Source: Colwellia sp. RSH04 (GTDB lineage: Bacteria > Pseudomonadota > Gammaproteobacteria > Enterobacterales > Alteromonadaceae). Taken from it: a stretch of DNA of 64,000 nucleotides. Position 1 is the first letter of the stretch. The number at the start of each line of letters is the position of its first letter. The stretch spans positions 62,001 through 126,000 of the forward strand of contig NZ_QXIO01000003.1 in the NCBI RefSeq assembly GCF_003545765.1. The letters run 5' to 3'. The position numbers and the translations under genes were made by a program. Of this stretch, positions 1 through 64,000 are shown piece after piece. Below the pieces are notes generated by a model. It saw nothing but the letters and a program-made list of their open reading frames with translations. It ran no database searches and had not been told where the DNA came from.

Positions 1-130
1 AATAAAACGAAAAATAACAATAAAGAACTCAACTTTAGTATTAGTGCAGTTATTCTAACTTCTAAAGTATAGCAACTTTCACTGGTATGAAACTTGATTA
101 CAAGCAATTAGAAAGGTTTTTTAGACAATT

Positions 131-604
131 ATGAGCGGCCAGCAAAAACAAGAAGTGCTAGTACAAGCATTTAAAGATTTATTAAAGCAAGAACAATTTG
201 GTTCACAGGGTGAAATTGTTGATGCATTAAAAGCCAATGGCTTTGATAATATTAGCCAATCGAAAATTTCTCGAATGTTGAGCAAATATGGGGCGGTAAG
301 AACACGGAACGCCCGCCAAGAAATGGTGTATTGTTTGCCAGCAGAGCTAGGTGTGCCAACGGCACAAAGCCCGTTGAAACAACTGGTACTAGAGATTGAG
401 CATAATGATGTAATGATCATTATTCAAACCAGCCCTGGTGCAGCGCAATTAATTGCTCGCTTACTCGATAGTTTGAGTAAGAGCGATGGTGTTTTAGGTA
501 CTATTGCAGGAGATGACACTATTTTTATTGCCCCAACCGATGTGACGAAAATAAAAGAAACCATCAATAAGCTTGAAGTACTTTTCTCTAAAAGCTTAAG
601 CTAA
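131..604 (+). CDS. argR: Arginine repressor ArgR
   Basis: This is the DNA-binding transcriptional repressor of arginine biosynthesis, with L-arginine as co-repressor. At 157 aa it has the normal family length. Residues 1-75 form the winged helix-turn-helix ([18 protein letters not shown]). Residues 85-155 form the hexamerisation and arginine-binding domain, with the [11 protein letters not shown] motif whose two Asp residues bind arginine in the family. The ATG at 131 has only a weak, distant AAAGG upstream, but it matches the usual N-terminus. The 130 bp before it should hold its promoter and possibly ARG boxes, which I could not identify with confidence. Any divergent upstream gene lies outside the window. 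Confidence 0.96.
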
Positions 605-705
605 TCATAAAATATATTCGCAATGCTTTGGCGCACGGTTACTAAACAAAACGTCTGCTAAATTAATCTACTGCTTAAAAAAAGGCATTGCGACTTAGAA
701 TCCTG

Positions 706-3700
706 CTATTTCATAAGCAGTTGTACAATACTTTGACACAAACTTTCTCTAGTCACTGGTTTAGACATGTGCAGATTCATGCCTGCATCTAAACTGTTCT
801 TAATATCTTCATCTCTTGCATGCGCTGTCATCGCGATAATAGGCAGCGATTGAAAACACGCTTGCTCTCTTATTTTTTTCGCTGCGGTTAAACCATCCAT
901 AATAGGCATTTGAATGTCCATAAGGACGATATCAAATGATTGCTGCGTTAATGATTCTAAAGCTCGTTGACCATTATCAGCTATCGTTACATGGGCATGC
1001 ATATTTAATAATAACTCTTTTGCCACCAGTTGATTCACTAGGTTATCTTCAACCAATAAGATACGCACTCCTGAAAGCTCTTCTCCTGATGTAACAACGG
1101 CACTTTCTTGAACCGTAGGTATTACATTGTTAGCAATATCTTCGGTATTTATTGTCTTTATAGGCTGTTCTGAATTTTCATTAAGTGCCGAGTATATTTG
1201 CGCTAATGTAAAACGATACAAAGGAAAATCGAGTAAAGTATATGGCACATTTAATTGTGAAATTTCACGTGATGTCTCAGGCGAAAGTTCAACCATAGCA
1301 GCATGGCATAAACCGAGAAGCGATATTTTATCGTAACAACTCTTGAGTAAAGTACTCTCTTGCGCAAATATTGTTTCATCAACAAGTATTACTACTGGTC
1401 CTTGAAAGTTTTGCCTTATGAAAGCGTCTAACGATTCAAAGTAAAAATAATGAGCGCCACTTCGTAAAATAGTATCAACAAAACTTTGGTTTAACTGCTG
1501 TTGAATATTGCAAATAGTAATGATTTCTTTTGGTGTATTTATCGTCGATTCAGCTAATTTCAATGGTAAAACGAAACTTAACTCACTTCCCCGCCCTAAT
1601 TCACTTTTTAAGCTTATTTCACCGCCTAATAATTTAATAATTTGCTGACAAATAGATAACCCTAAACCAGAGCCGCCATACTTACGTGTCATTGATTCGT
1701 CTGCTTGGCTAAATGCTTTAAATAGTAGTCCTTGTTTTTCTTTCGCAATACCAATCCCCGTATCTTGCATACGAAAACGCACTAAAACATTGTTTTCACC
1801 GCTACCAATGTTATCGACTTTAAGCGCTATGCTGCCGTGTTCAGTGAACTTAATCGCATTATTAAATAAATTAGCGATAACTTGTACTAAGCGCATTTCA
1901 TCACTGATGACGTCATTAGGCACATCAGGCGAAACGTCAACAAGCAAGTCGACATTATTATGATTTACATTAACAATGTTAAGTTTTAACGCTTTATCAA
2001 TGACATGGGCAAGATTGACAGGCTCCTTACTTATGACCATCTTACCGGCTTCAATTTTAGATAAGTCTAATAACTCATTAACTAGATGTAACAAGGTCAC
2101 AGAAGCTGTTTTCGCGTTTTGTAAATAGTGATGTTGACGAGTATTAAGCGAAGTTGTCTGTAGTAAATCCATCATGCCTTGCATGGCATTTATAGGCGTT
2201 CTGATCTCATGACTCATATTCGCCAAAAATTGAATTTTTACTTTATTGGCATATTCGGCCTGATCTTTGGCTTTTTCTAGGGCTGTTCTAGTCGCATGTT
2301 GCTTAGTGACATCACGCAAAATAGTAATTGTACCGAGTACTTCACCTTGCTCATTAACAAACTGATTGCAAAAACCTTGATATATAAATGCACCCGCTTC
2401 AATCAACGCTTGCTGTGGGAATACTTCATCGTTAAGCGAGTTAAGGTAGTTAATTTCTGTCGCTAGTGCCTTAGGCATAAATTGCGACGCTTTTTGACCT
2501 AACATTTTCTGCTCTTGATGATGGGTAATGCGTTCAAATGCTTGGTTACAACCTATCAATAGGCCATCAGGGTCATTAAACAGAATTAACTCAGGTATGG
2601 CATTCATTACAGAGCGCAATAAAGCGTAATCACGTTGATGCTTTTTACTTGTTTCTTGTAATGCTTTGGTTTTTTCATTAACACGCGTATCTAATACGTC
2701 GTTTTGTTCTTTTAATTGCAGTAATAAGCTACGGTTTTGAGTGAAAATATCTTCCACCACTTGAAACCAATGTAACCAATCTAAGCTAGGTTTGATTTTA
2801 CCGGGATCTCCTTGAGCACAATATTCAATGTGCCTAATAAACTCGGTTGTAGGGGCAATAAAAGTACGCCTTGTCATCGCATTAACTAGCATTAAAAAAG
2901 CAAGTAAGCCAATAAATAATAGAGCAAAAATAAAGATGAAGCGACTACGAAGCGGTTGAGTAAAATCATCATAATCTTGGTATTTTAATAATATCCAGCC
3001 ATTAACTGCCAAGGGTTGTTTTTCAATTAACCAATCACCAAAGCGAACAGAATCACCGATATTTTCTAAGCTTGTAGCACTGAGTTCATTTAACGATTCA
3101 GGTAATAATTCTTGCCAAGAAGCACGATAAGTTAATGGTCCTTTACCTAGTCTTTTAAATAAAAAGATATGATTGTTTTCGTTATACAAAACATAACCTT
3201 GATTCGCTTTCGATAACGTAGGCAAACTTTGGTGTAACCTTGCTAAATTAATATCAACCACTACTGAGCCTAGCAGTTTACCCTTATAAAAAACCCCTTT
3301 ACCTAATGAGGCATTCATACCACTACCCGCTGAATCTAAATAAGGAGGAGACCAAACGATATGGTTATTGTACTCAGTTAATTGACGCAATGCCGTGTTA
3401 TGGGTGTTTGATAACATTTCATTATTGTATTGCCATATATCTCTATCAACCCAAGGATATAAATTGACGAACTTCTGGTAAGAAACATAATAAAACCATG
3501 TGGCTTGCTCGATTATTTTTTGTGCTGAGATAAAGGCAGGCGTTAATGCATTCGCCATAGCTATCTCACGTTTTTTTAGCTCGCTAAACTCTTCAACTTT
3601 ACCAAAGCCTGTAATATTGGCACTTAATCGTCTACCTTGTTGAAGGACATCATATTTTGCTTTGTCTAAATAAAAGAAATCGCCATCTTGGGCTAATTTA

Positions 3701-3975
3701 GGGAAAGGAGGGTTTACATGTAGAGGCGACTCTAAAGTGTATTGTGCAAATTCTTGAATGCCATCTATTGCAAAGACCGATTGCATTAAAATAGTATTTA
3801 ACTGCTCAGCTTCTCTTTGTAATGCTTTTAAATCATCAGTTTTATGTTGGCCAAGTTCATTAAAATAGCGGAGCGTTGCTAATGATAAAGCAATTAAAAT
3901 AATAGCAATAAATGCAACAACTACTGCAATGTTATAACGCCTAAAAACAGTATTTTTAGTTGCTTGATTAAACAA
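706..3975 (-). CDS. Hybrid sensor histidine kinase with Cache-like sensor and receiver
   Basis: This is a 1089-aa inner-membrane hybrid kinase. It has a TM helix at about 15-35, a periplasmic Cache-like sensor at about 40-340 and a second TM at about 345-367. A PAS domain follows at about 450-560, then HisKA with the phospho-accepting His589 in FLANMSHEIRTPIN. The HATPase domain has DTGIGI and GGSGLGLSI boxes. A C-terminal receiver (VRILLVEDN, phospho-Asp in IVLMDIQMP) completes it. There is no HPt domain, so phosphotransfer would need a separate HPt protein. The region between the ATPase and the REC (about 810-950) looks like a degenerate receiver. No partner regulator lies next to it, so the signal is unknown. 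Confidence 0.93.
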   Translation of the reverse strand: MFNQATKNTVFRRYNIAVVVAFIAIILIALSLATLRYFNELGQHKTDDLKALQREAEQLNTILMQSVFAIDGIQEFAQYTLESPLHVNPPFPKLAQDGDFFYLDKAKYDVLQQGRRLSANITGFGKVEEFSELKKREIAMANALTPAFISAQKIIEQATWFYYVSYQKFVNLYPWVDRDIWQYNNEMLSNTHNTALRQLTEYNNHIVWSPPYLDSAGSGMNASLGKGVFYKGKLLGSVVVDINLARLHQSLPTLSKANQGYVLYNENNHIFLFKRLGKGPLTYRASWQELLPESLNELSATSLENIGDSVRFGDWLIEKQPLAVNGWILLKYQDYDDFTQPLRSRFIFIFALLFIGLLAFLMLVNAMTRRTFIAPTTEFIRHIEYCAQGDPGKIKPSLDWLHWFQVVEDIFTQNRSLLLQLKEQNDVLDTRVNEKTKALQETSKKHQRDYALLRSVMNAIPELILFNDPDGLLIGCNQAFERITHHQEQKMLGQKASQFMPKALATEINYLNSLNDEVFPQQALIEAGAFIYQGFCNQFVNEQGEVLGTITILRDVTKQHATRTALEKAKDQAEYANKVKIQFLANMSHEIRTPINAMQGMMDLLQTTSLNTRQHHYLQNAKTASVTLLHLVNELLDLSKIEAGKMVISKEPVNLAHVIDKALKLNIVNVNHNNVDLLVDVSPDVPNDVISDEMRLVQVIANLFNNAIKFTEHGSIALKVDNIGSGENNVLVRFRMQDTGIGIAKEKQGLLFKAFSQADESMTRKYGGSGLGLSICQQIIKLLGGEISLKSELGRGSELSFVLPLKLAESTINTPKEIITICNIQQQLNQSFVDTILRSGAHYFYFESLDAFIRQNFQGPVVILVDETIFAQESTLLKSCYDKISLLGLCHAAMVELSPETSREISQLNVPYTLLDFPLYRFTLAQIYSALNENSEQPIKTINTEDIANNVIPTVQESAVVTSGEELSGVRILLVEDNLVNQLVAKELLLNMHAHVTIADNGQRALESLTQQSFDIVLMDIQMPIMDGLTAAKKIREQACFQSLPIIAMTAHARDEDIKNSLDAGMNLHMSKPVTRESLCQSIVQLLMK

Positions 3976-4126
3976 AAGACTACCTTATTTTATCACTGAA
4001 AAAGTGAAATATAATAACTCTAACTTAATGTAGTAGAGCAGCTGAAACAAGAGAAATATGTAAAATGAAATGTTTTACTTTGGAAAAGCTATCACTAAAA
4101 ACATATAAATTATGCCACTTAATAAA

Positions 4127-4705
4127 TCACTCGGTTTTGATAGCAATAATTTGGGCAATCGCTTGTTTTGTGTTGCTATGATTTGAACTAACAATCCCTT
4201 CAAAGTAATGCAAAATTTGCCAATCTGAAAAAATAGATCTCAACTCACCTTTATTTAATAAAAAATCTGGGTTTGAAGGTTTACCAAATTGAGCTTGTTC
4301 TGTTGTAAACGTTTCATAAACGATTAATCCATTAGGGATAATCGCCTGCTTTATTTGCGTAAACAAAGCGCGATGTAAGTAACGAAAAACTACAATAGCA
4401 GAATATTTCTTGTTCGCTAACTCCGTAAAATCTGGCTGCTCAAAATCTACATGCCAAAAAGCAGCGTACTCTTTACTTTCATCATAAAGTTCATGGCGCA
4501 GCGATTTTTTGATATAAGCTAAAGATGCTAAGTTTTTATCAGCAAAAACGACATCATGGCCTCCTTCGATCAAACATAAGCCATTGCGCCCCTGACCACA
4601 TGCTAAATCTAAAATAGGATAATCAATACTCAGCGGTGCTAAGTATGCCAAGCTTTGTAGTAATAATTCACTAACCGGTTCGTTAGCATTAACCTTTGAT
4701 GTCAT
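4127..4705 (-). CDS. Class I SAM-dependent methyltransferase (TehB-like)
   Basis: This 192-aa protein carries a class I methyltransferase fold. The SAM-binding motif I is LDLACGQGRNG near residue 33, followed by an acidic VVFADKN strand end near residue 55. It resembles the small TehB/tellurite-resistance type methyltransferases, but the substrate cannot be read from the sequence. Its start overlaps the end of the upstream membrane-protein gene by 17 bp, which implies translational coupling in a two-gene operon. Confidence 0.8.
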   Translation of the reverse strand: MTSKVNANEPVSELLLQSLAYLAPLSIDYPILDLACGQGRNGLCLIEGGHDVVFADKNLASLAYIKKSLRHELYDESKEYAAFWHVDFEQPDFTELANKKYSAIVVFRYLHRALFTQIKQAIIPNGLIVYETFTTEQAQFGKPSNPDFLLNKGELRSIFSDWQILHYFEGIVSSNHSNTKQAIAQIIAIKTE

Positions 4706-5084
4706 GAACAGATTTTACCTTTTTAAAATGAATAAACGAAAAATACCTCACAGAGCTTGGCGCATGAGCGATGATACCAGACATCATGACAATGATAATA
4801 AAGCAATGAAAGGCATAGCTAGGGTAAAGAAAAACCACACCAAGTAGTACAAGCTTTAAATACATAAAAAGCGCTCTAACTTGAACAAACCAAAGTAAAT
4901 TTGAAAAGGCTTCAACAATCAGTAATCCCAAACCTGATGTCAACATAATCACCCAATAGATCACCTGAGGCTCATCAAATAAAATATAAGCAAAAACACC
5001 TGAGAAACCAACTAAATGAATACTTCTCAATAGTATTTTAAGCCAACGCTTGCCTTTAAACTGAGGGATAATTGATAAATTCAT
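4689..5084 (-). CDS. Small multi-pass inner-membrane protein of unknown function
   Basis: I do not recognise a family with certainty. From the ATG at 5084 the protein is about 131 aa. It starts with a basic segment (QFKGKRWLKILLRSIHLVG) followed by about four hydrophobic helices (residues ~20-40, 47-65, 70-90, 93-112). A TTG at 5129 would add 15 residues, but the ATG begins a more typical positive-inside N-terminus. It overlaps the downstream methyltransferase by 17 bp and is probably co-transcribed with it. Confidence 0.7.
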   Translation of the reverse strand: MNLSIIPQFKGKRWLKILLRSIHLVGFSGVFAYILFDEPQVIYWVIMLTSGLGLLIVEAFSNLLWFVQVRALFMYLKLVLLGVVFLYPSYAFHCFIIIVMMSGIIAHAPSSVRYFSFIHFKKVKSVHDIKG

Positions 5085-5470
5085 CGGTAAATTTTCATCA
5101 CGATTGACTAGGAATTTATGATTTTTCAAGGTTATTTGTGCAACAACCCTAAAACATCAACAGGCCTTAATAAGATAACGCATTCGACGCCAATACTAGT
5201 GAATGTAAAAAAGCTTGTCAAAAGCCTTTTAAAGAACACATAGCACTCTGATTTAACATGCTAATTATTCAGAGCAATTTAGTTTTTTTGATTTTGTGGT
5301 AGAAAATCCATTGAACACTGCTGTCCTTGAGATACCTTTAACCATGATTTACTATTCTTTGTAGTTAATTTATGTAGATTAATGAGATTTTAATCACTAC
5401 GCCTCAATTAAATTCTGTTTGATATTATGTTTGGTTAGTACAAAGTTTGTATCCCAAGGTTACACATACC
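5085..5470. other. Intergenic region, no gene seen
   Basis: This stretch lies between the efflux adaptor's 3' end and the start of the small membrane-protein gene. It should hold the promoter of the latter on the minus strand. I see only a weak 6-bp inverted repeat (5246-5251 with 5269-5274) beside a T-rich run, and no coherent coding in any frame. Confidence 0.5.
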
Positions 5471-6547
5471 CTATTGAACCACCACGGTCTCACCATCTGA
5501 TAAACGCTCTGCCCCACGAATAGCGACTTTATCTCCATGCTCTAACTCACCATTAATCGTTACTCGCTCTTTATCACCTTGACCAACTTTGACTAATAGA
5601 CGAGTAACCTTATTCTGTGCATCAATCTTGACGACATAAGTGCCATCTTTACGCAAAATTAACGCATCTCGATGAACAGTTAATCCCTTTTTGGCAGCCT
5701 GTGTAGGCACTGTAACTCTTACAAGCTGTCCCGCAGCCCAAAAGTTATTCAGTGATTGAGGAATTGAAAGTCTCACCTCAAAGGTTTGTGAACGAGGGTC
5801 TGCTCTAGGTATTTTAGCAAACACAACCCCAAAAACAGATTTATCACTAGCTGACATTCTGAGTTCATCACCTTTATTTACATATGCTAAATATTTTATC
5901 GGTATATATAATCGCGCTTCGAGATTTTGTGTATCAAGTAATTTAAGTAGTACATCACCCCTATTAACATCGGCACCTGCTCTAACAATACGTTCGGTAA
6001 CTACACCAGCAAAAGGTGCTTTTAACACTGCTCGTGAAAGTTGATCGTCTACTTGTTTTAATTTTAACTGCGCAATATCTAAATCAGCAGACGCTAATTC
6101 ATATTTTGAACGCGTTTGATCCAACTGAAATTGAGACGTCGCTTTTGTTAAGCTTAGTTGCTCTAAACGAGAAAGTTCCTTCTTCAAATAGGCTAAATTA
6201 ATTTGTTCCCTTTTTATTTGAGCTTGCTGCTCTGCTTGCCTAAGCTGTAAAGGCACTAAGTCTAAACTTACCAGTAAACCACCTTTATCAACATATTCAC
6301 CTGGCTCAGCAATACGCTCAAGTTTGCCACTAACCCCAGCAGTAATTGGAATATGTGAGCGACTATATAAAGTCGCATTTAAATCAGTTGTAGAAGCTAA
6401 AACCTGGTTTTGAACTGTATCAACTTTAACGGGCTTTCCAGCGACATCTGCAGCAAACCCTATACCTGTAAGAGATAAGAATAATGCACTACCCCACGCT
6501 AAGTGTTTTATTGTATTGTTCATATTATTTTTCATGCTATTTAACAT
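5471..6547 (-). CDS. RND efflux periplasmic adaptor (HlyD/MFP family)
   Basis: This is the membrane-fusion subunit that links an RND pump to an outer-membrane channel. The 358-aa protein has an N-terminal signal sequence (about residues 10-33), then a lipoyl half-motif (SHIPITAGVSGKLERI). A coiled-coil hairpin lies at about 100-165, followed by the second lipoyl half (AVLKAPFAGVVTERIV) and beta-barrel and membrane-proximal domains. An AGGAG Shine-Dalgarno lies just upstream of the ATG at 6547. It begins 9 nt after the permease stop, so permease precedes adaptor, the reverse of the usual acrA-acrB order. Confidence 0.92.
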   Translation of the reverse strand: MLNSMKNNMNNTIKHLAWGSALFLSLTGIGFAADVAGKPVKVDTVQNQVLASTTDLNATLYSRSHIPITAGVSGKLERIAEPGEYVDKGGLLVSLDLVPLQLRQAEQQAQIKREQINLAYLKKELSRLEQLSLTKATSQFQLDQTRSKYELASADLDIAQLKLKQVDDQLSRAVLKAPFAGVVTERIVRAGADVNRGDVLLKLLDTQNLEARLYIPIKYLAYVNKGDELRMSASDKSVFGVVFAKIPRADPRSQTFEVRLSIPQSLNNFWAAGQLVRVTVPTQAAKKGLTVHRDALILRKDGTYVVKIDAQNKVTRLLVKVGQGDKERVTINGELEHGDKVAIRGAERLSDGETVVVQ

Positions 6548-6556
6548 ACTGCTCTC

Positions 6557-9500
6557 CTAGCGGTTACTCACGCGTAATTCTTGTTGTGGTACAATAGACA
6601 CAACCTGTCCATTATCATTTTTATTTGTTGATTCTGTTAATCTTAATAAGCTAGGGAACAGTATCAAAGTAAACAAAGCACTAACTGTCATCCCACCAAC
6701 AATAACAGTTGCCAAACCACGATATATTTCACTTCCTACTCCGGGCATTAACATCAATGGCATCATGCCAAATATACTAGTCAATGTACTCATATAAACG
6801 GGTCTCGCACGAATACGGATCGCTTGTGCAACCGCATTACAACGTGATAAGCCACTAAACTCTGCTTGCCTTGTTTGATCAACAAGTAAAATAGCGTTAT
6901 TAACAACTAAGCCTAATAAAATAATAAAACCAATCATGGTTAATAAATCTAGCGATTGATAGGCAAATATATTCAGCACACTTAAGCCAATAACCCCTCC
7001 AGAAACGGCTAATGGCATCACTAACAGCACTAAAATACTGTCTTTGGCTGATTTAAATAGTGCTGTCATTAACAAAAACAATATCACTAAAGCCAAGATA
7101 AAATTTTTCACCATATCAGAAATTGCAGATGCCATTTTGTTCGCATTACCACTTAATAAAATTGCCGCATCTTCAGGTAATTGTTTTTCCATTTCAGGAA
7201 GCACTTGCTCATTGAGTATAACAATCGCTTCTTCTAATGACATAGTGGCAGGAGGTGATACTTGAATACTAATCGTACGCTTACCATCAACACGTCGCAA
7301 TTGTGTGGGTCCTGCTGTTCGATTAATTTGTGTCAATTCACCAATCGTTTGGCTACCAGCTAACGGAGAGTGGATAGGTAAAGCGGCTAATTCATCAGGT
7401 GTATCCCATTGCTCTCCACGTAAGATGACATTGACTCTGTCATTGCCGTCAAAATATTCACCTATAAACAAACCACTGGTATAAGCTCTAATAGCATTTG
7501 CAACATCGCGACGAGTTAAACCAGCCTGAGTAATTCGTTGATCGTTAGGTGTCAGGTTTAACTCTGGCTCAGCAAGGCTTAAACTAGGAATAGGAAAAGC
7601 GGTAGTCCCTTCCATTTTGCTTTGAATGGTGCTGATACCTGCCTGAGCCACGGCCATCAAGGCTTCAATATCTGATCCATTAATGTCAATATCAATGGTT
7701 CTACCATTTCCACCGCCAGATACATTGATCATTGAACCGCGAAATAAGAACACTTGAGTATCAGGTAGATCAGATAATACTTCAGTTCTTACTTCATTCA
7801 TTAGTTCTTCAACACGAGTTGGATCATCAGAATAAATAAACCCGCCAGTAGAACCTGAGCCAAAAGAATAAAAGTTATAACTTTTTATTTTAGGTAGCTT
7901 TTCGCCCGATAAATAAGGCGCTAAACGTGATTTAACTAACGTTGCCATTTCATGTTCAATAAAATCAACATTACCGCCAGGGGGCATATTTAAGCTATAG
8001 AAAAAACCATCAATCGGCGCTCTTGGCATAAAGTCTGTTTTAGGAAGTAACACCATACTTAGCGCAATAGATCCACCTAAGAGTAGTGCTATCCATGTTA
8101 TACGTTTAACTCGGTTATTGGTTAACCTCATAACTAAAAGCGTTAGCTTTTGCCAATAATGTGCATAAGGATCAATTTCTTTTTCTTCTTTAAGCCAATA
8201 TTTACTCGCAATAGGTAATACCGTAATAGCAGCTAATAGAGAAGCAATAACTGCTATTGACAAGGTCAAGGCAAGATCAGAGAACAACTGCCCTTCGATC
8301 CCTTCCATAAATAGAATCGGTAAAAATATTGCAACGCTAGTCGCCGTTGAAGCAAACAGTGCACCAGTCACTTCAAGAGTACCTTTTAATACGGCTTTAT
8401 GGTTATCCATACCTTGGCTTCGCAAACGGACAATATTTTCTTGCACAATAATCGCAGCATCCAAAACTAAACCAACTGAAAAGGCTAATCCTGCCAAAGA
8501 AATCACATTTAAAGTACGTTCAAAAACGGTTAAAGCAACAAAAGCAACTAATAAAGAGATTGGAATAGTCGTCGCTATAATTAAGGTATTCCTTAACCCT
8601 CGAAGAAATAACCACAAAATAATTAACGCTAAAATAACCCCTAAACCTAAATTATTTTGCACTAGTTTAAGCGCATTCCTAATGTGAACAGAAGAATCAA
8701 AACTTAGGTCAATTGTTAAACCTGCAGCCTTCATTGGACCTTCATTTAACTCTTTAATGGCTATATTAATTTCATCAAGCAGCTGTACAGTATTAGCATC
8801 ATTTTGACGAACTAAAGTGAAATAATATGAAGGTTGACCGCTACGTAAATTAAAACCAAAACGATCAACTAAGGTATTTTCTACAGTAGCAATATCTTTC
8901 AAATAAATAGGTCTATCATCACTATAGCCAATGATCATTTCAGTTAAGTTTTCAATACTATATTGACCAGAGAACCTGACGGTATATTGCCTTCTACCAA
9001 CATTAGCAACACCGCCAGAAACATCACTAGAACGTGAAATGGTTGAGCTTATATCTGCAATAGTTAGACCTAAAGAAGCGGTCCTTACTGGGTCAAATGT
9101 GATGCGAAGCTCTCTTGGTCGATGACTTGCAAGATTAACTTGTCCCATACCAGGAATTCGAGCGAAACGCGGTTGAACAACATCTTCAATAAGTTTTTGA
9201 TATTGTCCCAAATCTTCTGCAGGATTATCAGGTAAGGTCTTAATCATCAAAGAAGCTGTATTTGGTCCTCCGCGGCCACCGCCAGCAGAAACCACTGGTT
9301 CAATAGCGTCTAAGGGCAACGGAGGCGCTTGGTTTAAATTATTAATAACATCAAGCATGGCCTTTTGCATATCTGCGCCAACATCAAATGTTAGCGTGAT
9401 GCTACCAAAGCCTCGGCCAATACTCGTAGTTACTTTAGTAACTCCTTGAGTGTTTTTAACGACATTTTCAATAGGTTCAATAATAACTGACTCAAGCTCT

Positions 9501-9670
9501 GAAGGCGCAGCACTGCGCCAGCCAGTGAAAATACTAATTTGAGGTTGTTCGATATCTGGTGTTAACTGTAGTGGCAGTTTGAAGACACTCATTATGCCAA
9601 AAACCATGACTAAAGCCACAATGACGATAATAGCAGCAGGATTTTTTAAGGCGACCCGTGTGTAGTTCAT
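6557..9670 (-). CDS. RND efflux permease (HAE1/AcrB-like)
   Basis: This is a 1037-aa proton-driven RND pump of the inner membrane. It has the classic two-fold layout. TM1 is at about 12-30, followed by a large periplasmic porter loop with the QISIFTGWRSAAPSELE start. TM2-6 lie at about 335-480, a second porter loop at about 545-855, and TM8-12 at about 860-1015. Proton-relay acidic residues sit in TM4 (FSVGLVLDAAIIVQENIV). The motif GRRQYTVRFSGQYSIENL is typical of Hae1-type pumps. It is the first gene of the permease-adaptor operon. No outer-membrane factor lies nearby, so a TolC-like partner must come from elsewhere. The substrate is unknown. Confidence 0.93.
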   Translation of the reverse strand: MNYTRVALKNPAAIIVIVALVMVFGIMSVFKLPLQLTPDIEQPQISIFTGWRSAAPSELESVIIEPIENVVKNTQGVTKVTTSIGRGFGSITLTFDVGADMQKAMLDVINNLNQAPPLPLDAIEPVVSAGGGRGGPNTASLMIKTLPDNPAEDLGQYQKLIEDVVQPRFARIPGMGQVNLASHRPRELRITFDPVRTASLGLTIADISSTISRSSDVSGGVANVGRRQYTVRFSGQYSIENLTEMIIGYSDDRPIYLKDIATVENTLVDRFGFNLRSGQPSYYFTLVRQNDANTVQLLDEINIAIKELNEGPMKAAGLTIDLSFDSSVHIRNALKLVQNNLGLGVILALIILWLFLRGLRNTLIIATTIPISLLVAFVALTVFERTLNVISLAGLAFSVGLVLDAAIIVQENIVRLRSQGMDNHKAVLKGTLEVTGALFASTATSVAIFLPILFMEGIEGQLFSDLALTLSIAVIASLLAAITVLPIASKYWLKEEKEIDPYAHYWQKLTLLVMRLTNNRVKRITWIALLLGGSIALSMVLLPKTDFMPRAPIDGFFYSLNMPPGGNVDFIEHEMATLVKSRLAPYLSGEKLPKIKSYNFYSFGSGSTGGFIYSDDPTRVEELMNEVRTEVLSDLPDTQVFLFRGSMINVSGGGNGRTIDIDINGSDIEALMAVAQAGISTIQSKMEGTTAFPIPSLSLAEPELNLTPNDQRITQAGLTRRDVANAIRAYTSGLFIGEYFDGNDRVNVILRGEQWDTPDELAALPIHSPLAGSQTIGELTQINRTAGPTQLRRVDGKRTISIQVSPPATMSLEEAIVILNEQVLPEMEKQLPEDAAILLSGNANKMASAISDMVKNFILALVILFLLMTALFKSAKDSILVLLVMPLAVSGGVIGLSVLNIFAYQSLDLLTMIGFIILLGLVVNNAILLVDQTRQAEFSGLSRCNAVAQAIRIRARPVYMSTLTSIFGMMPLMLMPGVGSEIYRGLATVIVGGMTVSALFTLILFPSLLRLTESTNKNDNGQVVSIVPQQELRVSNR

Positions 9671-9989
9671 ATAATTTACTCAATCCATTCTTATGCCCTT
9701 AGTATATTTATAGTGCATAGAAAAAGTAAAAAGTTAAGCCAAGGCGGCCATTAAATACGATAAAGTGTATAAAAGAAACAAATCGTTACATTTAGTGAGG
9801 GTAATTAAGGTGAGTGGTGCTACGAGTACTATCTTATAAAACAATATTTTACCAACAAATTATTGCAGATGAGAAGTGAAGTATTATAAGCTTTGTGGCA
9901 GCGCTCATTTAATCTCATCGAATAAGGTTATAACGATGCTGCACAGTAATTTATCTAAGAAATTATAGTCGCGCTAATTATTTTATTAA
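9671..9989. other. Intergenic region upstream of RND operon
   Basis: About 320 bp hold the promoter side of the efflux operon and the 3' side of the nitroreductase gene, both on the minus strand. I see no open frame with coding character, no strong hairpin and no clear operator here. Confidence 0.5.
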
Positions 9990-10646
9990 CTAAATTTTAA
10001 AGATAACATCTTCAAAGTTTAGCCGTGACTTAGGTAGTTTTGCATTAAAATCATCGTCTGGATGGTGGTAGCCAATCGCCAAAGCAACATCACATTGGTA
10101 ACCCGCTAATTCTGTTTTAAACTCTTCATTTACTAAGGTGATATCGATACCTTCTAATGGTGTTGCATCAATTCTCATCCGCGCTAAGGTGTGAAGAGCA
10201 TTTCCTAATGCTATATAGGTTTGTGCTTTAGTCCAAGCACTAGTATCGCCATCAGCTAAGGTATTTGTTTCTGCGAAAGAATATACGGCAAAAGCACCTT
10301 CTCTATTTTCAGGTAGTACTCGCTTATCTGCTATGCCTTTATCAACCACCTTGGCATAATCATCCCGCGTATATTTAGGATTATAGGCAAAGAGAATAAT
10401 ATGAGAACTATCAAACACATGCGGCCTGTTATAATGATGCATGTTAACAAAGGTTTTATCCATTCTACCTTTTGCTTCATCACTTTCAATGACGATAAAT
10501 CGCCAAGGCTGTGAATTAATTGAAGAGGCTGATAATCGTATAGCTTCAAGAAAAATACTAAGATCTTGCTGAGAGACTTTTCGCGTTGCATCATAACGCT
10601 TAGTTGTTCGGCGCCACTTTAAATCATTAATTATTGGGTTATTCAT
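9990..10646 (-). CDS. Nitroreductase-family flavoprotein (NfsB-like)
   Basis: This 218-aa protein has the length and N-terminus of FMN-dependent NAD(P)H nitroreductases. FMN-binding basic residues sit in WRRTTKRYD, the family motif SSINSQPWRFIVIES lies near residue 40, and a C-terminal GY segment (ALAIGYHHPDDDF) near residue 190. The enzyme should reduce nitroaromatics or quinones with a flavin in the cytoplasm. It stands alone between longer intergenic regions. The annotation is at family level; the physiological substrate is not evident. Confidence 0.88.
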   Translation of the reverse strand: MNNPIINDLKWRRTTKRYDATRKVSQQDLSIFLEAIRLSASSINSQPWRFIVIESDEAKGRMDKTFVNMHHYNRPHVFDSSHIILFAYNPKYTRDDYAKVVDKGIADKRVLPENREGAFAVYSFAETNTLADGDTSAWTKAQTYIALGNALHTLARMRIDATPLEGIDITLVNEEFKTELAGYQCDVALAIGYHHPDDDFNAKLPKSRLNFEDVIFKI

Positions 10647-10786
10647 ATTTAAACTCTAAAAAAAGGTTTTTTATTGTACTTCGACGTAGCATACCTCTTT
10701 TGTAAAAAGAATCTATTCAAAACAAGTACTAAAAATAACTTTCAACACACTTTTGATTACAAAAACATATACCCTAGATGCTTATA

Positions 10787-11185
10787 TTATTCTGAATACA
10801 TGCCCTTCAGTACGATATCCTCATAACCGACGATGCCTAAGACTTTTTCACCATCGATAACCGGAGCTTTAGAAATACCAAAGCGTTCAAATAATCGAGC
10901 ACAATAACGCACATCCATATCTGGCCTAACACCTAAAACAGGCTTAGCCATAATTTCATAAACATTAACACGTTCTGGTGATTTATCCTTACTAATCACT
11001 TGCTTAGCAATATCCGCAAGAGTAAGAAAACCAAATTCATCATGATCATGACGCTTTTCAATCACAAGCGCTTCACTGCCATATTTTTGTGCAACTTTCA
11101 TCGCTTCTAATGCAGTTAACTTACCATCAACCACATGAAATCGATCATTTAACACATCTTTAACTTGTACTAGTTTATGGCTCAT
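10787..11185 (-). CDS. CBS-pair protein of the DUF1538/P-II operon
   Basis: The 132-aa protein consists almost entirely of one Bateman module. CBS1 is at about residues 5-60, with a basic/acidic insert KRHDHDE. CBS2 is at about 70-130 (YEIMAKPVLGVRPDMDVRYC ending in GIVGYEDIVLKG). Such modules usually bind adenosine nucleotides. The start codon overlaps the stop of the P-II-like gene by 4 bp, so it is the last gene of a four-gene operon with two DUF1538 membrane proteins. A role as a nucleotide-sensing regulatory subunit for those membrane proteins is inference from context. Confidence 0.85.
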   Translation of the reverse strand: MSHKLVQVKDVLNDRFHVVDGKLTALEAMKVAQKYGSEALVIEKRHDHDEFGFLTLADIAKQVISKDKSPERVNVYEIMAKPVLGVRPDMDVRYCARLFERFGISKAPVIDGEKVLGIVGYEDIVLKGMYSE

Positions 11186-11532
11186 AGCTCATCCTCAATC
11201 TTTTTATATAATTCACTTACCTGATGCTTAACACCAACCACATCATCAATATCTAAACTGAAGGCAATTCCTGTACCCGCCGTTTCATCAAATTTACCTT
11301 TTTTGTCGATCGTTTCAAGAATATGGCGACAAAGGTGTTTTTCTACCACGAATAACAGTACATCTCGCTGTGTTTCAAGGCTCATCCCAAAAAAAGTCTT
11401 CTTGGTATTTAACCCTTCACCACGGGCATTGTTAATTACCGTAGCTCCCGTTGCGCCGGCTTCTCGCGCTGCTTTCATTACAATATCGGTTTTACTATCA
11501 TCAACAAAAGCAACAATAAGTTTAAAGTGCAT
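11182..11532 (-). CDS. P-II-like nitrogen-regulator-family protein
   Basis: This 116-aa protein has the P-II (GlnB/GlnK) ferredoxin-like pattern, with a beta1 strand (FKLIVAFVDD), a helix, a T-loop region and a C-terminal beta-alpha unit. The T-loop region (NARGEGLNTKKTFFGMSLE) lacks the canonical uridylylated Tyr51 context, so it is a divergent paralogue rather than GlnB itself. It starts 5 nt after the DUF1538 gene and overlaps the CBS gene by 4 bp. By analogy with AmtB-GlnK pairs it may gate the DUF1538 proteins; this is inferred, not shown. Confidence 0.85.
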   Translation of the reverse strand: MHFKLIVAFVDDSKTDIVMKAAREAGATGATVINNARGEGLNTKKTFFGMSLETQRDVLLFVVEKHLCRHILETIDKKGKFDETAGTGIAFSLDIDDVVGVKHQVSELYKKIEDEL

Positions 11533-11537
11533 ATTAT

Positions 11538-12326
11538 TTACTCTCTTTCTTGTTTTATCTTGTTTTGTTTATCAGCATACCACTGACTTAATTGTGCGTA
11601 TGCCATCACAGTGATCATTGGAAATAAACTAGCAAAGGCTATTAAACCAAAACCATCAATAAGTGGGCTTCTTCCAGGGATAGTTGACGCTAACCCAAGC
11701 CCAAGTGCTGCCACAAGCGGCACCGTTACTGTTGAAGTCGTTACACCGCCTGAATCATAGGCAAGGGGCACTATTAATTTAGGCGCTTTAAACGTTTGGA
11801 ATATGACAAAGAGGTACCCTGTCGCAATATAATAATGAATAGGATCACCAACGATAATACGATAAACCCCTAAACTAATCCCTATTGCGACACCTAAAGC
11901 AACTGAAATCCTTAATCCCCAAGGATGTATCGCCCCACCAGAAACTTCATGGGCTTTTATCGCCACAGCCATTAATGAGGGTTCAGCAATAGTGGTACTA
12001 AAACCAATGGCAAAAGCAAAAATATAAACCCAATAAAAATCTGACCAATGAATCTCGCTATAACTTGCGGTGTCATAAATAAATTCGGCACTGGTTAATT
12101 GAGATGCCATAAGTTCACCAAGCGGGAAAAGAGCCTTTTCAAGCCCCATCAAAAAAAGAGTTAGCCCTAACAATACATAGAAAAAGCCAATCCCTAATTT
12201 AACAGGGTTACCTAAAGGCTTTCGAATAACAATAAATTGAAAGGCTAAAAAAATCGTGATGATAGGAATAACATCGTAAAATGTATCAGCGAAGGTCTTT
12301 AAAAACTGGCTTATTAATTCAATCAT
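11538..12326 (-). CDS. DUF1538 integral membrane protein, second copy
   Basis: This 262-aa polytopic protein has about seven hydrophobic segments. It carries the family signatures [37 protein letters not shown] and [19 protein letters not shown]. It is paralogous to the adjacent upstream gene and starts on the next base after that gene's stop. The family is thought to be transporters, but no substrate is established that I can cite. Adjacency to P-II and CBS proteins points to regulated transport. Confidence 0.88.
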   Translation of the reverse strand: MIELISQFLKTFADTFYDVIPIITIFLAFQFIVIRKPLGNPVKLGIGFFYVLLGLTLFLMGLEKALFPLGELMASQLTSAEFIYDTASYSEIHWSDFYWVYIFAFAIGFSTTIAEPSLMAVAIKAHEVSGGAIHPWGLRISVALGVAIGISLGVYRIIVGDPIHYYIATGYLFVIFQTFKAPKLIVPLAYDSGGVTTSTVTVPLVAALGLGLASTIPGRSPLIDGFGLIAFASLFPMITVMAYAQLSQWYADKQNKIKQERE

Positions 12327-13067
12327 TTACCCTCCTGTCACTATGCCGTAAATCATAACGAAAATCATCGGTGTTAGTGAGGCAAATGCGATTAAGCCAA
12401 AGCCATCAATCATAGGGTTTCGTCCTTTAATTGACGAAGATAAGCCAACACCTAAAGCGGTGACTAAAGGCACTGTAATAGTCGAGGTCGTAACACCACC
12501 TGAATCATACGCTATACCAATAATTTCTTTCGGAGCAAAAAAGGTAATGGTTATCACTAAAACGTAACCAGAGATAATAATGCGATGTATTGGCCAGCCT
12601 TTAATAATGCGTAATACGCCTAATACAATGGCAAAACCGACAGAAAATGCCACGGTATACCTTAACCCTGAAGCATATCCTTCCTTAGCTTCCACATTAG
12701 CGAGGATAAGGCCAGCTTCAGCAGCAACTTCGGCCGCTTCATCTGCCACCGCAATTAAAGCGGGTTCTGCGACTGTAGTACCAAAGCCTAAACAAAAAGC
12801 AAAAGTCATTAACCAAAAAATACTGCCTTTTTTAGCTAACGCATGAGCCATGGTTTCACCAATAGGAAACAGGCTCATTTCAAGGCCAATAATAAAAAAG
12901 GTTAGCCCTAAAACGACAAGCAATAGCCCGAGGAGAATATTAAAAAAGTCAGGCAGAGGTTGCTGCAAAACAGCAAGTTGAAAAAAGGCCACTACAAAAA
13001 CTATAGGTAATAAATCTCGCAAACTGTTTAAACAAGCTTGTAAGAAATTTAATAAAGACGATTTCAT
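12327..13067 (-). CDS. DUF1538 integral membrane protein, first copy
   Basis: This is the first gene of the DUF1538-DUF1538-P-II-CBS operon. From the ATG at 13067 it is 246 aa. A GTG at 13100 would add 11 residues, but a GGAGG lies between the two start candidates and supports the internal ATG, although its spacing is long. Signatures match those of its paralogue: [40 protein letters not shown] and [19 protein letters not shown]. The repeated GGVTTSTxTVPLV motif in both copies suggests a two-subunit membrane complex in which each supplies one half. Confidence 0.87.
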
Positions 13068-13400
13068 TTCTTCTAATAAACCTCCGTGGTTGTTTACCAC
13101 TGTAGGCTATTTTTTGCTGAGGTAACATAGGAAAAAAGTCTAATCTCGATAATTAAAGACTTATCATTCACTTTATTGATCTATATAAATAAAAACCTTA
13201 TAGAATTACGAAAAATAGAACGTAACAGTAATAAAAATCAATAATATAGTTATTTGATAATGACTCACTAATAAGAGTAACTCATTGATTTGCAGATAAA
13301 GAAGTAAAGGAAATAAACTGACCTGAAGTTAACTATTCAGATCAGTTACAATTAAGATTCAATAGATAAACTACTTAAGCGTTAACTTAGCTTATTGTCG
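13068..13400. other. Intergenic region, no gene seen
   Basis: About 330 bp of AT-rich sequence separate the DUF1538 operon from the 3' end of the PhoH-type gene, both on the minus strand. It should contain the operon promoter. I see no coding frame and no strong inverted repeat. Confidence 0.5.
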
Positions 13401-14825
13401 TTACAAGTTTTCCTCAGCAAATGAAGCAAGTCGGCTTCTTACCACACCATTGAGATTAATAGTAGAACTACCTGGGAAGTCTTTAAACCTTTCAACAATA
13501 TAAGTTAAACCAGAGGTTACTGCGGTTAAGTAATTACTATCAATTTGCGCAAGATTACCACTACAAATTAATTTCGTTCCTTCACCACAACGGGTAATTA
13601 TCGTTTTTAATTGAGATGCGGTCAGATTTTGACATTCGTCGAGTAGCACAAGTGCGTTTTGAATACTGCGCCCACGCATAAAGTTAACAGACTTAAACTG
13701 AATGTTCGCTTTTTCCATTATATAATCAAGGCTACCATTCATATTTTCATCTTGAGAATGCAACACTTCTAATGAGTCAGTAATAGCAGCAAGCCAAGGT
13801 GCCATTTTTTCTTCTTCGGTGCCTGGTAAGAAGCCGATAGATTCAGCTATTTCAGGGGTGCTGCGTGTAACAATAATTTTGTCATACAGCCCTCGCTCTA
13901 TCACTTGCTCTAATGCTGTCGCTAAAGCGAGTAGTGTTTTACCACACCCTGCAGGCCCTGTAAGAATAACGAGTTCAATATTGGGATCTAACAAGGCATC
14001 CATGGCCATGCCTTGATAAATATTTTTTGGATGAATACCCCACGCATTTTTCCCCATTAAACGCTCATAACTTAAATCTAGCATTGATATTTTTTCATCA
14101 TCAAAACCCGTGACTTTTGCTGCAAAATGTTCTGTTTCATCGATAAGGTATTCATTAATGTAAGTAAGAGGCAAAGTAGATTTATCAATAATATGAGAGG
14201 TTTGTCTACCTTCTGTTTCGCTTTCGCATGCACTGACTTGTTGCCAAAAATCACCTTCAAATTGATGGTAACCTTTCGTTAAAAATTTAATATCATCAAT
14301 CAATTGGTCGGTTCGATAATCTTCAACATGCGCCAACCCTGCACCTTTGGCCTTAAGGCGCATATTTATATCTTTTGTCACTAACACTATCTTTTTGTTA
14401 GGATTTTTTTTCTGGATATGCAGTGCAGCATTAATAATACGGTTATCATTTTCATTAAAAGACAAGGTATTCGCTGTCTGTTCCAATGAATAATCATTGA
14501 TAATAGATAAACACCCGCTCGGGTGCTGTTCATCATTTTGTGGTAACTTCACCCCTGCTAAAACTTCTTCTGGACTCGCATTTGATAAGGTATCTTCAAG
14601 TGCACGAATAGCTACACGAGCATCTCTTGAAACATCTTTGCGCCTATCTTTTATTGAATCTAATTCTTCGAGTACCGTCATTGGCACAACCACGTCATGC
14701 TCTTTAAATGATAAAAAGGCAAACGGTTCATGAAGTAAGATATTGGTATCTAAAAGGTAGATAATAGGTTGTTCGAGTGAAGTACTTGGTGTCGCTTTTT
14801 CATTATTCATATTCTTCTCAGCCAT
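13401..14825 (-). CDS. PhoH-family PIN domain-ATPase
   Basis: This cytoplasmic protein of about 474 aa combines an N-terminal PIN ribonuclease-like domain with a C-terminal PhoH P-loop ATPase. The PIN acidic motif is YLLDTNILLHEP near residue 25, with MTVLEELDSI and a second acidic LVTKDINMR. The ATPase has Walker A GPAGCGKTLL near residue 290, Walker B ALVLLDECQN and GEGTKLICSGNLAQID. The architecture matches the YlaK/PhoH2 group, proposed RNA-unwinding and -cleaving proteins. The ATG at 14825 is chosen because GGAGA lies 6-7 nt upstream; a start at 14831 is less well placed. Confidence 0.92.
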   Translation of the reverse strand: MAEKNMNNEKATPSTSLEQPIIYLLDTNILLHEPFAFLSFKEHDVVVPMTVLEELDSIKDRRKDVSRDARVAIRALEDTLSNASPEEVLAGVKLPQNDEQHPSGCLSIINDYSLEQTANTLSFNENDNRIINAALHIQKKNPNKKIVLVTKDINMRLKAKGAGLAHVEDYRTDQLIDDIKFLTKGYHQFEGDFWQQVSACESETEGRQTSHIIDKSTLPLTYINEYLIDETEHFAAKVTGFDDEKISMLDLSYERLMGKNAWGIHPKNIYQGMAMDALLDPNIELVILTGPAGCGKTLLALATALEQVIERGLYDKIIVTRSTPEIAESIGFLPGTEEEKMAPWLAAITDSLEVLHSQDENMNGSLDYIMEKANIQFKSVNFMRGRSIQNALVLLDECQNLTASQLKTIITRCGEGTKLICSGNLAQIDSNYLTAVTSGLTYIVERFKDFPGSSTINLNGVVRSRLASFAEENL

Positions 14826-15179
14826 AAGCAATCTCCATGATTAACTGACAAAACCGATACAAAAAAATAAACACATTGAGAAAATAAGCTTTTCTTTTAA
14901 CGCCATGTTAATTATAGCTTATTACAAATTATTGCTTGAGTTATTCAATCAAAGATAATTAAAAATAATTAAAAATATCTCGATCACCCACTCTTTTCTA
15001 ATTTGCTCTCCTTCACAGTGCCAGTAAAATTATGAACTAGCAAGTAGATTTTTTAGTGATTTTAGTTATTTTTTTAATGATCACTTCTATGATTAAGAGT
15101 ACTATAGCGCCCCTTTTTTATCCCTGAATTATTAAGGGATTCTAGTTAGCCATTTTTAAGCAGTTGGAGAGAACTTTCT
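14826..15179. other. Divergent promoter region phoH / rapA
   Basis: This 350-bp region separates two divergent genes, so it should carry both promoters. Visible elements are a TACTAT -10-like box near 15098 and a small TCCCT/AGGGA hairpin in the rapA leader (about 15121-15139). GGAGAG about 9 nt before the rapA ATG is its ribosome-binding site. No ORF with coding character was found. Confidence 0.5.
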
Positions 15180-18098
15180 ATGCCATTTCAACCCGGTCAA
15201 CGTTGGATTAGTGACAGTGAATCAGATCAAGGTTTAGGTACCGTAACAGGTGTTGAACACCGTTTTGTCAATATAATGTTTACTGCAACGGGTGAGTCTC
15301 GCCAATATGCTAAAGAAAATGCACCATTAACACGCGTTATTTTTAATAAAGGCGACTTTATTCCAAGCCACGAAGGTTGGATGCTAAAAGTTGAAAGTGC
15401 AACGGAAGATAATGGGCTACTCACTTATCAAGGTATTCGACAAGACAACTCAGAAGAAGTCGCTTTAAAAGAGGTGATGATAGATCACTTTATAAAATTT
15501 AATAAACCGCACGATAGATTACTCAATAGCCAAGTAGATCGATTAGACTGGTTTAGACTTCGTAAAGACTGCTTAGAGCATCAATTTCAGCAACAACAGT
15601 CAGATTTAGTAGGTTTAACAGGTGGTCGCGTTAGCTTAATCCCTCATCAGTTATATATTGCCGATGAAGTTGGTAATCGATTTGCTCCTCGAGTATTACT
15701 TGCCGATGAAGTCGGTTTAGGTAAAACCATTGAAGCTGGCCTTATTATTCACCAACAACTTGTTACGGGTCGAGCAAAGCGTGTGTTAATTATTGTACCT
15801 GAATCATTAATGCACCAATGGTTAGTCGAAATGCTGCGACGTTTTAATTTAAAATTCAGTATATTCGATGCAGACCGTTGTGTTGAAACCGCTGGTGATG
15901 AAAGCGAACAAACTAACCCTTTTAGTACCGAACAATTAGTACTGGTAAATTTAGGTTTTATCACCGATAACCCAGAATGGTATGATGCATTAATTAGCGA
16001 AGATTGGGATTTAATGGTGGTTGATGAAGCACATCACCTTAACTGGGAACAGGGTAACCCAAGCCTTGAATATCAATGTGTTGAACAATTAGCGCAAGTA
16101 ATACCAGGCGTGTTATTACTCACAGCAACACCTGATCAACTAGGCCATGAAAGTCATTTTGCTCGATTACGTTTACTCGACTCTGATCGTTTCTTCGATT
16201 ATGAAAAATTTACTGAGGAAGAGTCTCACTATAGCGAAGTTGCCGATGCAGCCAATGCCTTAGTTGAAGGCGAAAAGCTAGCGGATGATCAAGAATCAAC
16301 GTTAATACAATTATTAAAAGAGTCTGATATTTCAGAGCTGCTGGCTCAATTAAACGCAACAGATGAAAAGGCACAGACATCAGCAAGAAAACAATTACTT
16401 AGCCAGTTATTAGATCGTCACGGTACTGGCAGAATTCTGTTTCGTAATTCTCGCAATACTATTAAAGGCTTTCCTGCAAGACACCTTGTTCCTGCACCGC
16501 TCACTATGCCTGAGCAGTACCAAGAAAGCATTAATGAATTTATGCTAAGTGATTGCCCAGAATCACTGATTAATTCTAAGCAAGCAAAAACCGTGTTTAC
16601 CCCTGAAATACTGTTTGGTTTAGACCATCAAACTGATTTTTGGACTGACTTTGATCCGCGGGTTAATTACTTAATTGATTTACTACAATCACTAAACAAA
16701 GAAAAAGTCTTAGTGATTTGTGCTCATGCACAAACAGCCATTGATTTAGAAGCGGCATTGCGCGTTAAAGAAGGTATTCGTGCAGCGGTTTTCCATGAAG
16801 GTCTATCTATTTTTGAGCGAGACAGAGCTGCTGCTTATTTTGCCCAAGACGAAGACAGTGCGCAATTGTTGCTATGTTCTGAAATTGGTAGTGAAGGTCG
16901 AAACTTTCAGTTTGCCCATCATCTAGTGTTATTCGATTTACCAAGTAACCCTGACCTACTAGAACAGCGTATAGGTCGCCTTGATCGTATCGGTCAAACG
17001 CAAGAAATTCGTTTACATGTGCCTTATTTTGAAAATTCAGCGCAAGCATTACTGTTTGATTGGTATCATCAAGGTATGCAAGCATTTGAACATACTTGTA
17101 TTACGGGTCGAGTGGTATATGAAGCTTTCGGTAAGCAGTTATTGGCTCTTGCTCTCAGTGGAGAACAAAACTCAACAAGCACCGAGCAACTTATTACCGA
17201 TAGCTGGCAAAAGCATTTAGCCGTTAAAACTGAACTAGAATCGGGTCGTGATAAGCTACTTGAGCTTAACTCTTCTGGTCAAGGTCGTTCTCATGAATTA
17301 GTCGATAAAATTGCCAACGTAGATCAACAAATTGATCTACCGCAGTTTATGTTCCAAGCCTTAGATGTTTTTGGTGTGCAACAAGACGATAAAGCTGATA
17401 ATGCTATTGCCTTAAATCAAAGTGAACATATGCTCAATAGTAATTTTCCTTGTTTACCAGAAGATGGCACAACAATTACCTTTAATCGTGAAACCGCTTT
17501 AGTTAATGAAAACTATCAATTATTAACTTGGGATCACCCAATGGTACGTGGCGTTATGGACCTCGTACTTAGCGATGAAATAGGTAACGCGAGTATCGGT
17601 TTATTAAAAAATGAAGCCTTACCTGTCGGGACTTTCTTCCTTGAGTGCTTATTTACTGTTGAAGCCACTGCACCTGCACATTTACAGTTAAATCGCTATT
17701 TACCAACCACACCAATTCGTATTTTGGTCGATAAAAAAGGCAATAACCTTGCAGACAAAGTCAGTGAGGCCGTTCTTGATAAACAGTTAGCGCCAGTGAA
17801 AAAACAAATGGCATTACAGTTAATTAAAGCGCTAAAATCGCAAATTGGTCCGTTAGTCACAAAGGCTGAAGCACATGCTGAAAAAAATATCAGCGAAGTA
17901 CAAGTAAAAGCCCTAGCAAGTATGCAAGATAAATTAAGCCAAGAGCACCAACGATTAACCGCATTAAAAGCGATTAACCCAAGTGTTCGACAAGCAGAAT
18001 TAGATTTTATTGTGCATCAGCAAGAAGAGCTTACTCATTACATTGAGCACGCTCAGCTTACCTTTGAAGCTATTCGCATGATAGTAGTGACTCACTAA
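15180..18098 (+). CDS. rapA: RNA polymerase-associated SNF2 ATPase RapA (HepA)
   Basis: RapA recycles RNA polymerase by ATP-driven remodelling of stalled or post-termination complexes. The 972-aa length matches the family. N-terminal Tudor-like domains (residues 1-110) precede the SWI2/SNF2 motor with Walker A in LLADEVGLGKTIEAGLI (about 174-190) and the DEAH box VVDEAHHLNW. Helicase motifs V-VI are LLLCSEIGSEGRNFQFAHH and QRIGRLDRIGQ. The start is supported by GGAGAG. It is followed 22 nt later by the RluA-family gene, as in E. coli. Confidence 0.97.
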   Translation: MPFQPGQRWISDSESDQGLGTVTGVEHRFVNIMFTATGESRQYAKENAPLTRVIFNKGDFIPSHEGWMLKVESATEDNGLLTYQGIRQDNSEEVALKEVMIDHFIKFNKPHDRLLNSQVDRLDWFRLRKDCLEHQFQQQQSDLVGLTGGRVSLIPHQLYIADEVGNRFAPRVLLADEVGLGKTIEAGLIIHQQLVTGRAKRVLIIVPESLMHQWLVEMLRRFNLKFSIFDADRCVETAGDESEQTNPFSTEQLVLVNLGFITDNPEWYDALISEDWDLMVVDEAHHLNWEQGNPSLEYQCVEQLAQVIPGVLLLTATPDQLGHESHFARLRLLDSDRFFDYEKFTEEESHYSEVADAANALVEGEKLADDQESTLIQLLKESDISELLAQLNATDEKAQTSARKQLLSQLLDRHGTGRILFRNSRNTIKGFPARHLVPAPLTMPEQYQESINEFMLSDCPESLINSKQAKTVFTPEILFGLDHQTDFWTDFDPRVNYLIDLLQSLNKEKVLVICAHAQTAIDLEAALRVKEGIRAAVFHEGLSIFERDRAAAYFAQDEDSAQLLLCSEIGSEGRNFQFAHHLVLFDLPSNPDLLEQRIGRLDRIGQTQEIRLHVPYFENSAQALLFDWYHQGMQAFEHTCITGRVVYEAFGKQLLALALSGEQNSTSTEQLITDSWQKHLAVKTELESGRDKLLELNSSGQGRSHELVDKIANVDQQIDLPQFMFQALDVFGVQQDDKADNAIALNQSEHMLNSNFPCLPEDGTTITFNRETALVNENYQLLTWDHPMVRGVMDLVLSDEIGNASIGLLKNEALPVGTFFLECLFTVEATAPAHLQLNRYLPTTPIRILVDKKGNNLADKVSEAVLDKQLAPVKKQMALQLIKALKSQIGPLVTKAEAHAEKNISEVQVKALASMQDKLSQEHQRLTALKAINPSVRQAELDFIVHQQEELTHYIEHAQLTFEAIRMIVVTH

Positions 18099-18120
18099 CA
18101 ACAAAAAAAGTAATAAATCC

Positions 18121-18789
18121 ATGGCTGCAAACCCTGATTTTATATATCAACCACCAATGTCACCATATCTTGATATCATTTATCAAGATGATGATATTGT
18201 TGTTGTAAATAAAGCCAGTGGTTTGTTGTCTGTACCGGGACGATTACCTGAGCACCAAGATTGTTTACAACACAGAGTACAAAGAGTGCTGCCTACCGCC
18301 ACAATCGTTCATCGACTCGACATGGCTACTTCTGGCATTATTTTACTGGCCTTAAATAAGAAAGCCCATGTTGCAATAAGCCAGCAATTTGAGAAACGAA
18401 AAACCAGTAAACGTTATATTGCCCGTGTATATGGTCAGTTAAAAGAATCGCAAGGGAGTGTTGATTTACCGCTGATTTGTGATTGGCCTAATCGGCCGAA
18501 GCAAAAGGTTGATTTTGACTCAGGCAAACCTTCATTAACGCACTATCAAGTGCTATCAGAAGAGCCTGAAACAACCTTAGTAGAATTAACACCGGTAACA
18601 GGACGCTCTCATCAGCTTCGTGTTCACATGTTGGCATTAGGCCATCCTATTTTAGGAGATAGGCTTTATGCCCATGAAGAGGCATTAAAGGCAAGTAATA
18701 GATTACAATTACATGCGCAAAAACTCACTATATATCACCCTGTAAGCAATGAAGTGATTGAATTTAGCGCTGCTTGCTCATTCTCTTAA
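18121..18789 (+). CDS. rluA: RluA-family rRNA/tRNA pseudouridine synthase
   Basis: The 222-aa protein matches E. coli RluA in size and position behind rapA. The catalytic Asp lies in HRLDMATSGIILLAL near residue 67. The other family motifs are RYIARVYG and the C-terminal VTGRSHQLRVHMLALGHPIL. RluA isomerises U746 in 23S rRNA and U32 in several tRNAs. It has no S4 domain, as expected for RluA as opposed to RluC or RluD. The call rests on both sequence and synteny. Confidence 0.92.
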   Translation: MAANPDFIYQPPMSPYLDIIYQDDDIVVVNKASGLLSVPGRLPEHQDCLQHRVQRVLPTATIVHRLDMATSGIILLALNKKAHVAISQQFEKRKTSKRYIARVYGQLKESQGSVDLPLICDWPNRPKQKVDFDSGKPSLTHYQVLSEEPETTLVELTPVTGRSHQLRVHMLALGHPILGDRLYAHEEALKASNRLQLHAQKLTIYHPVSNEVIEFSAACSFS

Positions 18790-18976
18790 ACAAGTCACAG
18801 TGGTTTTATCAAGCTAAACGCTAAGAGTTCATTTCATTAATTCACTTAGTATAATTAATCTTTTCGCTTTACTCGCCGATAAAAACTCAGTAAAACAACG
18901 AATACCACGTTTATTACTTAGCATCGTCATAACAAGCGAATAAAACGCTAATCAACCACCGTTAGTAGGATTATCT

Positions 18977-19936
18977 GTGCAATTCAATCATATATTCTTT
19001 ATCTCGCTATTATCTTTTATGCCTTTGATGACGATGGCACAGCAACAGGATGCACAAAAGTCAGAACAAACGACTCAACAACAAGCATCTCAAAAAGAAA
19101 ATGAACAGAACAAAGCATCCTCTACTTCAGAAAATATCAGTTCGGCAGAAAAAAATGCAATCAAGCAACCTATGCCAATAAAAACGTCGACACTTCAGAA
19201 ACAAGATTTAAAGCATTACTTGGCAAAAGAACATATCTCACCCTTACTTGTAGGGCCAACAGAGTACGTTACGCTAGTTAAAAACTACACTAATGCAAAT
19301 AGCAAAGGCGTAGCCATTTTACTTCCCGATTGGCAACAAGGTGCTACCAACCCAAAAGCAATTAATTTTTTAGCAAACACTTTGCCAGATCATGGTTGGA
19401 CGACCATATCTATTCAGCCTAATAATAAACCTGATAATTACCCGTCTGTCGCTATCAAAACAAGTGAAAAAGTCGAGGCGAATAAAAAAGCAATCAAGAC
19501 ATATAAAGAAGGTTTTAGTTCACTTATACAAGCGGTTATGAATAAAGCGAAGGAATATCCCGGTATAGTGATCATAATTAGTCAAGGAATGCATAGCACA
19601 CTATTAGTCGATCTTTTTAATCAAGAAAACTATGAACCTGCCAATGCTGTAATTTTGTTAAGTAGTTATGTTGATACAAGCGCAGAATTTGCGTTTAAAG
19701 AAAATAAACTCTTCGCCGAACAACTCGCCATGAGTGAATATCCGGTGTTAGATTTACTCTTAAAAAATGATCATCCGCAAACAATTACTTATGCAAAGCA
19801 AAGAAAATCTATTGCAGAACAAGAAATGAAAGTTTATTACCGCCAAAGACAGTTAAATAATACCGTCACTGGCTATTATCCTGAGACTGAACTCTTAAGC
19901 CAAATTCGCAGTTGGTTAAAAGCCGTAGGTTGGTAA
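18977..19936 (+). CDS. Exported DUF3530-like protein
   Basis: This 319-aa protein begins at a GTG, chosen because AGGA lies 6 nt upstream and because it gives a clean signal peptide (FFISLLSFMPLMTMAQ). A Gln/Glu/Lys-rich low-complexity linker (residues 22-65) follows. An alpha/beta-hydrolase-like region then starts at about 95 (GVAILLPDWQQG) and includes GIVIIISQGMHSTLLVDLF, where the usual nucleophile-elbow GxSxG is replaced by SQGMHS. It resembles DUF3530 periplasmic proteins of unknown role. It sits inside the rapA-rluA-djlA cluster, where E. coli has no such gene. Confidence 0.75.
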   Translation: MQFNHIFFISLLSFMPLMTMAQQQDAQKSEQTTQQQASQKENEQNKASSTSENISSAEKNAIKQPMPIKTSTLQKQDLKHYLAKEHISPLLVGPTEYVTLVKNYTNANSKGVAILLPDWQQGATNPKAINFLANTLPDHGWTTISIQPNNKPDNYPSVAIKTSEKVEANKKAIKTYKEGFSSLIQAVMNKAKEYPGIVIIISQGMHSTLLVDLFNQENYEPANAVILLSSYVDTSAEFAFKENKLFAEQLAMSEYPVLDLLLKNDHPQTITYAKQRKSIAEQEMKVYYRQRQLNNTVTGYYPETELLSQIRSWLKAVGW

Positions 19937-19974
19937 TTAACCGAATGTAGATAAACTAAGCTTACTGCTTGAGG

Positions 19975-20793
19975 TTACTTAGATTGCTTCACAATAACAT
20001 CATAAGCCGCTTGAATATCTTGTGCTTTTTCTTTAGCACTTTCCATCATTTCAGGAGGAAGTCCTTTTGCGATTAACTTGTCAGGATGATGTTGAGACAT
20101 CAATTTCTTATAGGCTTTTTTGATGTCTTTCATTGGTGTATTTTTATCAACACCTAACACTTTATAAGCATGACCAATTTGCTGTTCACTTTTAACCCCT
20201 TGGCCACCTTGATATTGTTGATACCCGCCTTGTTGATGAAAGGCTGCACCGGCAATGATCATTTCTAATAAATTGTCTAACTCTCTAGCTGAATAACCTA
20301 AGTGTTTCGCTATGGTATGCAGAACTGTTCGCTCTTGGGCATCAAGCTCTCCGTCAGAAAAGGCAACTTGTATTTGTATTTCTAAGAACATTAGTAACAA
20401 GTCATGGCGGTTACCCATTAACCGTTTAAATTTTCTTAATCGCTCTTTTAAGGGAAAACTTGTCGATTTACCTTCACGAAATGCATCTTGTGCTTGCTGT
20501 TTTAACTCATGGGTTAACCCCAGCTTTGTCATATACGCACTTGCAAATGCTATTTCATGACTTGTAACTTGACCTTTCGCTTTGGCGACATTTCCCATGA
20601 CGGAAAAGGTCGTATAGAAAAACGCTGCTTGACGAGAGACTTCATCTTCTCTTCCTCCGTCAACACCATTGAAATCAAAGCCTCTACCTTTATCAAACAA
20701 ATGGCCTAGCCAAGTACCAACTAATGCCCCGATAATAGTTTTACTCAGCATAAAACCAAAGATAAACCCTAATATTTTTCCCCATATACGCAT
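19975..20793 (-). CDS. djlA: DnaJ-like membrane co-chaperone DjlA
   Basis: DjlA is a type III J-protein anchored by a single N-terminal TM helix and stimulating DnaK at the inner membrane. The 272-aa protein has a Gly-rich TM (residues 5-31, GFMLSKTIIGALVGTWLGH), a TerB-like helical domain at about 60-190, and a C-terminal J domain at about 207-272 with the essential HPD in SQHHPDK. It is encoded opposite to its neighbours and is convergent with the DUF3530 gene, as djlA is often inverted relative to lptD. Confidence 0.95.
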   Translation of the reverse strand: MRIWGKILGFIFGFMLSKTIIGALVGTWLGHLFDKGRGFDFNGVDGGREDEVSRQAAFFYTTFSVMGNVAKAKGQVTSHEIAFASAYMTKLGLTHELKQQAQDAFREGKSTSFPLKERLRKFKRLMGNRHDLLLMFLEIQIQVAFSDGELDAQERTVLHTIAKHLGYSARELDNLLEMIIAGAAFHQQGGYQQYQGGQGVKSEQQIGHAYKVLGVDKNTPMKDIKKAYKKLMSQHHPDKLIAKGLPPEMMESAKEKAQDIQAAYDVIVKQSK

Positions 20794-20955
20794 AGAATTA
20801 ACAAACCCTTAAAGCTAAAATGAAATATTTGATAACGCAGATGTTAGCATCAATAAAAAAAGTGCTATATCATAAAGCAATTAGCCGTTAAAATACTTGA
20901 TTCATCGCGATAAACAAATCAAATAATAATAATTTTCAATTTTTTCGGACATTAA

Positions 20956-23271
20956 ATGCTTTTTCCCCCTCAAATAGTTTTTATTTTCAGCCTCTTTTTG
21001 GCGCTAGTGCCAATGAGCAAGGTGCAGGCAAATAATGACAGCATAAAAAGTGAAGGCCCTGAAACGAGGCCAATGAACTGCCCTATTCCTGAATTCGCTG
21101 AAATTGCTGCAAATACACCAGACGTTACAGATGACAGTATCTATATTTTTTCAACCTATGCCAGTATCGAAAAAGATCAAATAACAGCTTTTAGTGGTGG
21201 CGTAACCCTTATTGATAAAAATCAAAAAATTATCGCCGATGAATTAGCTTTTAACCGTTTATCAATGCAACTAGATGCTTTAGGCGACATTCATTATCAA
21301 AGCAATAATATCAATATTTTTGCCAATACATTAAATGCCAGTAAAGCGCAAAAATCGACACTAATGACCGCCGCCTCGTATCAGCTAGATGGTAACCCTG
21401 GTCACGGTAGTGCTGCGAAACTATTTATTTCGACAGATGGTCAATTAAATTTAATTGACTCAACCTTTACCACTTGTCTTGATGAAACGCCTGATTGGCA
21501 AATTAAAGCCAGTGAAATAAATCTTTCAGCTACAGGCGATTTCGGTGAAGCTTACCATGCTCAATTTAGAGTGTTAGATGTACCGATTTTATACATTCCT
21601 TATTTTTCATTCCCTGTTTCTCAAAAGCGAACCACTGGTTTTCTTTACCCTAAAATTAAAAGCTCCAGCAACTCAGGGCTTGAAGTAGAAACACCTTTTT
21701 ATTGGAACATTGCAGAAAACTTAGATGCAACGATAACCCCTCATTATATGTCAAAACGTGGTTTACAGCTGCAATCGGAGTTCAGGTATTTATGGGGTGA
21801 TCAACAAGGGCAGATTGACTTAGAGTATCTCAATAAAGATAAAGCTTTAAAGAATAATAATGATCCACGTTATTTAGCGCGTTTTCAACACATAGGCAGT
21901 TTTTCTGATGGTTTCAGAGCTTACATTGATTACACAACCATGAGTGATGATAACTACTTAGTTGACATTGGTAGTAGGCAATATAACTCAAATGATGCCT
22001 ATTTATATCAAGTAGGTGAATTAGCGTATTTTGGTGAGCAATGGCAAACCACATTGAAAATTCAAGATTTTGAGGTTTTGGGTAATCACACACCAAGTTA
22101 TAAAACATTACCGCACATAGAAGTTGCAGCTCAACAACCGCTAAACTTTTTAGCAGGACAACTTGAACTGTACTCTGAGTTGACTAGTTTTCAATCGGCC
22201 AAAAAAGCACAAGTTGAAGCGAATAGGTACCATGTAGAAGCAGGCATATTATTCCCTATTTCCACACCTGCTTGGTTTATTAACTCTGAAGTTAAACTAA
22301 TGCATACCTATTATCAGCAAGATAATATTCAATTAAACAGTGAACTTGAAGAAACAGTACAACGTACATTACCTAAAGTCCGCTTTCATGGTGGGATAAA
22401 CTTTGATAGACAAATAACGGCTTTTGGCAACAATTACCGGCATACTTTTGAGCCTCAATTGCAATATTTATATATACCTGATGAAGACCAAAGTAACATT
22501 GGCTTATACGATACAACAAACCTTCAAGACGATTACAATGGTTTATTTAGAGACCGTCGATTCAGTGGTTTAGATCGCATCGCTGGAGCAAATCAATATA
22601 CGTGGGGTGTCACTAGCCGCGTATTGGATGATTCTAACCTTGAAGTATTTAGAATCAGCCTAGGTCGAATTCAATATATAAACTCAAACGAGACACCAAT
22701 GGATAGCCTTCTTGTTGACAATAACTTTTCTCTCGAGAACCAAAAGTCTTCATTAGCAGCAGATTTATTTTATCGTATTAACCATCAATGGCAAGTAAGT
22801 GGAGATATTCAATATAATACTGAAGAAAGTTTTACCAACAAAGGGCAAATGAATTTAGACTATCAATTTAACAAATATAATACAGTTCAATTGAACCATC
22901 GATATACTCGTAATGTCTCAGGTAATAGTTTAGAACAAGTTTCTTTACTAACGAGTGTGGCCATTAATACAGAGTGGGCTTTTGTTGGTCGATTAACGCA
23001 AGATTTAAAGCAAGATCGTAGCTTAGAAAGCTATGCTGGTTTTCAATATGAAAGTTGTTGCTGGGCAGTACGTTTGGCATATCACCGTCATATTAATTCA
23101 AATCTGGATGATGAAGACTTCATAAATGAAAACCGCGATGAATTTGATAGTGGTTTCATGATACAGTTCATCATCAAAGGTCTAGATGGAAAGCAATCAG
23201 CTATTGGCACACAAGAAATGTTTGACGACAGTATATTTGGCTATAAAAGACCTTATTACTTAAATAATTAG
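20956..23271 (+). CDS. lptD: LPS-assembly outer-membrane protein LptD
   Basis: LptD forms, with LptE, the outer-membrane translocon for lipopolysaccharide. The 771-aa protein has a signal peptide (residues 1-25) and an OstA/LptA-like beta-jellyroll at about 60-190, followed by the 26-strand barrel. Cysteines matching the two essential inter-domain disulfides are visible: one near the mature N-terminus (Cys42 in MNCPIPEF), one in FTTCLDE, and the adjacent CysCys pair in ESCCWAVRL. The start at 20956 is the only good ATG. The chaperone gene surA follows 40 nt later. Confidence 0.97.
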
Positions 23272-23311
23272 CGCTATTCATAGCGAACGATAAAGAAGAA
23301 ATGATAATTAC

Positions 23312-24619
23312 ATGAAAAATACATTTAAAACATTAGCATTAGTAAGCAGCTTGATAATAGGCTCTGTTAGTCAGGCATATGCTAAAGAAGAACTTTTAGA
23401 TAGGGTGGCTGCTATTGTCAATGGTGGTGTAGTACTTGAATCAGAAGTGACTGACTTATTTAATAGTATTAAGCTTCAAGCCCAAAAGAATAACCAAGAC
23501 TTACCTTCTGATTCAGCACTAAGAACTCAAGTCATGGATAAGCTTATTAATGATAGCCTAATCACTCAGCTTGGTGAAAGAATGGGTGTACAAGTTAGTG
23601 ATGCGCAGTTAGATCAAACCATTGCAAACATGGCCAAAGAAAACAACCTAACCCTCTCACAATTTAGAGACAGCATTATTGCTGATGGTTTGGAATACGA
23701 AAAATACCGTGAAAGTATTCGTACAGAGTTAATATCAGGTGAAGTTAGAAGAAACAGCGTAAGGCGACGTATATTTACTTCTCCCCAAGAAGTTGAAAAC
23801 TTGTTAGCTGTTATGAAAGAGCAAACAAACAATGACATCGAATATCACCTAGGTCATATTTTAATTGAATTCCCAACAGACCCAACACAAGAAGACATGA
23901 CTAAAGCGAAAACACGTGCCGACAAAGTGATTGAGTTACTTAACGGTGGCTCTGACTTTAATAAAATAGCAATTGCTTCTTCTGGTGATGCTAACGCTCT
24001 TAAAGGTGGTGATTTAGGCTGGAAAAACATTAATGAAATGCCGACTTTATTTTCAGAACTTATTGACGGTAAAGAAAAAGATACGATTGTTGGCCCTATA
24101 AGAACTGGCCTTGGTTTTAGTATTGTAAAGGTACTTGATATACGAGGAAGACAAGTAGTAGAAGTTGAAGAAGTCAAAGCAAGCCATATCCTCATCGAAC
24201 CTACTATCATTTTAAGTGATGATAAAGCTAAATCAATATTACAAGGGTTACTCGATAAACTTGAAGCGGGAGAAGCTGAGTTTGCTGAGCTAGCTAAAGA
24301 ATACTCTGATGGCCCTACCGCAGTTAAAGGTGGCGATTTGGGTTGGGCAGATCCAACTACATATGATTCAGCCTTCAAAGATGCATTAGCCTCAATGAAA
24401 GTTGGCGAATATCATAAGCCTTTTCGCTCTTCTTTTGGTTGGCACATTATTCAGTTAAATGATCGTCGTATGGTTGATGCAACCTCACAAATGAACGAAA
24501 ACAGAGCTTATCAAATACTTTACAATCGAAAGTTTGGCATCGAAAGTGCCCGTTGGATTAAAGAAACACGTGATGAAGCTTACATAGAAATCTTTGAACA
24601 GGAAGCTAGTAATGACTAA
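23312..24619 (+). CDS. surA: Periplasmic peptidyl-prolyl isomerase/chaperone SurA
   Basis: SurA escorts outer-membrane proteins, including LptD, through the periplasm. The 435-aa precursor has a signal peptide (about 1-24), the helical N-domain ([15 protein letters not shown] near residue 31) and two parvulin domains. The first begins at [11 protein letters not shown] near 179 and the second at [11 protein letters not shown] near 290. Each ends with the GGDLGW motif, and a C-terminal helix follows. Its stop overlaps the pdxA start by 8 bp. Confidence 0.97.
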
Positions 24620-25592
24620 ACGCATTGCGATCACACCCGGTGAACCTGCTGGCATTGGCCCAGATTTAGTCATTATGATTGCTCAGCAGGCTTGGCCTAT
24701 TGAGATGGTTGTTGTTGCCTCTAAAGAGTTAATTAAATCACGCGCAAAGCAGTTAAACTTGCCAATCACTTTAATTGACTATGATGTTAATAAGCCTGCA
24801 AGTGCTCAAGCAGCAGGAACAATGACTATTTTAAATATTGAGTTAGGCACTGAATGCATAGCAGGCACACTTGATGTAAACAATGGTGCATATGTTGTTG
24901 AAACATTACGCGTTGCAAGTGAGAAGAATATAACCGGTGAATTTGATGCGGTTGTAACCGGCCCTGTTCATAAAGGACTAATCAACAAAGCTGGCATAGC
25001 CTTTAGTGGTCATACCGAGTATTTTGCACATCAAGCGAACTGTAGTGATGTTGTTATGATGCTAGCTACAGAAGGATTAAGGGTTGCTTTAGTCACCACC
25101 CATATTCCATTAGCCTACGTGTCTAAAGCGATTACCTTTGAACGCCTTCAAAAAGTAACCCGTATTCTTTATCATGACTTAAAAGAGAAATTTGCGATTG
25201 CTTCACCTAAAATTTATGCCTGTGGTATAAACCCCCATGCTGGCGAAGATGGCCATTTGGGACGTGAAGAGATTGAGACTATGGAACCTGCTTTTGCTGA
25301 ATTACGAGAAGAAGGTATTGATATTATTGGCCCTTTACCTGCTGATACAATTTTTCAAGAAAAATACCTTAAAGAAGCTGATGCTATTTTAAGCATGTAT
25401 CACGACCAAGGTTTACCGGTATTAAAATATAAAGGTTTTGGTTCATCTGTTAATATCACACTTGGATTACCTTTTATCCGAACCTCTGTTGATCATGGTA
25501 CAGCCCTAGAGCTGGCTGGTACCACAAAAGCAGATTCTGGTAGTTTTTTAGAAGCTATTAAAAATGCGATAAATTTAGCTAGTAATACTTAA
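24612..25592 (+). CDS. pdxA: 4-hydroxythreonine-4-phosphate dehydrogenase PdxA
   Basis: PdxA oxidises 4-phosphohydroxy-L-threonine in pyridoxal-5'-phosphate synthesis. From the ATG at 24612 it is 326 aa and begins [19 protein letters not shown], the normal family start; an upstream in-frame TTG at 24594 lies inside surA and is not needed. Metal ligands are visible in [35 protein letters not shown] and [12 protein letters not shown]. It overlaps surA by 8 bp and precedes rsmA, as in the classical surA-pdxA-rsmA operon. Confidence 0.97.
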
Positions 25593-25673
25593 TTCATTAG
25601 CTATACCTTTTTTAACTTAATCAATTTTTTATTATTGGATAATCTAATAATTTAACTCAAACGAGTACGCTAT

Positions 25674-26534
25674 ATGAGCAGTAAAGCCCATTTAGGCCAT
25701 CATGCTAAGAAACGCTTTGGTCAAAATTTCCTTCATAACGACGCTATAATCAGCAGTATTGTTGATGCTATCAACCCTGAGCCAAATGAAAACCTTATTG
25801 AAATTGGACCAGGACTAGGCGCATTAACTGAACCCGTCATTGAGCGTGCAGGAAAATTGTCGGTTGTAGAACTCGATAGAGACTTAGCTCACAGATTAAG
25901 ACACCACCCATTTTTAGCACCACATTTAACCATTTATGAAATCGACGCATTAAAGTTTGATTTTGCTGAGTTATCAAGTGATGAAAAACCGTTAAGAATA
26001 TTCGGTAATTTACCCTACAATATTTCCACACCGCTTATTTTTCATTTACTAACCTTTAAAGATAAAGTGCAAGATATGCATTTTATGTTGCAAAAAGAAG
26101 TTGTTGAAAGAATGGCAGCAGGTCCTGATTGTAAGACCTATGGTAGATTATCTATCATGACTCAATACCAATGTCAGGTGATTCCAGTAATGGAAATTGG
26201 CCCTGAAGCATTTAAACCTGCACCAAAAGTTGATTCAGCTATAGTTCGCCTAATTCCTCATAAAGAAATTGCAAACCCTGTTAAAGATCTAAATGCATTA
26301 AATACCGTTTGTTTAACGGCTTTTAATCAGCGAAGAAAAACCATTAGAAATAGTTTTAAAAAGTTAATTAGTGTAGAGCAGTTAGTCAGCTTAGGGGTAG
26401 ATCCTACCTTAAGACCTGAAAATTTATCTATAGACGAATATATTAAATTAGCTAACTTTATCGTGGATAACCCACCTGAACTACCAGAACCTAAAAGTAA
26501 AAAGCGAACCGCTAAAAAAACTCAAAGTGATTAA
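25674..26534 (+). CDS. rsmA: 16S rRNA dimethyladenosine transferase RsmA (KsgA)
   Basis: RsmA dimethylates A1518 and A1519 of 16S rRNA as a late small-subunit checkpoint. The 286-aa protein has [10 protein letters not shown] at the start, SAM motif [16 protein letters not shown], motif [11 protein letters not shown] (catalytic NLPY) and a C-terminal helical domain. It carries a Lys-rich tail (last ~15 residues, [10 protein letters not shown]) that many homologues lack. apaH starts 8 nt after its stop; apaG, which usually lies between them, is absent. Confidence 0.97.
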
Positions 26535-26541
26535 GTAATTT

Positions 26542-27393
26542 ATGGCGACATATATAGTTGGCGATATTCAAGGGTGTTTTAATGAACTAAAAGCCTTATT
26601 AAATAAAGCCAACTTTAATCCTAAAGGCGATACACTCTATTTAGCGGGTGATCTTGTTGCACGTGGTCCTGACTCTTTAAGTACACTGCGTTTTGTAAAA
26701 TCTTTGGGAAACGCAGCCAAGGTTGTACTTGGCAACCATGATTTACACTTATTGTCTGTTTATCACGGAGTAAAAAAAGTTAAGAAAGCTGATAAACTCG
26801 ATCAATTACTTGCTGCAGATGATATTAAAGACTTAATGGACTGGTTAGCAAAACAACCATTAATTCAACAAATCCCCACACACGCAAATAGAGAATCAAA
26901 AGCTTTTGTTAGCCACGCTGGTTTGCCACCACAGTGGGATATTACCACAGCACTTGCCTGTGCAACCAACGCTGAAAAGAAGTTAGCATCTGCAAAGTTA
27001 CCTGATTGGTTATCACTTATGTACGGAGAACAACCCAATAGCTGGAAAAATGCACACAGTGAAGAAGACAAATTTCGTTATACTATTAATAGTTTAACGC
27101 GAATGAGATATTGTTTTAATGATGGCTCCTTAGAGTTTAGTTGCAAAGAAGCACCGAATAAAATTCAGCAAGTTAACTCACATATCATCTCCCCATGGTA
27201 TGAATTAAACCAAGTTCCTGTTAACGTTACATGGTTATTTGGTCATTGGGCGTCTTTAATGGGACAATGCCCAGTATCGAACATTATCCCTTTAGATACA
27301 GGCTGCGTCTGGGGTAACTATCTAAGCATGATGCGATGGGAGGATAAAAAAATCTTTAATGTGCCTGCACACTCACATATCAACGCTATATAA
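26542..27393 (+). CDS. apaH: Symmetrical Ap4A hydrolase ApaH
   Basis: ApaH splits diadenosine tetraphosphate into two ADP and can remove Np4 caps from RNA. The 283-aa protein has the phosphoesterase metal-binding motifs GDIQGC, GDLVARGPDS and GNHDLHLL in the first 70 residues, and a later His in FVSHAGLPPQWD. It starts 8 nt after rsmA and is the last gene of the operon. A pair of hairpins follows at 27468-27531. Confidence 0.96.
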   Translation: MATYIVGDIQGCFNELKALLNKANFNPKGDTLYLAGDLVARGPDSLSTLRFVKSLGNAAKVVLGNHDLHLLSVYHGVKKVKKADKLDQLLAADDIKDLMDWLAKQPLIQQIPTHANRESKAFVSHAGLPPQWDITTALACATNAEKKLASAKLPDWLSLMYGEQPNSWKNAHSEEDKFRYTINSLTRMRYCFNDGSLEFSCKEAPNKIQQVNSHIISPWYELNQVPVNVTWLFGHWASLMGQCPVSNIIPLDTGCVWGNYLSMMRWEDKKIFNVPAHSHINAI

Positions 27394-27467
27394 AACTAAT
27401 CAACAAAATAATAACACTAAATGTCTATGAAAAGATGAAAAAGCCATTTAGGTTGTTATAATAAAAA

Positions 27468-27513
27468 ATAACGTTAAGTTTTAATTGCTTTGGTCGATAA
27501 AACTTAACGTTAT
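27468..27513. repeat. Perfect 16-bp inverted repeat downstream of apaH
   Basis: The arms 27468-27483 (ATAACGTTAAGTTTTA) and 27498-27513 are exact reverse complements with a 14-nt loop. A second hairpin (TGTCT 27513-27517 with AGACA 27527-27531) follows at once. Neither is followed by a proper T run, so this may be a bidirectional transcript end, an mRNA-stabilising hairpin for apaH or a protein site in front of the chemoreceptor gene. Confidence 0.75.
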
Positions 27514-27602
27514 GTCTAATTAAAAAAGACATTTATTCAAACGTTTAGAATTTATTAAAAATTCTATCATTAATGCATTACAAACTTCAGTCGGTGGTAT
27601 CT

Positions 27603-29621
27603 ATGAATTTGACAGTAGCTATGAAAATTATTGGTGGTTTTACCATAATTTCAATTTTACTAATTGCAACCAGTATCATTTCATTGTCCAATTTAAATAC
27701 TATTAGTGACTCTACTAATCAACAAAACGAATTAGCAATTCCTACTCTCAAAAGTAGTAACATACTGGCGCTTGAATTAAGTCAATTAGCGAATATTTCA
27801 TTGAAAGGTTATTACGAAACAGATTTAACAAAGCTAGCAACAGGATTAAATAATTTTAAAAGTAAAGACAGTAACTTCTCAACCGAGCTGAATGATTTAA
27901 AGTCTATCGTTGTCAAAGAAAATAACTTACTCTCAAACCTAAAAGAAGTTGATAACGCATATGCCGCATTTAGAGCTTCCTCATTGGCCGTTTTTGACAA
28001 TCATAAAAATAGCATCGAACAAAAAAATGCACTAATAGAAAAAGTAGATTTGCTTGAAGAGAAAGCAGATGATGCAGTGATGTTACTACTTGATTTAGCT
28101 GACCATGACTTAGCCGATACTAAACTTCAACGTGCAATTAATTTAAGTGAGCAAGTTGAAAATCAGTTTAACTCAATTGTTTCTTCTGCCTTTGAATACC
28201 GAGACACTTTATCAAGTAGTACAGCTGATTTAATTGAAAGTGAATTATCTTTTACTACAGGAGAAGCAACAAAGTCTATCGACGAAATTTTACTGGAACT
28301 GAAAGCAAATAATGTTAGCAGTGTCGAAGAAGAATTAACGAGTGCTTTTGCAGAAATTAACGACCTTTTGTCAACAACCAATGGTATTGTTGCTCACAAG
28401 CGATCACAGTTAAATGCTAATAGCTCTGCAAAAAGCAAGTTAGAAGAGTCGGAAAAAAATGCCAAACAAGTTAATGACATCTTAAATAAGCAAGTCGATT
28501 TAGCCAATAAAACCACGATTGAAACCAGTGAATTAGTAGAGAGTTCTGTTAGCAGTGGAACAAGTCAAACCATCTTTATTTCTGTTGCTTCAATTATAAT
28601 AGCGATCATTATTGCTCGATTCACATTGCTTAGTATTACCCGCCCATTAGCACGCGTTAATAATATGCTTAATGTAGTCGCATCTGGTGACTTATCACAC
28701 AAGCTGGACGAGAGTGGCAAAGATGAATTTGCACAACTTTCAGCTAACTGTAACTTACTTATTGAAAGCTTAAGAACCCTGATACAAAGCATTGTTAGCC
28801 GTTCCACACAACTTGCAGCAGCTGCAGAGCAAACTTCAGCGGTAACCTCACAAAGTACAAGTGCCATTGAAGAGCAACGAAATCAAGTAGAGCAAGCAGC
28901 TTCTGCCACTACTGAGATGAGCAGTACCTCGCAAAGTGTATTATCAAGTGCTAATGATGCACTTAGTGAAATTAAACATGCTGATGATGAGGCAGAACGA
29001 GTCAAAGTTATTTCAGAACGCAATCGACATACCATTGAAGAATTAGCTTCAGAGGTTGATTCTGCGGCACAAGTCATTAACCAATTACAGCAAGATAGCG
29101 CTTCAATTGGTAGTATTCTTGATGTTATACGTGGTATTGCAGAACAAACAAACCTACTCGCGTTAAATGCGGCCATTGAAGCTGCTCGCGCTGGTGAACA
29201 AGGTCGAGGTTTCGCCGTCGTTGCTGATGAAGTTCGTACTTTAGCAAGTCGAACTCAAGAATCAACTTCTGAGATTCAAACAATGATTGAAGCATTACAA
29301 ACAGGTGCAGGCAAAGCAGTAAACGTGATGGATACAGGTAAGAACAAAGCTTCTGACTGTGTACATCAAAGCGAAGAAGCAGATAGAGCTCTAGAGACGA
29401 TTACTCATGCAGTACATGAAGCCTTTGATAGAAGTTCACAAATCGCTACCGCGGCAGAAGAACAAAGCGTTGTTGCTCATGAAATCAGTGAGAATCTAGA
29501 ATCCATTGTAGCGATAGCAGAGCAAACAACTGCTGGTTCACAACAAACGGCATCATCAAGTAGTGAAGTTGCTAAGCTTGCTGAAGAGCTGCAACAATCA
29601 GTACAAGAGTTTAAACTATAA
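27603..29621 (+). CDS. Methyl-accepting chemotaxis protein
   Basis: This is a transmembrane chemoreceptor. The start at 27603 is preferred over 27573 because GGTGG lies about 6 nt upstream and it begins directly with TM1 (residues ~8-30). A long helical periplasmic sensor of about 290 residues follows, then TM2 at about 320-345 ([17 protein letters not shown]) and HAMP ([20 protein letters not shown]). The signalling domain has the invariant hairpin [20 protein letters not shown]. No C-terminal CheR-binding pentapeptide is present (ends SVQEFKL). The ligand cannot be read from the sequence. The gene sits directly at the left edge of the RT island. Confidence 0.94.
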
Positions 29622-29696
29622 CCATTAATGTTTTACTTACTGTTATTAAACACAATATGAAAAATAATATGTAATATAACTATCAAATAATATGAC

Positions 29697-29720
29697 AATA
29701 AAAAGCCCGCATTTTGCGGG
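29697..29720 (-). terminator. Intrinsic terminator of the DRT3 non-coding RNA
   Basis: Read on the minus strand, CCCGCA-AAA-TGCGGG (6-bp stem, 29720 to 29706) is followed by C and a T5 run at 29704-29700. On the plus strand the same hairpin lacks a T run directly after it. The orientation therefore suits transcripts coming from drt3b and the RNA behind it rather than the chemoreceptor gene. Confidence 0.75.
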
Positions 29721-29839
29721 TGATTTATTTACTGCCGAAGACATTATTTCTTTTAGTTTCAATAAAGAAATGTTTAACAAATGAATCAATAATACATAAG
29801 CTATTGGGATATATTGAAAAGGTGCAAAGTGGGCCTTTC

Positions 29840-29846
29840 GTGTGTG
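29840..29846 (-). other. Candidate reverse-transcription template (CACACAC) of the ncRNA
   Basis: On the minus strand the RNA reads GCAGCACACACGAAAGGCCC. The dinucleotide-repeat tract at 29846-29840 sits in the single-stranded part between helix GCTGC/GCAGC and the long-range 10-bp closing stem. Copying it would give GTGTGT. This agrees with my recollection that Drt3a makes poly(GT) from an ACACAC template. No comparable tract exists in the drt3a leader. Confidence 0.65.
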
Positions 29847-30205
29847 CTGCATCCATTCTCAAAAAAGTCAACTTTCTAGCGAGGCTATCCAGCTTCATAA
29901 TGTTAAACATCAACAGTTAACCATCAAGCTTGATCATTAAATCTAAGCTTTTAGGCTTTATGACCCTAAGGTCACTTTAACCGGTGTCTTAGGATGTTAG
30001 GCTCGTAACGTTTTCCAAACCTTACACCTATGACCCGTTTCTGACGCATCTTACTACAGACAAAGCTATAAGCATCGTGTAGACCCAAATAAAATCAACC
30101 CATCAGTCATAACTCATTGCTAAACTAATCATGAGAGGTGTCATCTACTTAGATCTCTAGGCGCGGCTCAAATTTTGCAGCCTGCCACTTTGCAACTACG
30201 ATGTT

Positions 30206-30214
30206 ATTATATCA
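30206..30214 (-). promoter_or_regulatory. Extended -10 promoter overlapping the drt3b stop codon
   Basis: Minus-strand TGATATAAT is a perfect extended -10 element (TGnTATAAT). Its TGA is also the drt3b stop codon. No good -35 lies at 16-18 bp, as is common for extended -10 promoters. Initiation about 7 nt downstream (around 30199-30197) would place the RNA 5' end just before the long-range stem at 30194, which supports an independently transcribed ncRNA. Confidence 0.6.
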
Positions 30215-32182
30215 GTATGCTGTACGCAACTCTTTGCGCATCAATAATCTTTGAATATCATCAGGTTTGCTCTTCCAAGCATAAAACCACTCTCTTTCTG
30301 AGCTAAAGTAATTAGTAAGAGCAGCAGCTTTTTGACCAATTTGTGCTGTTCTAAGTGATATATTCTCTTTTTGATATGCGACCAAATAAGATTTGGCGAT
30401 TGCTTTTTTCTCTGCTGTAGATATATAAGGAGAAGATAATAGATCACATAACAACAAAAAGGCTTCTGTTGATTTCTCAATCATATCGAACTCGCCAAAC
30501 TTAGTGTCTATTAAAAATTTTATGACCTGCTTTTTTATCCCTTTAAACTTACGTTTGTTCCCACAGTAATCTAGACAGCAAACGATGCGAAAGTAATCTA
30601 AGCTTTTTATGTCTGCTTCTAACCCAAATGCTTGCTGTATAAGCTCTTCAGATAGCATAAATGACTTCCCAAGAGACTCTGAAGTCGTGACAAGATTAAA
30701 AAGTTCAATATTAGGTTCTTTATTTTGATGTGAACTAGATTGAATTAAAGCAGTGATTTCATCGAAAATAGCTTTATTTATATTAGAATCATCAGAATCT
30801 TCTTTAGGCTCTTCTTTTAACAGATTAATTAACCTACAAATCAAATAGCTACTCCGAGATTTTGGACTCATAGCAAAAATAAAGAAGGTCGTTTCTAAAA
30901 CAAAAATCTTTAATTTTTCCAGATCCTTTTCGTTCACCTCTGCTTTATGGTTTTTAATAGCGTTAAGAACTTTCTTAAGGAGCTTGATTAAAATTGATAT
31001 AGAGAAGCTAATCACAGCATCAAAACTTATTTCATTTTTCTTTACTATAGCTTTAACATCTCTAATGAAGGAATTGGATAATGAACTTTTATTCCAAATC
31101 TTTTTTAAAAGCTTTTCTTCTGAATAGTCATTATCTTGTTTAAAGTTTACTAGTTGAGAAAAGTAATGATCAATTGTCTTTCCTATTTCAATTTTAGCGA
31201 TAGTCTCGCCAGTCATGAATGGTCGGTTAACAGATATTGTTTTTGATTCATTAATATAGAGCTTAAATTCTGATAAATTCTTCTCTAATATTTGAGATAT
31301 CGCTTCTGAAACTGACTTGTTATTGGAGAATATAAAGTAGTCATCAATATAACGTCTAATTTCATAATCAACACCACGAGTAAGCTCCTTACTAGATAAA
31401 GCATTATCAACTTTAGTATCAATAGACTGTAGGATAATCTCCGAAAAAACTCTTGATATTTCAGGGCCAATTAAAATACCATTAGTTTCATTGTAATTCA
31501 TTATTTGCATTAACTTGTCAAACCCACCGTCAAATGTATCTGCATTGACGTAGTTTTTTGAAAAGTTTTTACCTTTAACTGCCCACGACATACTATGGGT
31601 ATAAATATGGTGAAAGCACTTAGATATATCCATTCTCAAAAGGTTTTTAAATTTTCTTTCAAGCCTATGAAACTCATAAGATTCATAAAATTTATACATG
31701 AAATTATATTTTTCATAAGAAAAATATGAACTAGATGTCAACTTAGAATTAGAGTTATTGTCTACAGTTCCCCATTCAACATCGCTATCTTCAGTCTTCC
31801 TACTCTTTTCATAATAATAAGCACCTACATCACTAGGATATCTTAGGGAATACTTGTTGTTTGCCGTAAGGTTTAAAATTACTTGTTCAAAGTTTGAATA
31901 AAATTTTGAACACTCTATTTGGTGTAGAGGGTGAATAACCGATAAAGTTCTATATGAATTTTCATCCTTTTTAATTTTGTAATTATAAGGAATGCTATAC
32001 ACCTTTTTTTTAACGCTATTAAGCGGAAAAGGAAAGTTCAACTTATCATCATTATCTTTTAAAGCCTTATAAAATCCAGTATTGGAAAACTTAAAAGGGA
32101 CTTCGTAAGGGAGCGTATCGGTGAGTAAAGCTCGGTAAGCGTCATTTTTATTAATAAACTGTTTTTTAGATTTACGTGACAT
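30212..32182 (-). CDS. drt3b: Antiviral reverse transcriptase Drt3b (UG8-type)
   Basis: This 656-aa protein is a group-II-intron-derived reverse transcriptase without a maturase or endonuclease domain. Palm motifs are in order: RMDISKCFHHIYTHS (motif A, Asp185), GILIGPEISR (235-244) and the catalytic RRYIDDYFIFS (YIDD, 278-281). Residues ~300-656 form a long Lys-rich, mostly helical C-terminal region. The N-terminus (TLPYEVPF, then FSNTGFY, residues 23-38) looks family-specific. It overlaps drt3a by 11 bp and is encoded second. The pairing of two RT genes matches DRT type 3. In that system, as I recall, Drt3b makes the poly(AC) strand without a nucleic acid template. Size and order support UG8 identity; no search was run. 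Confidence 0.85.
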   Translation of the reverse strand: MSRKSKKQFINKNDAYRALLTDTLPYEVPFKFSNTGFYKALKDNDDKLNFPFPLNSVKKKVYSIPYNYKIKKDENSYRTLSVIHPLHQIECSKFYSNFEQVILNLTANNKYSLRYPSDVGAYYYEKSRKTEDSDVEWGTVDNNSNSKLTSSSYFSYEKYNFMYKFYESYEFHRLERKFKNLLRMDISKCFHHIYTHSMSWAVKGKNFSKNYVNADTFDGGFDKLMQIMNYNETNGILIGPEISRVFSEIILQSIDTKVDNALSSKELTRGVDYEIRRYIDDYFIFSNNKSVSEAISQILEKNLSEFKLYINESKTISVNRPFMTGETIAKIEIGKTIDHYFSQLVNFKQDNDYSEEKLLKKIWNKSSLSNSFIRDVKAIVKKNEISFDAVISFSISILIKLLKKVLNAIKNHKAEVNEKDLEKLKIFVLETTFFIFAMSPKSRSSYLICRLINLLKEEPKEDSDDSNINKAIFDEITALIQSSSHQNKEPNIELFNLVTTSESLGKSFMLSEELIQQAFGLEADIKSLDYFRIVCCLDYCGNKRKFKGIKKQVIKFLIDTKFGEFDMIEKSTEAFLLLCDLLSSPYISTAEKKAIAKSYLVAYQKENISLRTAQIGQKAAALTNYFSSEREWFYAWKSKPDDIQRLLMRKELRTAY

Positions 32183-33383
32183 GCTTCCAAGCCTTTCTTA
32201 TTAAGATGATTTTCTCAGGGGTAAATTTAAAAAGTTTTTTATTTTTAAAGCCAGTTACAAACTTAAGGCGAATTAACTTTTTTCTCTGGGAGTTTGATAA
32301 CAGACCAGCTAGTTTAGTACCTAAACTACCATGCTTAGAAAGCACACTCCTAGCCAAAAAAATATCGAGTTTCCGTAGGTCTTTTTCACCTAATTTTTGT
32401 TTTTCTATCAATGGGTAATTATAGTAAATTCCAGCTTTTAACCCCTTTCTATTACTTGTAATGGTATAATTTCCCGTGAGAAATTTAATACGCTCTAACA
32501 GCAAGTTATAGTCACCGTCTTTACAGAATCGCTTCAATGAACAAATAATTCTAGACTTAATTTTGTTCAATTTAGGTTTAGCTATTCCAATATTTACCTG
32601 CTTATTTTTGTCACTCTTTATTACGAACTTATACCCTAGATACTCTAAAGTTTGTTCAACGGCAGTGGCTCCTTTAGGAAGTAACTCTTTTTTGATATGG
32701 TCTGACTTATTGTTAAATTTTAGTCCGCTAGGCAATGTATCTTCTGCGAGACATTCTATGTATTCTTTTGGTTTTGTAGTAAAGATTATTATGTCGTCAA
32801 CAAATCTAGCGTAGTAATAAATCGAGTGATGTGAAGCCATAGTTCGGTCAAACTTTTGTAGGAATAATTCCGATAAAGTTGAACTAATAGCTTGCCCCCT
32901 ATGAAGGCCAGAGCGTGAGTTACTATAAAAAGTGTTGACTATTTTTTTAGTTTGGCTGCTTGGCACAGGGTTGTCATTGATTTTCTTTAGAACTACCTCA
33001 AGTGGTATGTTTTCATAGAATTTTTCTATATCTAGTTTTAAAACAGTAAATGGCACAGGTTCTTTCAGAAGAGCCTCTACTTGCTTAACGATCTGTTCTC
33101 TATTTTTTGGTTTTATTTTGAATATTCGTTTTAAGTTATCATTTGCTTTCCTAAGTGCAAATTCAGATACAGGATGATGAGTACCTAGTATAACCATTTC
33201 ACCTTTTTTGGTTTTTCTGGGACGAACAGGAGATATTGCAAAGTTAGAGTTAATAAGTTCATCCGTCAGTCCTTGATGAAACTCTAGATAGTCTTCTTTT
33301 TTGCCCCCCATTTTATAATTTCGGGGATCTACTTTTTTGGTTAAACGGAGATAGTTTTTAGGTGTAAAAGCTTGATTAAGCAT
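32172..33383 (-). CDS. drt3a: Antiviral reverse transcriptase Drt3a (UG3-type)
   Basis: This 403-aa reverse transcriptase is the first gene of a two-RT operon. Motif A is VLKLDIEKFYENIP (Asp118), motif B is GLHRGQAISS (159-168) and the catalytic box is ARFVDDIIIF (FVDD, 194-197). The C-terminal ~170 residues are basic and thumb-like, without GIIM, HNH or integrase domains. AAGGA about 10 nt upstream supports the ATG at 33383. With Drt3b and the downstream RNA it forms a phage-defence system. Drt3a is expected to copy the ncRNA's ACACAC template into GT-repeat DNA (recollection, plus template seen here). Confidence 0.86.
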   Translation of the reverse strand: MLNQAFTPKNYLRLTKKVDPRNYKMGGKKEDYLEFHQGLTDELINSNFAISPVRPRKTKKGEMVILGTHHPVSEFALRKANDNLKRIFKIKPKNREQIVKQVEALLKEPVPFTVLKLDIEKFYENIPLEVVLKKINDNPVPSSQTKKIVNTFYSNSRSGLHRGQAISSTLSELFLQKFDRTMASHHSIYYYARFVDDIIIFTTKPKEYIECLAEDTLPSGLKFNNKSDHIKKELLPKGATAVEQTLEYLGYKFVIKSDKNKQVNIGIAKPKLNKIKSRIICSLKRFCKDGDYNLLLERIKFLTGNYTITSNRKGLKAGIYYNYPLIEKQKLGEKDLRKLDIFLARSVLSKHGSLGTKLAGLLSNSQRKKLIRLKFVTGFKNKKLFKFTPEKIILIRKAWKHVT

Positions 33384-33426
33384 TTTTGACTAATCCTTCA
33401 GAAGCCATATCAGCAAATAATTGAAC

Positions 33427-33445
33427 TGAGATTACGGAAATCTCA
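33427..33445 (-). promoter_or_regulatory. 7-bp hairpin in the drt3a leader
   Basis: TGAGATT and AATCTCA (plus-strand 33427-33445) form a perfect inverted repeat with a 5-nt loop, about 45 bp upstream of the drt3a start. It could be an operator or an mRNA leader hairpin. It is too short and lacks a T run to be a strong terminator. Confidence 0.45.
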
Positions 33446-33564
33446 AGATTTTTACATTATGATATGAAAAGATACACTATCTATATGAAATATAATAGCT
33501 AATTGTGGAGTTTATAAAGAGATAGATAAGACTATATTGTTGATAAATAGATATATTACAAATA

Positions 33565-33599
33565 AACTTTGGAGTCATCATAAGAAATAACTCCAAGTT
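33565..33599. repeat. 10-bp imperfect hairpin at right edge of island
   Basis: AACTT(T)GGAGT at 33565-33575 pairs with ACTCCAAGTT at 33590-33599 with one bulged T and a 14-nt loop. It lies 8 nt before the plus-strand terminator. Together they could form the 3' end of a short plus-strand transcript, or simply be the old downstream region of the chemoreceptor gene. Confidence 0.55.
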
Positions 33600-33607
33600 C
33601 ATTCAGT

Positions 33608-33637
33608 AGCCCGGCATTTTGCGGGCTTTTTTATTTT
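33608..33637 (+). terminator. Intrinsic terminator at right edge of island
   Basis: Plus-strand AGCCCG-GCATTTTG-CGGGCT is followed by T6 and more T-rich sequence. No plus-strand gene ends nearby; the nearest is the chemoreceptor at 29621. Its core is nearly identical to the hairpin at 29704-29720 at the other end of the island. Confidence 0.75.
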
Positions 33638-33698
33638 AGGACGGGACAAGGTTCGTTTTTTTAGGTAAAACTTTTACAAAAACAATGATTAAAATTCG

Positions 33699-34568
33699 TT
33701 AGAATACCATGGCTGCACTAGGGTTTAATATTGATAACATTCCTAAACGTTCTAAATCACAATAATCAGCAGCAGTATTAAATATTCTATTATCTAAGCC
33801 TAATTCCTCCATTAAATCAGCATCAATAATATCTGCGTAGTTAGTTTGCTTAACTACAACATTTTTATGCATAATACGTTTTGATATATTAAGTAGCTGT
33901 GTCTCTATATTATAATGACGCCACTCAGTCTGATCTTGATACCTAATAGGTGAAAATAAACTGTATGGTAACTGCCAAAGCTTCATTAGTTCAGCAGAAC
34001 ACTCACCATAGGTAAAGCCTAATACTGACTGTTGCTTTTCCCAAGGTAATTCAGTCAAATCATTCACTTCACATTTAACGATTAAATCAGGAGTGATTTG
34101 TTTTACAATTAATTCCCCTAAATTATGCAGTAAACCTAAAATAAATAACCGTTCAGCATTAGCAACTCGTAGGTGAGTTCCCAAATACTTAATTAACAAG
34201 GCGCAATCAACACTTTTTAACCAAAACAAATCTAAATAATCTGCATCGGCATCAATAGCATCAAAGGCTTCTTTAGTAAAATACGCAATAACTAAATTAT
34301 AAACTTCTGTTATGCCAAGCACTAAGACTGCTTTTGAAATACTATCTATTTTGCCTGGATAATTAAAAAATGAACTGTTAGCAAGTTTTAATACCGTCAC
34401 TGTCAATGCAGGGTCAAGTAAAATAACATCAGAAATGTCATCTATTGTTGAAGACTCATCATCAATTAATTCTTTAATACGAAGAAATGAGTCTGACAAT
34501 ACAAATACATCTTCTGCTTGTTCTGCATACTCTTCTGCACTCATCATAGTCGCTTGCTCTACATTCAT
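33699..34568 (-). CDS. HDOD-domain signalling protein
   Basis: This 289-aa cytoplasmic protein consists mainly of one HDOD domain (about residues 15-230), a catalytically dead relative of HD phosphohydrolases. Visible motifs are LDPALTVTVLKLANSSFF and LFILGLLHNLGELIV. HDOD proteins act as scaffolds in c-di-GMP, stress and motility signalling. It is a clear paralogue of the gene at 41435-42277. It is convergent with the chemoreceptor across the island. Confidence 0.88.
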   Translation of the reverse strand: MNVEQATMMSAEEYAEQAEDVFVLSDSFLRIKELIDDESSTIDDISDVILLDPALTVTVLKLANSSFFNYPGKIDSISKAVLVLGITEVYNLVIAYFTKEAFDAIDADADYLDLFWLKSVDCALLIKYLGTHLRVANAERLFILGLLHNLGELIVKQITPDLIVKCEVNDLTELPWEKQQSVLGFTYGECSAELMKLWQLPYSLFSPIRYQDQTEWRHYNIETQLLNISKRIMHKNVVVKQTNYADIIDADLMEELGLDNRIFNTAADYCDLERLGMLSILNPSAAMVF

Positions 34569-34663
34569 ATATTTATACCTTAAAGAAAAAGTATGATTAA
34601 ATAATTTTATTTGCCTATTCAGTATAGCCTAAACATAAGAGCATGCTTGTCTTAAAATAAAAT

Positions 34664-35515
34664 TTAATACTCAATACTTATTTGATAAGAGCTAAACTTG
34701 CGCATATTAATAACCCCTGAGTCGAAGATTAAATATTGCCCCTTTATACCAACAAGTTTGCCCGTCACTACAGGTGTTTTATCAAAGTTAAAGGATGATA
34801 TTTTACTTAAATATTGCTCTACTGGATAAGAAATATTAATCAACTCCTCATCTAAACGTTGAATCGCATCTTCACCAAATTTAAGTTGTAGTTCTGCTAA
34901 TTTATCAGCAATTTTCGGTACTAATTCATCGGCGATAGTGTTTAAATCAAGCGGCTCTGCAACCCCCTTTAGCATAGCGCGCCAATTAGTTTTATCACTG
35001 ATAAATTCAGCTAGCGCAGTTTCCACTAAACCTGATTGAAGACGACTAGACACTTTAAATATGGGTAATGCTTGCGTAGCTCCTTGATCTATCCAACGTG
35101 TCGGGATTTGAGTATGACGTGTAATGCCTACTTTTAGACCTGAACTATTGGCAAGATAGACATAGTGGTCAACCATACAATGTTTCTCACCCCAAGAAGG
35201 TTCGCGGCATGTTCCAAGATGATGATGACAGGTTTCTGGCTTCATAATACACATGTCGCACTGAGCAAGTTTAGTCATACAAGGGTAACAAAACCCTTGA
35301 GAGTAGCTTTTTTTAGTGCCTTTACCGCAATGTTTGCACGCTATCTTGCCAGAAAAATGCAAACTAATCGTTTGACCTATCAAGGGATTTAATTCAATAG
35401 ATTGGGCCTGACTTTGGTCTTCTATTGCGGCCAAAGGCAATTGATATTGCACTAAGTTATCATCGTTTAAGTGGGCTGTTAGCTTTTCTAAGGAACCTAT
35501 TTCACTGATTGGCAT
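34664..35515 (-). CDS. DUF2797 zinc-finger-like protein
   Basis: This 283-aa protein has a Cys/His-rich N-terminal third. CKHCGKGTKKS, GFCYPCMTKLAQCDMC, CHHHLGTC and KHCMVDHYVYLA (residues ~58-130) are likely to bind zinc. The GLKVGITR-type segment follows, as in the DUF2797 family. The function is unknown. It precedes arfB by 28 nt in the same direction but is transcribed after it. Confidence 0.85.
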   Translation of the reverse strand: MPISEIGSLEKLTAHLNDDNLVQYQLPLAAIEDQSQAQSIELNPLIGQTISLHFSGKIACKHCGKGTKKSYSQGFCYPCMTKLAQCDMCIMKPETCHHHLGTCREPSWGEKHCMVDHYVYLANSSGLKVGITRHTQIPTRWIDQGATQALPIFKVSSRLQSGLVETALAEFISDKTNWRAMLKGVAEPLDLNTIADELVPKIADKLAELQLKFGEDAIQRLDEELINISYPVEQYLSKISSFNFDKTPVVTGKLVGIKGQYLIFDSGVINMRKFSSYQISIEY

Positions 35516-35543
35516 TTATACTCTCTTCTTATTGAATATTTTA

Positions 35544-35957
35544 TTAAAATTTTACTTTCTGACGGGCTTGTTTAACTGATTTTCTATTGGCTTTAGTTTC
35601 TAACCTTCTTTTTACTGAGCCTCTTGTAGGCTTGGTCGCTTTTCGTTTCTTTTGTACTACCATCGCTAACAGTATCAATGCTTTCAAACGCTCTAATGCA
35701 TCTTGCCTGTTCATCTCTTGTGTACGGTGAGATTGCGACTTAATAATAATGATACCATCCGACGTGATTCTACTATCAGATAACGCAAGTAACCTTTCCT
35801 TATATATACTGGGTAATGAAGAGCGCTTAATATCAAAGCGCAAATGAATAGCAGTAGCGACTTTATTGACACGTTGTCCGCCGCTACCTTGCGATCTAAT
35901 CGCATTAAGTTCGATTTCCCATTCAGCTAGGGTGACATTATTTGATATTTCTAACAT
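35544..35957 (-). CDS. arfB: Alternative ribosome-rescue factor ArfB (YaeJ)
   Basis: ArfB hydrolyses peptidyl-tRNA on ribosomes stalled without a stop codon. From the ATG at 35957 the protein is 137 aa, close to E. coli ArfB (140 aa); the longer frame from 36005 would add an atypical hydrophobic 16-residue leader. The catalytic GGQ is in SQGSGGQRVNKVATAIHL near residue 27. The basic C-terminal tail (KATKPTRGSVKRRLETKANR) inserts into the empty mRNA channel in the family. Confidence 0.93.
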   Translation of the reverse strand: MLEISNNVTLAEWEIELNAIRSQGSGGQRVNKVATAIHLRFDIKRSSLPSIYKERLLALSDSRITSDGIIIIKSQSHRTQEMNRQDALERLKALILLAMVVQKKRKATKPTRGSVKRRLETKANRKSVKQARQKVKF

Positions 35958-36072
35958 GGTTTCATTGGTCTTAAAGATCAAAATGACATAGGTTACTACT
36001 CGCATTTTTCAGCAAATATTGTGTACTATATCAAACACTATCTTATTGCTTACTTTTATCAGAACAAAATAC

Positions 36073-36345
36073 ATGAAAAATACTTGGTACACCTATTTGG
36101 TGCGATGCAATGATAATAGTTTATATGCAGGCATAACTACCGACTTATCACGTCGAGTTGAAGAGCATAATAACAGTAAGTTAGGTGCCAAATATACCCG
36201 TAACAAGCGTCCTGTAACACTAGTTTACGCAAAGAGTTCAGAAAATAGAAGCCAAGCCAGTAAATTAGAATACGCGTTAAAGAAGTTACCAAAAGCAAAA
36301 AAAGAGCAACTTATCGAGCAATATTTAATAAACGAGACAAACTAA
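36073..36345 (+). CDS. GIY-YIG domain protein (YhbQ/UPF0213-like)
   Basis: From the ATG at 36073 the protein is 90 aa, a single GIY-YIG nuclease fold. The motif appears as WYTYLVRCNDNSLYAGITTD, followed by Arg in DLSRRVEEHN and a Lys-rich tail. This matches the small YhbQ/UPF0213 group; the cellular role is not settled. A GTG at 36019 in frame would add a hydrophobic leader and is not favoured. Confidence 0.9.
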   Translation: MKNTWYTYLVRCNDNSLYAGITTDLSRRVEEHNNSKLGAKYTRNKRPVTLVYAKSSENRSQASKLEYALKKLPKAKKEQLIEQYLINETN

Positions 36346-36458
36346 GTCATGATACTCAGTGGTCTGCTTTCTCTTATTATATCGCTTTTTTCTTCGATTT
36401 AGCCGCTAACTACTGATAGAATGCGGCGTTTTTGTTAAAAATTGAAGTTGTTAGTTAT

Positions 36459-37196
36459 ATGTCATTAGAAAATACACAGAATAAAAAAATGTTCATCGAG
36501 AACTATTGCGCTATTGATCAAGAGAAAATCAGTTTCACTCGCGAGCAAGGTAGTACGTTTGCCAAGCAAGTTGCTGATGACTTCAACCCCCTACATAATG
36601 TCGATGCAAAAAAGTTTTGTGTTCCTGGTGATTTATTATTCTCCATCATTATCGCTAAGTCAGGCTTACATAAAAAAATGACTTTTGATTTTTCAGGTAT
36701 GGTTAATGACGGCGTAGCGCTAACATTCCCCACTGAAATTAAAGATAGCGCTGACATTGTAGATGACAATAATAAAACGTATTTAAGTGTTAATGCTTGT
36801 GGTGAAAAAACGCATTGCCCTGCATTAATTGATGCGCTAACAAAAGCTTACGTTGACTTTTCTGGTCATACTTTCCCTGGCATATTAGTAAAGCTCATGG
36901 CTGAAAACAATGTCATGATTAATCCTGCAAGGCCTATGGTTATGTATCAAAGCATGTCTATTGACTTGTTTCGATTAGATGTTAAAACGTTAGAATTAAA
37001 GCTGGCGGAAACTAGCCTAACCATTGATGGAAAACGCGGTGATACATGGCTAGAGTTTGATTTAATTTCAAACGGTGAGCATGTTGGCCACGGTAAAAAA
37101 CATATGCTGATGAGTGGTTTGCGTGAGTATAACCAAGAAAGTATTGACTCATTAGTAGAGCAGTACCGTCAAAGCAAAGAAAGCTACCAAGCTTAA
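36459..37196 (+). CDS. DUF3581 family protein
   Basis: This protein is about 245 aa from the ATG at 36459. The conserved part starts at MFIENYC (36489), so that ATG is an equally good start; neither has a clear Shine-Dalgarno. Family features are FTREQGSTFAKQVADDFNPL and KKFCVPGDLLFSII, which resemble a hot-dog (MaoC-like) fold. The second half holds a second such half-domain. DUF3581 occurs in marine gammaproteobacteria and has no established function. Confidence 0.85.
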   Translation: MSLENTQNKKMFIENYCAIDQEKISFTREQGSTFAKQVADDFNPLHNVDAKKFCVPGDLLFSIIIAKSGLHKKMTFDFSGMVNDGVALTFPTEIKDSADIVDDNNKTYLSVNACGEKTHCPALIDALTKAYVDFSGHTFPGILVKLMAENNVMINPARPMVMYQSMSIDLFRLDVKTLELKLAETSLTIDGKRGDTWLEFDLISNGEHVGHGKKHMLMSGLREYNQESIDSLVEQYRQSKESYQA

Positions 37197-37218
37197 CCTC
37201 CTTTTATTAATTATCCCA

Positions 37219-37249
37219 AGCAAAGCTATTTATTCTTTATAGCTTTGCT
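37219..37249. terminator. 11-bp hairpin at convergent gene ends
   Basis: AGCAAAGCTAT (37219-37229) and ATAGCTTTGCT (37239-37249) are perfect arms with a 9-nt loop. The hairpin lies between DUF3581 and the following minus-strand gene and includes the latter's stop codon. No strong T run follows on either strand, so termination efficiency is uncertain. Confidence 0.55.
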
Positions 37250-37781
37250 CAAACACCCGTTTTTGCGCTATTCGGTATTCGCTACAATAAGCAAAAGTAC
37301 TTATTGCTTTTGGCTTTAAGCATTGCTCTGGTTGTTGATAAAAATTAAGCCAAGCTTGTTGCATTTTACCTTGATAACTGCTTTTTAATGCTATCGCCCT
37401 ATCTGTTTTAAAAGGCGAGTTAGCATACTTTTTAGCTTTAAAATTAAATGCTAATGGCTTATTTTTCTTCTTTGCATGACTAGCATATGCTTTTTTTTTG
37501 GATGCTTTTTGTTTTTTCTTCTTTTTACTTGTTAACTTTACCTGCTTACTTTTGCCATAACTTGGGTGCTCACATTGCCACCATTTATCTCTCGCTTTAT
37601 CTTCTCTAGCGCGCAAACTTTGCCCGCGCTTAAGCGAATAACTACTACGTTGTAATGACTGAATCTGGTGCAATTTTTCAAGTAAGGGTTTACATCTTTT
37701 TTTGGCTTGCACATTAAAGCTGAACAAAAGGCAAAGTAAAACATAAACACAGAAATAGTGGTAATAGCGCTTATTAAACAT
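37230..37781 (-). CDS. Exported, highly basic protein of unknown function
   Basis: I do not recognise this 183-aa protein. It has a signal peptide (YYHYFCVYVLLCLLFSFNVQA, cleavage about residue 26), four or more cysteines and a strongly Lys-rich middle (residues ~78-125, with runs such as KKKKKQKASKKK). The C-terminal part has paired Cys (QCLKPK, AYCSEYR). The charge suggests binding to nucleic acid or LPS, but that is speculation. It is divergent from the DNA ligase gene 105 bp away. Confidence 0.65.
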   Translation of the reverse strand: MFNKRYYHYFCVYVLLCLLFSFNVQAKKRCKPLLEKLHQIQSLQRSSYSLKRGQSLRAREDKARDKWWQCEHPSYGKSKQVKLTSKKKKKQKASKKKAYASHAKKKNKPLAFNFKAKKYANSPFKTDRAIALKSSYQGKMQQAWLNFYQQPEQCLKPKAISTFAYCSEYRIAQKRVFEQSYKE

Positions 37782-37886
37782 GACACATCCTTGTGAATAA
37801 AATAAGTTTTTTAAATTATAGTCTAAAATAACAAAGTGTACTTATCACGACGAAAACACGTTACAACATAAACAAGGATGTTTATC

Positions 37887-38738
37887 ATGAATCGATACCT
37901 CTACGTATTTTTATTTTCTTTTATCATCACTGCCTGTAGTACCTCTCATGCTGCTACAAAACCTTTACTTCAGCACGGTATCAGCTATAGCAACCAAAGC
38001 GATATAGTAAATAATATTCATCTATATTTTGTATCAGAAAAGCTTGATGGTATGCGTGGCTATTGGGATGGTAAGAACCTCTATTCTCGACAAGGTAATA
38101 AAATCAATGCACCGACTTGGTTTACAATGCATTGGCCTAATACACCATTAGATGGTGAGTTATGGATTGAGCGAAATAGCTTTCAACGCTTAATGTCTTG
38201 TATTAAATCAGCAAATAACTCAAATTGTTGGCAAACAATACGCTTTTATCTCTTTGATATGCCACTTCATCAAGGTAATTTTGAGCAAAGGATAACCGCC
38301 ATGGAACTTGCCATAAAACAGAGCCCTTCACCTTATTTAGCTTTGATTAAGCAATATAAAGTCAACAATATTCAAGCACTAGAGAGCAGATTAACCCAAA
38401 TAACTAAACAGGGTGGCGAGGGGTTAATGCTTCACAAAAGTACGGCGTTCTACAAAATAGGAAGAAATAATGATCTTGTTAAACTAAAAACACATCAAGA
38501 CGATGAAGCAATAGTATTAGCTCATAATGTAGGTAAAGGAAAGTATCACAATAAACTGGGCTCATTGCTGGTAAAAAATAACCAAGGAGTCATTTTTAAA
38601 ATAGGCTCAGGCTTCACTGATGATGAACGCAATAACCCACCTAAAATAGGCAGCACAATTACCTACCGATACAATGGAAAAACCGATGCAGGCATACCAA
38701 GGTTTGCTCGATACTGGCGTATTAGAAGTAACGATTAA
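37887..38738 (+). CDS. Periplasmic ATP-dependent DNA ligase (Lig E-type)
   Basis: This is a minimal ATP-dependent ligase with a secretion signal. From the ATG at 37887, which has AAGG at good spacing, it is 283 aa. The signal segment (LYVFLFSFIITACSTS) contains a lipobox-like ITAC, so lipid anchoring is possible. Motif I is SEKLDGMRGYWDG (catalytic Lys in KLDG), motif III LDGELWI, motif IV GEGLML and motif V LVKLKTH; a short OB domain follows. Lig E proteins are thought to join DNA outside the cytoplasm during uptake or biofilm formation. Confidence 0.92.
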   Translation: MNRYLYVFLFSFIITACSTSHAATKPLLQHGISYSNQSDIVNNIHLYFVSEKLDGMRGYWDGKNLYSRQGNKINAPTWFTMHWPNTPLDGELWIERNSFQRLMSCIKSANNSNCWQTIRFYLFDMPLHQGNFEQRITAMELAIKQSPSPYLALIKQYKVNNIQALESRLTQITKQGGEGLMLHKSTAFYKIGRNNDLVKLKTHQDDEAIVLAHNVGKGKYHNKLGSLLVKNNQGVIFKIGSGFTDDERNNPPKIGSTITYRYNGKTDAGIPRFARYWRIRSND

Positions 38739-38839
38739 AACCATTAACTTTTAACCCCCACTGCAATGACAAGCTTACACAGCAAAGCATTATTAACGTA
38801 TAATGCGTTAACTTTATCGTTTTACCTAAATAATCAGAT

Positions 38840-39730
38840 ATGCTTTCATATATTTCTGCTGAAGATCTTTCACAATGCCAGCGTTTATTTCATGGGCGTG
38901 GCCATGCCTACCCAGAGTTATCCCATATAAATATCGATTGGTTTTCCCCTGTTATTCTGATTACCTTATACCAAGAGGTTGAACAGCCATGGTTAATTGA
39001 TCTTGCTAAGCAATTAAAAGCTAAATTCGCAGAATGTACTTCAGTACAAGTTCAATATCGCTGTCGAAAACTTGCTCCGACAGAATTATTAATTGGTGAA
39101 TGTATTGAGCACACCATTGTCAACGAACTTGAACAGCGCTACAACATACACTTTGGCAAAGCACAAAATTCTGGACTTTTTCTCGATATGAGAAATGGAC
39201 GTGAGTGGGTTAAAGAGCACGCACAAGACAAAAATATACTTAATTTATTTTCTTATACCTGCCCTTTTTCTGTGGTTGCAATTGCAGGGGGAGCAAATAA
39301 AGTAGTCAATATTGATGTCAGTAAATCATCTTTAAGTAAAGGGCGTGAAAACCATCGCTTAAACGAGCACCCATTAGAGAAAGTAAAATTTGAAGGTGTT
39401 GATATCTTTAAATCTAATAGTCGGATCAAAAAACACGGCCCATACGATTTAATTATTAGTGATCCTCCAACATTACAATTTGGCAGTGTAAACATTATTA
39501 AGGACTACGCGAAAATAATTAGAAAAATACCTCAATGGTTAAAGCCAGGTGGGCAAATTATGTTATGCCTTAACTCGCCTGATTTAACAGAAGATTTTTT
39601 AACAGAACAAGTAAAGCTTCACTGTCCTGAATGCCAATTTGAACAGCAAATTAAACCACCTGAAGTTTTTAAAGAAGCGCATCAAGGCAAAGGCTTAAAA
39701 GTACTCATTTTTACCTACTTACCTGCATAG
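38840..39730 (+). CDS. Class I SAM-dependent methyltransferase (RlmI-like catalytic domain)
   Basis: This 296-aa protein resembles the catalytic half of RlmI/RlmK-type rRNA m5C methyltransferases. It has GLFLDMRNGREWV, LNLFSYTCPFSVVAIAGGA (SAM motif), NIDVSKSSL and ISDPPTLQFGS (DPP motif IV). The PUA domain of RlmI is missing. The typical catalytic Cys is not obvious, but CPF lies in the motif that binds SAM. The substrate is therefore undetermined. Confidence 0.85.
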   Translation: MLSYISAEDLSQCQRLFHGRGHAYPELSHINIDWFSPVILITLYQEVEQPWLIDLAKQLKAKFAECTSVQVQYRCRKLAPTELLIGECIEHTIVNELEQRYNIHFGKAQNSGLFLDMRNGREWVKEHAQDKNILNLFSYTCPFSVVAIAGGANKVVNIDVSKSSLSKGRENHRLNEHPLEKVKFEGVDIFKSNSRIKKHGPYDLIISDPPTLQFGSVNIIKDYAKIIRKIPQWLKPGGQIMLCLNSPDLTEDFLTEQVKLHCPECQFEQQIKPPEVFKEAHQGKGLKVLIFTYLPA

Positions 39731-39771
39731 TTTTTACTTAACAAAAAAAGCTTAACAAATGAATTAACAAA

Positions 39772-39802
39772 AAATAGCCTAGCAAAATTTGCTAGGCTAT
39801 TT
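39772..39802. terminator. Bidirectional terminator, 15-bp arms
   Basis: AAATAGCCTAGCAAA (39772-39786) and its exact complement (39788-39802) form a near-perfect palindrome between two convergent genes. On the minus strand it is followed by T6 (terminator for the NSS transporter). On the plus strand a shorter T-rich end serves the methyltransferase gene. Confidence 0.88.
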
Positions 39803-39837
39803 GTTCTCAATATAATGCTCTAGCGCTATTTAACCTG

Positions 39838-41262
39838 TTACAAACCAAACAAGTTATAGCCAAAGAATTTAATCGCAACAGTATTTATAAATATCGCTAA
39901 AACAATAGCAGGAATAAATGTCCCTAGTGAAAAGTTAATATACTTTTCGACCCAAGAGCCGATATAACCGTCATTACCTACACTTAACTCTGTTGATAGT
40001 TGGCTTTTCTTCCATCGGTAACTTACGAATACACATAATAAAAAGCCATTTAACGGTAAAATAGTGTCGTAAAATACATCGTAAATCACATCAAAAAATG
40101 ATTTATTGGCTCCCGCATATTCAGTAAATTCAGAGAAGAAAGACACCATACCAAACGAAGTGGTTGCGAATAAGGTCAAAACTCCTGCTGTAAGCGTTAA
40201 TATAAATAGTGCTTTCTTACGAGTATGATTTTTCTCGGTAACTAAATACGAAACAGGTACTTCAATAATAGAAACTAACGAGGTAATGGCTGCAAAGAAA
40301 ACCAGCACAAAAAAGAAAGTCGCTACCGCACTTGCACCAAAATAGCCAATAGAGGTTTGCAAAGCCAAAAATATTTTTGGTAAGAACGTAAAAATTAACG
40401 AAACAGAACTATCACTTAACTCACTCGGATTAACATCAGGGTTAAAAGAAAAAACCGCAGGTAAAATCATTAACCCAGCAATAAAAGCAACACCAGTATC
40501 CGTGATGGCAACTAGTTTTGCCGAGTTTGGAATATTCGTTTGACGATTTATATAAGAGCCATAAGTTAACAATATCCCCATACCTAGCGATAGTGAGAAA
40601 AAGGCCTGAGACAACGCACCATTGACAACGCTAGGGGTAATTTTTGATATATCAGGAATAAGGAAAAACTCAATGCCAGCAAAGGCATTATCAAGCGTTA
40701 ATACAAAAGCCACCATAATAACAAGCATAATCAGCAACGATGGCATTAGCACTTTTGCTGCTTTCTCAATGCCATCTTTTACACCAGCAACAAGAATGAA
40801 GTTGACTATAGCCGCGACCGCAATCATGGCTACAAATAAGTACGGGCTTTTAATAAACTCACCAAACCCTGCCCCACTAGCCAAATAATCAAGATTGCCT
40901 GATAAAGTGATAACGATATAACCAAATACCCATACGGTAATCACCATATAAAATACGGCAATCATAAACGGCGTTAATACTCCTAAAAAGCCTGCCGCTC
41001 CCCAAAAACCACTATTTTGACTTAACGATTTATATGCACCTACAGGCTCTTTTGCTGTTTTTCTACCTACGGCCATCTCTGCAATCATTACAGGTAAGCA
41101 AATAAGAAATACAAACAAAGCGTACATTATTAAAAATGCACCACCACCATTTTTTGCCGCATTAACAGGGAAACCAACTAAGTTTCCGATACCAACAGCA
41201 GATCCCGCAGCAGCTAAAATAAAACCAATGCGTGAGCTAAAATTCTCTCTAGATGAGGCCAT
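39838..41262 (-). CDS. Neurotransmitter:sodium symporter family transporter
   Basis: This 474-aa inner-membrane protein has about 11-12 TM helices in the LeuT fold. TM1 carries the sodium- and substrate-binding signature AAGSAVGIGNLVGFPVNAAK. NGGGAFLIMYALFVF and the TM6-TM8 segments (LSQAFFSLSLGMGIL, YGSYINRQTN) follow. NSS members import amino acids or related compounds with sodium; the substrate is not evident. Proline catabolism genes lie 1 kb away, but the HDOD gene intervenes. Confidence 0.92.
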   Translation of the reverse strand: MASSRENFSSRIGFILAAAGSAVGIGNLVGFPVNAAKNGGGAFLIMYALFVFLICLPVMIAEMAVGRKTAKEPVGAYKSLSQNSGFWGAAGFLGVLTPFMIAVFYMVITVWVFGYIVITLSGNLDYLASGAGFGEFIKSPYLFVAMIAVAAIVNFILVAGVKDGIEKAAKVLMPSLLIMLVIMVAFVLTLDNAFAGIEFFLIPDISKITPSVVNGALSQAFFSLSLGMGILLTYGSYINRQTNIPNSAKLVAITDTGVAFIAGLMILPAVFSFNPDVNPSELSDSSVSLIFTFLPKIFLALQTSIGYFGASAVATFFFVLVFFAAITSLVSIIEVPVSYLVTEKNHTRKKALFILTLTAGVLTLFATTSFGMVSFFSEFTEYAGANKSFFDVIYDVFYDTILPLNGFLLCVFVSYRWKKSQLSTELSVGNDGYIGSWVEKYINFSLGTFIPAIVLAIFINTVAIKFFGYNLFGL

Positions 41263-41434
41263 ACGTTTCCTTCATTATTTTTATTAGAATAGTTTTATGT
41301 GCGTTATTAGAAAAACGAAACGTCTTAGATGCTAACAAGCTTTATCAAAGATGTCTTGCTAGAAAATGAAAAGCTTTTTGCTCAAATGTAACTAAAGCCT
41401 GCCAACACGCTTTATATTATGCACACCTGAAAGC

Positions 41435-42277
41435 TTATTTTGAAAATAGTTTAGGGTTCATCATGGTTAAAATGCCTTCAGCTTCTTTAGCTGCACATTC
41501 AGCGACATGATTAAGATCATCTTCAGATAACGATAAAGCATCGCATAGTGAGTCATCTATAAGCTCATCTATCGTAAACTTATCAGGATGGCTATCAACT
41601 AGAGCTAACCTAGAGGCAATATATAAAACTTTAACATCTTTATTGATTTGAATATCTTTAGCTTCATTGAAATGCCTTATCGGCAATATTATCTTTTCAG
41701 GTATCTGCCATATTTTAAGTAACGCAGCCGAAATGTCAGTATAGGTAAAGCCAAGTGCTAATTCTTGTAGTAGCCAAGGGAGTCTATCTGCACTATATTG
41801 TTCACAACGTTTGGCTGTTTCAGGGGTGATTTTTGCAACTAAAAGTTCTCCAAAATTTTGCAACAACCCAGCAACAAATAGGCGCTCAATATCTCTAATC
41901 CCGGAATGAATTGCTAAGTATTTACTCGCCAAACCACAATAAACACTTATACGCCAAAATCGTTTCAGATCTATCGCTTGATTTTCAAAGTGTTTAAATG
42001 CTGACGCTGCCACATCAACTAACATCATATTATAAATTTGCTGAGTGCCTATTATGGTAATCGCCCGAGAAATAGTACTAATTTCACCTGAAAAACTATA
42101 AATAGCACTATTTGCAATTTGAAGTAGTCTTGAGGTCATAGAAGGGTCGATGCCAATAACATCTGCAAAATCAGTTATTTCAGAGCTTTCATCTTCCATA
42201 AGTGCTTTCACTTTAAAGCAAGCATCAGGTAAAGCAAATGAGCCATTCGCTTGTAATGCATATTTATGTGCGTCCAT
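41435..42277 (-). CDS. HDOD-domain signalling protein, second copy
   Basis: This 280-aa protein aligns over its whole length by eye with the HDOD protein at 33699-34568: DESSEITDFADVIGIDPSMT against DESSTIDDISDVILLDPALT, and GLLQNFGELLVAKITPE against GLLHNLGELIVKQITPD. The HD metal-binding residues are not conserved, as usual for HDOD. It probably acts as a scaffold in signalling with the many c-di-GMP proteins nearby, which is inference. Confidence 0.88.
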   Translation of the reverse strand: MDAHKYALQANGSFALPDACFKVKALMEDESSEITDFADVIGIDPSMTSRLLQIANSAIYSFSGEISTISRAITIIGTQQIYNMMLVDVAASAFKHFENQAIDLKRFWRISVYCGLASKYLAIHSGIRDIERLFVAGLLQNFGELLVAKITPETAKRCEQYSADRLPWLLQELALGFTYTDISAALLKIWQIPEKIILPIRHFNEAKDIQINKDVKVLYIASRLALVDSHPDKFTIDELIDDSLCDALSLSEDDLNHVAECAAKEAEGILTMMNPKLFSK

Positions 42278-42452
42278 TTCAACCTCGTTTTACTATTAAC
42301 AGTGTTTGGAGTGAAAATTTACCAAGTAGTTAACTAACTAGTATTAAAAATACTATAAAAAATGCTTTTTACTAGGGCTTGTTGACGTTTGTGGGTATTT
42401 TCAGCAATGCGCTAAAATTGCTTTACGCTATGCTGCACCACTCCTTAATGCA

Positions 42453-42929
42453 TCAGTCAAATGGCACTCCGCTATCTTGCTTTATATGTTCAGTAACAAT
42501 ATAAGTTTGCGTTAAAGAAATAGAAGGTAACGCTGATACTTTTTCGAGTACAAGGCGATATCCATCCATGCCACCAAAGCGAATTTTTAATAAATAGTCA
42601 TATCCTCCTGCAATTAAATTGCATTCGACAACTTCCTTGATTTTAACCACTTCAGCTTTAAATAGCTTAAAAACATCTGTAGTTGTCCTATCTAAAGTAA
42701 CATGGATAAAAGCCGTCATACCGTAATTAAGTTTATTAGCATTTAAAAATGCCCCATACCGCTCTATGTATCCTTCATTCTCTAAACGCTTAACTCTATC
42801 TAAACAAGGACTCGCACTTAAGTTGACCTTTTTAGCTAGTTCAACATTGGATATACGACCAAACTTCTGTAACGTAGATAAAATCACCTTATCAATTTTA
42901 TCCAGCGGTTTTATTTTGCCAGTTAACAT
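42453..42929 (-). CDS. Lrp/AsnC-family transcriptional regulator
   Basis: This 158-aa regulator has an N-terminal helix-turn-helix (ILSTLQKFGRISNVELAKKV, SASPCLDRVKRLENEGYIERY) and a C-terminal RAM effector domain (VVECNLIAGGYDYLLKIR). It lies 128 bp downstream of putA on the same strand, with putA's terminator in between, so it probably has its own transcript. Lrp-type PutR activators of proline catabolism are known in other proteobacteria. Since this PutA lacks its own repressor domain, this gene is the natural candidate regulator. Confidence 0.88.
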   Translation of the reverse strand: MLTGKIKPLDKIDKVILSTLQKFGRISNVELAKKVNLSASPCLDRVKRLENEGYIERYGAFLNANKLNYGMTAFIHVTLDRTTTDVFKLFKAEVVKIKEVVECNLIAGGYDYLLKIRFGGMDGYRLVLEKVSALPSISLTQTYIVTEHIKQDSGVPFD

Positions 42930-42992
42930 AATGACATCACTTTATACTTTAAATTTCAAAAAATGCATATTTTAATACTGACATAAAAATGG

Positions 42993-43023
42993 GATAAAAA
43001 AAAGCGAGCACATCAGTACTCGC
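42993..43023 (-). terminator. Intrinsic terminator of putA
   Basis: On the minus strand GCGAG (43023-43019) and CTCGC (43008-43004) form a stem around a 10-nt loop, followed directly by a T8 run. It lies 35 bp after the putA stop codon and before the Lrp-family gene. Confidence 0.82.
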
Positions 43024-43057
43024 CTTTATTTATCAGCAGTGATTAACCTAAAGCAGC

Positions 43058-46000
43058 TTACTCATCTTCTTCAATCAAAGTCATTAACGAAGTATTACCA
43101 CCAGAAGCTGTGGTATCGATACTGATGGTTTTTTCAGTCACCAATCGCTGTATTAAATTGTCAAAATGTTCCGAGGTGATTACAGGCAATATCGCACCTT
43201 GTCGTTGAGATAACTTTTCGCTCATATAATGCTTACGATTACATAGGCTATCTACAACTACACCAGCAAGTGTAGGGTGTGCTAACATTGTTTCTAAGTG
43301 ATGTAATTTAGCAACCTGCAAAACATTTTCACCAGCACCTGTTGCTATAAACTTATCTCTAAAAGCAATGGCTTCGTCGTAGAACAAATCTGATACCACT
43401 GACACTACCGTATTACCCGTTGCTAATGCCGTAACAACTGAGATAACCCAGAAGTGGAATGACACCTCTTTATCAGCAAAACATAATACAATACCGCGAT
43501 TTTCTAGGTAGATAATATTCGACTCACCTGTTGGCCCTGGTAATTGTGTCGGTTTTTTCATGCGCTTTTCAATGTTAATAAGCTGATTACGAGCCGAAGC
43601 TAATGTTCGGTTTAAATCATCAGCCAAATCATCAACGATTTCAACATGAGCAATTTTTGCTAATAACTGTCTTACACAAGAAATACGTGTATTTAACTCT
43701 GTTGCACGCCAGTCTTTTTCAGCCCACTCAGCTTTCGTCATCATTCGTGTCGCTTCATGCTGCTGTTCACTGTTACCGCTTAACACTTCTTCTACAATGT
43801 CGTTAATTTCTTCTACTGGTGTGGCTTTTTCTTTCACTAACCGTGTTAAGTAATTAGGACCACCCGCTTTAGGGCCCGTCCCAGATAAACCTCTACCGCC
43901 AAACGGCTGCACACCAACAATCGCACCAATCATATTGCGATTAATATAAATATTACCTGCTCGAGAAAGTTTCGCTAACTCAATAGCACGGTTTTCTATA
44001 CGTGTATGAATACCCATTGTTAAGCCAAAACCAGTACTGTTGATTTTATCAACAACTGACTCTATTTCGTCGCCTTTAAAGCGCACCACATGTACACAAG
44101 GGCCAAAAACTTCGTCTTTTAATACACTAATATCTTCAATTTCATACAAACGTGGTGCAAAGAAGAAGTGCTCGTTATCAGCAACCTCATCAGAAATTTC
44201 ACATTGGTAAATCAGCTTGCCATGTGTTTCCATGTACTTGGCATGAGCCGTTAAAGAATCATGCGCTTTTTTATCAATTACTGGCCCTATATCTGTGCTT
44301 AATTTGGCAGGGTTACCCACGTGCATTTCCATAAGCGCACCTTTGATCATTTCAATTACATGATCAGCAATGTCTTCTTGCAGAAACAATACTCTTAAGG
44401 CTGAACAACGTTGACCAGCACTTTGAAAACCCGATGAGATAACGTCATCAACCACTTGCTCTGGTAAAGCGGTTGAATCAACCACCATACAGTTTTGACC
44501 ACCCGTTTCAGCAATTAATGGTACTTGATCGCCACCACGTTCAGCTAATGTTTGAGAAATGCGTGTACCCGTATCTGTTGAGCCTGTAAACATCACTGCT
44601 TGAACTCTTGAGTCTGGAATAACTACATTACCCACTTGGCTACCGCGTGCGATTAACGCTTGTACCACACCATCTGGTAGTCCAACTGACTCCATTAACT
44701 CAATAGTGCGCAAAGCGATAAGACTAGTTTGTTCTGCAGGTTTTGCTAATACAGTATTACCAGTCGCAATAGCTGCAGCAACTTGCCCTAAGAATATCGC
44801 TAATGGGAAGTTCCACGGGCTAATACATAATACAACACCACGTGCTTCCATACGTTCATCTTCATTAAGTTCAATAGCGCGAGCCGCATAGTAACGACAA
44901 AAATCGACGGCTTCACGTACTTCATCAATACCATCTTGCGCAACTTTACCTGCTTCTTTAATACAAAGGGCTATTAACTCATCCATATGGCGCTCAAGAA
45001 TATCACCTATACGACATAATAAATCAGCTCGCTCCTGAACAGGTGTCTTTGACCATGTTTCAAAGGTCGCATGAGCTTTATCAATTTGCGCTTGCATTTG
45101 CTCAGTCGTTAAATGGGTTTGATAACCAATAATCTCACTACGATTAGCAGGGTTCTTCACCGCGTTTGCGCCATCTGGCACATCGTTTTTATTCAGTAAA
45201 TTATCAACAAACCAGTTATCTAACGCTACCTTAAGTGGCGTAATTTCTGTAATATCGGTTAAGTCTAAACCTTTTGAGTTATCACGCTCTTTGCCATATA
45301 AATCAATCGGTTTAATTATTTGTTTATTGTATTTTTCTTTTAAGCGCTGCGTTTTCTCAACCGGATCCTCTAATAAAGATTCAACTGGCTGTGATTCATC
45401 AACAATGGCGTTAACAAACGAAGAGTTTGCACCATTTTCAAGTAAACGACGTACTAAGTAAGCTAATAAATCTTCATGATGACCAACAGGTGCATAAATA
45501 CGACACTGTATCCCTTCTTCACTGACAATTTGGTCATAAAGTGAATCGCCCATGCCATGAAGGCATTGGAACTCAAAACCTTCTTTGTCATCACCTGCAA
45601 GTTCAACAATGGTTGCTGCAGTGTATGCATTATGCGTAGCAAATTGAGGATAAATGCTATCACGGTATTCAAGTAACTTATTTGCACAAGCGTGATAAGA
45701 AACATCGGTTGAAGATTTACGCGTAAAGACAGGGAAATGACTTAAGCCATCTTTTTGCGCATTCTTAATTTCTGTATCCCAGTATGCACCTTTAACTAAA
45801 CGCACCATCATTTTACGATCAACACGAACAGTAAGTTCTCGTAACCAGTCAACCACGTGAATAGCACGTTTTTGATATGCTTGTAGCGCAATACCAAAAC
45901 CTTGCCAATCGCCTAAATCACTATCAGAAAAAACCGCTTCAATAATATCTAATGAAATATCTAAACGCTCAGACTCTTCGGCATCTACCGTTAAACCAAT

Positions 46001-46870
46001 GTTATAACTTTTTGCTTGTAAACAAAGAGCCTTAAGTTTAGGCACTAGCTCTTCCATCACGCGTGCTTGATGGGTAAATTCGTATCTTGGATGAATGGCA
46101 GATAATTTAACTGAAATACCTGGCGTTTTTCTAGGGTCGTTCTTTCCTGCGCCTTTGCTTGCAGCCACTTTGCCTATTTCATCTATCGCATCTTGATAAG
46201 CTTTTAAATAGCGCTCAGCATCTTTCATGGTACGAGCGCCTTCACCTAACATGTCGTATGAATAAACATAGCCAAGTTGCTCTTTTTCAGCCGCACGTTG
46301 AGTTGCAGCCGTAATGTTTTCACCCATAACGAACTGCTTGCCCATAACTTTCATGGCATAGTTCATTGATTTGCGAATAACAGGCTCGCCTAAACGACCC
46401 ACTGTTTTCTTTAACAATCCAAATCGATCTTGATTTTTTTTATCTGCATAGCCCACCATAGAGCCTGTTATTAATAACCCCCATGATGATGCATTTACAA
46501 ATAAAGAGTCACTTGAACCTAAATGAGCGCTCCATTGCCCCTGAGAGATTTTATCTCTAATTAATTCATCTTGAGTATGCTTATCAGGAACACGAAGTAA
46601 GGCTTCTGCTAAGCACATCAACACAACACCTTCCTCTGATGAAAGTGAGTACTCATTGAGTAAAGCGTCAATAGCACCATTGCCTTCTTGATCTTTACGT
46701 ATTTTCAATACCATTTTACGGGCTCGTTCCCACGCCCTACTTCGCGCACTTACATTCACTTCCGCTGAAGGTAAGATATGATCTACGGCAACATTTTCAT
46801 CAATACGATAAAATTCACGAATTTTTTGCCTAATTGGGCAATCAATTATTAATGAACCAGTAAAAAGCAT
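43058..46870 (-). CDS. putA: Bifunctional proline dehydrogenase / P5C dehydrogenase PutA
   Basis: PutA oxidises proline to glutamate in two steps at the membrane periphery. The 1270-aa protein has the alpha and PRODH barrel domains at about 80-480. The flavin site includes KLSAIHPRYEFTHQ, VRLVKGAYWDTE, and the RR pair in YLVRRLLENGANSSF. A P5C dehydrogenase domain follows (~570-1050) with ISPWNFPLAIF, FTGSTDTGTRI, ETGGQNCMVVDS, and the catalytic Cys in SAGQRCSALRVL. A C-terminal ALDH-like domain ends the protein. The N-terminal ribbon-helix-helix of E. coli PutA is absent, so this is the non-DNA-binding (type B) form. Confidence 0.96.
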   Translation of the reverse strand: MLFTGSLIIDCPIRQKIREFYRIDENVAVDHILPSAEVNVSARSRAWERARKMVLKIRKDQEGNGAIDALLNEYSLSSEEGVVLMCLAEALLRVPDKHTQDELIRDKISQGQWSAHLGSSDSLFVNASSWGLLITGSMVGYADKKNQDRFGLLKKTVGRLGEPVIRKSMNYAMKVMGKQFVMGENITAATQRAAEKEQLGYVYSYDMLGEGARTMKDAERYLKAYQDAIDEIGKVAASKGAGKNDPRKTPGISVKLSAIHPRYEFTHQARVMEELVPKLKALCLQAKSYNIGLTVDAEESERLDISLDIIEAVFSDSDLGDWQGFGIALQAYQKRAIHVVDWLRELTVRVDRKMMVRLVKGAYWDTEIKNAQKDGLSHFPVFTRKSSTDVSYHACANKLLEYRDSIYPQFATHNAYTAATIVELAGDDKEGFEFQCLHGMGDSLYDQIVSEEGIQCRIYAPVGHHEDLLAYLVRRLLENGANSSFVNAIVDESQPVESLLEDPVEKTQRLKEKYNKQIIKPIDLYGKERDNSKGLDLTDITEITPLKVALDNWFVDNLLNKNDVPDGANAVKNPANRSEIIGYQTHLTTEQMQAQIDKAHATFETWSKTPVQERADLLCRIGDILERHMDELIALCIKEAGKVAQDGIDEVREAVDFCRYYAARAIELNEDERMEARGVVLCISPWNFPLAIFLGQVAAAIATGNTVLAKPAEQTSLIALRTIELMESVGLPDGVVQALIARGSQVGNVVIPDSRVQAVMFTGSTDTGTRISQTLAERGGDQVPLIAETGGQNCMVVDSTALPEQVVDDVISSGFQSAGQRCSALRVLFLQEDIADHVIEMIKGALMEMHVGNPAKLSTDIGPVIDKKAHDSLTAHAKYMETHGKLIYQCEISDEVADNEHFFFAPRLYEIEDISVLKDEVFGPCVHVVRFKGDEIESVVDKINSTGFGLTMGIHTRIENRAIELAKLSRAGNIYINRNMIGAIVGVQPFGGRGLSGTGPKAGGPNYLTRLVKEKATPVEEINDIVEEVLSGNSEQQHEATRMMTKAEWAEKDWRATELNTRISCVRQLLAKIAHVEIVDDLADDLNRTLASARNQLINIEKRMKKPTQLPGPTGESNIIYLENRGIVLCFADKEVSFHFWVISVVTALATGNTVVSVVSDLFYDEAIAFRDKFIATGAGENVLQVAKLHHLETMLAHPTLAGVVVDSLCNRKHYMSEKLSQRQGAILPVITSEHFDNLIQRLVTEKTISIDTTASGGNTSLMTLIEEDE

Positions 46871-47596
46871 GTAAGTGTCCTCAAAACAGTTTAATTAAGG
46901 CAATAACGACCTGTCTTAGTTATAGTCGTTAATTAATGATATACAATTTGTGGGCGAATTTTATGAGAAAAACAACAGAATGTGCTGGTTATTTTTCAGC
47001 TTTTACCAAATTTACTATGGCAAAACCAAAAAAAACAGAATTTAATGCTGATATATACATTGACCAATTTTATAGCATTTAGCATAAAGAATTAACTGCT
47101 TAATGCAACATGAACGACATTACAAAAGATAAAATTTAAGGCACTGAATAAATTAAACTTTAAATATTACGACTAGAAGCACTAAAGTTAATAGTATATC
47201 GCTTAAGCCTATTTAACAGTTAACTGACTGATATATCGCTGTTCTTAATTACAAATACAGCAATATGATGTGCTAAGCTAACAATCATACCAAGTGAATA
47301 AATGAATTGTTCACTTAATGAGAGTAACTGACTAAATAACCTCAGCTCGGGTTAAGAGATAAGTTAATCGTTTGAAAATGTGAGACTTGTGGTTTAAGCA
47401 ACTCACTAGCTTGATAGTTTTTTCATTCAAGGAAAATTCATTAAGAATAGTTATTCTATTGTTTATGAATTTAACACAGAAGTAAGGAAAAATAGCTGCT
47501 AGGGAGCTATTTATTATCCCGAGTTGAGGTTAAGTCATCTTACTCACCCCAAGGTGAAGTTTTCTAATAATGTGAGCAATGATAAGAGAGAAACAA
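46871..47596. other. Long divergent intergenic region upstream of putA
   Basis: About 725 bp separate putA from the CBS gene. Visible structures are a 7-bp inverted repeat AAGTGAA/TTCACTT (47292-47298, 47310-47316), the 194-bp inverted-repeat-bounded element at 47338-47531, and AAGAGAG before the CBS gene start. I see no coding frame of note. The size leaves room for several Lrp sites in front of putA, but I could not assign any. Confidence 0.5.
47338..47531. repeat. 194-bp element bounded by 14-bp inverted repeats
   Basis: AACCTCAGCTCGGG (47338-47351) and CCCGAGTTGAGGTT (47518-47531) are inverted copies with a single G:T wobble difference. Inside, an 8-bp perfect hairpin (AAATAGCT 47490-47497 with AGCTATTT 47505-47512) lies next to the right arm. 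There is no ORF. It may be a miniature transposable element or a structured RNA; no target-site duplication is evident. Confidence 0.55.
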
Positions 47597-48034
47597 ATGT
47601 CGATAAAATCATTAATGACTACAGAGCTTGTCACAATCGATGCAAATGATTATTTATCTTCTGTTAGAGAAATATTTGAATTAGTCACTTTTCATCATAT
47701 TCTCGTTTTAGAAGATGAAATGTTAGTCGGAATAATATCAGACAGAGATTATTTTAAAGCGGTTGGCCCTAGGCTAGGTACTCCAATTGAAACAGAAAGA
47801 GATAAAATGCCATTACAGAAAAGAGCCCATCAAATTATGAACAGGAGACTAGTGACTGTTAAAAACAATGCAACGGTATTAGACGTCGTTAGCTGTTTTC
47901 ATAAATATAAAATATCTTGCGTTCCCGTAATTGATGAATTGAATAAGCCAATAGGTATTATAAGCTGGCGAGATGTTATGAGTGCGCTTTGTAGTCAGAT
48001 GATAAAGAAGCAATTACATCAAGAGCAAAGTTAA
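47597..48034 (+). CDS. CBS-pair signalling protein
   Basis: The protein is 145 aa from the ATG at 47597, chosen because AAGAGAG sits upstream; an ATG at 47579 would add six residues. It holds two CBS motifs and little else: SLMTTELVTIDANDYL through GIISDRDYFKAV, then QIMNRRLVTVKNNATVLDVV through GIISWRDVMSAL. Such stand-alone CBS proteins usually bind adenine nucleotides; the partner is unknown. It is distinct from the CBS protein of the DUF1538 operon. Confidence 0.87.
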   Translation: MSIKSLMTTELVTIDANDYLSSVREIFELVTFHHILVLEDEMLVGIISDRDYFKAVGPRLGTPIETERDKMPLQKRAHQIMNRRLVTVKNNATVLDVVSCFHKYKISCVPVIDELNKPIGIISWRDVMSALCSQMIKKQLHQEQS

Positions 48035-48081
48035 GTTATGTTAAGTCATTAGTAGCAATTAAGAATCAGTTCATTATAAAA

Positions 48082-50667
48082 CTAGTTGCCTAACATACTG
48101 CCAATATAAGATGTACAATCAAGTGCAGACATTGGTTTTGCAAAGTAAAAGCCTTGTCCATATAAACAGTCCATTTGCTGGAGCAATTGTGCATCCGCTA
48201 TATTTTCAATACCTTCGCCCACGGTTGCCATTTGCAAATTAGTCGCTAAATCAATAATTGTTTTAATGATTGCTCTATGATTATCATGCTCATGGACATT
48301 ATTAATAAATGATCGATCTATTTTCAGTACATCTAACGGGAAGCGATGTAAATAGCTCAAACTTGAATATCCAGTACCAAAGTCATCCAATAATAATTTC
48401 ACCCCCATTTCTTTAAGTGCTTGCATATTAGCCAATACCACATCAGCATTTTCTAACAATGCTCGCTCAGTCAACTCTATGCGCAAGTTTTTCGGAGATA
48501 GCCCTGTTTTCTTCAATATATTTGCTATATCACTCGGTAAACTTTGACTAAAGAACTGCTTACAAAATAAATTACAACTAACATATAACTGGTCATCATT
48601 GAATATATTCTGCCAATGCCTAACCTGTTTACAAGAGGCTTCAATAATTTGTAAATCAATCTCTAAAATTAAATCCGTTTCTTCTGCCAAAGGAATAAAA
48701 TCATTTGGGTAAACAAAACCCCGTTTACGTGATTGCCAACGGGCAAGGGCTTCAAAACCTGCTAATTTATTATTCTCTAATCGAAGGATTGGCTGAAAAT
48801 AAGGCTCAAATTCATTCCAATCTATCGCTTCTCGAATGTCTGCCTCAAGGCTAAGAGCATTTTGCACTTTTTTATGCATGCTAGCATCAAACACTTCATA
48901 CCGCCCTTTACCACGATCTTTAGCATGATACATCGCAGTATCAGCATCCCTTAACATAGTATTGGCATTGTCATAGCGTTCATCACTAAATAAAATACCA
49001 ATACTTGTACCGGTATAAACCAGCTGATTATCAATAGTAAACGGCTGCTGCAAAAACTCTGTGATCCTATTTGATATTTCAAAAGCTTCTTGGTCTGACT
49101 CTAAGTCTTCTATCAGCACAACAAACTCATCGCCACCCAATCGAGCGACAGTGTCTTTATCACGAACCAAGGCTTGTAATTCTGCCGCGATAATTTTTAG
49201 TAACTTATCACCAGCATGATGCCCTAGGCTGTCATTAACCATTTTGAAACGATCTAAATCGAGAAATAAAATGGCAAATGAGAAATCATTCTTACGATTT
49301 TTACATGCAATAGCATGATTCAGTAAATCTATAAACACGGTACGATTAGCTAAACCTGTCAAACTGTCATGGGCAGCAGTATGCTTAAGTAGTTTTTCAG
49401 CTTGCTTACGCTGCACGATTTCTTCTTCAAGCGCTAACGTTCTTAATTTAACTTGCTGCTCTAACAGTTCATGGCTTCTGCGTTCAAAGTCAGCCAACTC
49501 TCTTCTTTTTATCGCGGCAGAAACATGTTGGGAGACAAAATTTAAAAGTTCGGCATCTTGTTTACTATAAGTTGTGGTTTTAGAATAACTTTGAATAACC
49601 ATAACCCCAAGCAACTGGCCTGAATAAATTAAAGGTACACCTAACCAAGAATGAGTGTCGTCATCAGGCTTTACTGTTTCTCCTTGACGATACAACGCTT
49701 GCATTTCATCTTGTGATAACAGGATAGTTTCTTTACGTCTTAAGACTAATTCTGAGAAGTGGTTAGATAACTTTCTTGATTTAAAGCCTTCTCCACGTGC
49801 ATCTCTTTTCTCATCAACATAGTAATAAAAATTTAACACTTGTTTTTCAACATCATACTTTGCGATATAAAAATTTGTCGCATTAATCAATTGACCAACA
49901 ATATTATGCACTTTGGCATAAAATTCATTAATTTCTAATTCTGCATCATTGCTCAATTCAGAGATTCTATATAAAGATTCTTGTAATAACTCAGACTTTT
50001 CTCGCTCACGAATTTGAGCCATCAGTTCTTTGGTTCTAGCATCAACCGCATTTTTTAAGCGCTGCTGATCTTGAAGCCTAAGCATTGCACCGACAACATG
50101 TTGTGCTGCAAAAGTTAGCATATTGAGATCTTGCTCTGTGTATCTAAGGCTTTTGCTATAACTCTGAACAACGATCACACCAATAACTTCATCGCCATGA
50201 ATCAATGGTACACCTAGCCAGTCGGTGCCTTGAGAGCCAAACTCTTTTATTTTTTTATTTTCTATTAATTGTTTTCTAAGCGATGGTGTCACCAAAAGTG
50301 CTTGTTTAGATTCAACAACTAACGAAGTAAAAGATCCTTCATACTCATCAAAATCTATCACACCAATAGGGCAGTCATCTTTTTCGTCAATATAATAGAC
50401 AAACTCAAGGGTATTTAATGTTTGATCAAAGAGCACAATATAGAAATTGTTTGCCGTCATTAATGATGCAATAGTGCGATGAACTTGAGGATAAAAATTA
50501 GTAAGCTGATCACATTCTTGTGATAGTTGGTTTAAACGAAAAAGTGCAGTATAACGAGCTTGTAAGTCGCTGTTTTTCTGTCGTAATAATAAAAATTCTT
50601 GAGTTAAATCGCCTTGATTTTGCAGGTTATTATCGAGTTCTTCATTAAACTTTGTCGAATCATTCAT
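48082..50667 (-). CDS. GAF-GAF-GGDEF-EAL cyclic-di-GMP protein
   Basis: This 861-aa protein has no TM helix. Two tandem GAF domains (about 55-195 and 245-390) are themselves alike: WLGVPLIHGDEVIGVIVVQS and WLGVPLIYSGQLLGVMVIQS. They are joined by coiled coils to a GGDEF domain with an intact ARLGGDEFVVLIED (511-515). An EAL domain follows (FEALARW at 638-644, DDFGTGYSSLSYL). Both output domains keep their key motifs, so it could make or break down c-di-GMP under control of ligands bound by the GAF domains. Confidence 0.94.
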   Translation of the reverse strand: MNDSTKFNEELDNNLQNQGDLTQEFLLLRQKNSDLQARYTALFRLNQLSQECDQLTNFYPQVHRTIASLMTANNFYIVLFDQTLNTLEFVYYIDEKDDCPIGVIDFDEYEGSFTSLVVESKQALLVTPSLRKQLIENKKIKEFGSQGTDWLGVPLIHGDEVIGVIVVQSYSKSLRYTEQDLNMLTFAAQHVVGAMLRLQDQQRLKNAVDARTKELMAQIREREKSELLQESLYRISELSNDAELEINEFYAKVHNIVGQLINATNFYIAKYDVEKQVLNFYYYVDEKRDARGEGFKSRKLSNHFSELVLRRKETILLSQDEMQALYRQGETVKPDDDTHSWLGVPLIYSGQLLGVMVIQSYSKTTTYSKQDAELLNFVSQHVSAAIKRRELADFERRSHELLEQQVKLRTLALEEEIVQRKQAEKLLKHTAAHDSLTGLANRTVFIDLLNHAIACKNRKNDFSFAILFLDLDRFKMVNDSLGHHAGDKLLKIIAAELQALVRDKDTVARLGGDEFVVLIEDLESDQEAFEISNRITEFLQQPFTIDNQLVYTGTSIGILFSDERYDNANTMLRDADTAMYHAKDRGKGRYEVFDASMHKKVQNALSLEADIREAIDWNEFEPYFQPILRLENNKLAGFEALARWQSRKRGFVYPNDFIPLAEETDLILEIDLQIIEASCKQVRHWQNIFNDDQLYVSCNLFCKQFFSQSLPSDIANILKKTGLSPKNLRIELTERALLENADVVLANMQALKEMGVKLLLDDFGTGYSSLSYLHRFPLDVLKIDRSFINNVHEHDNHRAIIKTIIDLATNLQMATVGEGIENIADAQLLQQMDCLYGQGFYFAKPMSALDCTSYIGSMLGN

Positions 50668-50784
50668 AAAGAAAAAATTTACCCAATAAAAAATTACTCT
50701 AATGATTAATTAGAGAAGAAAATCACTAATAGATCAGATGATAAGAAGACGTATTTAATTAACACATAAATCGTACCTAAAAAT

Positions 50785-50808
50785 GAAACACGCCCTAGAG
50801 CGTGTTTC
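50785..50808 (-). terminator. Intrinsic terminator after the lipoprotein gene
   Basis: GAAACACGC (50785-50793) and GCGTGTTTC (50800-50808) form a perfect 9-bp stem with a 6-nt loop. On the minus strand it is followed by ATTTTT, so it ends the transcript of the lipoprotein gene and insulates the GGDEF/EAL gene. Confidence 0.85.
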
Positions 50809-50850
50809 CCTTATTGATATTACAACAAATAATATAATTTACCAATGAGC

Positions 50851-51153
50851 TTATTGCTTAGCTTCAGCCTTAGCCGATTCACGAATTTTTTCAACTTTAT
50901 GCTTGTTACCACATTTGGCTAATTGCTGGTCATCGCGATAATAACGAATATCAATACAATCATTTTGATATCTGCGTTCTAACTCAGTACGAAGAATAGG
51001 CTGCCCTTTAGCATTCATAATTTGTTTGTGTAAAGATTGACACTGCTTTAATTGTTCGGCAGCCAGTGTTATGTCCTCGCATTCATTGCTTGAACTTGAA
51101 CAGCCTGCTATTAAAGTTACTAAAACACTGGATACTAAAATTCGTTTCTTCAT
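50851..51153 (-). CDS. Small lipoprotein of unknown function
   Basis: The protein is 100 aa from the ATG at 51153; the longer frame from 51192 only adds an untypical leader. The signal peptide KKRILVSSVLVTLIAGC ends in a lipobox (LIAGC), then a Ser-rich linker SSSSNE. Several Cys residues follow in the mature part (CEDI, KQCQSL, NDCIDI, AKCGNK), giving possible disulfides. No family is recognised. Confidence 0.72.
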   Translation of the reverse strand: MKKRILVSSVLVTLIAGCSSSSNECEDITLAAEQLKQCQSLHKQIMNAKGQPILRTELERRYQNDCIDIRYYRDDQQLAKCGNKHKVEKIRESAKAEAKQ

Positions 51154-51244
51154 CTTTTGCACTCTCACCATTAATATATTTTTCTTTTGCAAAGATTATA
51201 CGCAAAGCAAGTGAATATGAGAACAAACATTAATATGAACCTCA

Positions 51245-51952
51245 TTAAAAAATAGAAACGACTTCATTGGTTGTTAAAACTCTGCTTTGGCCTACAAGTA
51301 AATTTTTATCTAATGTTAAACTACCGATAGAGTATCGATGAAGTGCTACTACTGGGTTTCTAAAACGGCCGAACATTCGTTTAATTTGATGATAACGACC
51401 TTCTTCTAAAGTAACTTGTGCTTGATAAGTTGATAATTTCACAAATTTTGCTGGTTTAGTCATTATGCCTTCAAAGGCAAAATACATTCCTTGCTCAAAT
51501 GTTTTAGCGTACTCTTCATTTATTGGGTTAGCTAAAGTCACCAAATATTTTTTTTCAACTTTATTATCTGGCTGCGTTAAACGTTCAGACCATCGGCTAT
51601 CATTGGTTAAAAGCACTAAGCCTGAAGTATTTAAATCTAATCGGCCAACAAGGTGAAGCGCTGACTTATAATCATAATTAAGTAAATCTATCACCGTTTT
51701 ATGTTTATCATCCACCGTTGCACTTACAACCCCTACAGGCTTATGCAGCATAACGTAACGCGGAATATTATTTTGTAATACAACACCATCAACTTCTATT
51801 TTAGTAAAGTAGTCAATGAGACAATCTGCAGAAGTTTCGACAATACCATCAATCAGAACACGTTGTTGTGCAAGCAACAACCGTACTGCTTTTTTATTTA
51901 GGTGAGCTTGTTTAACTAAAAACCGATCTAAGCGAGCACGACAAATAGCCAA
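51245..51952 (-). CDS. rsuA: 16S rRNA pseudouridine(516) synthase RsuA
   Basis: RsuA converts U516 of 16S rRNA to pseudouridine. The 235-aa protein has an N-terminal S4 RNA-binding domain (ARLDRFLVKQAHLNKKAVR), catalytic Asp in GRLDLNTSGLVLLTND near residue 103, EKKYLVTL, and the C-terminal EGRYHQIKRMFGRF. Size and motifs fit RsuA better than the larger RluB or RluE. It starts 11 nt after the neighbouring unknown gene and is probably co-transcribed. Confidence 0.92.
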   Translation of the reverse strand: MAICRARLDRFLVKQAHLNKKAVRLLLAQQRVLIDGIVETSADCLIDYFTKIEVDGVVLQNNIPRYVMLHKPVGVVSATVDDKHKTVIDLLNYDYKSALHLVGRLDLNTSGLVLLTNDSRWSERLTQPDNKVEKKYLVTLANPINEEYAKTFEQGMYFAFEGIMTKPAKFVKLSTYQAQVTLEEGRYHQIKRMFGRFRNPVVALHRYSIGSLTLDKNLLVGQSRVLTTNEVVSIF

Positions 51953-51963
51953 TTAATCATCAC

Positions 51964-52398
51964 CTAAATTGTAGGTAGCTGATAATAATGAGCTATTAAA
52001 TTTAGTACTTTCGATAACTTAATTCGTAAAAAATCAGCAAGTACTTTGGGTTTTTCAGTTAATAAGGATAATTCTGATGCAGTAAGTGCGATATAACACT
52101 CACTTTGTTGTTTTTGCGCGCAATGTAAAACATCATCACTAAAAAATTCAATTTTCATATGGTTATCATTAACTTTTTCAAGAAGCTCTCGCTGCACAAT
52201 AAAACTCTCTGAAGACATAACGCATAACATTACATTAAGAATATCTTCTTCATCCCCATACCAATTAGCCGTTAGGGTATGAAAGTTTAATTGTGCCTCT
52301 AGCTTGTTCAAATTAGAATTAAGCTTCTGAAATTTTTCAGTTAAATCTGATGATGCCTTTATGGTTAACGGCAATTGTTCTGTTATCAGTTCACTCAT
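51964..52398 (-). CDS. Hypothetical cytoplasmic protein upstream of rsuA
   Basis: I do not recognise this protein of about 144 aa. It has no signal peptide or TM segment. It shows a helical N-terminal half (DLTEKFQKLNSNLNKLEAQL) and alternating hydrophobic positions later, so a small soluble alpha/beta domain is plausible. It shares an operon with rsuA (11-nt gap). Start at 52398 or 52410 cannot be separated by Shine-Dalgarno strength. Confidence 0.6.
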   Translation of the reverse strand: MSELITEQLPLTIKASSDLTEKFQKLNSNLNKLEAQLNFHTLTANWYGDEEDILNVMLCVMSSESFIVQRELLEKVNDNHMKIEFFSDDVLHCAQKQQSECYIALTASELSLLTEKPKVLADFLRIKLSKVLNLIAHYYQLPTI

Positions 52399-52413
52399 TT
52401 TATTGACCACCTT

Positions 52414-52434
52414 ATAACCTATAACCTATAACCT
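52414..52434. repeat. Three tandem copies of ATAACCT
   Basis: The heptamer ATAACCT occurs three times head to tail between the hypothetical gene and the decayed gene, overlapping the latter's stop codon. The small copy number suggests replication slippage rather than a functional array. Confidence 0.8.
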
Positions 52435-52800
52435 AATTGCATCATAAATTGCTGTCTATCACTAAAAACAAAATTAGTTTCTGCAATAACAGCCCATTAC
52501 TCGGTAATATTCCATTGGGCACCAATTAAATAAATATATGAAGAGCTAACATGCTGATCTATTTCTACGGCAAACTTTGTCGTTTGACATGGGTGATTAA
52601 AGGGGGGGGGTTAATATATTGTTTCACCGCACCAACCCATATTCGTATCAGCTTCAATATAGTTTACATCAAACACACCTAAAAAATCACTATAAAAGCG
52701 CACAACAAAGTTCAACAATCCCTAGAACATGTTGACCTATGTAGATTACTCACTTAGCAACCATTGACAACCACATAAAAGCAAATGCTGATAACACCAT
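52419..52800 (-). pseudogene. Decayed outer-membrane-protein-like gene
   Basis: One continuous minus-strand frame from 52712 to 52419 reads as protein but is broken by two in-frame TAA codons (at 52613-52611 and 52499-52497). The pieces are NFVVRFYSDFLGVFDVNYIE...GWCGETIY, then three Pro codons from a G9 tract and HPCQTTKFAVEIDQH...GAQWNITE, then WAVIAETNFVFSD...MMQLGYRL. The amphipathic strands and final GYRL are like an outer-membrane beta-barrel end. In another frame upstream, ATG at 52800 begins a signal-like MVLSAFAFMWLSMVAK. This points to a gene with a frameshift, stops and internal loss. The family is not identified. Confidence 0.65.
52602..52610. repeat. G9 homopolymer tract
   Basis: Nine consecutive G in an AT-rich background, inside the decayed gene directly after an in-frame stop. 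It adds exactly three codons, so it does not change the frame on its own. It may be a slippage-prone tract or a sequencing length error. Confidence 0.9.
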
Positions 52801-52850
52801 AGATTGAATTTATTGATACTAGCGAAAATATTTTCTTACTTGTTATTTAT

Positions 52851-52869
52851 TAGACGATCGGTCTATAAT
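52851..52869 (+). promoter_or_regulatory. acuR promoter -10 and operator
   Basis: TAGACGATCGGTCTA (52851-52865) is a near-perfect palindrome with TAGAC/GTCTA half-sites. It runs into a consensus -10 TATAAT at 52864-52869. A TTGTTA at 52840-52845 can act as -35. The start codon lies only 7 bp after the -10, so the mRNA would be almost leaderless. Operator placement predicts autorepression. Confidence 0.75.
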
Positions 52870-52875
52870 AAAAAT

Positions 52876-53514
52876 ATGAACACAAAACAAACAACAGCTC
52901 GACGTGGTCGACCACCTAAAATTGCAAGAAACAATCAAGACACAAAAGCTGAGCTATTACGAAGCGGATTAGAGTTACTAACCAAACAGGGCTTCTCATC
53001 TTCAGGCATAGACTCAATTTTAAAAAAAGTTGGCGTGCCTAAAGGGTCTTTTTATCATTATTTTGATAGCAAAGAAGCATTTGGCCGTGAAGTAATCGAT
53101 AGTTATGCAAAATACTTCGAGAAGAAACTTGATACACACTTACTTAATAATGCCAATAAACCACTAGATCGACTAGCTAGTTATGTAAATGACGCCAAGG
53201 AAAGAATGGCGCATTATCAATTTGAGCGAGGGTGCTTAATCGGCAATTTGGAACAAGAAGTAACCCTCTTACCAACAAATTACCGAGCACAACTCATCAA
53301 TGTTTTCATAAATTGGCAAAATAAAATAGCCACCTGCTTACAAGAAGCTCAAGAAATTGGTGATATATGCCCATCAGCAAACTGCTGTGAATTAGCAGAA
53401 CTATTCTGGATTGGCTGGGAAGGCGCTGTCAGTAGAGCAAGGCTAGTTCAAAGTACCACGCCATTAACGCTGTTCTTCGAGCACTACCTAAAGAACATCA
53501 AGCTAACCAATTAA
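52876..53514 (+). CDS. acuR: TetR-family regulator, AcuR-like
   Basis: The protein is 212 aa from the ATG at 52876, just after the operator. It begins with a basic tail (TTARRGRPPKIARN), then the TetR helix-turn-helix with FSSSGIDSILKKVGVPKGSF and YHYFDSKEAFGREVI. The C-terminal ligand domain includes FERGCLIGNLEQEV, as in the AcuR/NemR-like subgroup. It sits 71 bp before an AcuI-type reductase with the same operator, the arrangement known for acrylate-responsive AcuR. The symbol rests on context and family resemblance. Confidence 0.78.
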   Translation: MNTKQTTARRGRPPKIARNNQDTKAELLRSGLELLTKQGFSSSGIDSILKKVGVPKGSFYHYFDSKEAFGREVIDSYAKYFEKKLDTHLLNNANKPLDRLASYVNDAKERMAHYQFERGCLIGNLEQEVTLLPTNYRAQLINVFINWQNKIATCLQEAQEIGDICPSANCCELAELFWIGWEGAVSRARLVQSTTPLTLFFEHYLKNIKLTN

Positions 53515-53555
53515 TTTTATTAAAAGTATGCACCTTAACTATTAAGGAGTATTTA

Positions 53556-53570
53556 TAGACGATCAGTCTA
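53556..53570 (+). promoter_or_regulatory. Second TetR operator, upstream of acuI
   Basis: TAGACGATCAGTCTA matches the operator before acuR at 14 of 15 positions and lies 15 bp before the acuI ATG, next to its GGAGG ribosome-binding site. Repressor bound here would block acuI transcription or elongation from acuR. Confidence 0.78.
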
Positions 53571-53585
53571 AATTTGGAGGTTATT

Positions 53586-54569
53586 ATGATTAAAGCAATT
53601 GTTATTGAAAAAGACGAACAAGGGTACCGAAGTAGTCTGCAAGAAATAAATGAGACCTTCTTACCTGAGGGTGATACCGATGTAGAAGTACTGTATAGCA
53701 CGTTAAACTATAAAGATGCCTTAGCTATTACTGGTAAAGGCCCAGTTGTTAGGCAGTTCCCAATGATTCCTGGTATAGATTTAGTAGGTAAAGTAACGAA
53801 GAGTAAATCTGATAAATTTTCTCCTGATGATTTAGTACTCTTAAATGGTTTTGGTGTTGGCGAAACACATATGGGAGGACTAGCAGAAAAAGCCACTTTA
53901 AACAGTGACTGGCTTATCCCTCTACCCAAAAAACTATCGCCGAAACAAGCCATGGCAATCGGTACCGCTGGTTATACTGCAATGCTTTGTGTTATGGCTC
54001 TAGAGAAAAATGGTGTAACACCTGATAAAGGTGAAATTTTAGTTACAGGAGCAAACGGTGGTGTCGGCAGTTTTGCTATTGCACTACTTGCCAAACTTGG
54101 CTATCAAGTAGTGGCCTCTACAGGTAGAGCTGATCAAAGTGAGTATTTACATACATTGGGTGCTAATGAAGTTTTAGACAGAAAAACTTTATCAGAGCCT
54201 GGTAGACCACTAGCAAAAGAGCGCTGGGCAGGTGCTATTGACTCCATTGGTAGTCATACTTTAGCTAATATTTGTGCCAGTATAAAATATGGCGGTACGG
54301 TAGCAGCTTGTGGTTTAGCACAAGGCATGGACTTACCATCAACGGTAATGCCTTTTATTTTGCGCGGAGTTACTTTAGCTGGCGTTGATAGCGTTATGCG
54401 CCCCATTGAAGATAGAATTGAAGCATGGCAACGTATTGCCGACTTGCTAAGCGATGCAACATTAAATGAAATTAGCCACACTATTTCACTTGATAATGTG
54501 ATTGAAACAGCAAATAAGCTTATGAATGGTCAGATCAGAGGCAGAGTGATTGTGGAGTTATCGAAGTAA
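53586..54569 (+). CDS. acuI: MDR-family acrylyl-CoA reductase (AcuI/YhdH-like)
   Basis: This 327-aa zinc-free medium-chain reductase starts at 53586 behind a strong GGAGG. Features are LNYKDALAITGKGPVVRQFP and MIPGIDLVGKV near the N-terminus, the NADPH-binding VTGANGGVGSFAIALLAKLG near residue 155, and GRADQSEYLHTLGANEVLDR, all typical of YhdH/AcuI. The enzyme reduces toxic acrylyl-CoA to propionyl-CoA, relevant to DMSP breakdown in marine bacteria. No DMSP lyase gene lies in the window. Confidence 0.88.
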   Translation: MIKAIVIEKDEQGYRSSLQEINETFLPEGDTDVEVLYSTLNYKDALAITGKGPVVRQFPMIPGIDLVGKVTKSKSDKFSPDDLVLLNGFGVGETHMGGLAEKATLNSDWLIPLPKKLSPKQAMAIGTAGYTAMLCVMALEKNGVTPDKGEILVTGANGGVGSFAIALLAKLGYQVVASTGRADQSEYLHTLGANEVLDRKTLSEPGRPLAKERWAGAIDSIGSHTLANICASIKYGGTVAACGLAQGMDLPSTVMPFILRGVTLAGVDSVMRPIEDRIEAWQRIADLLSDATLNEISHTISLDNVIETANKLMNGQIRGRVIVELSK

Positions 54570-54581
54570 ACGATACCGTAT

Positions 54582-54604
54582 TGCGCTCTCTTTCGTGGAG
54601 CGCA
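54582..54604. terminator. Hairpin at convergent ends of acuI and a GGDEF/EAL gene
   Basis: TGCGCTC (54582-54588) and GAGCGCA (54598-54604) form a perfect 7-bp stem with a 9-nt loop, 13 bp after the acuI stop. It has only a short T-rich tail. Likely the acuI terminator. Confidence 0.7.
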
Positions 54605-54638
54605 CTTTCTGCATTATTTCGTTTTAACATAGAAAAAT

Positions 54639-56906
54639 TTAACAAGCGCTATTGATATCGCCACCTTTATCCGCAAGTAACTTAATCAATGCGCCAGGCT
54701 CAATGGGTCTACTAAACCAATATCCTTGTATTTCATCACAGTCTAATGCTGTTAAAAAATCTACATGTTCGAGCTCTTCTACACCTTCAGCAATAAGCGA
54801 TAAACCAAGGCTTTTACCTAAGGAGACAATAGTTTTGATAATAGCTTTGTCTTCATCGTTGTTGTGACAATCACGAATAAAGGACTGATCTATTTTTAAC
54901 TTATCAATAGGGAAACGTTTTAAATAAGAGAGTGACGAATAACCAGTACCAAAGTCATCGATAGATAGGTGTAACCCCATGGCTTTAAGCTGCTGAAGTA
55001 CAGATAAGGTGTTTGCTTCATTATGCATAAACACTCCTTCTGTAATTTCTAACTCTAAATTTCTTGGGGCTAGCGAAACGTCTTTGAGCACTTGCTTCAC
55101 CATTGTACAAAATTGTGGATGGCTAAACTGCCTTGGTGATACATTCACAGCAACAACAATATCGTTATAGCCCAACTCCACAAGTGTTTTAGCAAATAAG
55201 CAAGCTTGAGTCAGAATCCATTCGCCAATAGAAACAATTAAGCCAGACTGCTCCGCTAAAGGAATAAAGTCAGCAGGAGACACCACACTGCCTTCGTGCT
55301 GCCAACGAACTAGGGTTTCGATACCTGTTACTTTATTGTGCTGTATATCAAGTTGAGGTTGATAGACAAGAAACAACTCATCATGACTTATTGCTTGTCT
55401 TAATTTATCGACAAGTTCATTACTACGCTGAATTCCTTCACTAAAATCAGAATCATAAATAGCAAAGTTTTCATGTTCGTTATTAATCGACACAGCCAAC
55501 GCCATGTGAGCATCTTTGATTAGGTTATTTCTATCAGCGCCATGCAATGGATAACGACTATAACCAAAATCAAGCTCAACAAAATATTCACCGCTGTCGG
55601 TAATAATAGACGATTCAGCAATGGCAGTGATATGTTCCGTTAATTTTTTCAGCGCCACTTGGCTTTTACTTTGCGTGCACAATAAAGCGAATTGTCCGTC
55701 AGCCACTTGATAAAAGCGCACGCCGCTAGGTAAAGATTTTGAAATAGTACCCGCTAATACATTCACTAATTCTGTTACGGTATCCCCTCCTAAGGTACTT
55801 ATTTTATTATCAAAATCTTTAATAGCAATAACACCTATTGCAAACGCCTTTTCGCTAATAATGATGTCGTCAACATCATTATTTAACTTATATTGGTTTG
55901 GTAAATTAGTTTCTTGGTGATAAAAGGCTAAATGGTTGACTTGCTCTTGTGCAATTTTTTCTTCTGTTACGTCTTTGATATGAATATCATAAGCATCCAT
56001 TTCTTCATGCCAATAAATGCTAATTTGTAAAATACGCTCTTGAAAAGTTTGTTCAAGCACAACACTATGTTCAGTTGCTCGACTTAATTTTTCCCGCAAA
56101 GACATAAAATTACTCGGTAATAATGCCTCTACATTCTTTGCATCATAACCAACACAACTCAATAATTTTTGACATGCTGGATTAGCAAATAAAATTTCAC
56201 CTACATTATTAACACTGATAATAGGGTTAGGGTTTTGTTGTGAGAATAACGCTAATTGCGTATTTTTTGCTTGTGTTAACATATATTGTCGAATATACCA
56301 TGACACTAACCCAGCAATGAGTACGATTGAAATACCGTAAATTAATACTAACTGATGTGAAAAAGCCATTTGAGCTAACGTCGCTTGATGTCCTTCTTCA
56401 ACTGTTTCGCTCGTTTGTTGTTCAATTGATTTTAACGTCGGTAGCAACTGTATTCTAATAGCCGATACCTGAGATAAAATAGTACGCATTTCATCCCAGT
56501 TATCGTCGTTTACCTGCATAGCTTGGTAAAAATCAGTAAATAATTGTTCTATCTGTTGCTGTCTGAGTGCGATTTCTTTAGCTTCTGCTTTAAACCGAGG
56601 TTGCGATAATACTTCACTAAAGTGCATATTGAAGGTTTGACGAATATTTTTAGAAGATTGTAGAAAAACATCATCATTCTGAGATCGATAATACTCATAA
56701 ATAATGCGCTCTTGTTCACTAAGATCGGCTATTAACTCATTAATGCTAATTAAAATAGGTATCCGTTGCTCTACGACATCAACAGTATTTATTTTTACTT
56801 TTGCCGTTGATTGATAAACCACCCAAGATAAAGCTAAGCCCATCAAAATAATTGTTATGGCTAATAAAGAGGCACGTAAGAGAAATGGCGTTGTTATTGA
56901 CTTCAT
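54639..56906 (-). CDS. Membrane PAS-GGDEF(degenerate)-EAL protein
   Basis: This 755-aa protein has TM1 at about 8-28, a periplasmic helical sensor (~30-178) and TM2 at about 180-203. A PAS domain follows at ~215-300, then a GGDEF-like domain in which the signature is replaced by VADGQFALLCT. The EAL domain has IETLVRWQHEG, VNVSPRQFSH, DDFGTGYSSLSYLKRFP and IAEGVEE. The catalytic Glu of the EAL motif (here ETL) and the DDFGTG loop are kept. It should therefore act as a c-di-GMP phosphodiesterase with a regulatory GGDEF domain. Confidence 0.9.
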   Translation of the reverse strand: MKSITTPFLLRASLLAITIILMGLALSWVVYQSTAKVKINTVDVVEQRIPILISINELIADLSEQERIIYEYYRSQNDDVFLQSSKNIRQTFNMHFSEVLSQPRFKAEAKEIALRQQQIEQLFTDFYQAMQVNDDNWDEMRTILSQVSAIRIQLLPTLKSIEQQTSETVEEGHQATLAQMAFSHQLVLIYGISIVLIAGLVSWYIRQYMLTQAKNTQLALFSQQNPNPIISVNNVGEILFANPACQKLLSCVGYDAKNVEALLPSNFMSLREKLSRATEHSVVLEQTFQERILQISIYWHEEMDAYDIHIKDVTEEKIAQEQVNHLAFYHQETNLPNQYKLNNDVDDIIISEKAFAIGVIAIKDFDNKISTLGGDTVTELVNVLAGTISKSLPSGVRFYQVADGQFALLCTQSKSQVALKKLTEHITAIAESSIITDSGEYFVELDFGYSRYPLHGADRNNLIKDAHMALAVSINNEHENFAIYDSDFSEGIQRSNELVDKLRQAISHDELFLVYQPQLDIQHNKVTGIETLVRWQHEGSVVSPADFIPLAEQSGLIVSIGEWILTQACLFAKTLVELGYNDIVVAVNVSPRQFSHPQFCTMVKQVLKDVSLAPRNLELEITEGVFMHNEANTLSVLQQLKAMGLHLSIDDFGTGYSSLSYLKRFPIDKLKIDQSFIRDCHNNDEDKAIIKTIVSLGKSLGLSLIAEGVEELEHVDFLTALDCDEIQGYWFSRPIEPGALIKLLADKGGDINSAC

Positions 56907-56957
56907 AGTTGGTGCAAAGCTCCCTTTAATATAAAGGACAGTTGTTATTCAATTAAA

Positions 56958-57000
56958 ATTACAGCATAACTTTCATTTTTAATAAAAGTTATGCTGTAAT
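56958..57000. repeat. Perfect 16-bp inverted repeat between divergent genes
   Basis: ATTACAGCATAACTTT (56958-56973) and its exact complement (56985-57000) flank an 11-nt T/A-rich loop. The element lies between the starts of two divergent genes, so it cannot simply end either of them. It may be an operator or leader hairpin of the minus-strand PAS-GGDEF-EAL gene. Confidence 0.75.
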
Positions 57001-57041
57001 AGTGTTAACAAAACGATTAAAAAATTGACACTATATTGAGA

Positions 57042-57221
57042 ATGCCTTTGAATAATGTTCAATCACCCTGTGTACGAAATTGCTGCTTAAACGAACAAGA
57101 TATATGTTTAGGTTGCTTTAGAAGCTTAAAAGAGATTACACAATGGAGCTCAGCAAGTAACCAAAGCAAGCTAGCGATCATTGAAAAAACTCAACATCGC
57201 CGTCAACAACAAAAACGGTAA
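57042..57221 (+). CDS. DUF1289 small cysteine protein
   Basis: The protein is 59 aa from the ATG at 57042. It has the DUF1289 pattern of four cysteines, SPCVRNCCLNEQDICLGCFR, followed by the conserved ITQWSS segment and a basic tail (HRRQQQKR). The cysteines probably bind zinc or an iron-sulfur cluster. The function is unknown. A TTG at 57036 is in frame but not needed. Confidence 0.85.
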   Translation: MPLNNVQSPCVRNCCLNEQDICLGCFRSLKEITQWSSASNQSKLAIIEKTQHRRQQQKR

Positions 57222-57261
57222 AGACATCACAAAGTGAATAGTAAAAAACGATAATTCTTTA

Positions 57262-58857
57262 CTATTTTTTGAAGCTATCTTCCTCAATTGATAAAGCATA
57301 TTCTTTAAACTCCATATCAGCCTTTAAAATATGTTTTGCTAACCATTTATATAAAAACATAGCGACTTTATGATGAACTTCTAAATCATAGTCATTTAGT
57401 TTTTCTTTAATAACGAAAAACTTTTCCCTCAGTTCATTATGCTGTATCACGTGCTCTTCGGTTTTAGGAAAGTTTATTTGTCTTAATAAGTTTTCTTCAC
57501 ATTCAAAATGCAAATCAATATAAGAAATTAAATTATCAAAAATTGCTACGGTTGCCGCTTTACCTTCTTGCTTAAAAAAATCATTAGTCATTGCAAACAA
57601 CATTTTATGTTGTTCATCTAACTCTGCATTGCCCACAGTATATTCTGGCAACCATTTAATTTCTTGCGTTAATTGGCCAGATTTTCCAGGTATAATATCG
57701 ATTGGGTGTTTAACGGCTTTCGTAACACTTTTTAAAATAATACTTTTTTTAGAAGGTTTTATTAAGTAACTACTTAGCCCGTAAGTTATCCATTGATTAA
57801 TGGCTTGCTTATCTCGGTCATGAATGTAAGCAATTATTGGTAAGTGATTATGCATTGCTCTAAGCTGCTGAGTAATTTCTAATCCATTAATTGAAGGTAA
57901 ATCATAAGCTAATAAAACCACATCAGGCTCAAATATTTCTATCTGATTTAAGGCATCTTTACCGTCGTTTACTAATAAATATTTAAATACCGTTTCAGCA
58001 AATATTTCTTCAATCACTCGAGAGAATAAATCAGAGGGTTCTGCAATTAATATTTTATAACTGGATGTTTTATGCTTTTGTTCGCTGCCTTCAGTAAAAG
58101 CGTTTGGATTCACGCCTAAGGTTGTCTTTCTTTTAGGTGCATGATAGCTTTCAATATTTTGCTTTATTGACTGGCTATTAATTTTTAGCTCAACCATTTG
58201 CTGTAAAATGCCATCAATATTAGCGGAAATCGATTCATTCATTTCACCAAAATTAACACCAACAAGTTCGCTAAGCATCTCTTTAGCTTTGACATTTTCT
58301 TCTAAGTTATTGGTAGCGGTTAAAATGTTATCTTCACATTTTGAGGCTTCATGGGTAAAAGATTTTTTAAGTGTTACGCCATGTTCAATACACGAAGCTA
58401 ATTGATCTTCACCATCAGAAATAAGTTTTTCAATACTATTATTTTTATGGCTTTCAATAATTTTCAATTCGTGCAATAGCACAAGCTTTAACCGATAAGG
58501 ATCATTTAACGGGTTAATAATGGCATAGTTATCGAATAAACCATTTTCACACGCTAAAAAGGCACACTCTTTTTCCTTATTATGTATTAATAAAATAGCA
58601 CTGTGTGGTGCAATATTTTGTTCATATTCTTCAAGGTAATCGATATAAAACTGAATGGTATTTTTAACATTATTAGATGAGAGTAAAACCACTTTGGGTT
58701 TCAATTCAACAATATCATGAAGGGTATCTAGGCTAAATTTATAGGTTTTAAACTCTACCTCTAACTCCATAACTTGAGTAATCGCACTTTCAACGGTATC
58801 CCTGTCTTGGTAAATCATCACCACATCAGGGTGATTAGGTAAATTTACATGCTTCAT
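57262..58857 (-). CDS. Degenerate receiver-hemerythrin protein
   Basis: This 531-aa soluble protein has an N-terminal receiver-like domain (~10-135) without acceptor Asp, a helical linker (~140-235) and a second receiver-like domain (~266-385). In the latter the phospho-Asp position is Ala317 (VVLLAYDLPSINGLE), although the conserved Lys (LIKP) remains. A bacteriohemerythrin domain follows (~403-525) with iron ligands His417 (DEQHKML), His450 and Glu454 (LHFECEE), His469, His473, His509 and Asp514. It should bind O2 or NO at a di-iron site. Its start overlaps the upstream GGDEF/EAL gene by 4 bp, so it is probably a sensor partner of that enzyme. Confidence 0.88.
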   Translation of the reverse strand: MKHVNLPNHPDVVMIYQDRDTVESAITQVMELEVEFKTYKFSLDTLHDIVELKPKVVLLSSNNVKNTIQFYIDYLEEYEQNIAPHSAILLIHNKEKECAFLACENGLFDNYAIINPLNDPYRLKLVLLHELKIIESHKNNSIEKLISDGEDQLASCIEHGVTLKKSFTHEASKCEDNILTATNNLEENVKAKEMLSELVGVNFGEMNESISANIDGILQQMVELKINSQSIKQNIESYHAPKRKTTLGVNPNAFTEGSEQKHKTSSYKILIAEPSDLFSRVIEEIFAETVFKYLLVNDGKDALNQIEIFEPDVVLLAYDLPSINGLEITQQLRAMHNHLPIIAYIHDRDKQAINQWITYGLSSYLIKPSKKSIILKSVTKAVKHPIDIIPGKSGQLTQEIKWLPEYTVGNAELDEQHKMLFAMTNDFFKQEGKAATVAIFDNLISYIDLHFECEENLLRQINFPKTEEHVIQHNELREKFFVIKEKLNDYDLEVHHKVAMFLYKWLAKHILKADMEFKEYALSIEEDSFKK

Positions 58858-60896
58858 TCACTATCCTTGCAATGAGTATCAGTTCTAGCGTTGAACTGTA
58901 TTAACCATTGCTCAAACTCACTGGCTGGCAATGGTTTACTATATAAATAGCCTTGCTGGTTATAACACCCAAGTTGAATTAATTTATCGGCTTGTTGTTG
59001 GGTTTCTACCCCTTCTGCAATCAACTCTACATTAAAAGTTTTTGATAGTAAAATCAGCGCTTTTACTATCGCTGCATCTTGTTTTGAATGAACAATTTTA
59101 TCAATAAAGCACTTATCAATTTTAACATTATCAATGGGGAGGTTTTTTAGCCGTTGTAAAGAAGAGTAACCAGTACCAAAATCATCGATAGCTATTTTTA
59201 CCCCTAAACCACGTATAGCGGATAAAATAGGGTTATGTAAACTATTACCTTCAGAAAATACTGACTCTGTCACCTCAAGTTCAATGGCATCTCCAGGTAA
59301 CATTTCTTCTATGAGAACATCTCTTACTTGTGATAATAAATCATTTCTATCAAACTGTCTCAGTGAGACATTAATTGCCATAACACCAGTAAATACATTG
59401 CTTATGCGCCATTCTCTTAATTGATGACAAGCTGTTTTTAACACAAAAAGGCCAAGCTCTTTTATAGCACCATTTGCTTCTGCAATAGGAATAAATAAAT
59501 CTGGGGAGATAATACCTTGTGTAGGGTGTCTCCATCTTAAAAGACATTCAATACCGTAAACATGTTTCTTTTTCGCATCAATTTGCGGTTGATACCACAC
59601 TTCAAAATTTTGATTTTTAATCGCATTTGAAATTTCGCTTTCAAGCTCTAAGCGCTGGGTAATTGCTCTTTTTTCTTTAGTATCGAATAATAAGAAATGA
59701 TTACCGCCTTGCTCTTTCACTTTTAACATGGCAGTGTCCGCGAAAGAGATAAGCTCTCTTATATCTTCGGAGTCTGCAGGATATTGGCTAATGCCAATAC
59801 TCATAGTGACTTTAAATTCACCATATTTCGTGTCAAAGGGCTTTTCAAAAAGAGACATAATTTGCAGACAAATTTTATCGACATTTTTTATTGCTTTTTC
59901 CCCGTCAATAATCACTATAAACTCGTCTCCGCCTAAACGAGCTATCAAATCATTATCTCTTAACTTAGCGTGCAGGCGATCAGCAACATGTTTTAATAAT
60001 TCATCACCCACTTCATGTCCCATCGAATCATTGATAAATTTAAATCTATCTAGATCGCAAAAAAGTACAGCAAATCTCTCATTAGTTTCCTTACCTACCT
60101 CACATAAATTACGAAGTCGTTCAAACAATAAATTTCTGTTAGGTAAACTGGTTAATGGGTCATGATAAGCATGAAAGAGCTCTTCTTCTCGTGTTTTTTT
60201 TCTCGCACTAATATCGGTGAATTGTGCAATATAATTAGTAATTTCTTCGTTTTCATCTCTAATACTAGAAATACTTAACCATTCAGGGTAGATTTCACCA
60301 TTTTTACGTTTATTCCAAATCTCGCCTTGCCATTCTCCTTGTTTTTTCAACTGGCTCCAAAAATCTTGATAAAACGCCTTTTCTTGCCTGCCTGAATTTA
60401 ATATTGCTGGGGTTTTACCAATCACTTCTGATGGCTGATATCCGGTGATTTTATAGAAACTATTATTAACTGTTAAAATATTACCGTGCTTATCTGTAAC
60501 GACAATGGCTTCATTAGAGTGGTCAAAAATCTGCTCAATAATGGATAACTTTGATTTTGTAACATCAATAAAGCTGACATTATTAACGATCAGAATAATG
60601 CAACTTTCATTATTCTGTACTTGAGTGAAATAACTCACCTCAACGGAAAATTTACTGTTATCTTTCTTGACAAAGCACGTGTGAAAATGACCGAAATCAC
60701 TACTTTTTAAACTAATTTCTAATTGTTGTGATAGGTGACACGTAAGTACATCAACATACTTATCTAACAACTCTGAATGTAAAAATTGAGTCATTTCAAG
60801 AAACTGCTCATTAACATCAATAATAATGTAATTTTTATCTAAAGTAACAATACCCGTAGAAATTTCTTGAAGGGCTGTCTTGTCAAAAAAAGACAT
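58854..60896 (-). CDS. PAS-PAS-GGDEF-EAL cyclic-di-GMP protein
   Basis: The protein is 680 aa from the ATG at 60896, which has AAGGAA about 8 nt upstream; the frame extends nine codons further. Two PAS domains (~1-115 and ~120-240, the second with the PAC motif YIAQFTDISARKKT) precede GGDEF with intact ARLGGDEFIVIID. The EAL domain has IECLLRW and DDFGTGYSSLQRLKNLPID. No TM helix is seen, so it is cytoplasmic. The stop overlaps the start of the hemerythrin gene, which implies a coupled redox or gas-sensing c-di-GMP module. Confidence 0.92.
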   Translation of the reverse strand: MSFFDKTALQEISTGIVTLDKNYIIIDVNEQFLEMTQFLHSELLDKYVDVLTCHLSQQLEISLKSSDFGHFHTCFVKKDNSKFSVEVSYFTQVQNNESCIILIVNNVSFIDVTKSKLSIIEQIFDHSNEAIVVTDKHGNILTVNNSFYKITGYQPSEVIGKTPAILNSGRQEKAFYQDFWSQLKKQGEWQGEIWNKRKNGEIYPEWLSISSIRDENEEITNYIAQFTDISARKKTREEELFHAYHDPLTSLPNRNLLFERLRNLCEVGKETNERFAVLFCDLDRFKFINDSMGHEVGDELLKHVADRLHAKLRDNDLIARLGGDEFIVIIDGEKAIKNVDKICLQIMSLFEKPFDTKYGEFKVTMSIGISQYPADSEDIRELISFADTAMLKVKEQGGNHFLLFDTKEKRAITQRLELESEISNAIKNQNFEVWYQPQIDAKKKHVYGIECLLRWRHPTQGIISPDLFIPIAEANGAIKELGLFVLKTACHQLREWRISNVFTGVMAINVSLRQFDRNDLLSQVRDVLIEEMLPGDAIELEVTESVFSEGNSLHNPILSAIRGLGVKIAIDDFGTGYSSLQRLKNLPIDNVKIDKCFIDKIVHSKQDAAIVKALILLSKTFNVELIAEGVETQQQADKLIQLGCYNQQGYLYSKPLPASEFEQWLIQFNARTDTHCKDSE

Positions 60897-61071
60897 GCAA
60901 TATTTCCTTGTTAATAAACGCACTAGAAGATTTTTATTCTTTATTAATTAATAGCACCTTATGAAAATCTTTCCACTATTTCTCTGTAACTAAAGGTAAG
61001 GATAATTAATAAGTTGAGTGCCGTTAGAAAGAATGATTGTTAATCAAAACGGGGGAATAAAACGCATGCGT

Positions 61072-62025
61072 TTAATGAGATATCAAGCAAGTGTTTTTAA
61101 GCCATGACATTAGCTCAAGCTGGTATTTTTTACTCCATGCTCTGGCTGCTTGTATTTCGTTTATTTTATCGACAACAACTAATGACGTTGCATCAATAAT
61201 CATTTGGTTTGTTAGATTTATTTCCTTAATAAATTCATAAACGCATAAATTGTATTGTTTGAGCTTAGGCCAAGCAGCTTTTTTAAGCCATCCATTCTTA
61301 GGATTAGCGCAGTCTTTAGTTAACTGCTTATTAATTCCCCATTCAGGAACTGTTTCACATTCGGGTGAATAAGGTGGAAACTCAATAAATTGGCCAGTTA
61401 AATGCTCATCAGTCCAATTAGGGCTCCAATTTAAGATAAGAATAGGTTGTTGTTGTTTGATAGCATTAGATAACTTCTGCCATAACGCCGCTTCATTCGA
61501 TGATCGATCAATTTTATAATCCAACCTTAATGCCCTAATTATGTCTGCATCGTCATAATCCCATACACCTGTGTAATATACACCTTGACCACGAGAGTTC
61601 TCTGTTACAAAAAGCGATTTACACGTTATTAATGCTCGCCAATCAGGCAGCTCTGGACACAACTTTTCTAGGTATTTTGGATACCACCAATCTTCAGTAA
61701 CTATTGCATCATGTACTCCCATATCAAGTAATGATGCTTTCTCGACCAGTTTAGTAAAAACCTTCGCCATAGAAGGTTGCCAAACCTCTAACTGAAAATG
61801 AACTGTTCCGCGCTGCAATGCCCCCCATTGTTCATCGACACTAATATCAATAAATTCGACTTGTTCACCTTGCTTACTCAGTAGTTCACCAATAGCTAAC
61901 GAAATAACTCGCTGACTAGTCCATTGGTTTAAAGGAATAGAAATTATTGATTTATTTGCCATGACAGTAGCCGTAAAGCTAATGCTAATAACAAATAATA
62001 AAAGGAAAACAGTCAATTTAATCAT
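61072..62025 (-). CDS. Orphan glycine-betaine-type ABC substrate-binding protein
   Basis: This 317-aa exported protein has a signal peptide (LTVFLLLFVISISFTATVMA). The mature part has the OpuAC/ProX pattern: IPLNQWTSQRVISLAIGELL, FQLEVWQPS, and aromatic residues (SPNWTDE, DWWYPKY) that would form the quaternary-amine cage. No ABC permease or ATPase gene lies within the window. It may serve a transporter encoded elsewhere or have another ligand, since the family also binds choline-like compounds. Confidence 0.85.
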   Translation of the reverse strand: MIKLTVFLLLFVISISFTATVMANKSIISIPLNQWTSQRVISLAIGELLSKQGEQVEFIDISVDEQWGALQRGTVHFQLEVWQPSMAKVFTKLVEKASLLDMGVHDAIVTEDWWYPKYLEKLCPELPDWRALITCKSLFVTENSRGQGVYYTGVWDYDDADIIRALRLDYKIDRSSNEAALWQKLSNAIKQQQPILILNWSPNWTDEHLTGQFIEFPPYSPECETVPEWGINKQLTKDCANPKNGWLKKAAWPKLKQYNLCVYEFIKEINLTNQMIIDATSLVVVDKINEIQAARAWSKKYQLELMSWLKNTCLISH

Positions 62026-62232
62026 GAAAAAGGTACTGGTCTACAAGCATGACATATCCTAAAAAGTATAATTTTATCGAGTAAATCCTTTTACAAAGTA
62101 TATGAAGTAAACCTGAGTATTGCGAGAAAGCAAGCAAGAGTGCAATTAGACATAAGTACCAAGTTAGATACTGTTAGGTACAGTGAGTAAGCAATTAAAA
62201 ACACTTTCTCACTGTTTAATATAGATGTTCAA

Positions 62233-62319
62233 TTAATGAGAATGATTTGAAGAGATGTTATCCCCTTCATTATGATTTAAACCAGCGTGTTGATGCTCAA
62301 CAAACCCTTGATTAATCAT
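62233..62319 (-). CDS. 28-aa His-rich micro-ORF overlapping upstream stop
   Basis: ATG at 62319 overlaps the TGA of the upstream gene (ATGA) and opens 28 codons rich in His and Asn: FVEHQHAGLNHNEGDN and SSNHSH. It has coding character, but could also be a former C-terminal extension of the upstream gene separated by a frameshift at its T5 run. It is either a coupled small peptide, possibly metal-binding, or a decay remnant. Confidence 0.4.
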   Translation of the reverse strand: MINQGFVEHQHAGLNHNEGDNISSNHSH

Positions 62320-62969
62320 CGACGATAAAAAGTATCATTTTCATTATCACCAATATCTGCATAATCTGTAGATTTATAATCGAGTAACTGAGTAAACTTC
62401 TCTTTAGCCTTATCGCTAGCAAGACTGTACTTTACCAGTGACCATTGAGATATTATTTGCTCTGCTTGTGATACTTTTAGTGACTTAATTAACTTAAGAT
62501 TAGGTAACCAAACTAGTTGATATGTTGTTTCTGCTGATTGATAAGTTAGAACTTGCTCTGTATTACAGGCTTCACCTGTACTCTTTACCAGCTTCATTTT
62601 AGTTAAAAATTCCTCATTAATGAGTTGATATTTCGTATGCCAATCAAAGGAGCCTGTTATCTCATCTGCTTGGTATTCAATAACGCGCTTTTCATGATCA
62701 AAAAATCGATTTAACATTAAACGATTGTGGCTGGTTTTAGTCCACCACAGACCAATATTATTGTGCTCATATTGATGTATAACTTGGTTATCCAAGCGAT
62801 ATAAATTTAATTGCTGAAGTGTTTTGTTTCCTTGTTTTGTCACATCATTAATATCATATTGCGCAAAAACATGTTGTTGTTCAAGCTGGCAGCTATTGGC
62901 ATCATCTGCCTTAGCATTTAGCATGAATAGCCAACAAAAAAGTAGAGCTAGATATTGGTTTATATTCAT
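62316..62969 (-). CDS. Exported protein of unknown function downstream of alkaline phosphatase
   Basis: The protein is 217 aa from the ATG at 62969, which has GGGGAT upstream; a TTG at 62987 is less likely. The signal peptide is NINQYLALLFCWLFMLNAKA. The mature part is soluble with two cysteines (ANSCQLEQ, GEACNTEQ) and many aromatic beta-type segments (YEHNNIGLWWTK, FDWHTKYQLI). No family is recognised. It lies 67 bp after the phosphatase gene on the same strand and may share its phosphate-starvation control. Confidence 0.68.
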   Translation of the reverse strand: MNINQYLALLFCWLFMLNAKADDANSCQLEQQHVFAQYDINDVTKQGNKTLQQLNLYRLDNQVIHQYEHNNIGLWWTKTSHNRLMLNRFFDHEKRVIEYQADEITGSFDWHTKYQLINEEFLTKMKLVKSTGEACNTEQVLTYQSAETTYQLVWLPNLKLIKSLKVSQAEQIISQWSLVKYSLASDKAKEKFTQLLDYKSTDYADIGDNENDTFYRR

Positions 62970-62982
62970 AATAATTATCCCC

Positions 62983-63022
62983 AGCAATGCTGATACGCTT
63001 TTATTTGGGTACCAGCATTGCT
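62983..63022. promoter_or_regulatory. 10-bp hairpin between phosphatase gene and its downstream neighbour
   Basis: AGCAATGCTG (62983-62992) and CAGCATTGCT (63013-63022) are perfect arms with a 20-nt loop. On the minus-strand transcript the hairpin ends right before the GGGG ribosome-binding site of the downstream gene. It could be an attenuator, a processing site or a weak terminator. Confidence 0.65.
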
Positions 63023-63035
63023 TTATTAATTTTTA

Positions 63036-64000
63036 TTAATTCAACACAGCTTCAGCTTTATTAGCCAATGAAGCAGCACGGTTCATAATATGAAAAATAA
63101 TACTTTGTTCATTAGTACCCGCGACTAAATGACTTCCTGGTCCGATAGCATAAACACCAACATCTTCACCTGCATGAGTTTCTGAACTTTTAGGTACTAA
63201 AGCTTCCTGATGAAAACCAGGCGAGCTTGTATCAATGCTAGTAAGGTCTTGCCTCGCTGTGATAATGTCATGAGCGTACCCTGCATCGGCATCAGTTTCT
63301 TCCCCTAAATTTTTAAAACCGCGACCATTGGTATAGCCTAAGGTGGTGTAAGGTAAGTTATCTTTCGCTAAAGTAGGTTCGGTTTCACCTACGCTAACAA
63401 CCTTACCCAGAATAGGGTTGCCACGCTTAGGATAGCCGGCAATAGTAAATACATGGCTATGATCTGCGGTAACAATAATTAATGTTTCTTCTGGGTTGGT
63501 ATTTTTAACGGCTGCTTCGATGGCGTTTGAAAATTCTATGGTGTCAGTAAGCGCGCTATAAGCACTTCCTGCATGATGACCATGATCAATACGGCCAGAC
63601 TCTACCGTTAAAAAGAATCCTTCATCATTGTTATCAAGCACATCAATCGCTTTAGATGTCATTTCACTTAACGATGGCTCACCTGCCAAATCATTATGAC
63701 GATCCGCTTCATAATGCATATGTGATTCATTAAACAACCCCAAGACTCGTTCTGTATTATCAGCATCTAGCGCTGAAAAACCCGCTCTATCAACAACATA
63801 GTTACCCATAGGGTATGTCGCTTGCCATTCAGCAGTTAAGTCTCTTGCATCAGTACGATCGCCTTCTATAGCACTTGAAGCATCAATACTATTAAACGCT
63901 GCATCTTTAGGCAAAAAGTGTCTGCGTCCACCCCCCAACATAACTTCGATACCATCAATATCGATGCCTGCAAAACGGCTCTCAAGATTTTCTTCAAAGT
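63036..64000 (-). CDS. Alkaline phosphatase, C-terminal part (cut by window end)
   Basis: The frame stays open to base 64000, so the N-terminus lies outside the window; the ATG at 63941 is internal. About 320 residues are visible, with alkaline-phosphatase metal-site motifs VMLGGGRRHF, LTVESGRIDHGHHAG and IVTADHSHVF, and the C-terminal HAGEDVGVYAIGPGSHL (zinc-ligand His). These enzymes release phosphate from organic esters in the periplasm or outside the cell. The catalytic Ser would be in the missing part. Confidence 0.93.
   Translation of the reverse strand, partial: FEENLESRFAGIDIDGIEVMLGGGRRHFLPKDAAFNSIDASSAIEGDRTDARDLTAEWQATYPMGNYVVDRAGFSALDADNTERVLGLFNESHMHYEADRHNDLAGEPSLSEMTSKAIDVLDNNDEGFFLTVESGRIDHGHHAGSAYSALTDTIEFSNAIEAAVKNTNPEETLIIVTADHSHVFTIAGYPKRGNPILGKVVSVGETEPTLAKDNLPYTTLGYTNGRGFKNLGEETDADAGYAHDIITARQDLTSIDTSSPGFHQEALVPKSSETHAGEDVGVYAIGPGSHLVAGTNEQSIIFHIMNRAASLANKAEAVLN

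Follow-up and report, generated by a model that had tools for sequence, protein, structure and literature searches.

A chromosomal DRT3-type locus with a long predicted RNA in Colwellia sp. RSH04, a distant relative of the E. coli system

Gene content and genomic setting

The 64,000-nucleotide stretch of DNA that was analysed (the window) carries two intact reverse transcriptase (RT) genes on the minus strand (33383-30212), overlapping by 11 nt. The upstream gene, drt3a (32172-33383, minus strand; UG3, class 2 RT), encodes a protein of 403 aa with the palm motif RFVDD, while drt3b (30212-32182, minus strand; UG8, class 1 RT) encodes 656 aa with the motif RYIDD. The overlapping genes, sizes and FVDD and YIDD motifs given in the initial annotation were thus confirmed from the open reading frames and motifs. 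In keeping with its further claim that maturase, endonuclease and integrase domains are absent from both proteins, a Pfam search at E values up to 1 returned RVT_1 in both RTs and one sub-threshold chance match (Vps4_C, E 0.23).

The pair lies, as had been described, between genes for a chemoreceptor (MCPsignal and HAMP domains) and an HDOD protein, in an island of about 3.9 kb placed in the convergent terminator between them. The left edge of the island, after the RNA, is marked in the sequence by an intrinsic-type terminator-like hairpin with a T run (29696-29720, minus strand), and the right edge by another terminator-like hairpin with a T run (33608-33637, plus strand), with the 15-nt core of the left-edge terminator recurring at 33611-33625 with one mismatch. 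The comparison with sibling strains that had been suggested as a check found a sister genome in which the same two flanking genes are separated by a single such hairpin and the site is empty. Unlike in the E. coli P4-satellite type of DRT3, the eight flanking proteins scanned here include neither an integrase nor a satellite gene product.

Family, fold and key residues of the two reverse transcriptases

The identity of both genes could be read from their sequences, with the HMM search proposed earlier giving 355.5 bits for Drt3a against NCBIfam NF041747 (cut-off 200) and 641.5 bits for Drt3b against NF041748 (cut-off 350). The best PADLOC matches were Drt3a (407.6 bits) and Drt3b (694.8 bits) respectively, and the best PDB sequence matches were the solved Drt3a chain 9z6y_A (E 5.6e-49) and the solved Drt3b chain 26cz_A (E 5e-125). 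About 97% of UG3 genes adjoin UG8, according to the available text of PMC8934634. Among the Foldseek matches listed, the predicted fold of Drt3a was nearest to the DRT9-ncRNA RT and that of Drt3b to DRT6, AbiK, DRT4 and UG15, with no DRT3 entry among the best 50 matches listed for either model (PDB copy to April 2026).

In Drt3b, residues E27, R78, D185, F190 and R244 align with E22, R71, D182, F187 and R241 of the E. coli protein, the YIDD motif (278-281) with YVDD (276-279), and the final residue Y656 with the priming tyrosine Y666. The nucleotide-gate residues of E. coli Drt3b are E22, R241 and R71, with roles as given in the accessible part of PMC13174585, and by alignment all the published gate, active-site and priming residues are kept. 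Conservation of R[YF][VI]DD is partly by construction, because the pattern used to choose the alignment rows demanded it. Drt3b is 38.9% identical over 633 columns to the E. coli P4-satellite type, beside which it is placed in the tree with support of 93/85, the tree tool's bar of 95/80 not being reached. Given this support and the long end branch of Drt3b (1.22), product details could differ from those of E. coli.

The predicted RNA

A structured RNA is predicted downstream of drt3b on the minus strand, its core measuring 378 nt from one outer end of the closing stem to the other (29820-30197), as judged from the predicted fold and the spans of relatives. The 5′ arm of this stem, P1 (30185-30197), begins 15 nt past the drt3b stop and pairs with the 3′ arm (29820-29832); 12 of the 13 pairs form in the predicted fold, the inner ten with a mean probability of 0.94. 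The initial annotation had pointed to an RNA with an ACACAC tract, and the coding strand downstream of drt3b does carry one ACACAC (29840-29845), a putative template for poly(GT) that lies inside P1 with a predicted unpaired probability of 0.85-0.94. The tract is directly 3′ of a template-adjacent hairpin (GCTG...CAGC; 29846-29893), whose outer stem has a mean pair probability of 0.82, and 7 nt ahead of the P1 3′ arm. The RNA interior that separates P1 from this hairpin (29894-30184), enlarged compared with the other loci examined, holds several strongly predicted hairpins, including 30156-30144/30093-30081 (mean probability 0.96) and 30037-30016/30005-29982 (0.97-1.00). A 422-nt fold with P1 intact has an energy of -119.2 kcal/mol (z -3.2), with none of 100 shuffles equally stable.

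Taken alone ACACAC is weak evidence, because there are eight copies on the two strands of the window, fewer than the shuffle mean of 22.2. Together with the closing stem it exceeds chance expectation, since over 35 upstream blocks only the template ACACAC attains a stem score of 27, the other seven reaching 16-23. The stem was scored in narrow windows, with shuffles and arm swaps, a measure adopted after the result of the wide duplex test had been seen because the wide windows were noisy (and less favourable); in the wide test shuffles were as good in 7 of 100 cases here and 18 of 100 for the E. coli locus L058. The narrow score gave a shuffle p of 0.010 for this locus and 0.083 for L058, with only 11 of the 27 other loci reaching 0.05, and none of 56 arm swaps was as good as the score of 27 here. 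Summed over 29 loci, stem pairing around the template came to 674 against a permuted mean of 475.5 (sd 18.5), with 0 of 5,000 partner permutations as good, a joint signal in which many single loci fail.

At the gathering threshold the RNA region gave no Rfam family. Loose matches to mir-971, snR41 and Trp_leader were rejected, all three lying far under their own gathering scores. No second copy of the inner RNA stretch was found in the host genome, searches of the RNA region against phage and plasmid DNA returned short matches only (best E 0.04), outside the P1-to-P1 core, and an exact 30-nt pattern from the region had no occurrence in viral contigs. No close homologous RNA was found in these searches.

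Sampled loci and known relatives

Among 39 genomes of the genus, this genome itself was the only one above the Drt3b cut-off. Four of 395 family genomes matched Drt3a at E 1e-45, one of them this genome and the others 33-37% identical, while the best Drt3b match in viral contigs was 38% identical. A CACAC downstream of drt3b was present in all 42 other DRT3 loci examined, which speaks against an absence of the RNA element from homologous loci, named initially as grounds for refutation. The permutation test of the closing stem covered 29 loci, L011 (identical to L050), L054 (identical to L015), L051, L053, L057, L060, L103 and L107 being left out as duplicates or near-copies; the narrow stem and span test covered 28 rows, with L051, L057 and L060 kept. 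L020 (drt3b in two pieces), L056, L106, L109, L112, L114, L115 and L117 stayed outside the stem test because the ORF step gave no full drt3b or the wrong ORF, and were examined for CACAC only (8/8). L042, an E. coli plasmid locus with a split drt3b, was left uncounted, and the weak RT matches L003-L009, L021-L037, L055 and L119-L128 were excluded from the DRT3 analysis. Where a locus had several CACAC tracts the choice was made by eye, taking the second of two ACACAC in L017 and the CACAC at +81 over an ACACAC at +611 in L014. DRT3 RNAs are too diverged for alignment beyond P1 and the template.

The closest known counterpart is the DRT3 of E. coli P4-like satellites (L058, L057), which by length and numbering is the type of PMC13174585 and is probably also that of PDB 26cz. 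It has the same gene order drt3a-drt3b-ncRNA, the same Drt3b gate, active-site and priming residues, and an ACACAC likewise flanked by a hairpin and the closing stem. The hairpin ends at, or at most one base from, the template in the folds of L014, L044, L045, L046 and L058. The drt3 genes are 3 nt apart in the E. coli type instead of overlapping, and the RNAs differ in size, with a span of 133 nt and a template offset past drt3b of +129 in L058 against 378 nt and +367 here. This predicted RNA, some 240 nt longer than that of its nearest E. coli kin and about three times its length, is the longest of the sample (40-228 nt in 27 other loci; offsets of +25 to about +266 in 42) and falls outside the usual DRT3 ncRNA size, a property not given as defining in the accessible text of PMC13174585. 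The Enterobacter hormaechei plasmid-type locus L038, with a complete DRT3 gene pair as here, and its relatives L048 and L049 form a different clade in the tree; judged by best stem, their RNAs fall short of this one by about 150-180 nt, but their template offsets are also large (+207 to +224), indicating that RNA size drifts among DRT3.

Alternative readings of the locus

The tests of protein family, residues, RNA layout, tree and fold all agree with the DRT3 identity proposed initially, and we regard it as very probable that the locus is an intact chromosomal DRT3 system (UG3, UG8 and ncRNA) that works overall as set out below, the role of the extra RNA standing apart from this judgement. That the two RTs belong to group II introns or retrons, as the generic RVT_1 domain and the weak hit of each protein to group_II_RT_mat might suggest, is ruled out by the family scores: the group_II_RT_mat hits score 54.5 and 40.6 bits where the cut-off is 300, far from the 355.5 and 641.5 bits of the DRT3 models, Pfam detects no maturase domain and Rfam gives no match at its gathering score. 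It is also highly improbable that the system is decaying, with intact reading frames, an RNA that no longer works and a coincidental ACACAC and stem. The frequency of ACACAC by chance and the shuffle results for P1 alone would allow this, but both frames are full length with key residues kept, the placement past the stop, the hairpin abutting the template and the gap from template to P1 all agree with the relatives, and of the eight ACACAC in the window only this one has such a stem.

A more plausible alternative, itself compatible with DRT3 identity though still rather doubtful, is that the proteins are DRT3 but that an unrelated element, either a small regulatory RNA or the decayed remains of an insertion, sits within a DRT3 RNA of ordinary short length. 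The exceptional span and offset favour such an element, while the lack of a second copy in the host genome, of an Rfam family and of phage or plasmid matches better than E 0.04 argues against it, as do the 422-nt fold that outdid every shuffle with P1 intact and the large offsets in the separate L038 clade. Under the preferred reading of an intact DRT3 system, the extra hairpins are taken to be peripheral scaffold, leaving the catalytic layout unchanged. That the roughly 240 nt of structured RNA gained between closing stem and template hairpin form a peripheral domain with its own job, for example setting the trigger through contacts with Drt3b or with a factor of the host or phage, seems unlikely; if true, it would define a DRT3 subtype whose RNA exceeds the template and scaffold roles.

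Proposed working and significance

DRT3 systems are characterised by poly(GT) and poly(CA) DNA products, a 6:6:6 complex and phage defence, and by analogy this copy would share these products, complex, trigger and defence. Transcription of the operon would begin with drt3a, continue across drt3b and run on into the RNA, ending at the terminator-like hairpin 29720-29696, with the closing stem forming just past drt3b and ACACAC kept open between hairpin and stem. Drt3a would then copy ACACAC repeatedly into poly(dT-dG), making poly(GT) from the RNA. Drt3b, primed by its own last residue Y656, would add dC and dA alternately, R244 and E27 acting in place of a template, as a protein-primed, protein-templated poly(CA) polymerase. 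The two strands may anneal into repeat dsDNA held low by RecBCD until a phage blocks RecBCD, when growth arrest would follow; in a search that covered RecB and GreA, the host genome encodes both above cut-off.

RNA-templated repeat addition is shared with DRT9 and DRT10, in which a class 2 RT and an ncRNA carry out repeat synthesis (described in the available portion of PMC13174585), whereas DRT3 has two RTs instead of one and a protein-templated second strand. The class 1, protein-primed RTs of DRT4, DRT6 and AbiK resemble Drt3b in predicted fold and family matches, while Drt3b differs from them in its E/R gate pair and class 2 partner. Protein-templated DNA synthesis is known from few systems, of which DRT3 is one.

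The locus adds a new member, distantly related to the known E. coli DRT3 system, and the retention of gate, priming and template features at just 38.9% identity helps to mark the essentials. The RNA model of PMC13174585 was, according to its accessible text, seeded on the 250 nt that follow each operon before 1 kb flanks were scanned; the template here falls inside 1 kb, so its detection by that model depends on the tolerance for extra RNA. The RNA here suggests that DRT3 RNA sizes vary far beyond what a short-seeded model may allow, and the layout of a closing stem near the drt3b stop, a hairpin, CACAC, a short spacer and the returning closing stem could help to find the RNA in diverged DRT3 loci.

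Identity of the reverse transcriptase pair

The two overlapping ORFs lie on the minus strand, drt3a at 33383-32172 and drt3b at 32182-30212, with a predicted ncRNA directly downstream of drt3b on the same strand. The initial annotation described both ORFs as overlapping and carrying palm motifs and the pair as standing alone between a chemoreceptor gene and an HDOD gene, which was confirmed, and it was right in assigning them to DRT3; the window system is DRT3, intact yet diverged. PADLOC, NCBIfam and PDB sequence searches were concordant on the identity of both proteins, with NCBIfam model scores of 355.5 bits for Drt3a (cut-off 200) and 641.5 bits for Drt3b (cut-off 350). The top PDB chain by sequence was Drt3a 9z6y_A (E 5.6e-49) for Drt3a, and 26cz_A (E 5e-125) and 9z6y_H (E 5.8e-97) for Drt3b. 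In Foldseek the AlphaFold models (mean pLDDT 81.2 for Drt3a, 70.5 for Drt3b) lay nearest to DRT9-ncRNA RTs for Drt3a and to DRT6, AbiK, DRT4 and UG15 for Drt3b, as expected since Drt3a is class 2 and Drt3b class 1; no DRT3 entry was among the 50 matches listed for either model (PDB copy to April 2026).

According to PMC13174585, E22 and R241 of Drt3b are the dA and dC gates, R71 stacks on the incoming base, the active site comprises D182, I183, F187, Y276, V277 and D278, and Y666 is the DNA primer. Numbering the 667 aa Drt3b of L058 (E. coli P4-satellite type) with its terminal Y as 666 gave residue letters matching that text. The aligned window equivalents are E27, R78, D185, I186, F190, R244, YIDD (278-281, with I in place of V277) and Y656. 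Across 30 aligned Drt3b rows the R71, D182, F187 and R241 columns were invariant, the E22 column was E/D in 29 (the single gap being L048) and the priming column was Y in 27, the exceptions being L057 (M), L049 (I) and L020 (a gap, in a broken gene). The YxDD columns were invariant save V/I, in rows chosen with that same motif. The annotation of L042 (E. coli plasmid CP083496, 3283-5326) splits drt3b into two hypothetical proteins, whereas E. coli chromosomes have copies with a single CDS.

RNA template and closing stem

CACAC was found downstream of drt3b in 43/43 loci (35 including the window plus 8 more, with near-copies L050/L051, L052/L053, L059/L060 and L057/L103) and ACACAC in 38, leaving five with CACAC only. 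These five templates lie 78-94 nt past drt3b, reading TCACACG in L014, L044, L045 and L046, a single clade with Drt3b C-terminus RSPY, and CTCACACAT in L012. The template given in PMC13174585 is ACACAC; judging from the CACAC-only RNAs, five bases may be enough. The window ACACAC (29845-29840) has an unpaired probability of 0.85-0.94 in the predicted fold and is abutted immediately 5′ by a hairpin, GCTG...CAGC (29893-29846); folds of L014, L044, L045, L046 and L058 likewise placed a hairpin end within one base of the template.

Modelling indicates that a stem, P1, tends to close around CACAC across DRT3 loci. In the best stems the 5′ arm began 14-22 nt past the drt3b stop in 15/29 loci, and in 26/29 the first base of the 3′ arm lay 3-13 nt beyond base five of the template. 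When arms were swapped between the 29 loci the cognate sum of 674 was equalled in 0/5,000 permutations (mean 475.5, sd 18.5). In a narrow test 12/28 loci (the window and 11/27 others) singly reached shuffle p 0.05, with a combined Fisher chi-square of 161 (56 df) over rows that are not independent; loci falling short include a clade with the template 25-78 nt past the stop, and L058 gave p = 0.083. The window P1 pairs AGTTGCAAAGTGG (30197-30185) with CCACTTTGCACCT (29832-29820) on the minus strand, with a predicted pair probability of 0.94. Its narrow-test score was 27 (shuffle p 0.010; 0/56 swaps as good), with the other seven of the eight window ACACAC scoring 16-23. It was weaker in a wider duplex test, in which 7/100 shuffles were as good. 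The 422-nt window fold had z -3.2.

Distribution and insertion site

In the tree, window Drt3b is a neighbour of the P4-satellite type of E. coli (L058, L057, L103, L104), with support 93/85, slightly below the tool bar of 95/80, and it has a long terminal branch (1.22). In its nearest E. coli relatives, L057 and L058, an integrase, drt3a and drt3b are followed by ogr/Delta-like and polarity suppression genes, a gene set that reads as a P4-like satellite. Counting the window's own genome, Drt3b scored above cut-off in 12/394 order genomes and 2/369 class genomes.

In the sister genome G005, whose flanking proteins are 89% (HDOD) and 93% (chemoreceptor, across its residues 234-682) identical to those of the window, a gap of ~150 bp containing a single terminator-like hairpin separates the flanking genes, against 4.08 kb in the window, where a terminator-like hairpin stands at each island edge (29705-29721 and 33608-33627; 15-nt cores 93% alike). 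The empty sister site (L070) has one terminator hairpin against two near-identical ones in the window. The occupied and empty sites together mean either that a convergent terminator acquired the system or that it once carried the system and lost it, and gain is the simpler reading because only 1/39 genus genomes, the window's own, carries Drt3b above cut-off. The island reads as an insertion at that terminator, with no integrase among the 8 flanking proteins scanned. The HDOD-chemoreceptor site could take different cargo, since in L092, another genus member, the gap of ~690 bp holds a putative small cold-shock-like ORF (named by eye).

Proposed working

For the window copy, we infer everything past sequence anatomy by analogy with the E. 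coli system of PMC13174585. Drt3a would copy ACACAC into poly(dT-dG) while Drt3b would build poly(dC-dA) from Y656, gated by E27 and R244, and the two strands would form dsDNA, which RecBCD would restrain until a phage inhibitor released it. RecB and GreA were found in the host genome.

RNA length

The predicted window RNA spans 378 nt from outer end to outer end of P1, against 40-228 nt for best stems in 27 other loci (non-significant stems included), 67-226 nt in the 11 with a significant stem and 133 nt in L058. Independently of the stem, the window template offset of +367 was the largest of 43 loci, the second being about +266 (L112; measured from match end), with L058 at +129. Hairpins are strongly predicted in the enlarged part by pair probabilities; searches of the host genome gave no further copy of it, and neither an Rfam family nor a close relative was found. 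The available part of PMC13174585 gives no statement on RNA length variation. Templates also lie far downstream (+207 to +224) in L038 (Enterobacter hormaechei plasmid type), L048 and L049, and since these form a separate clade, RNA growth may have occurred more than once in DRT3. The long RNA of the window DRT3 retains some interest.
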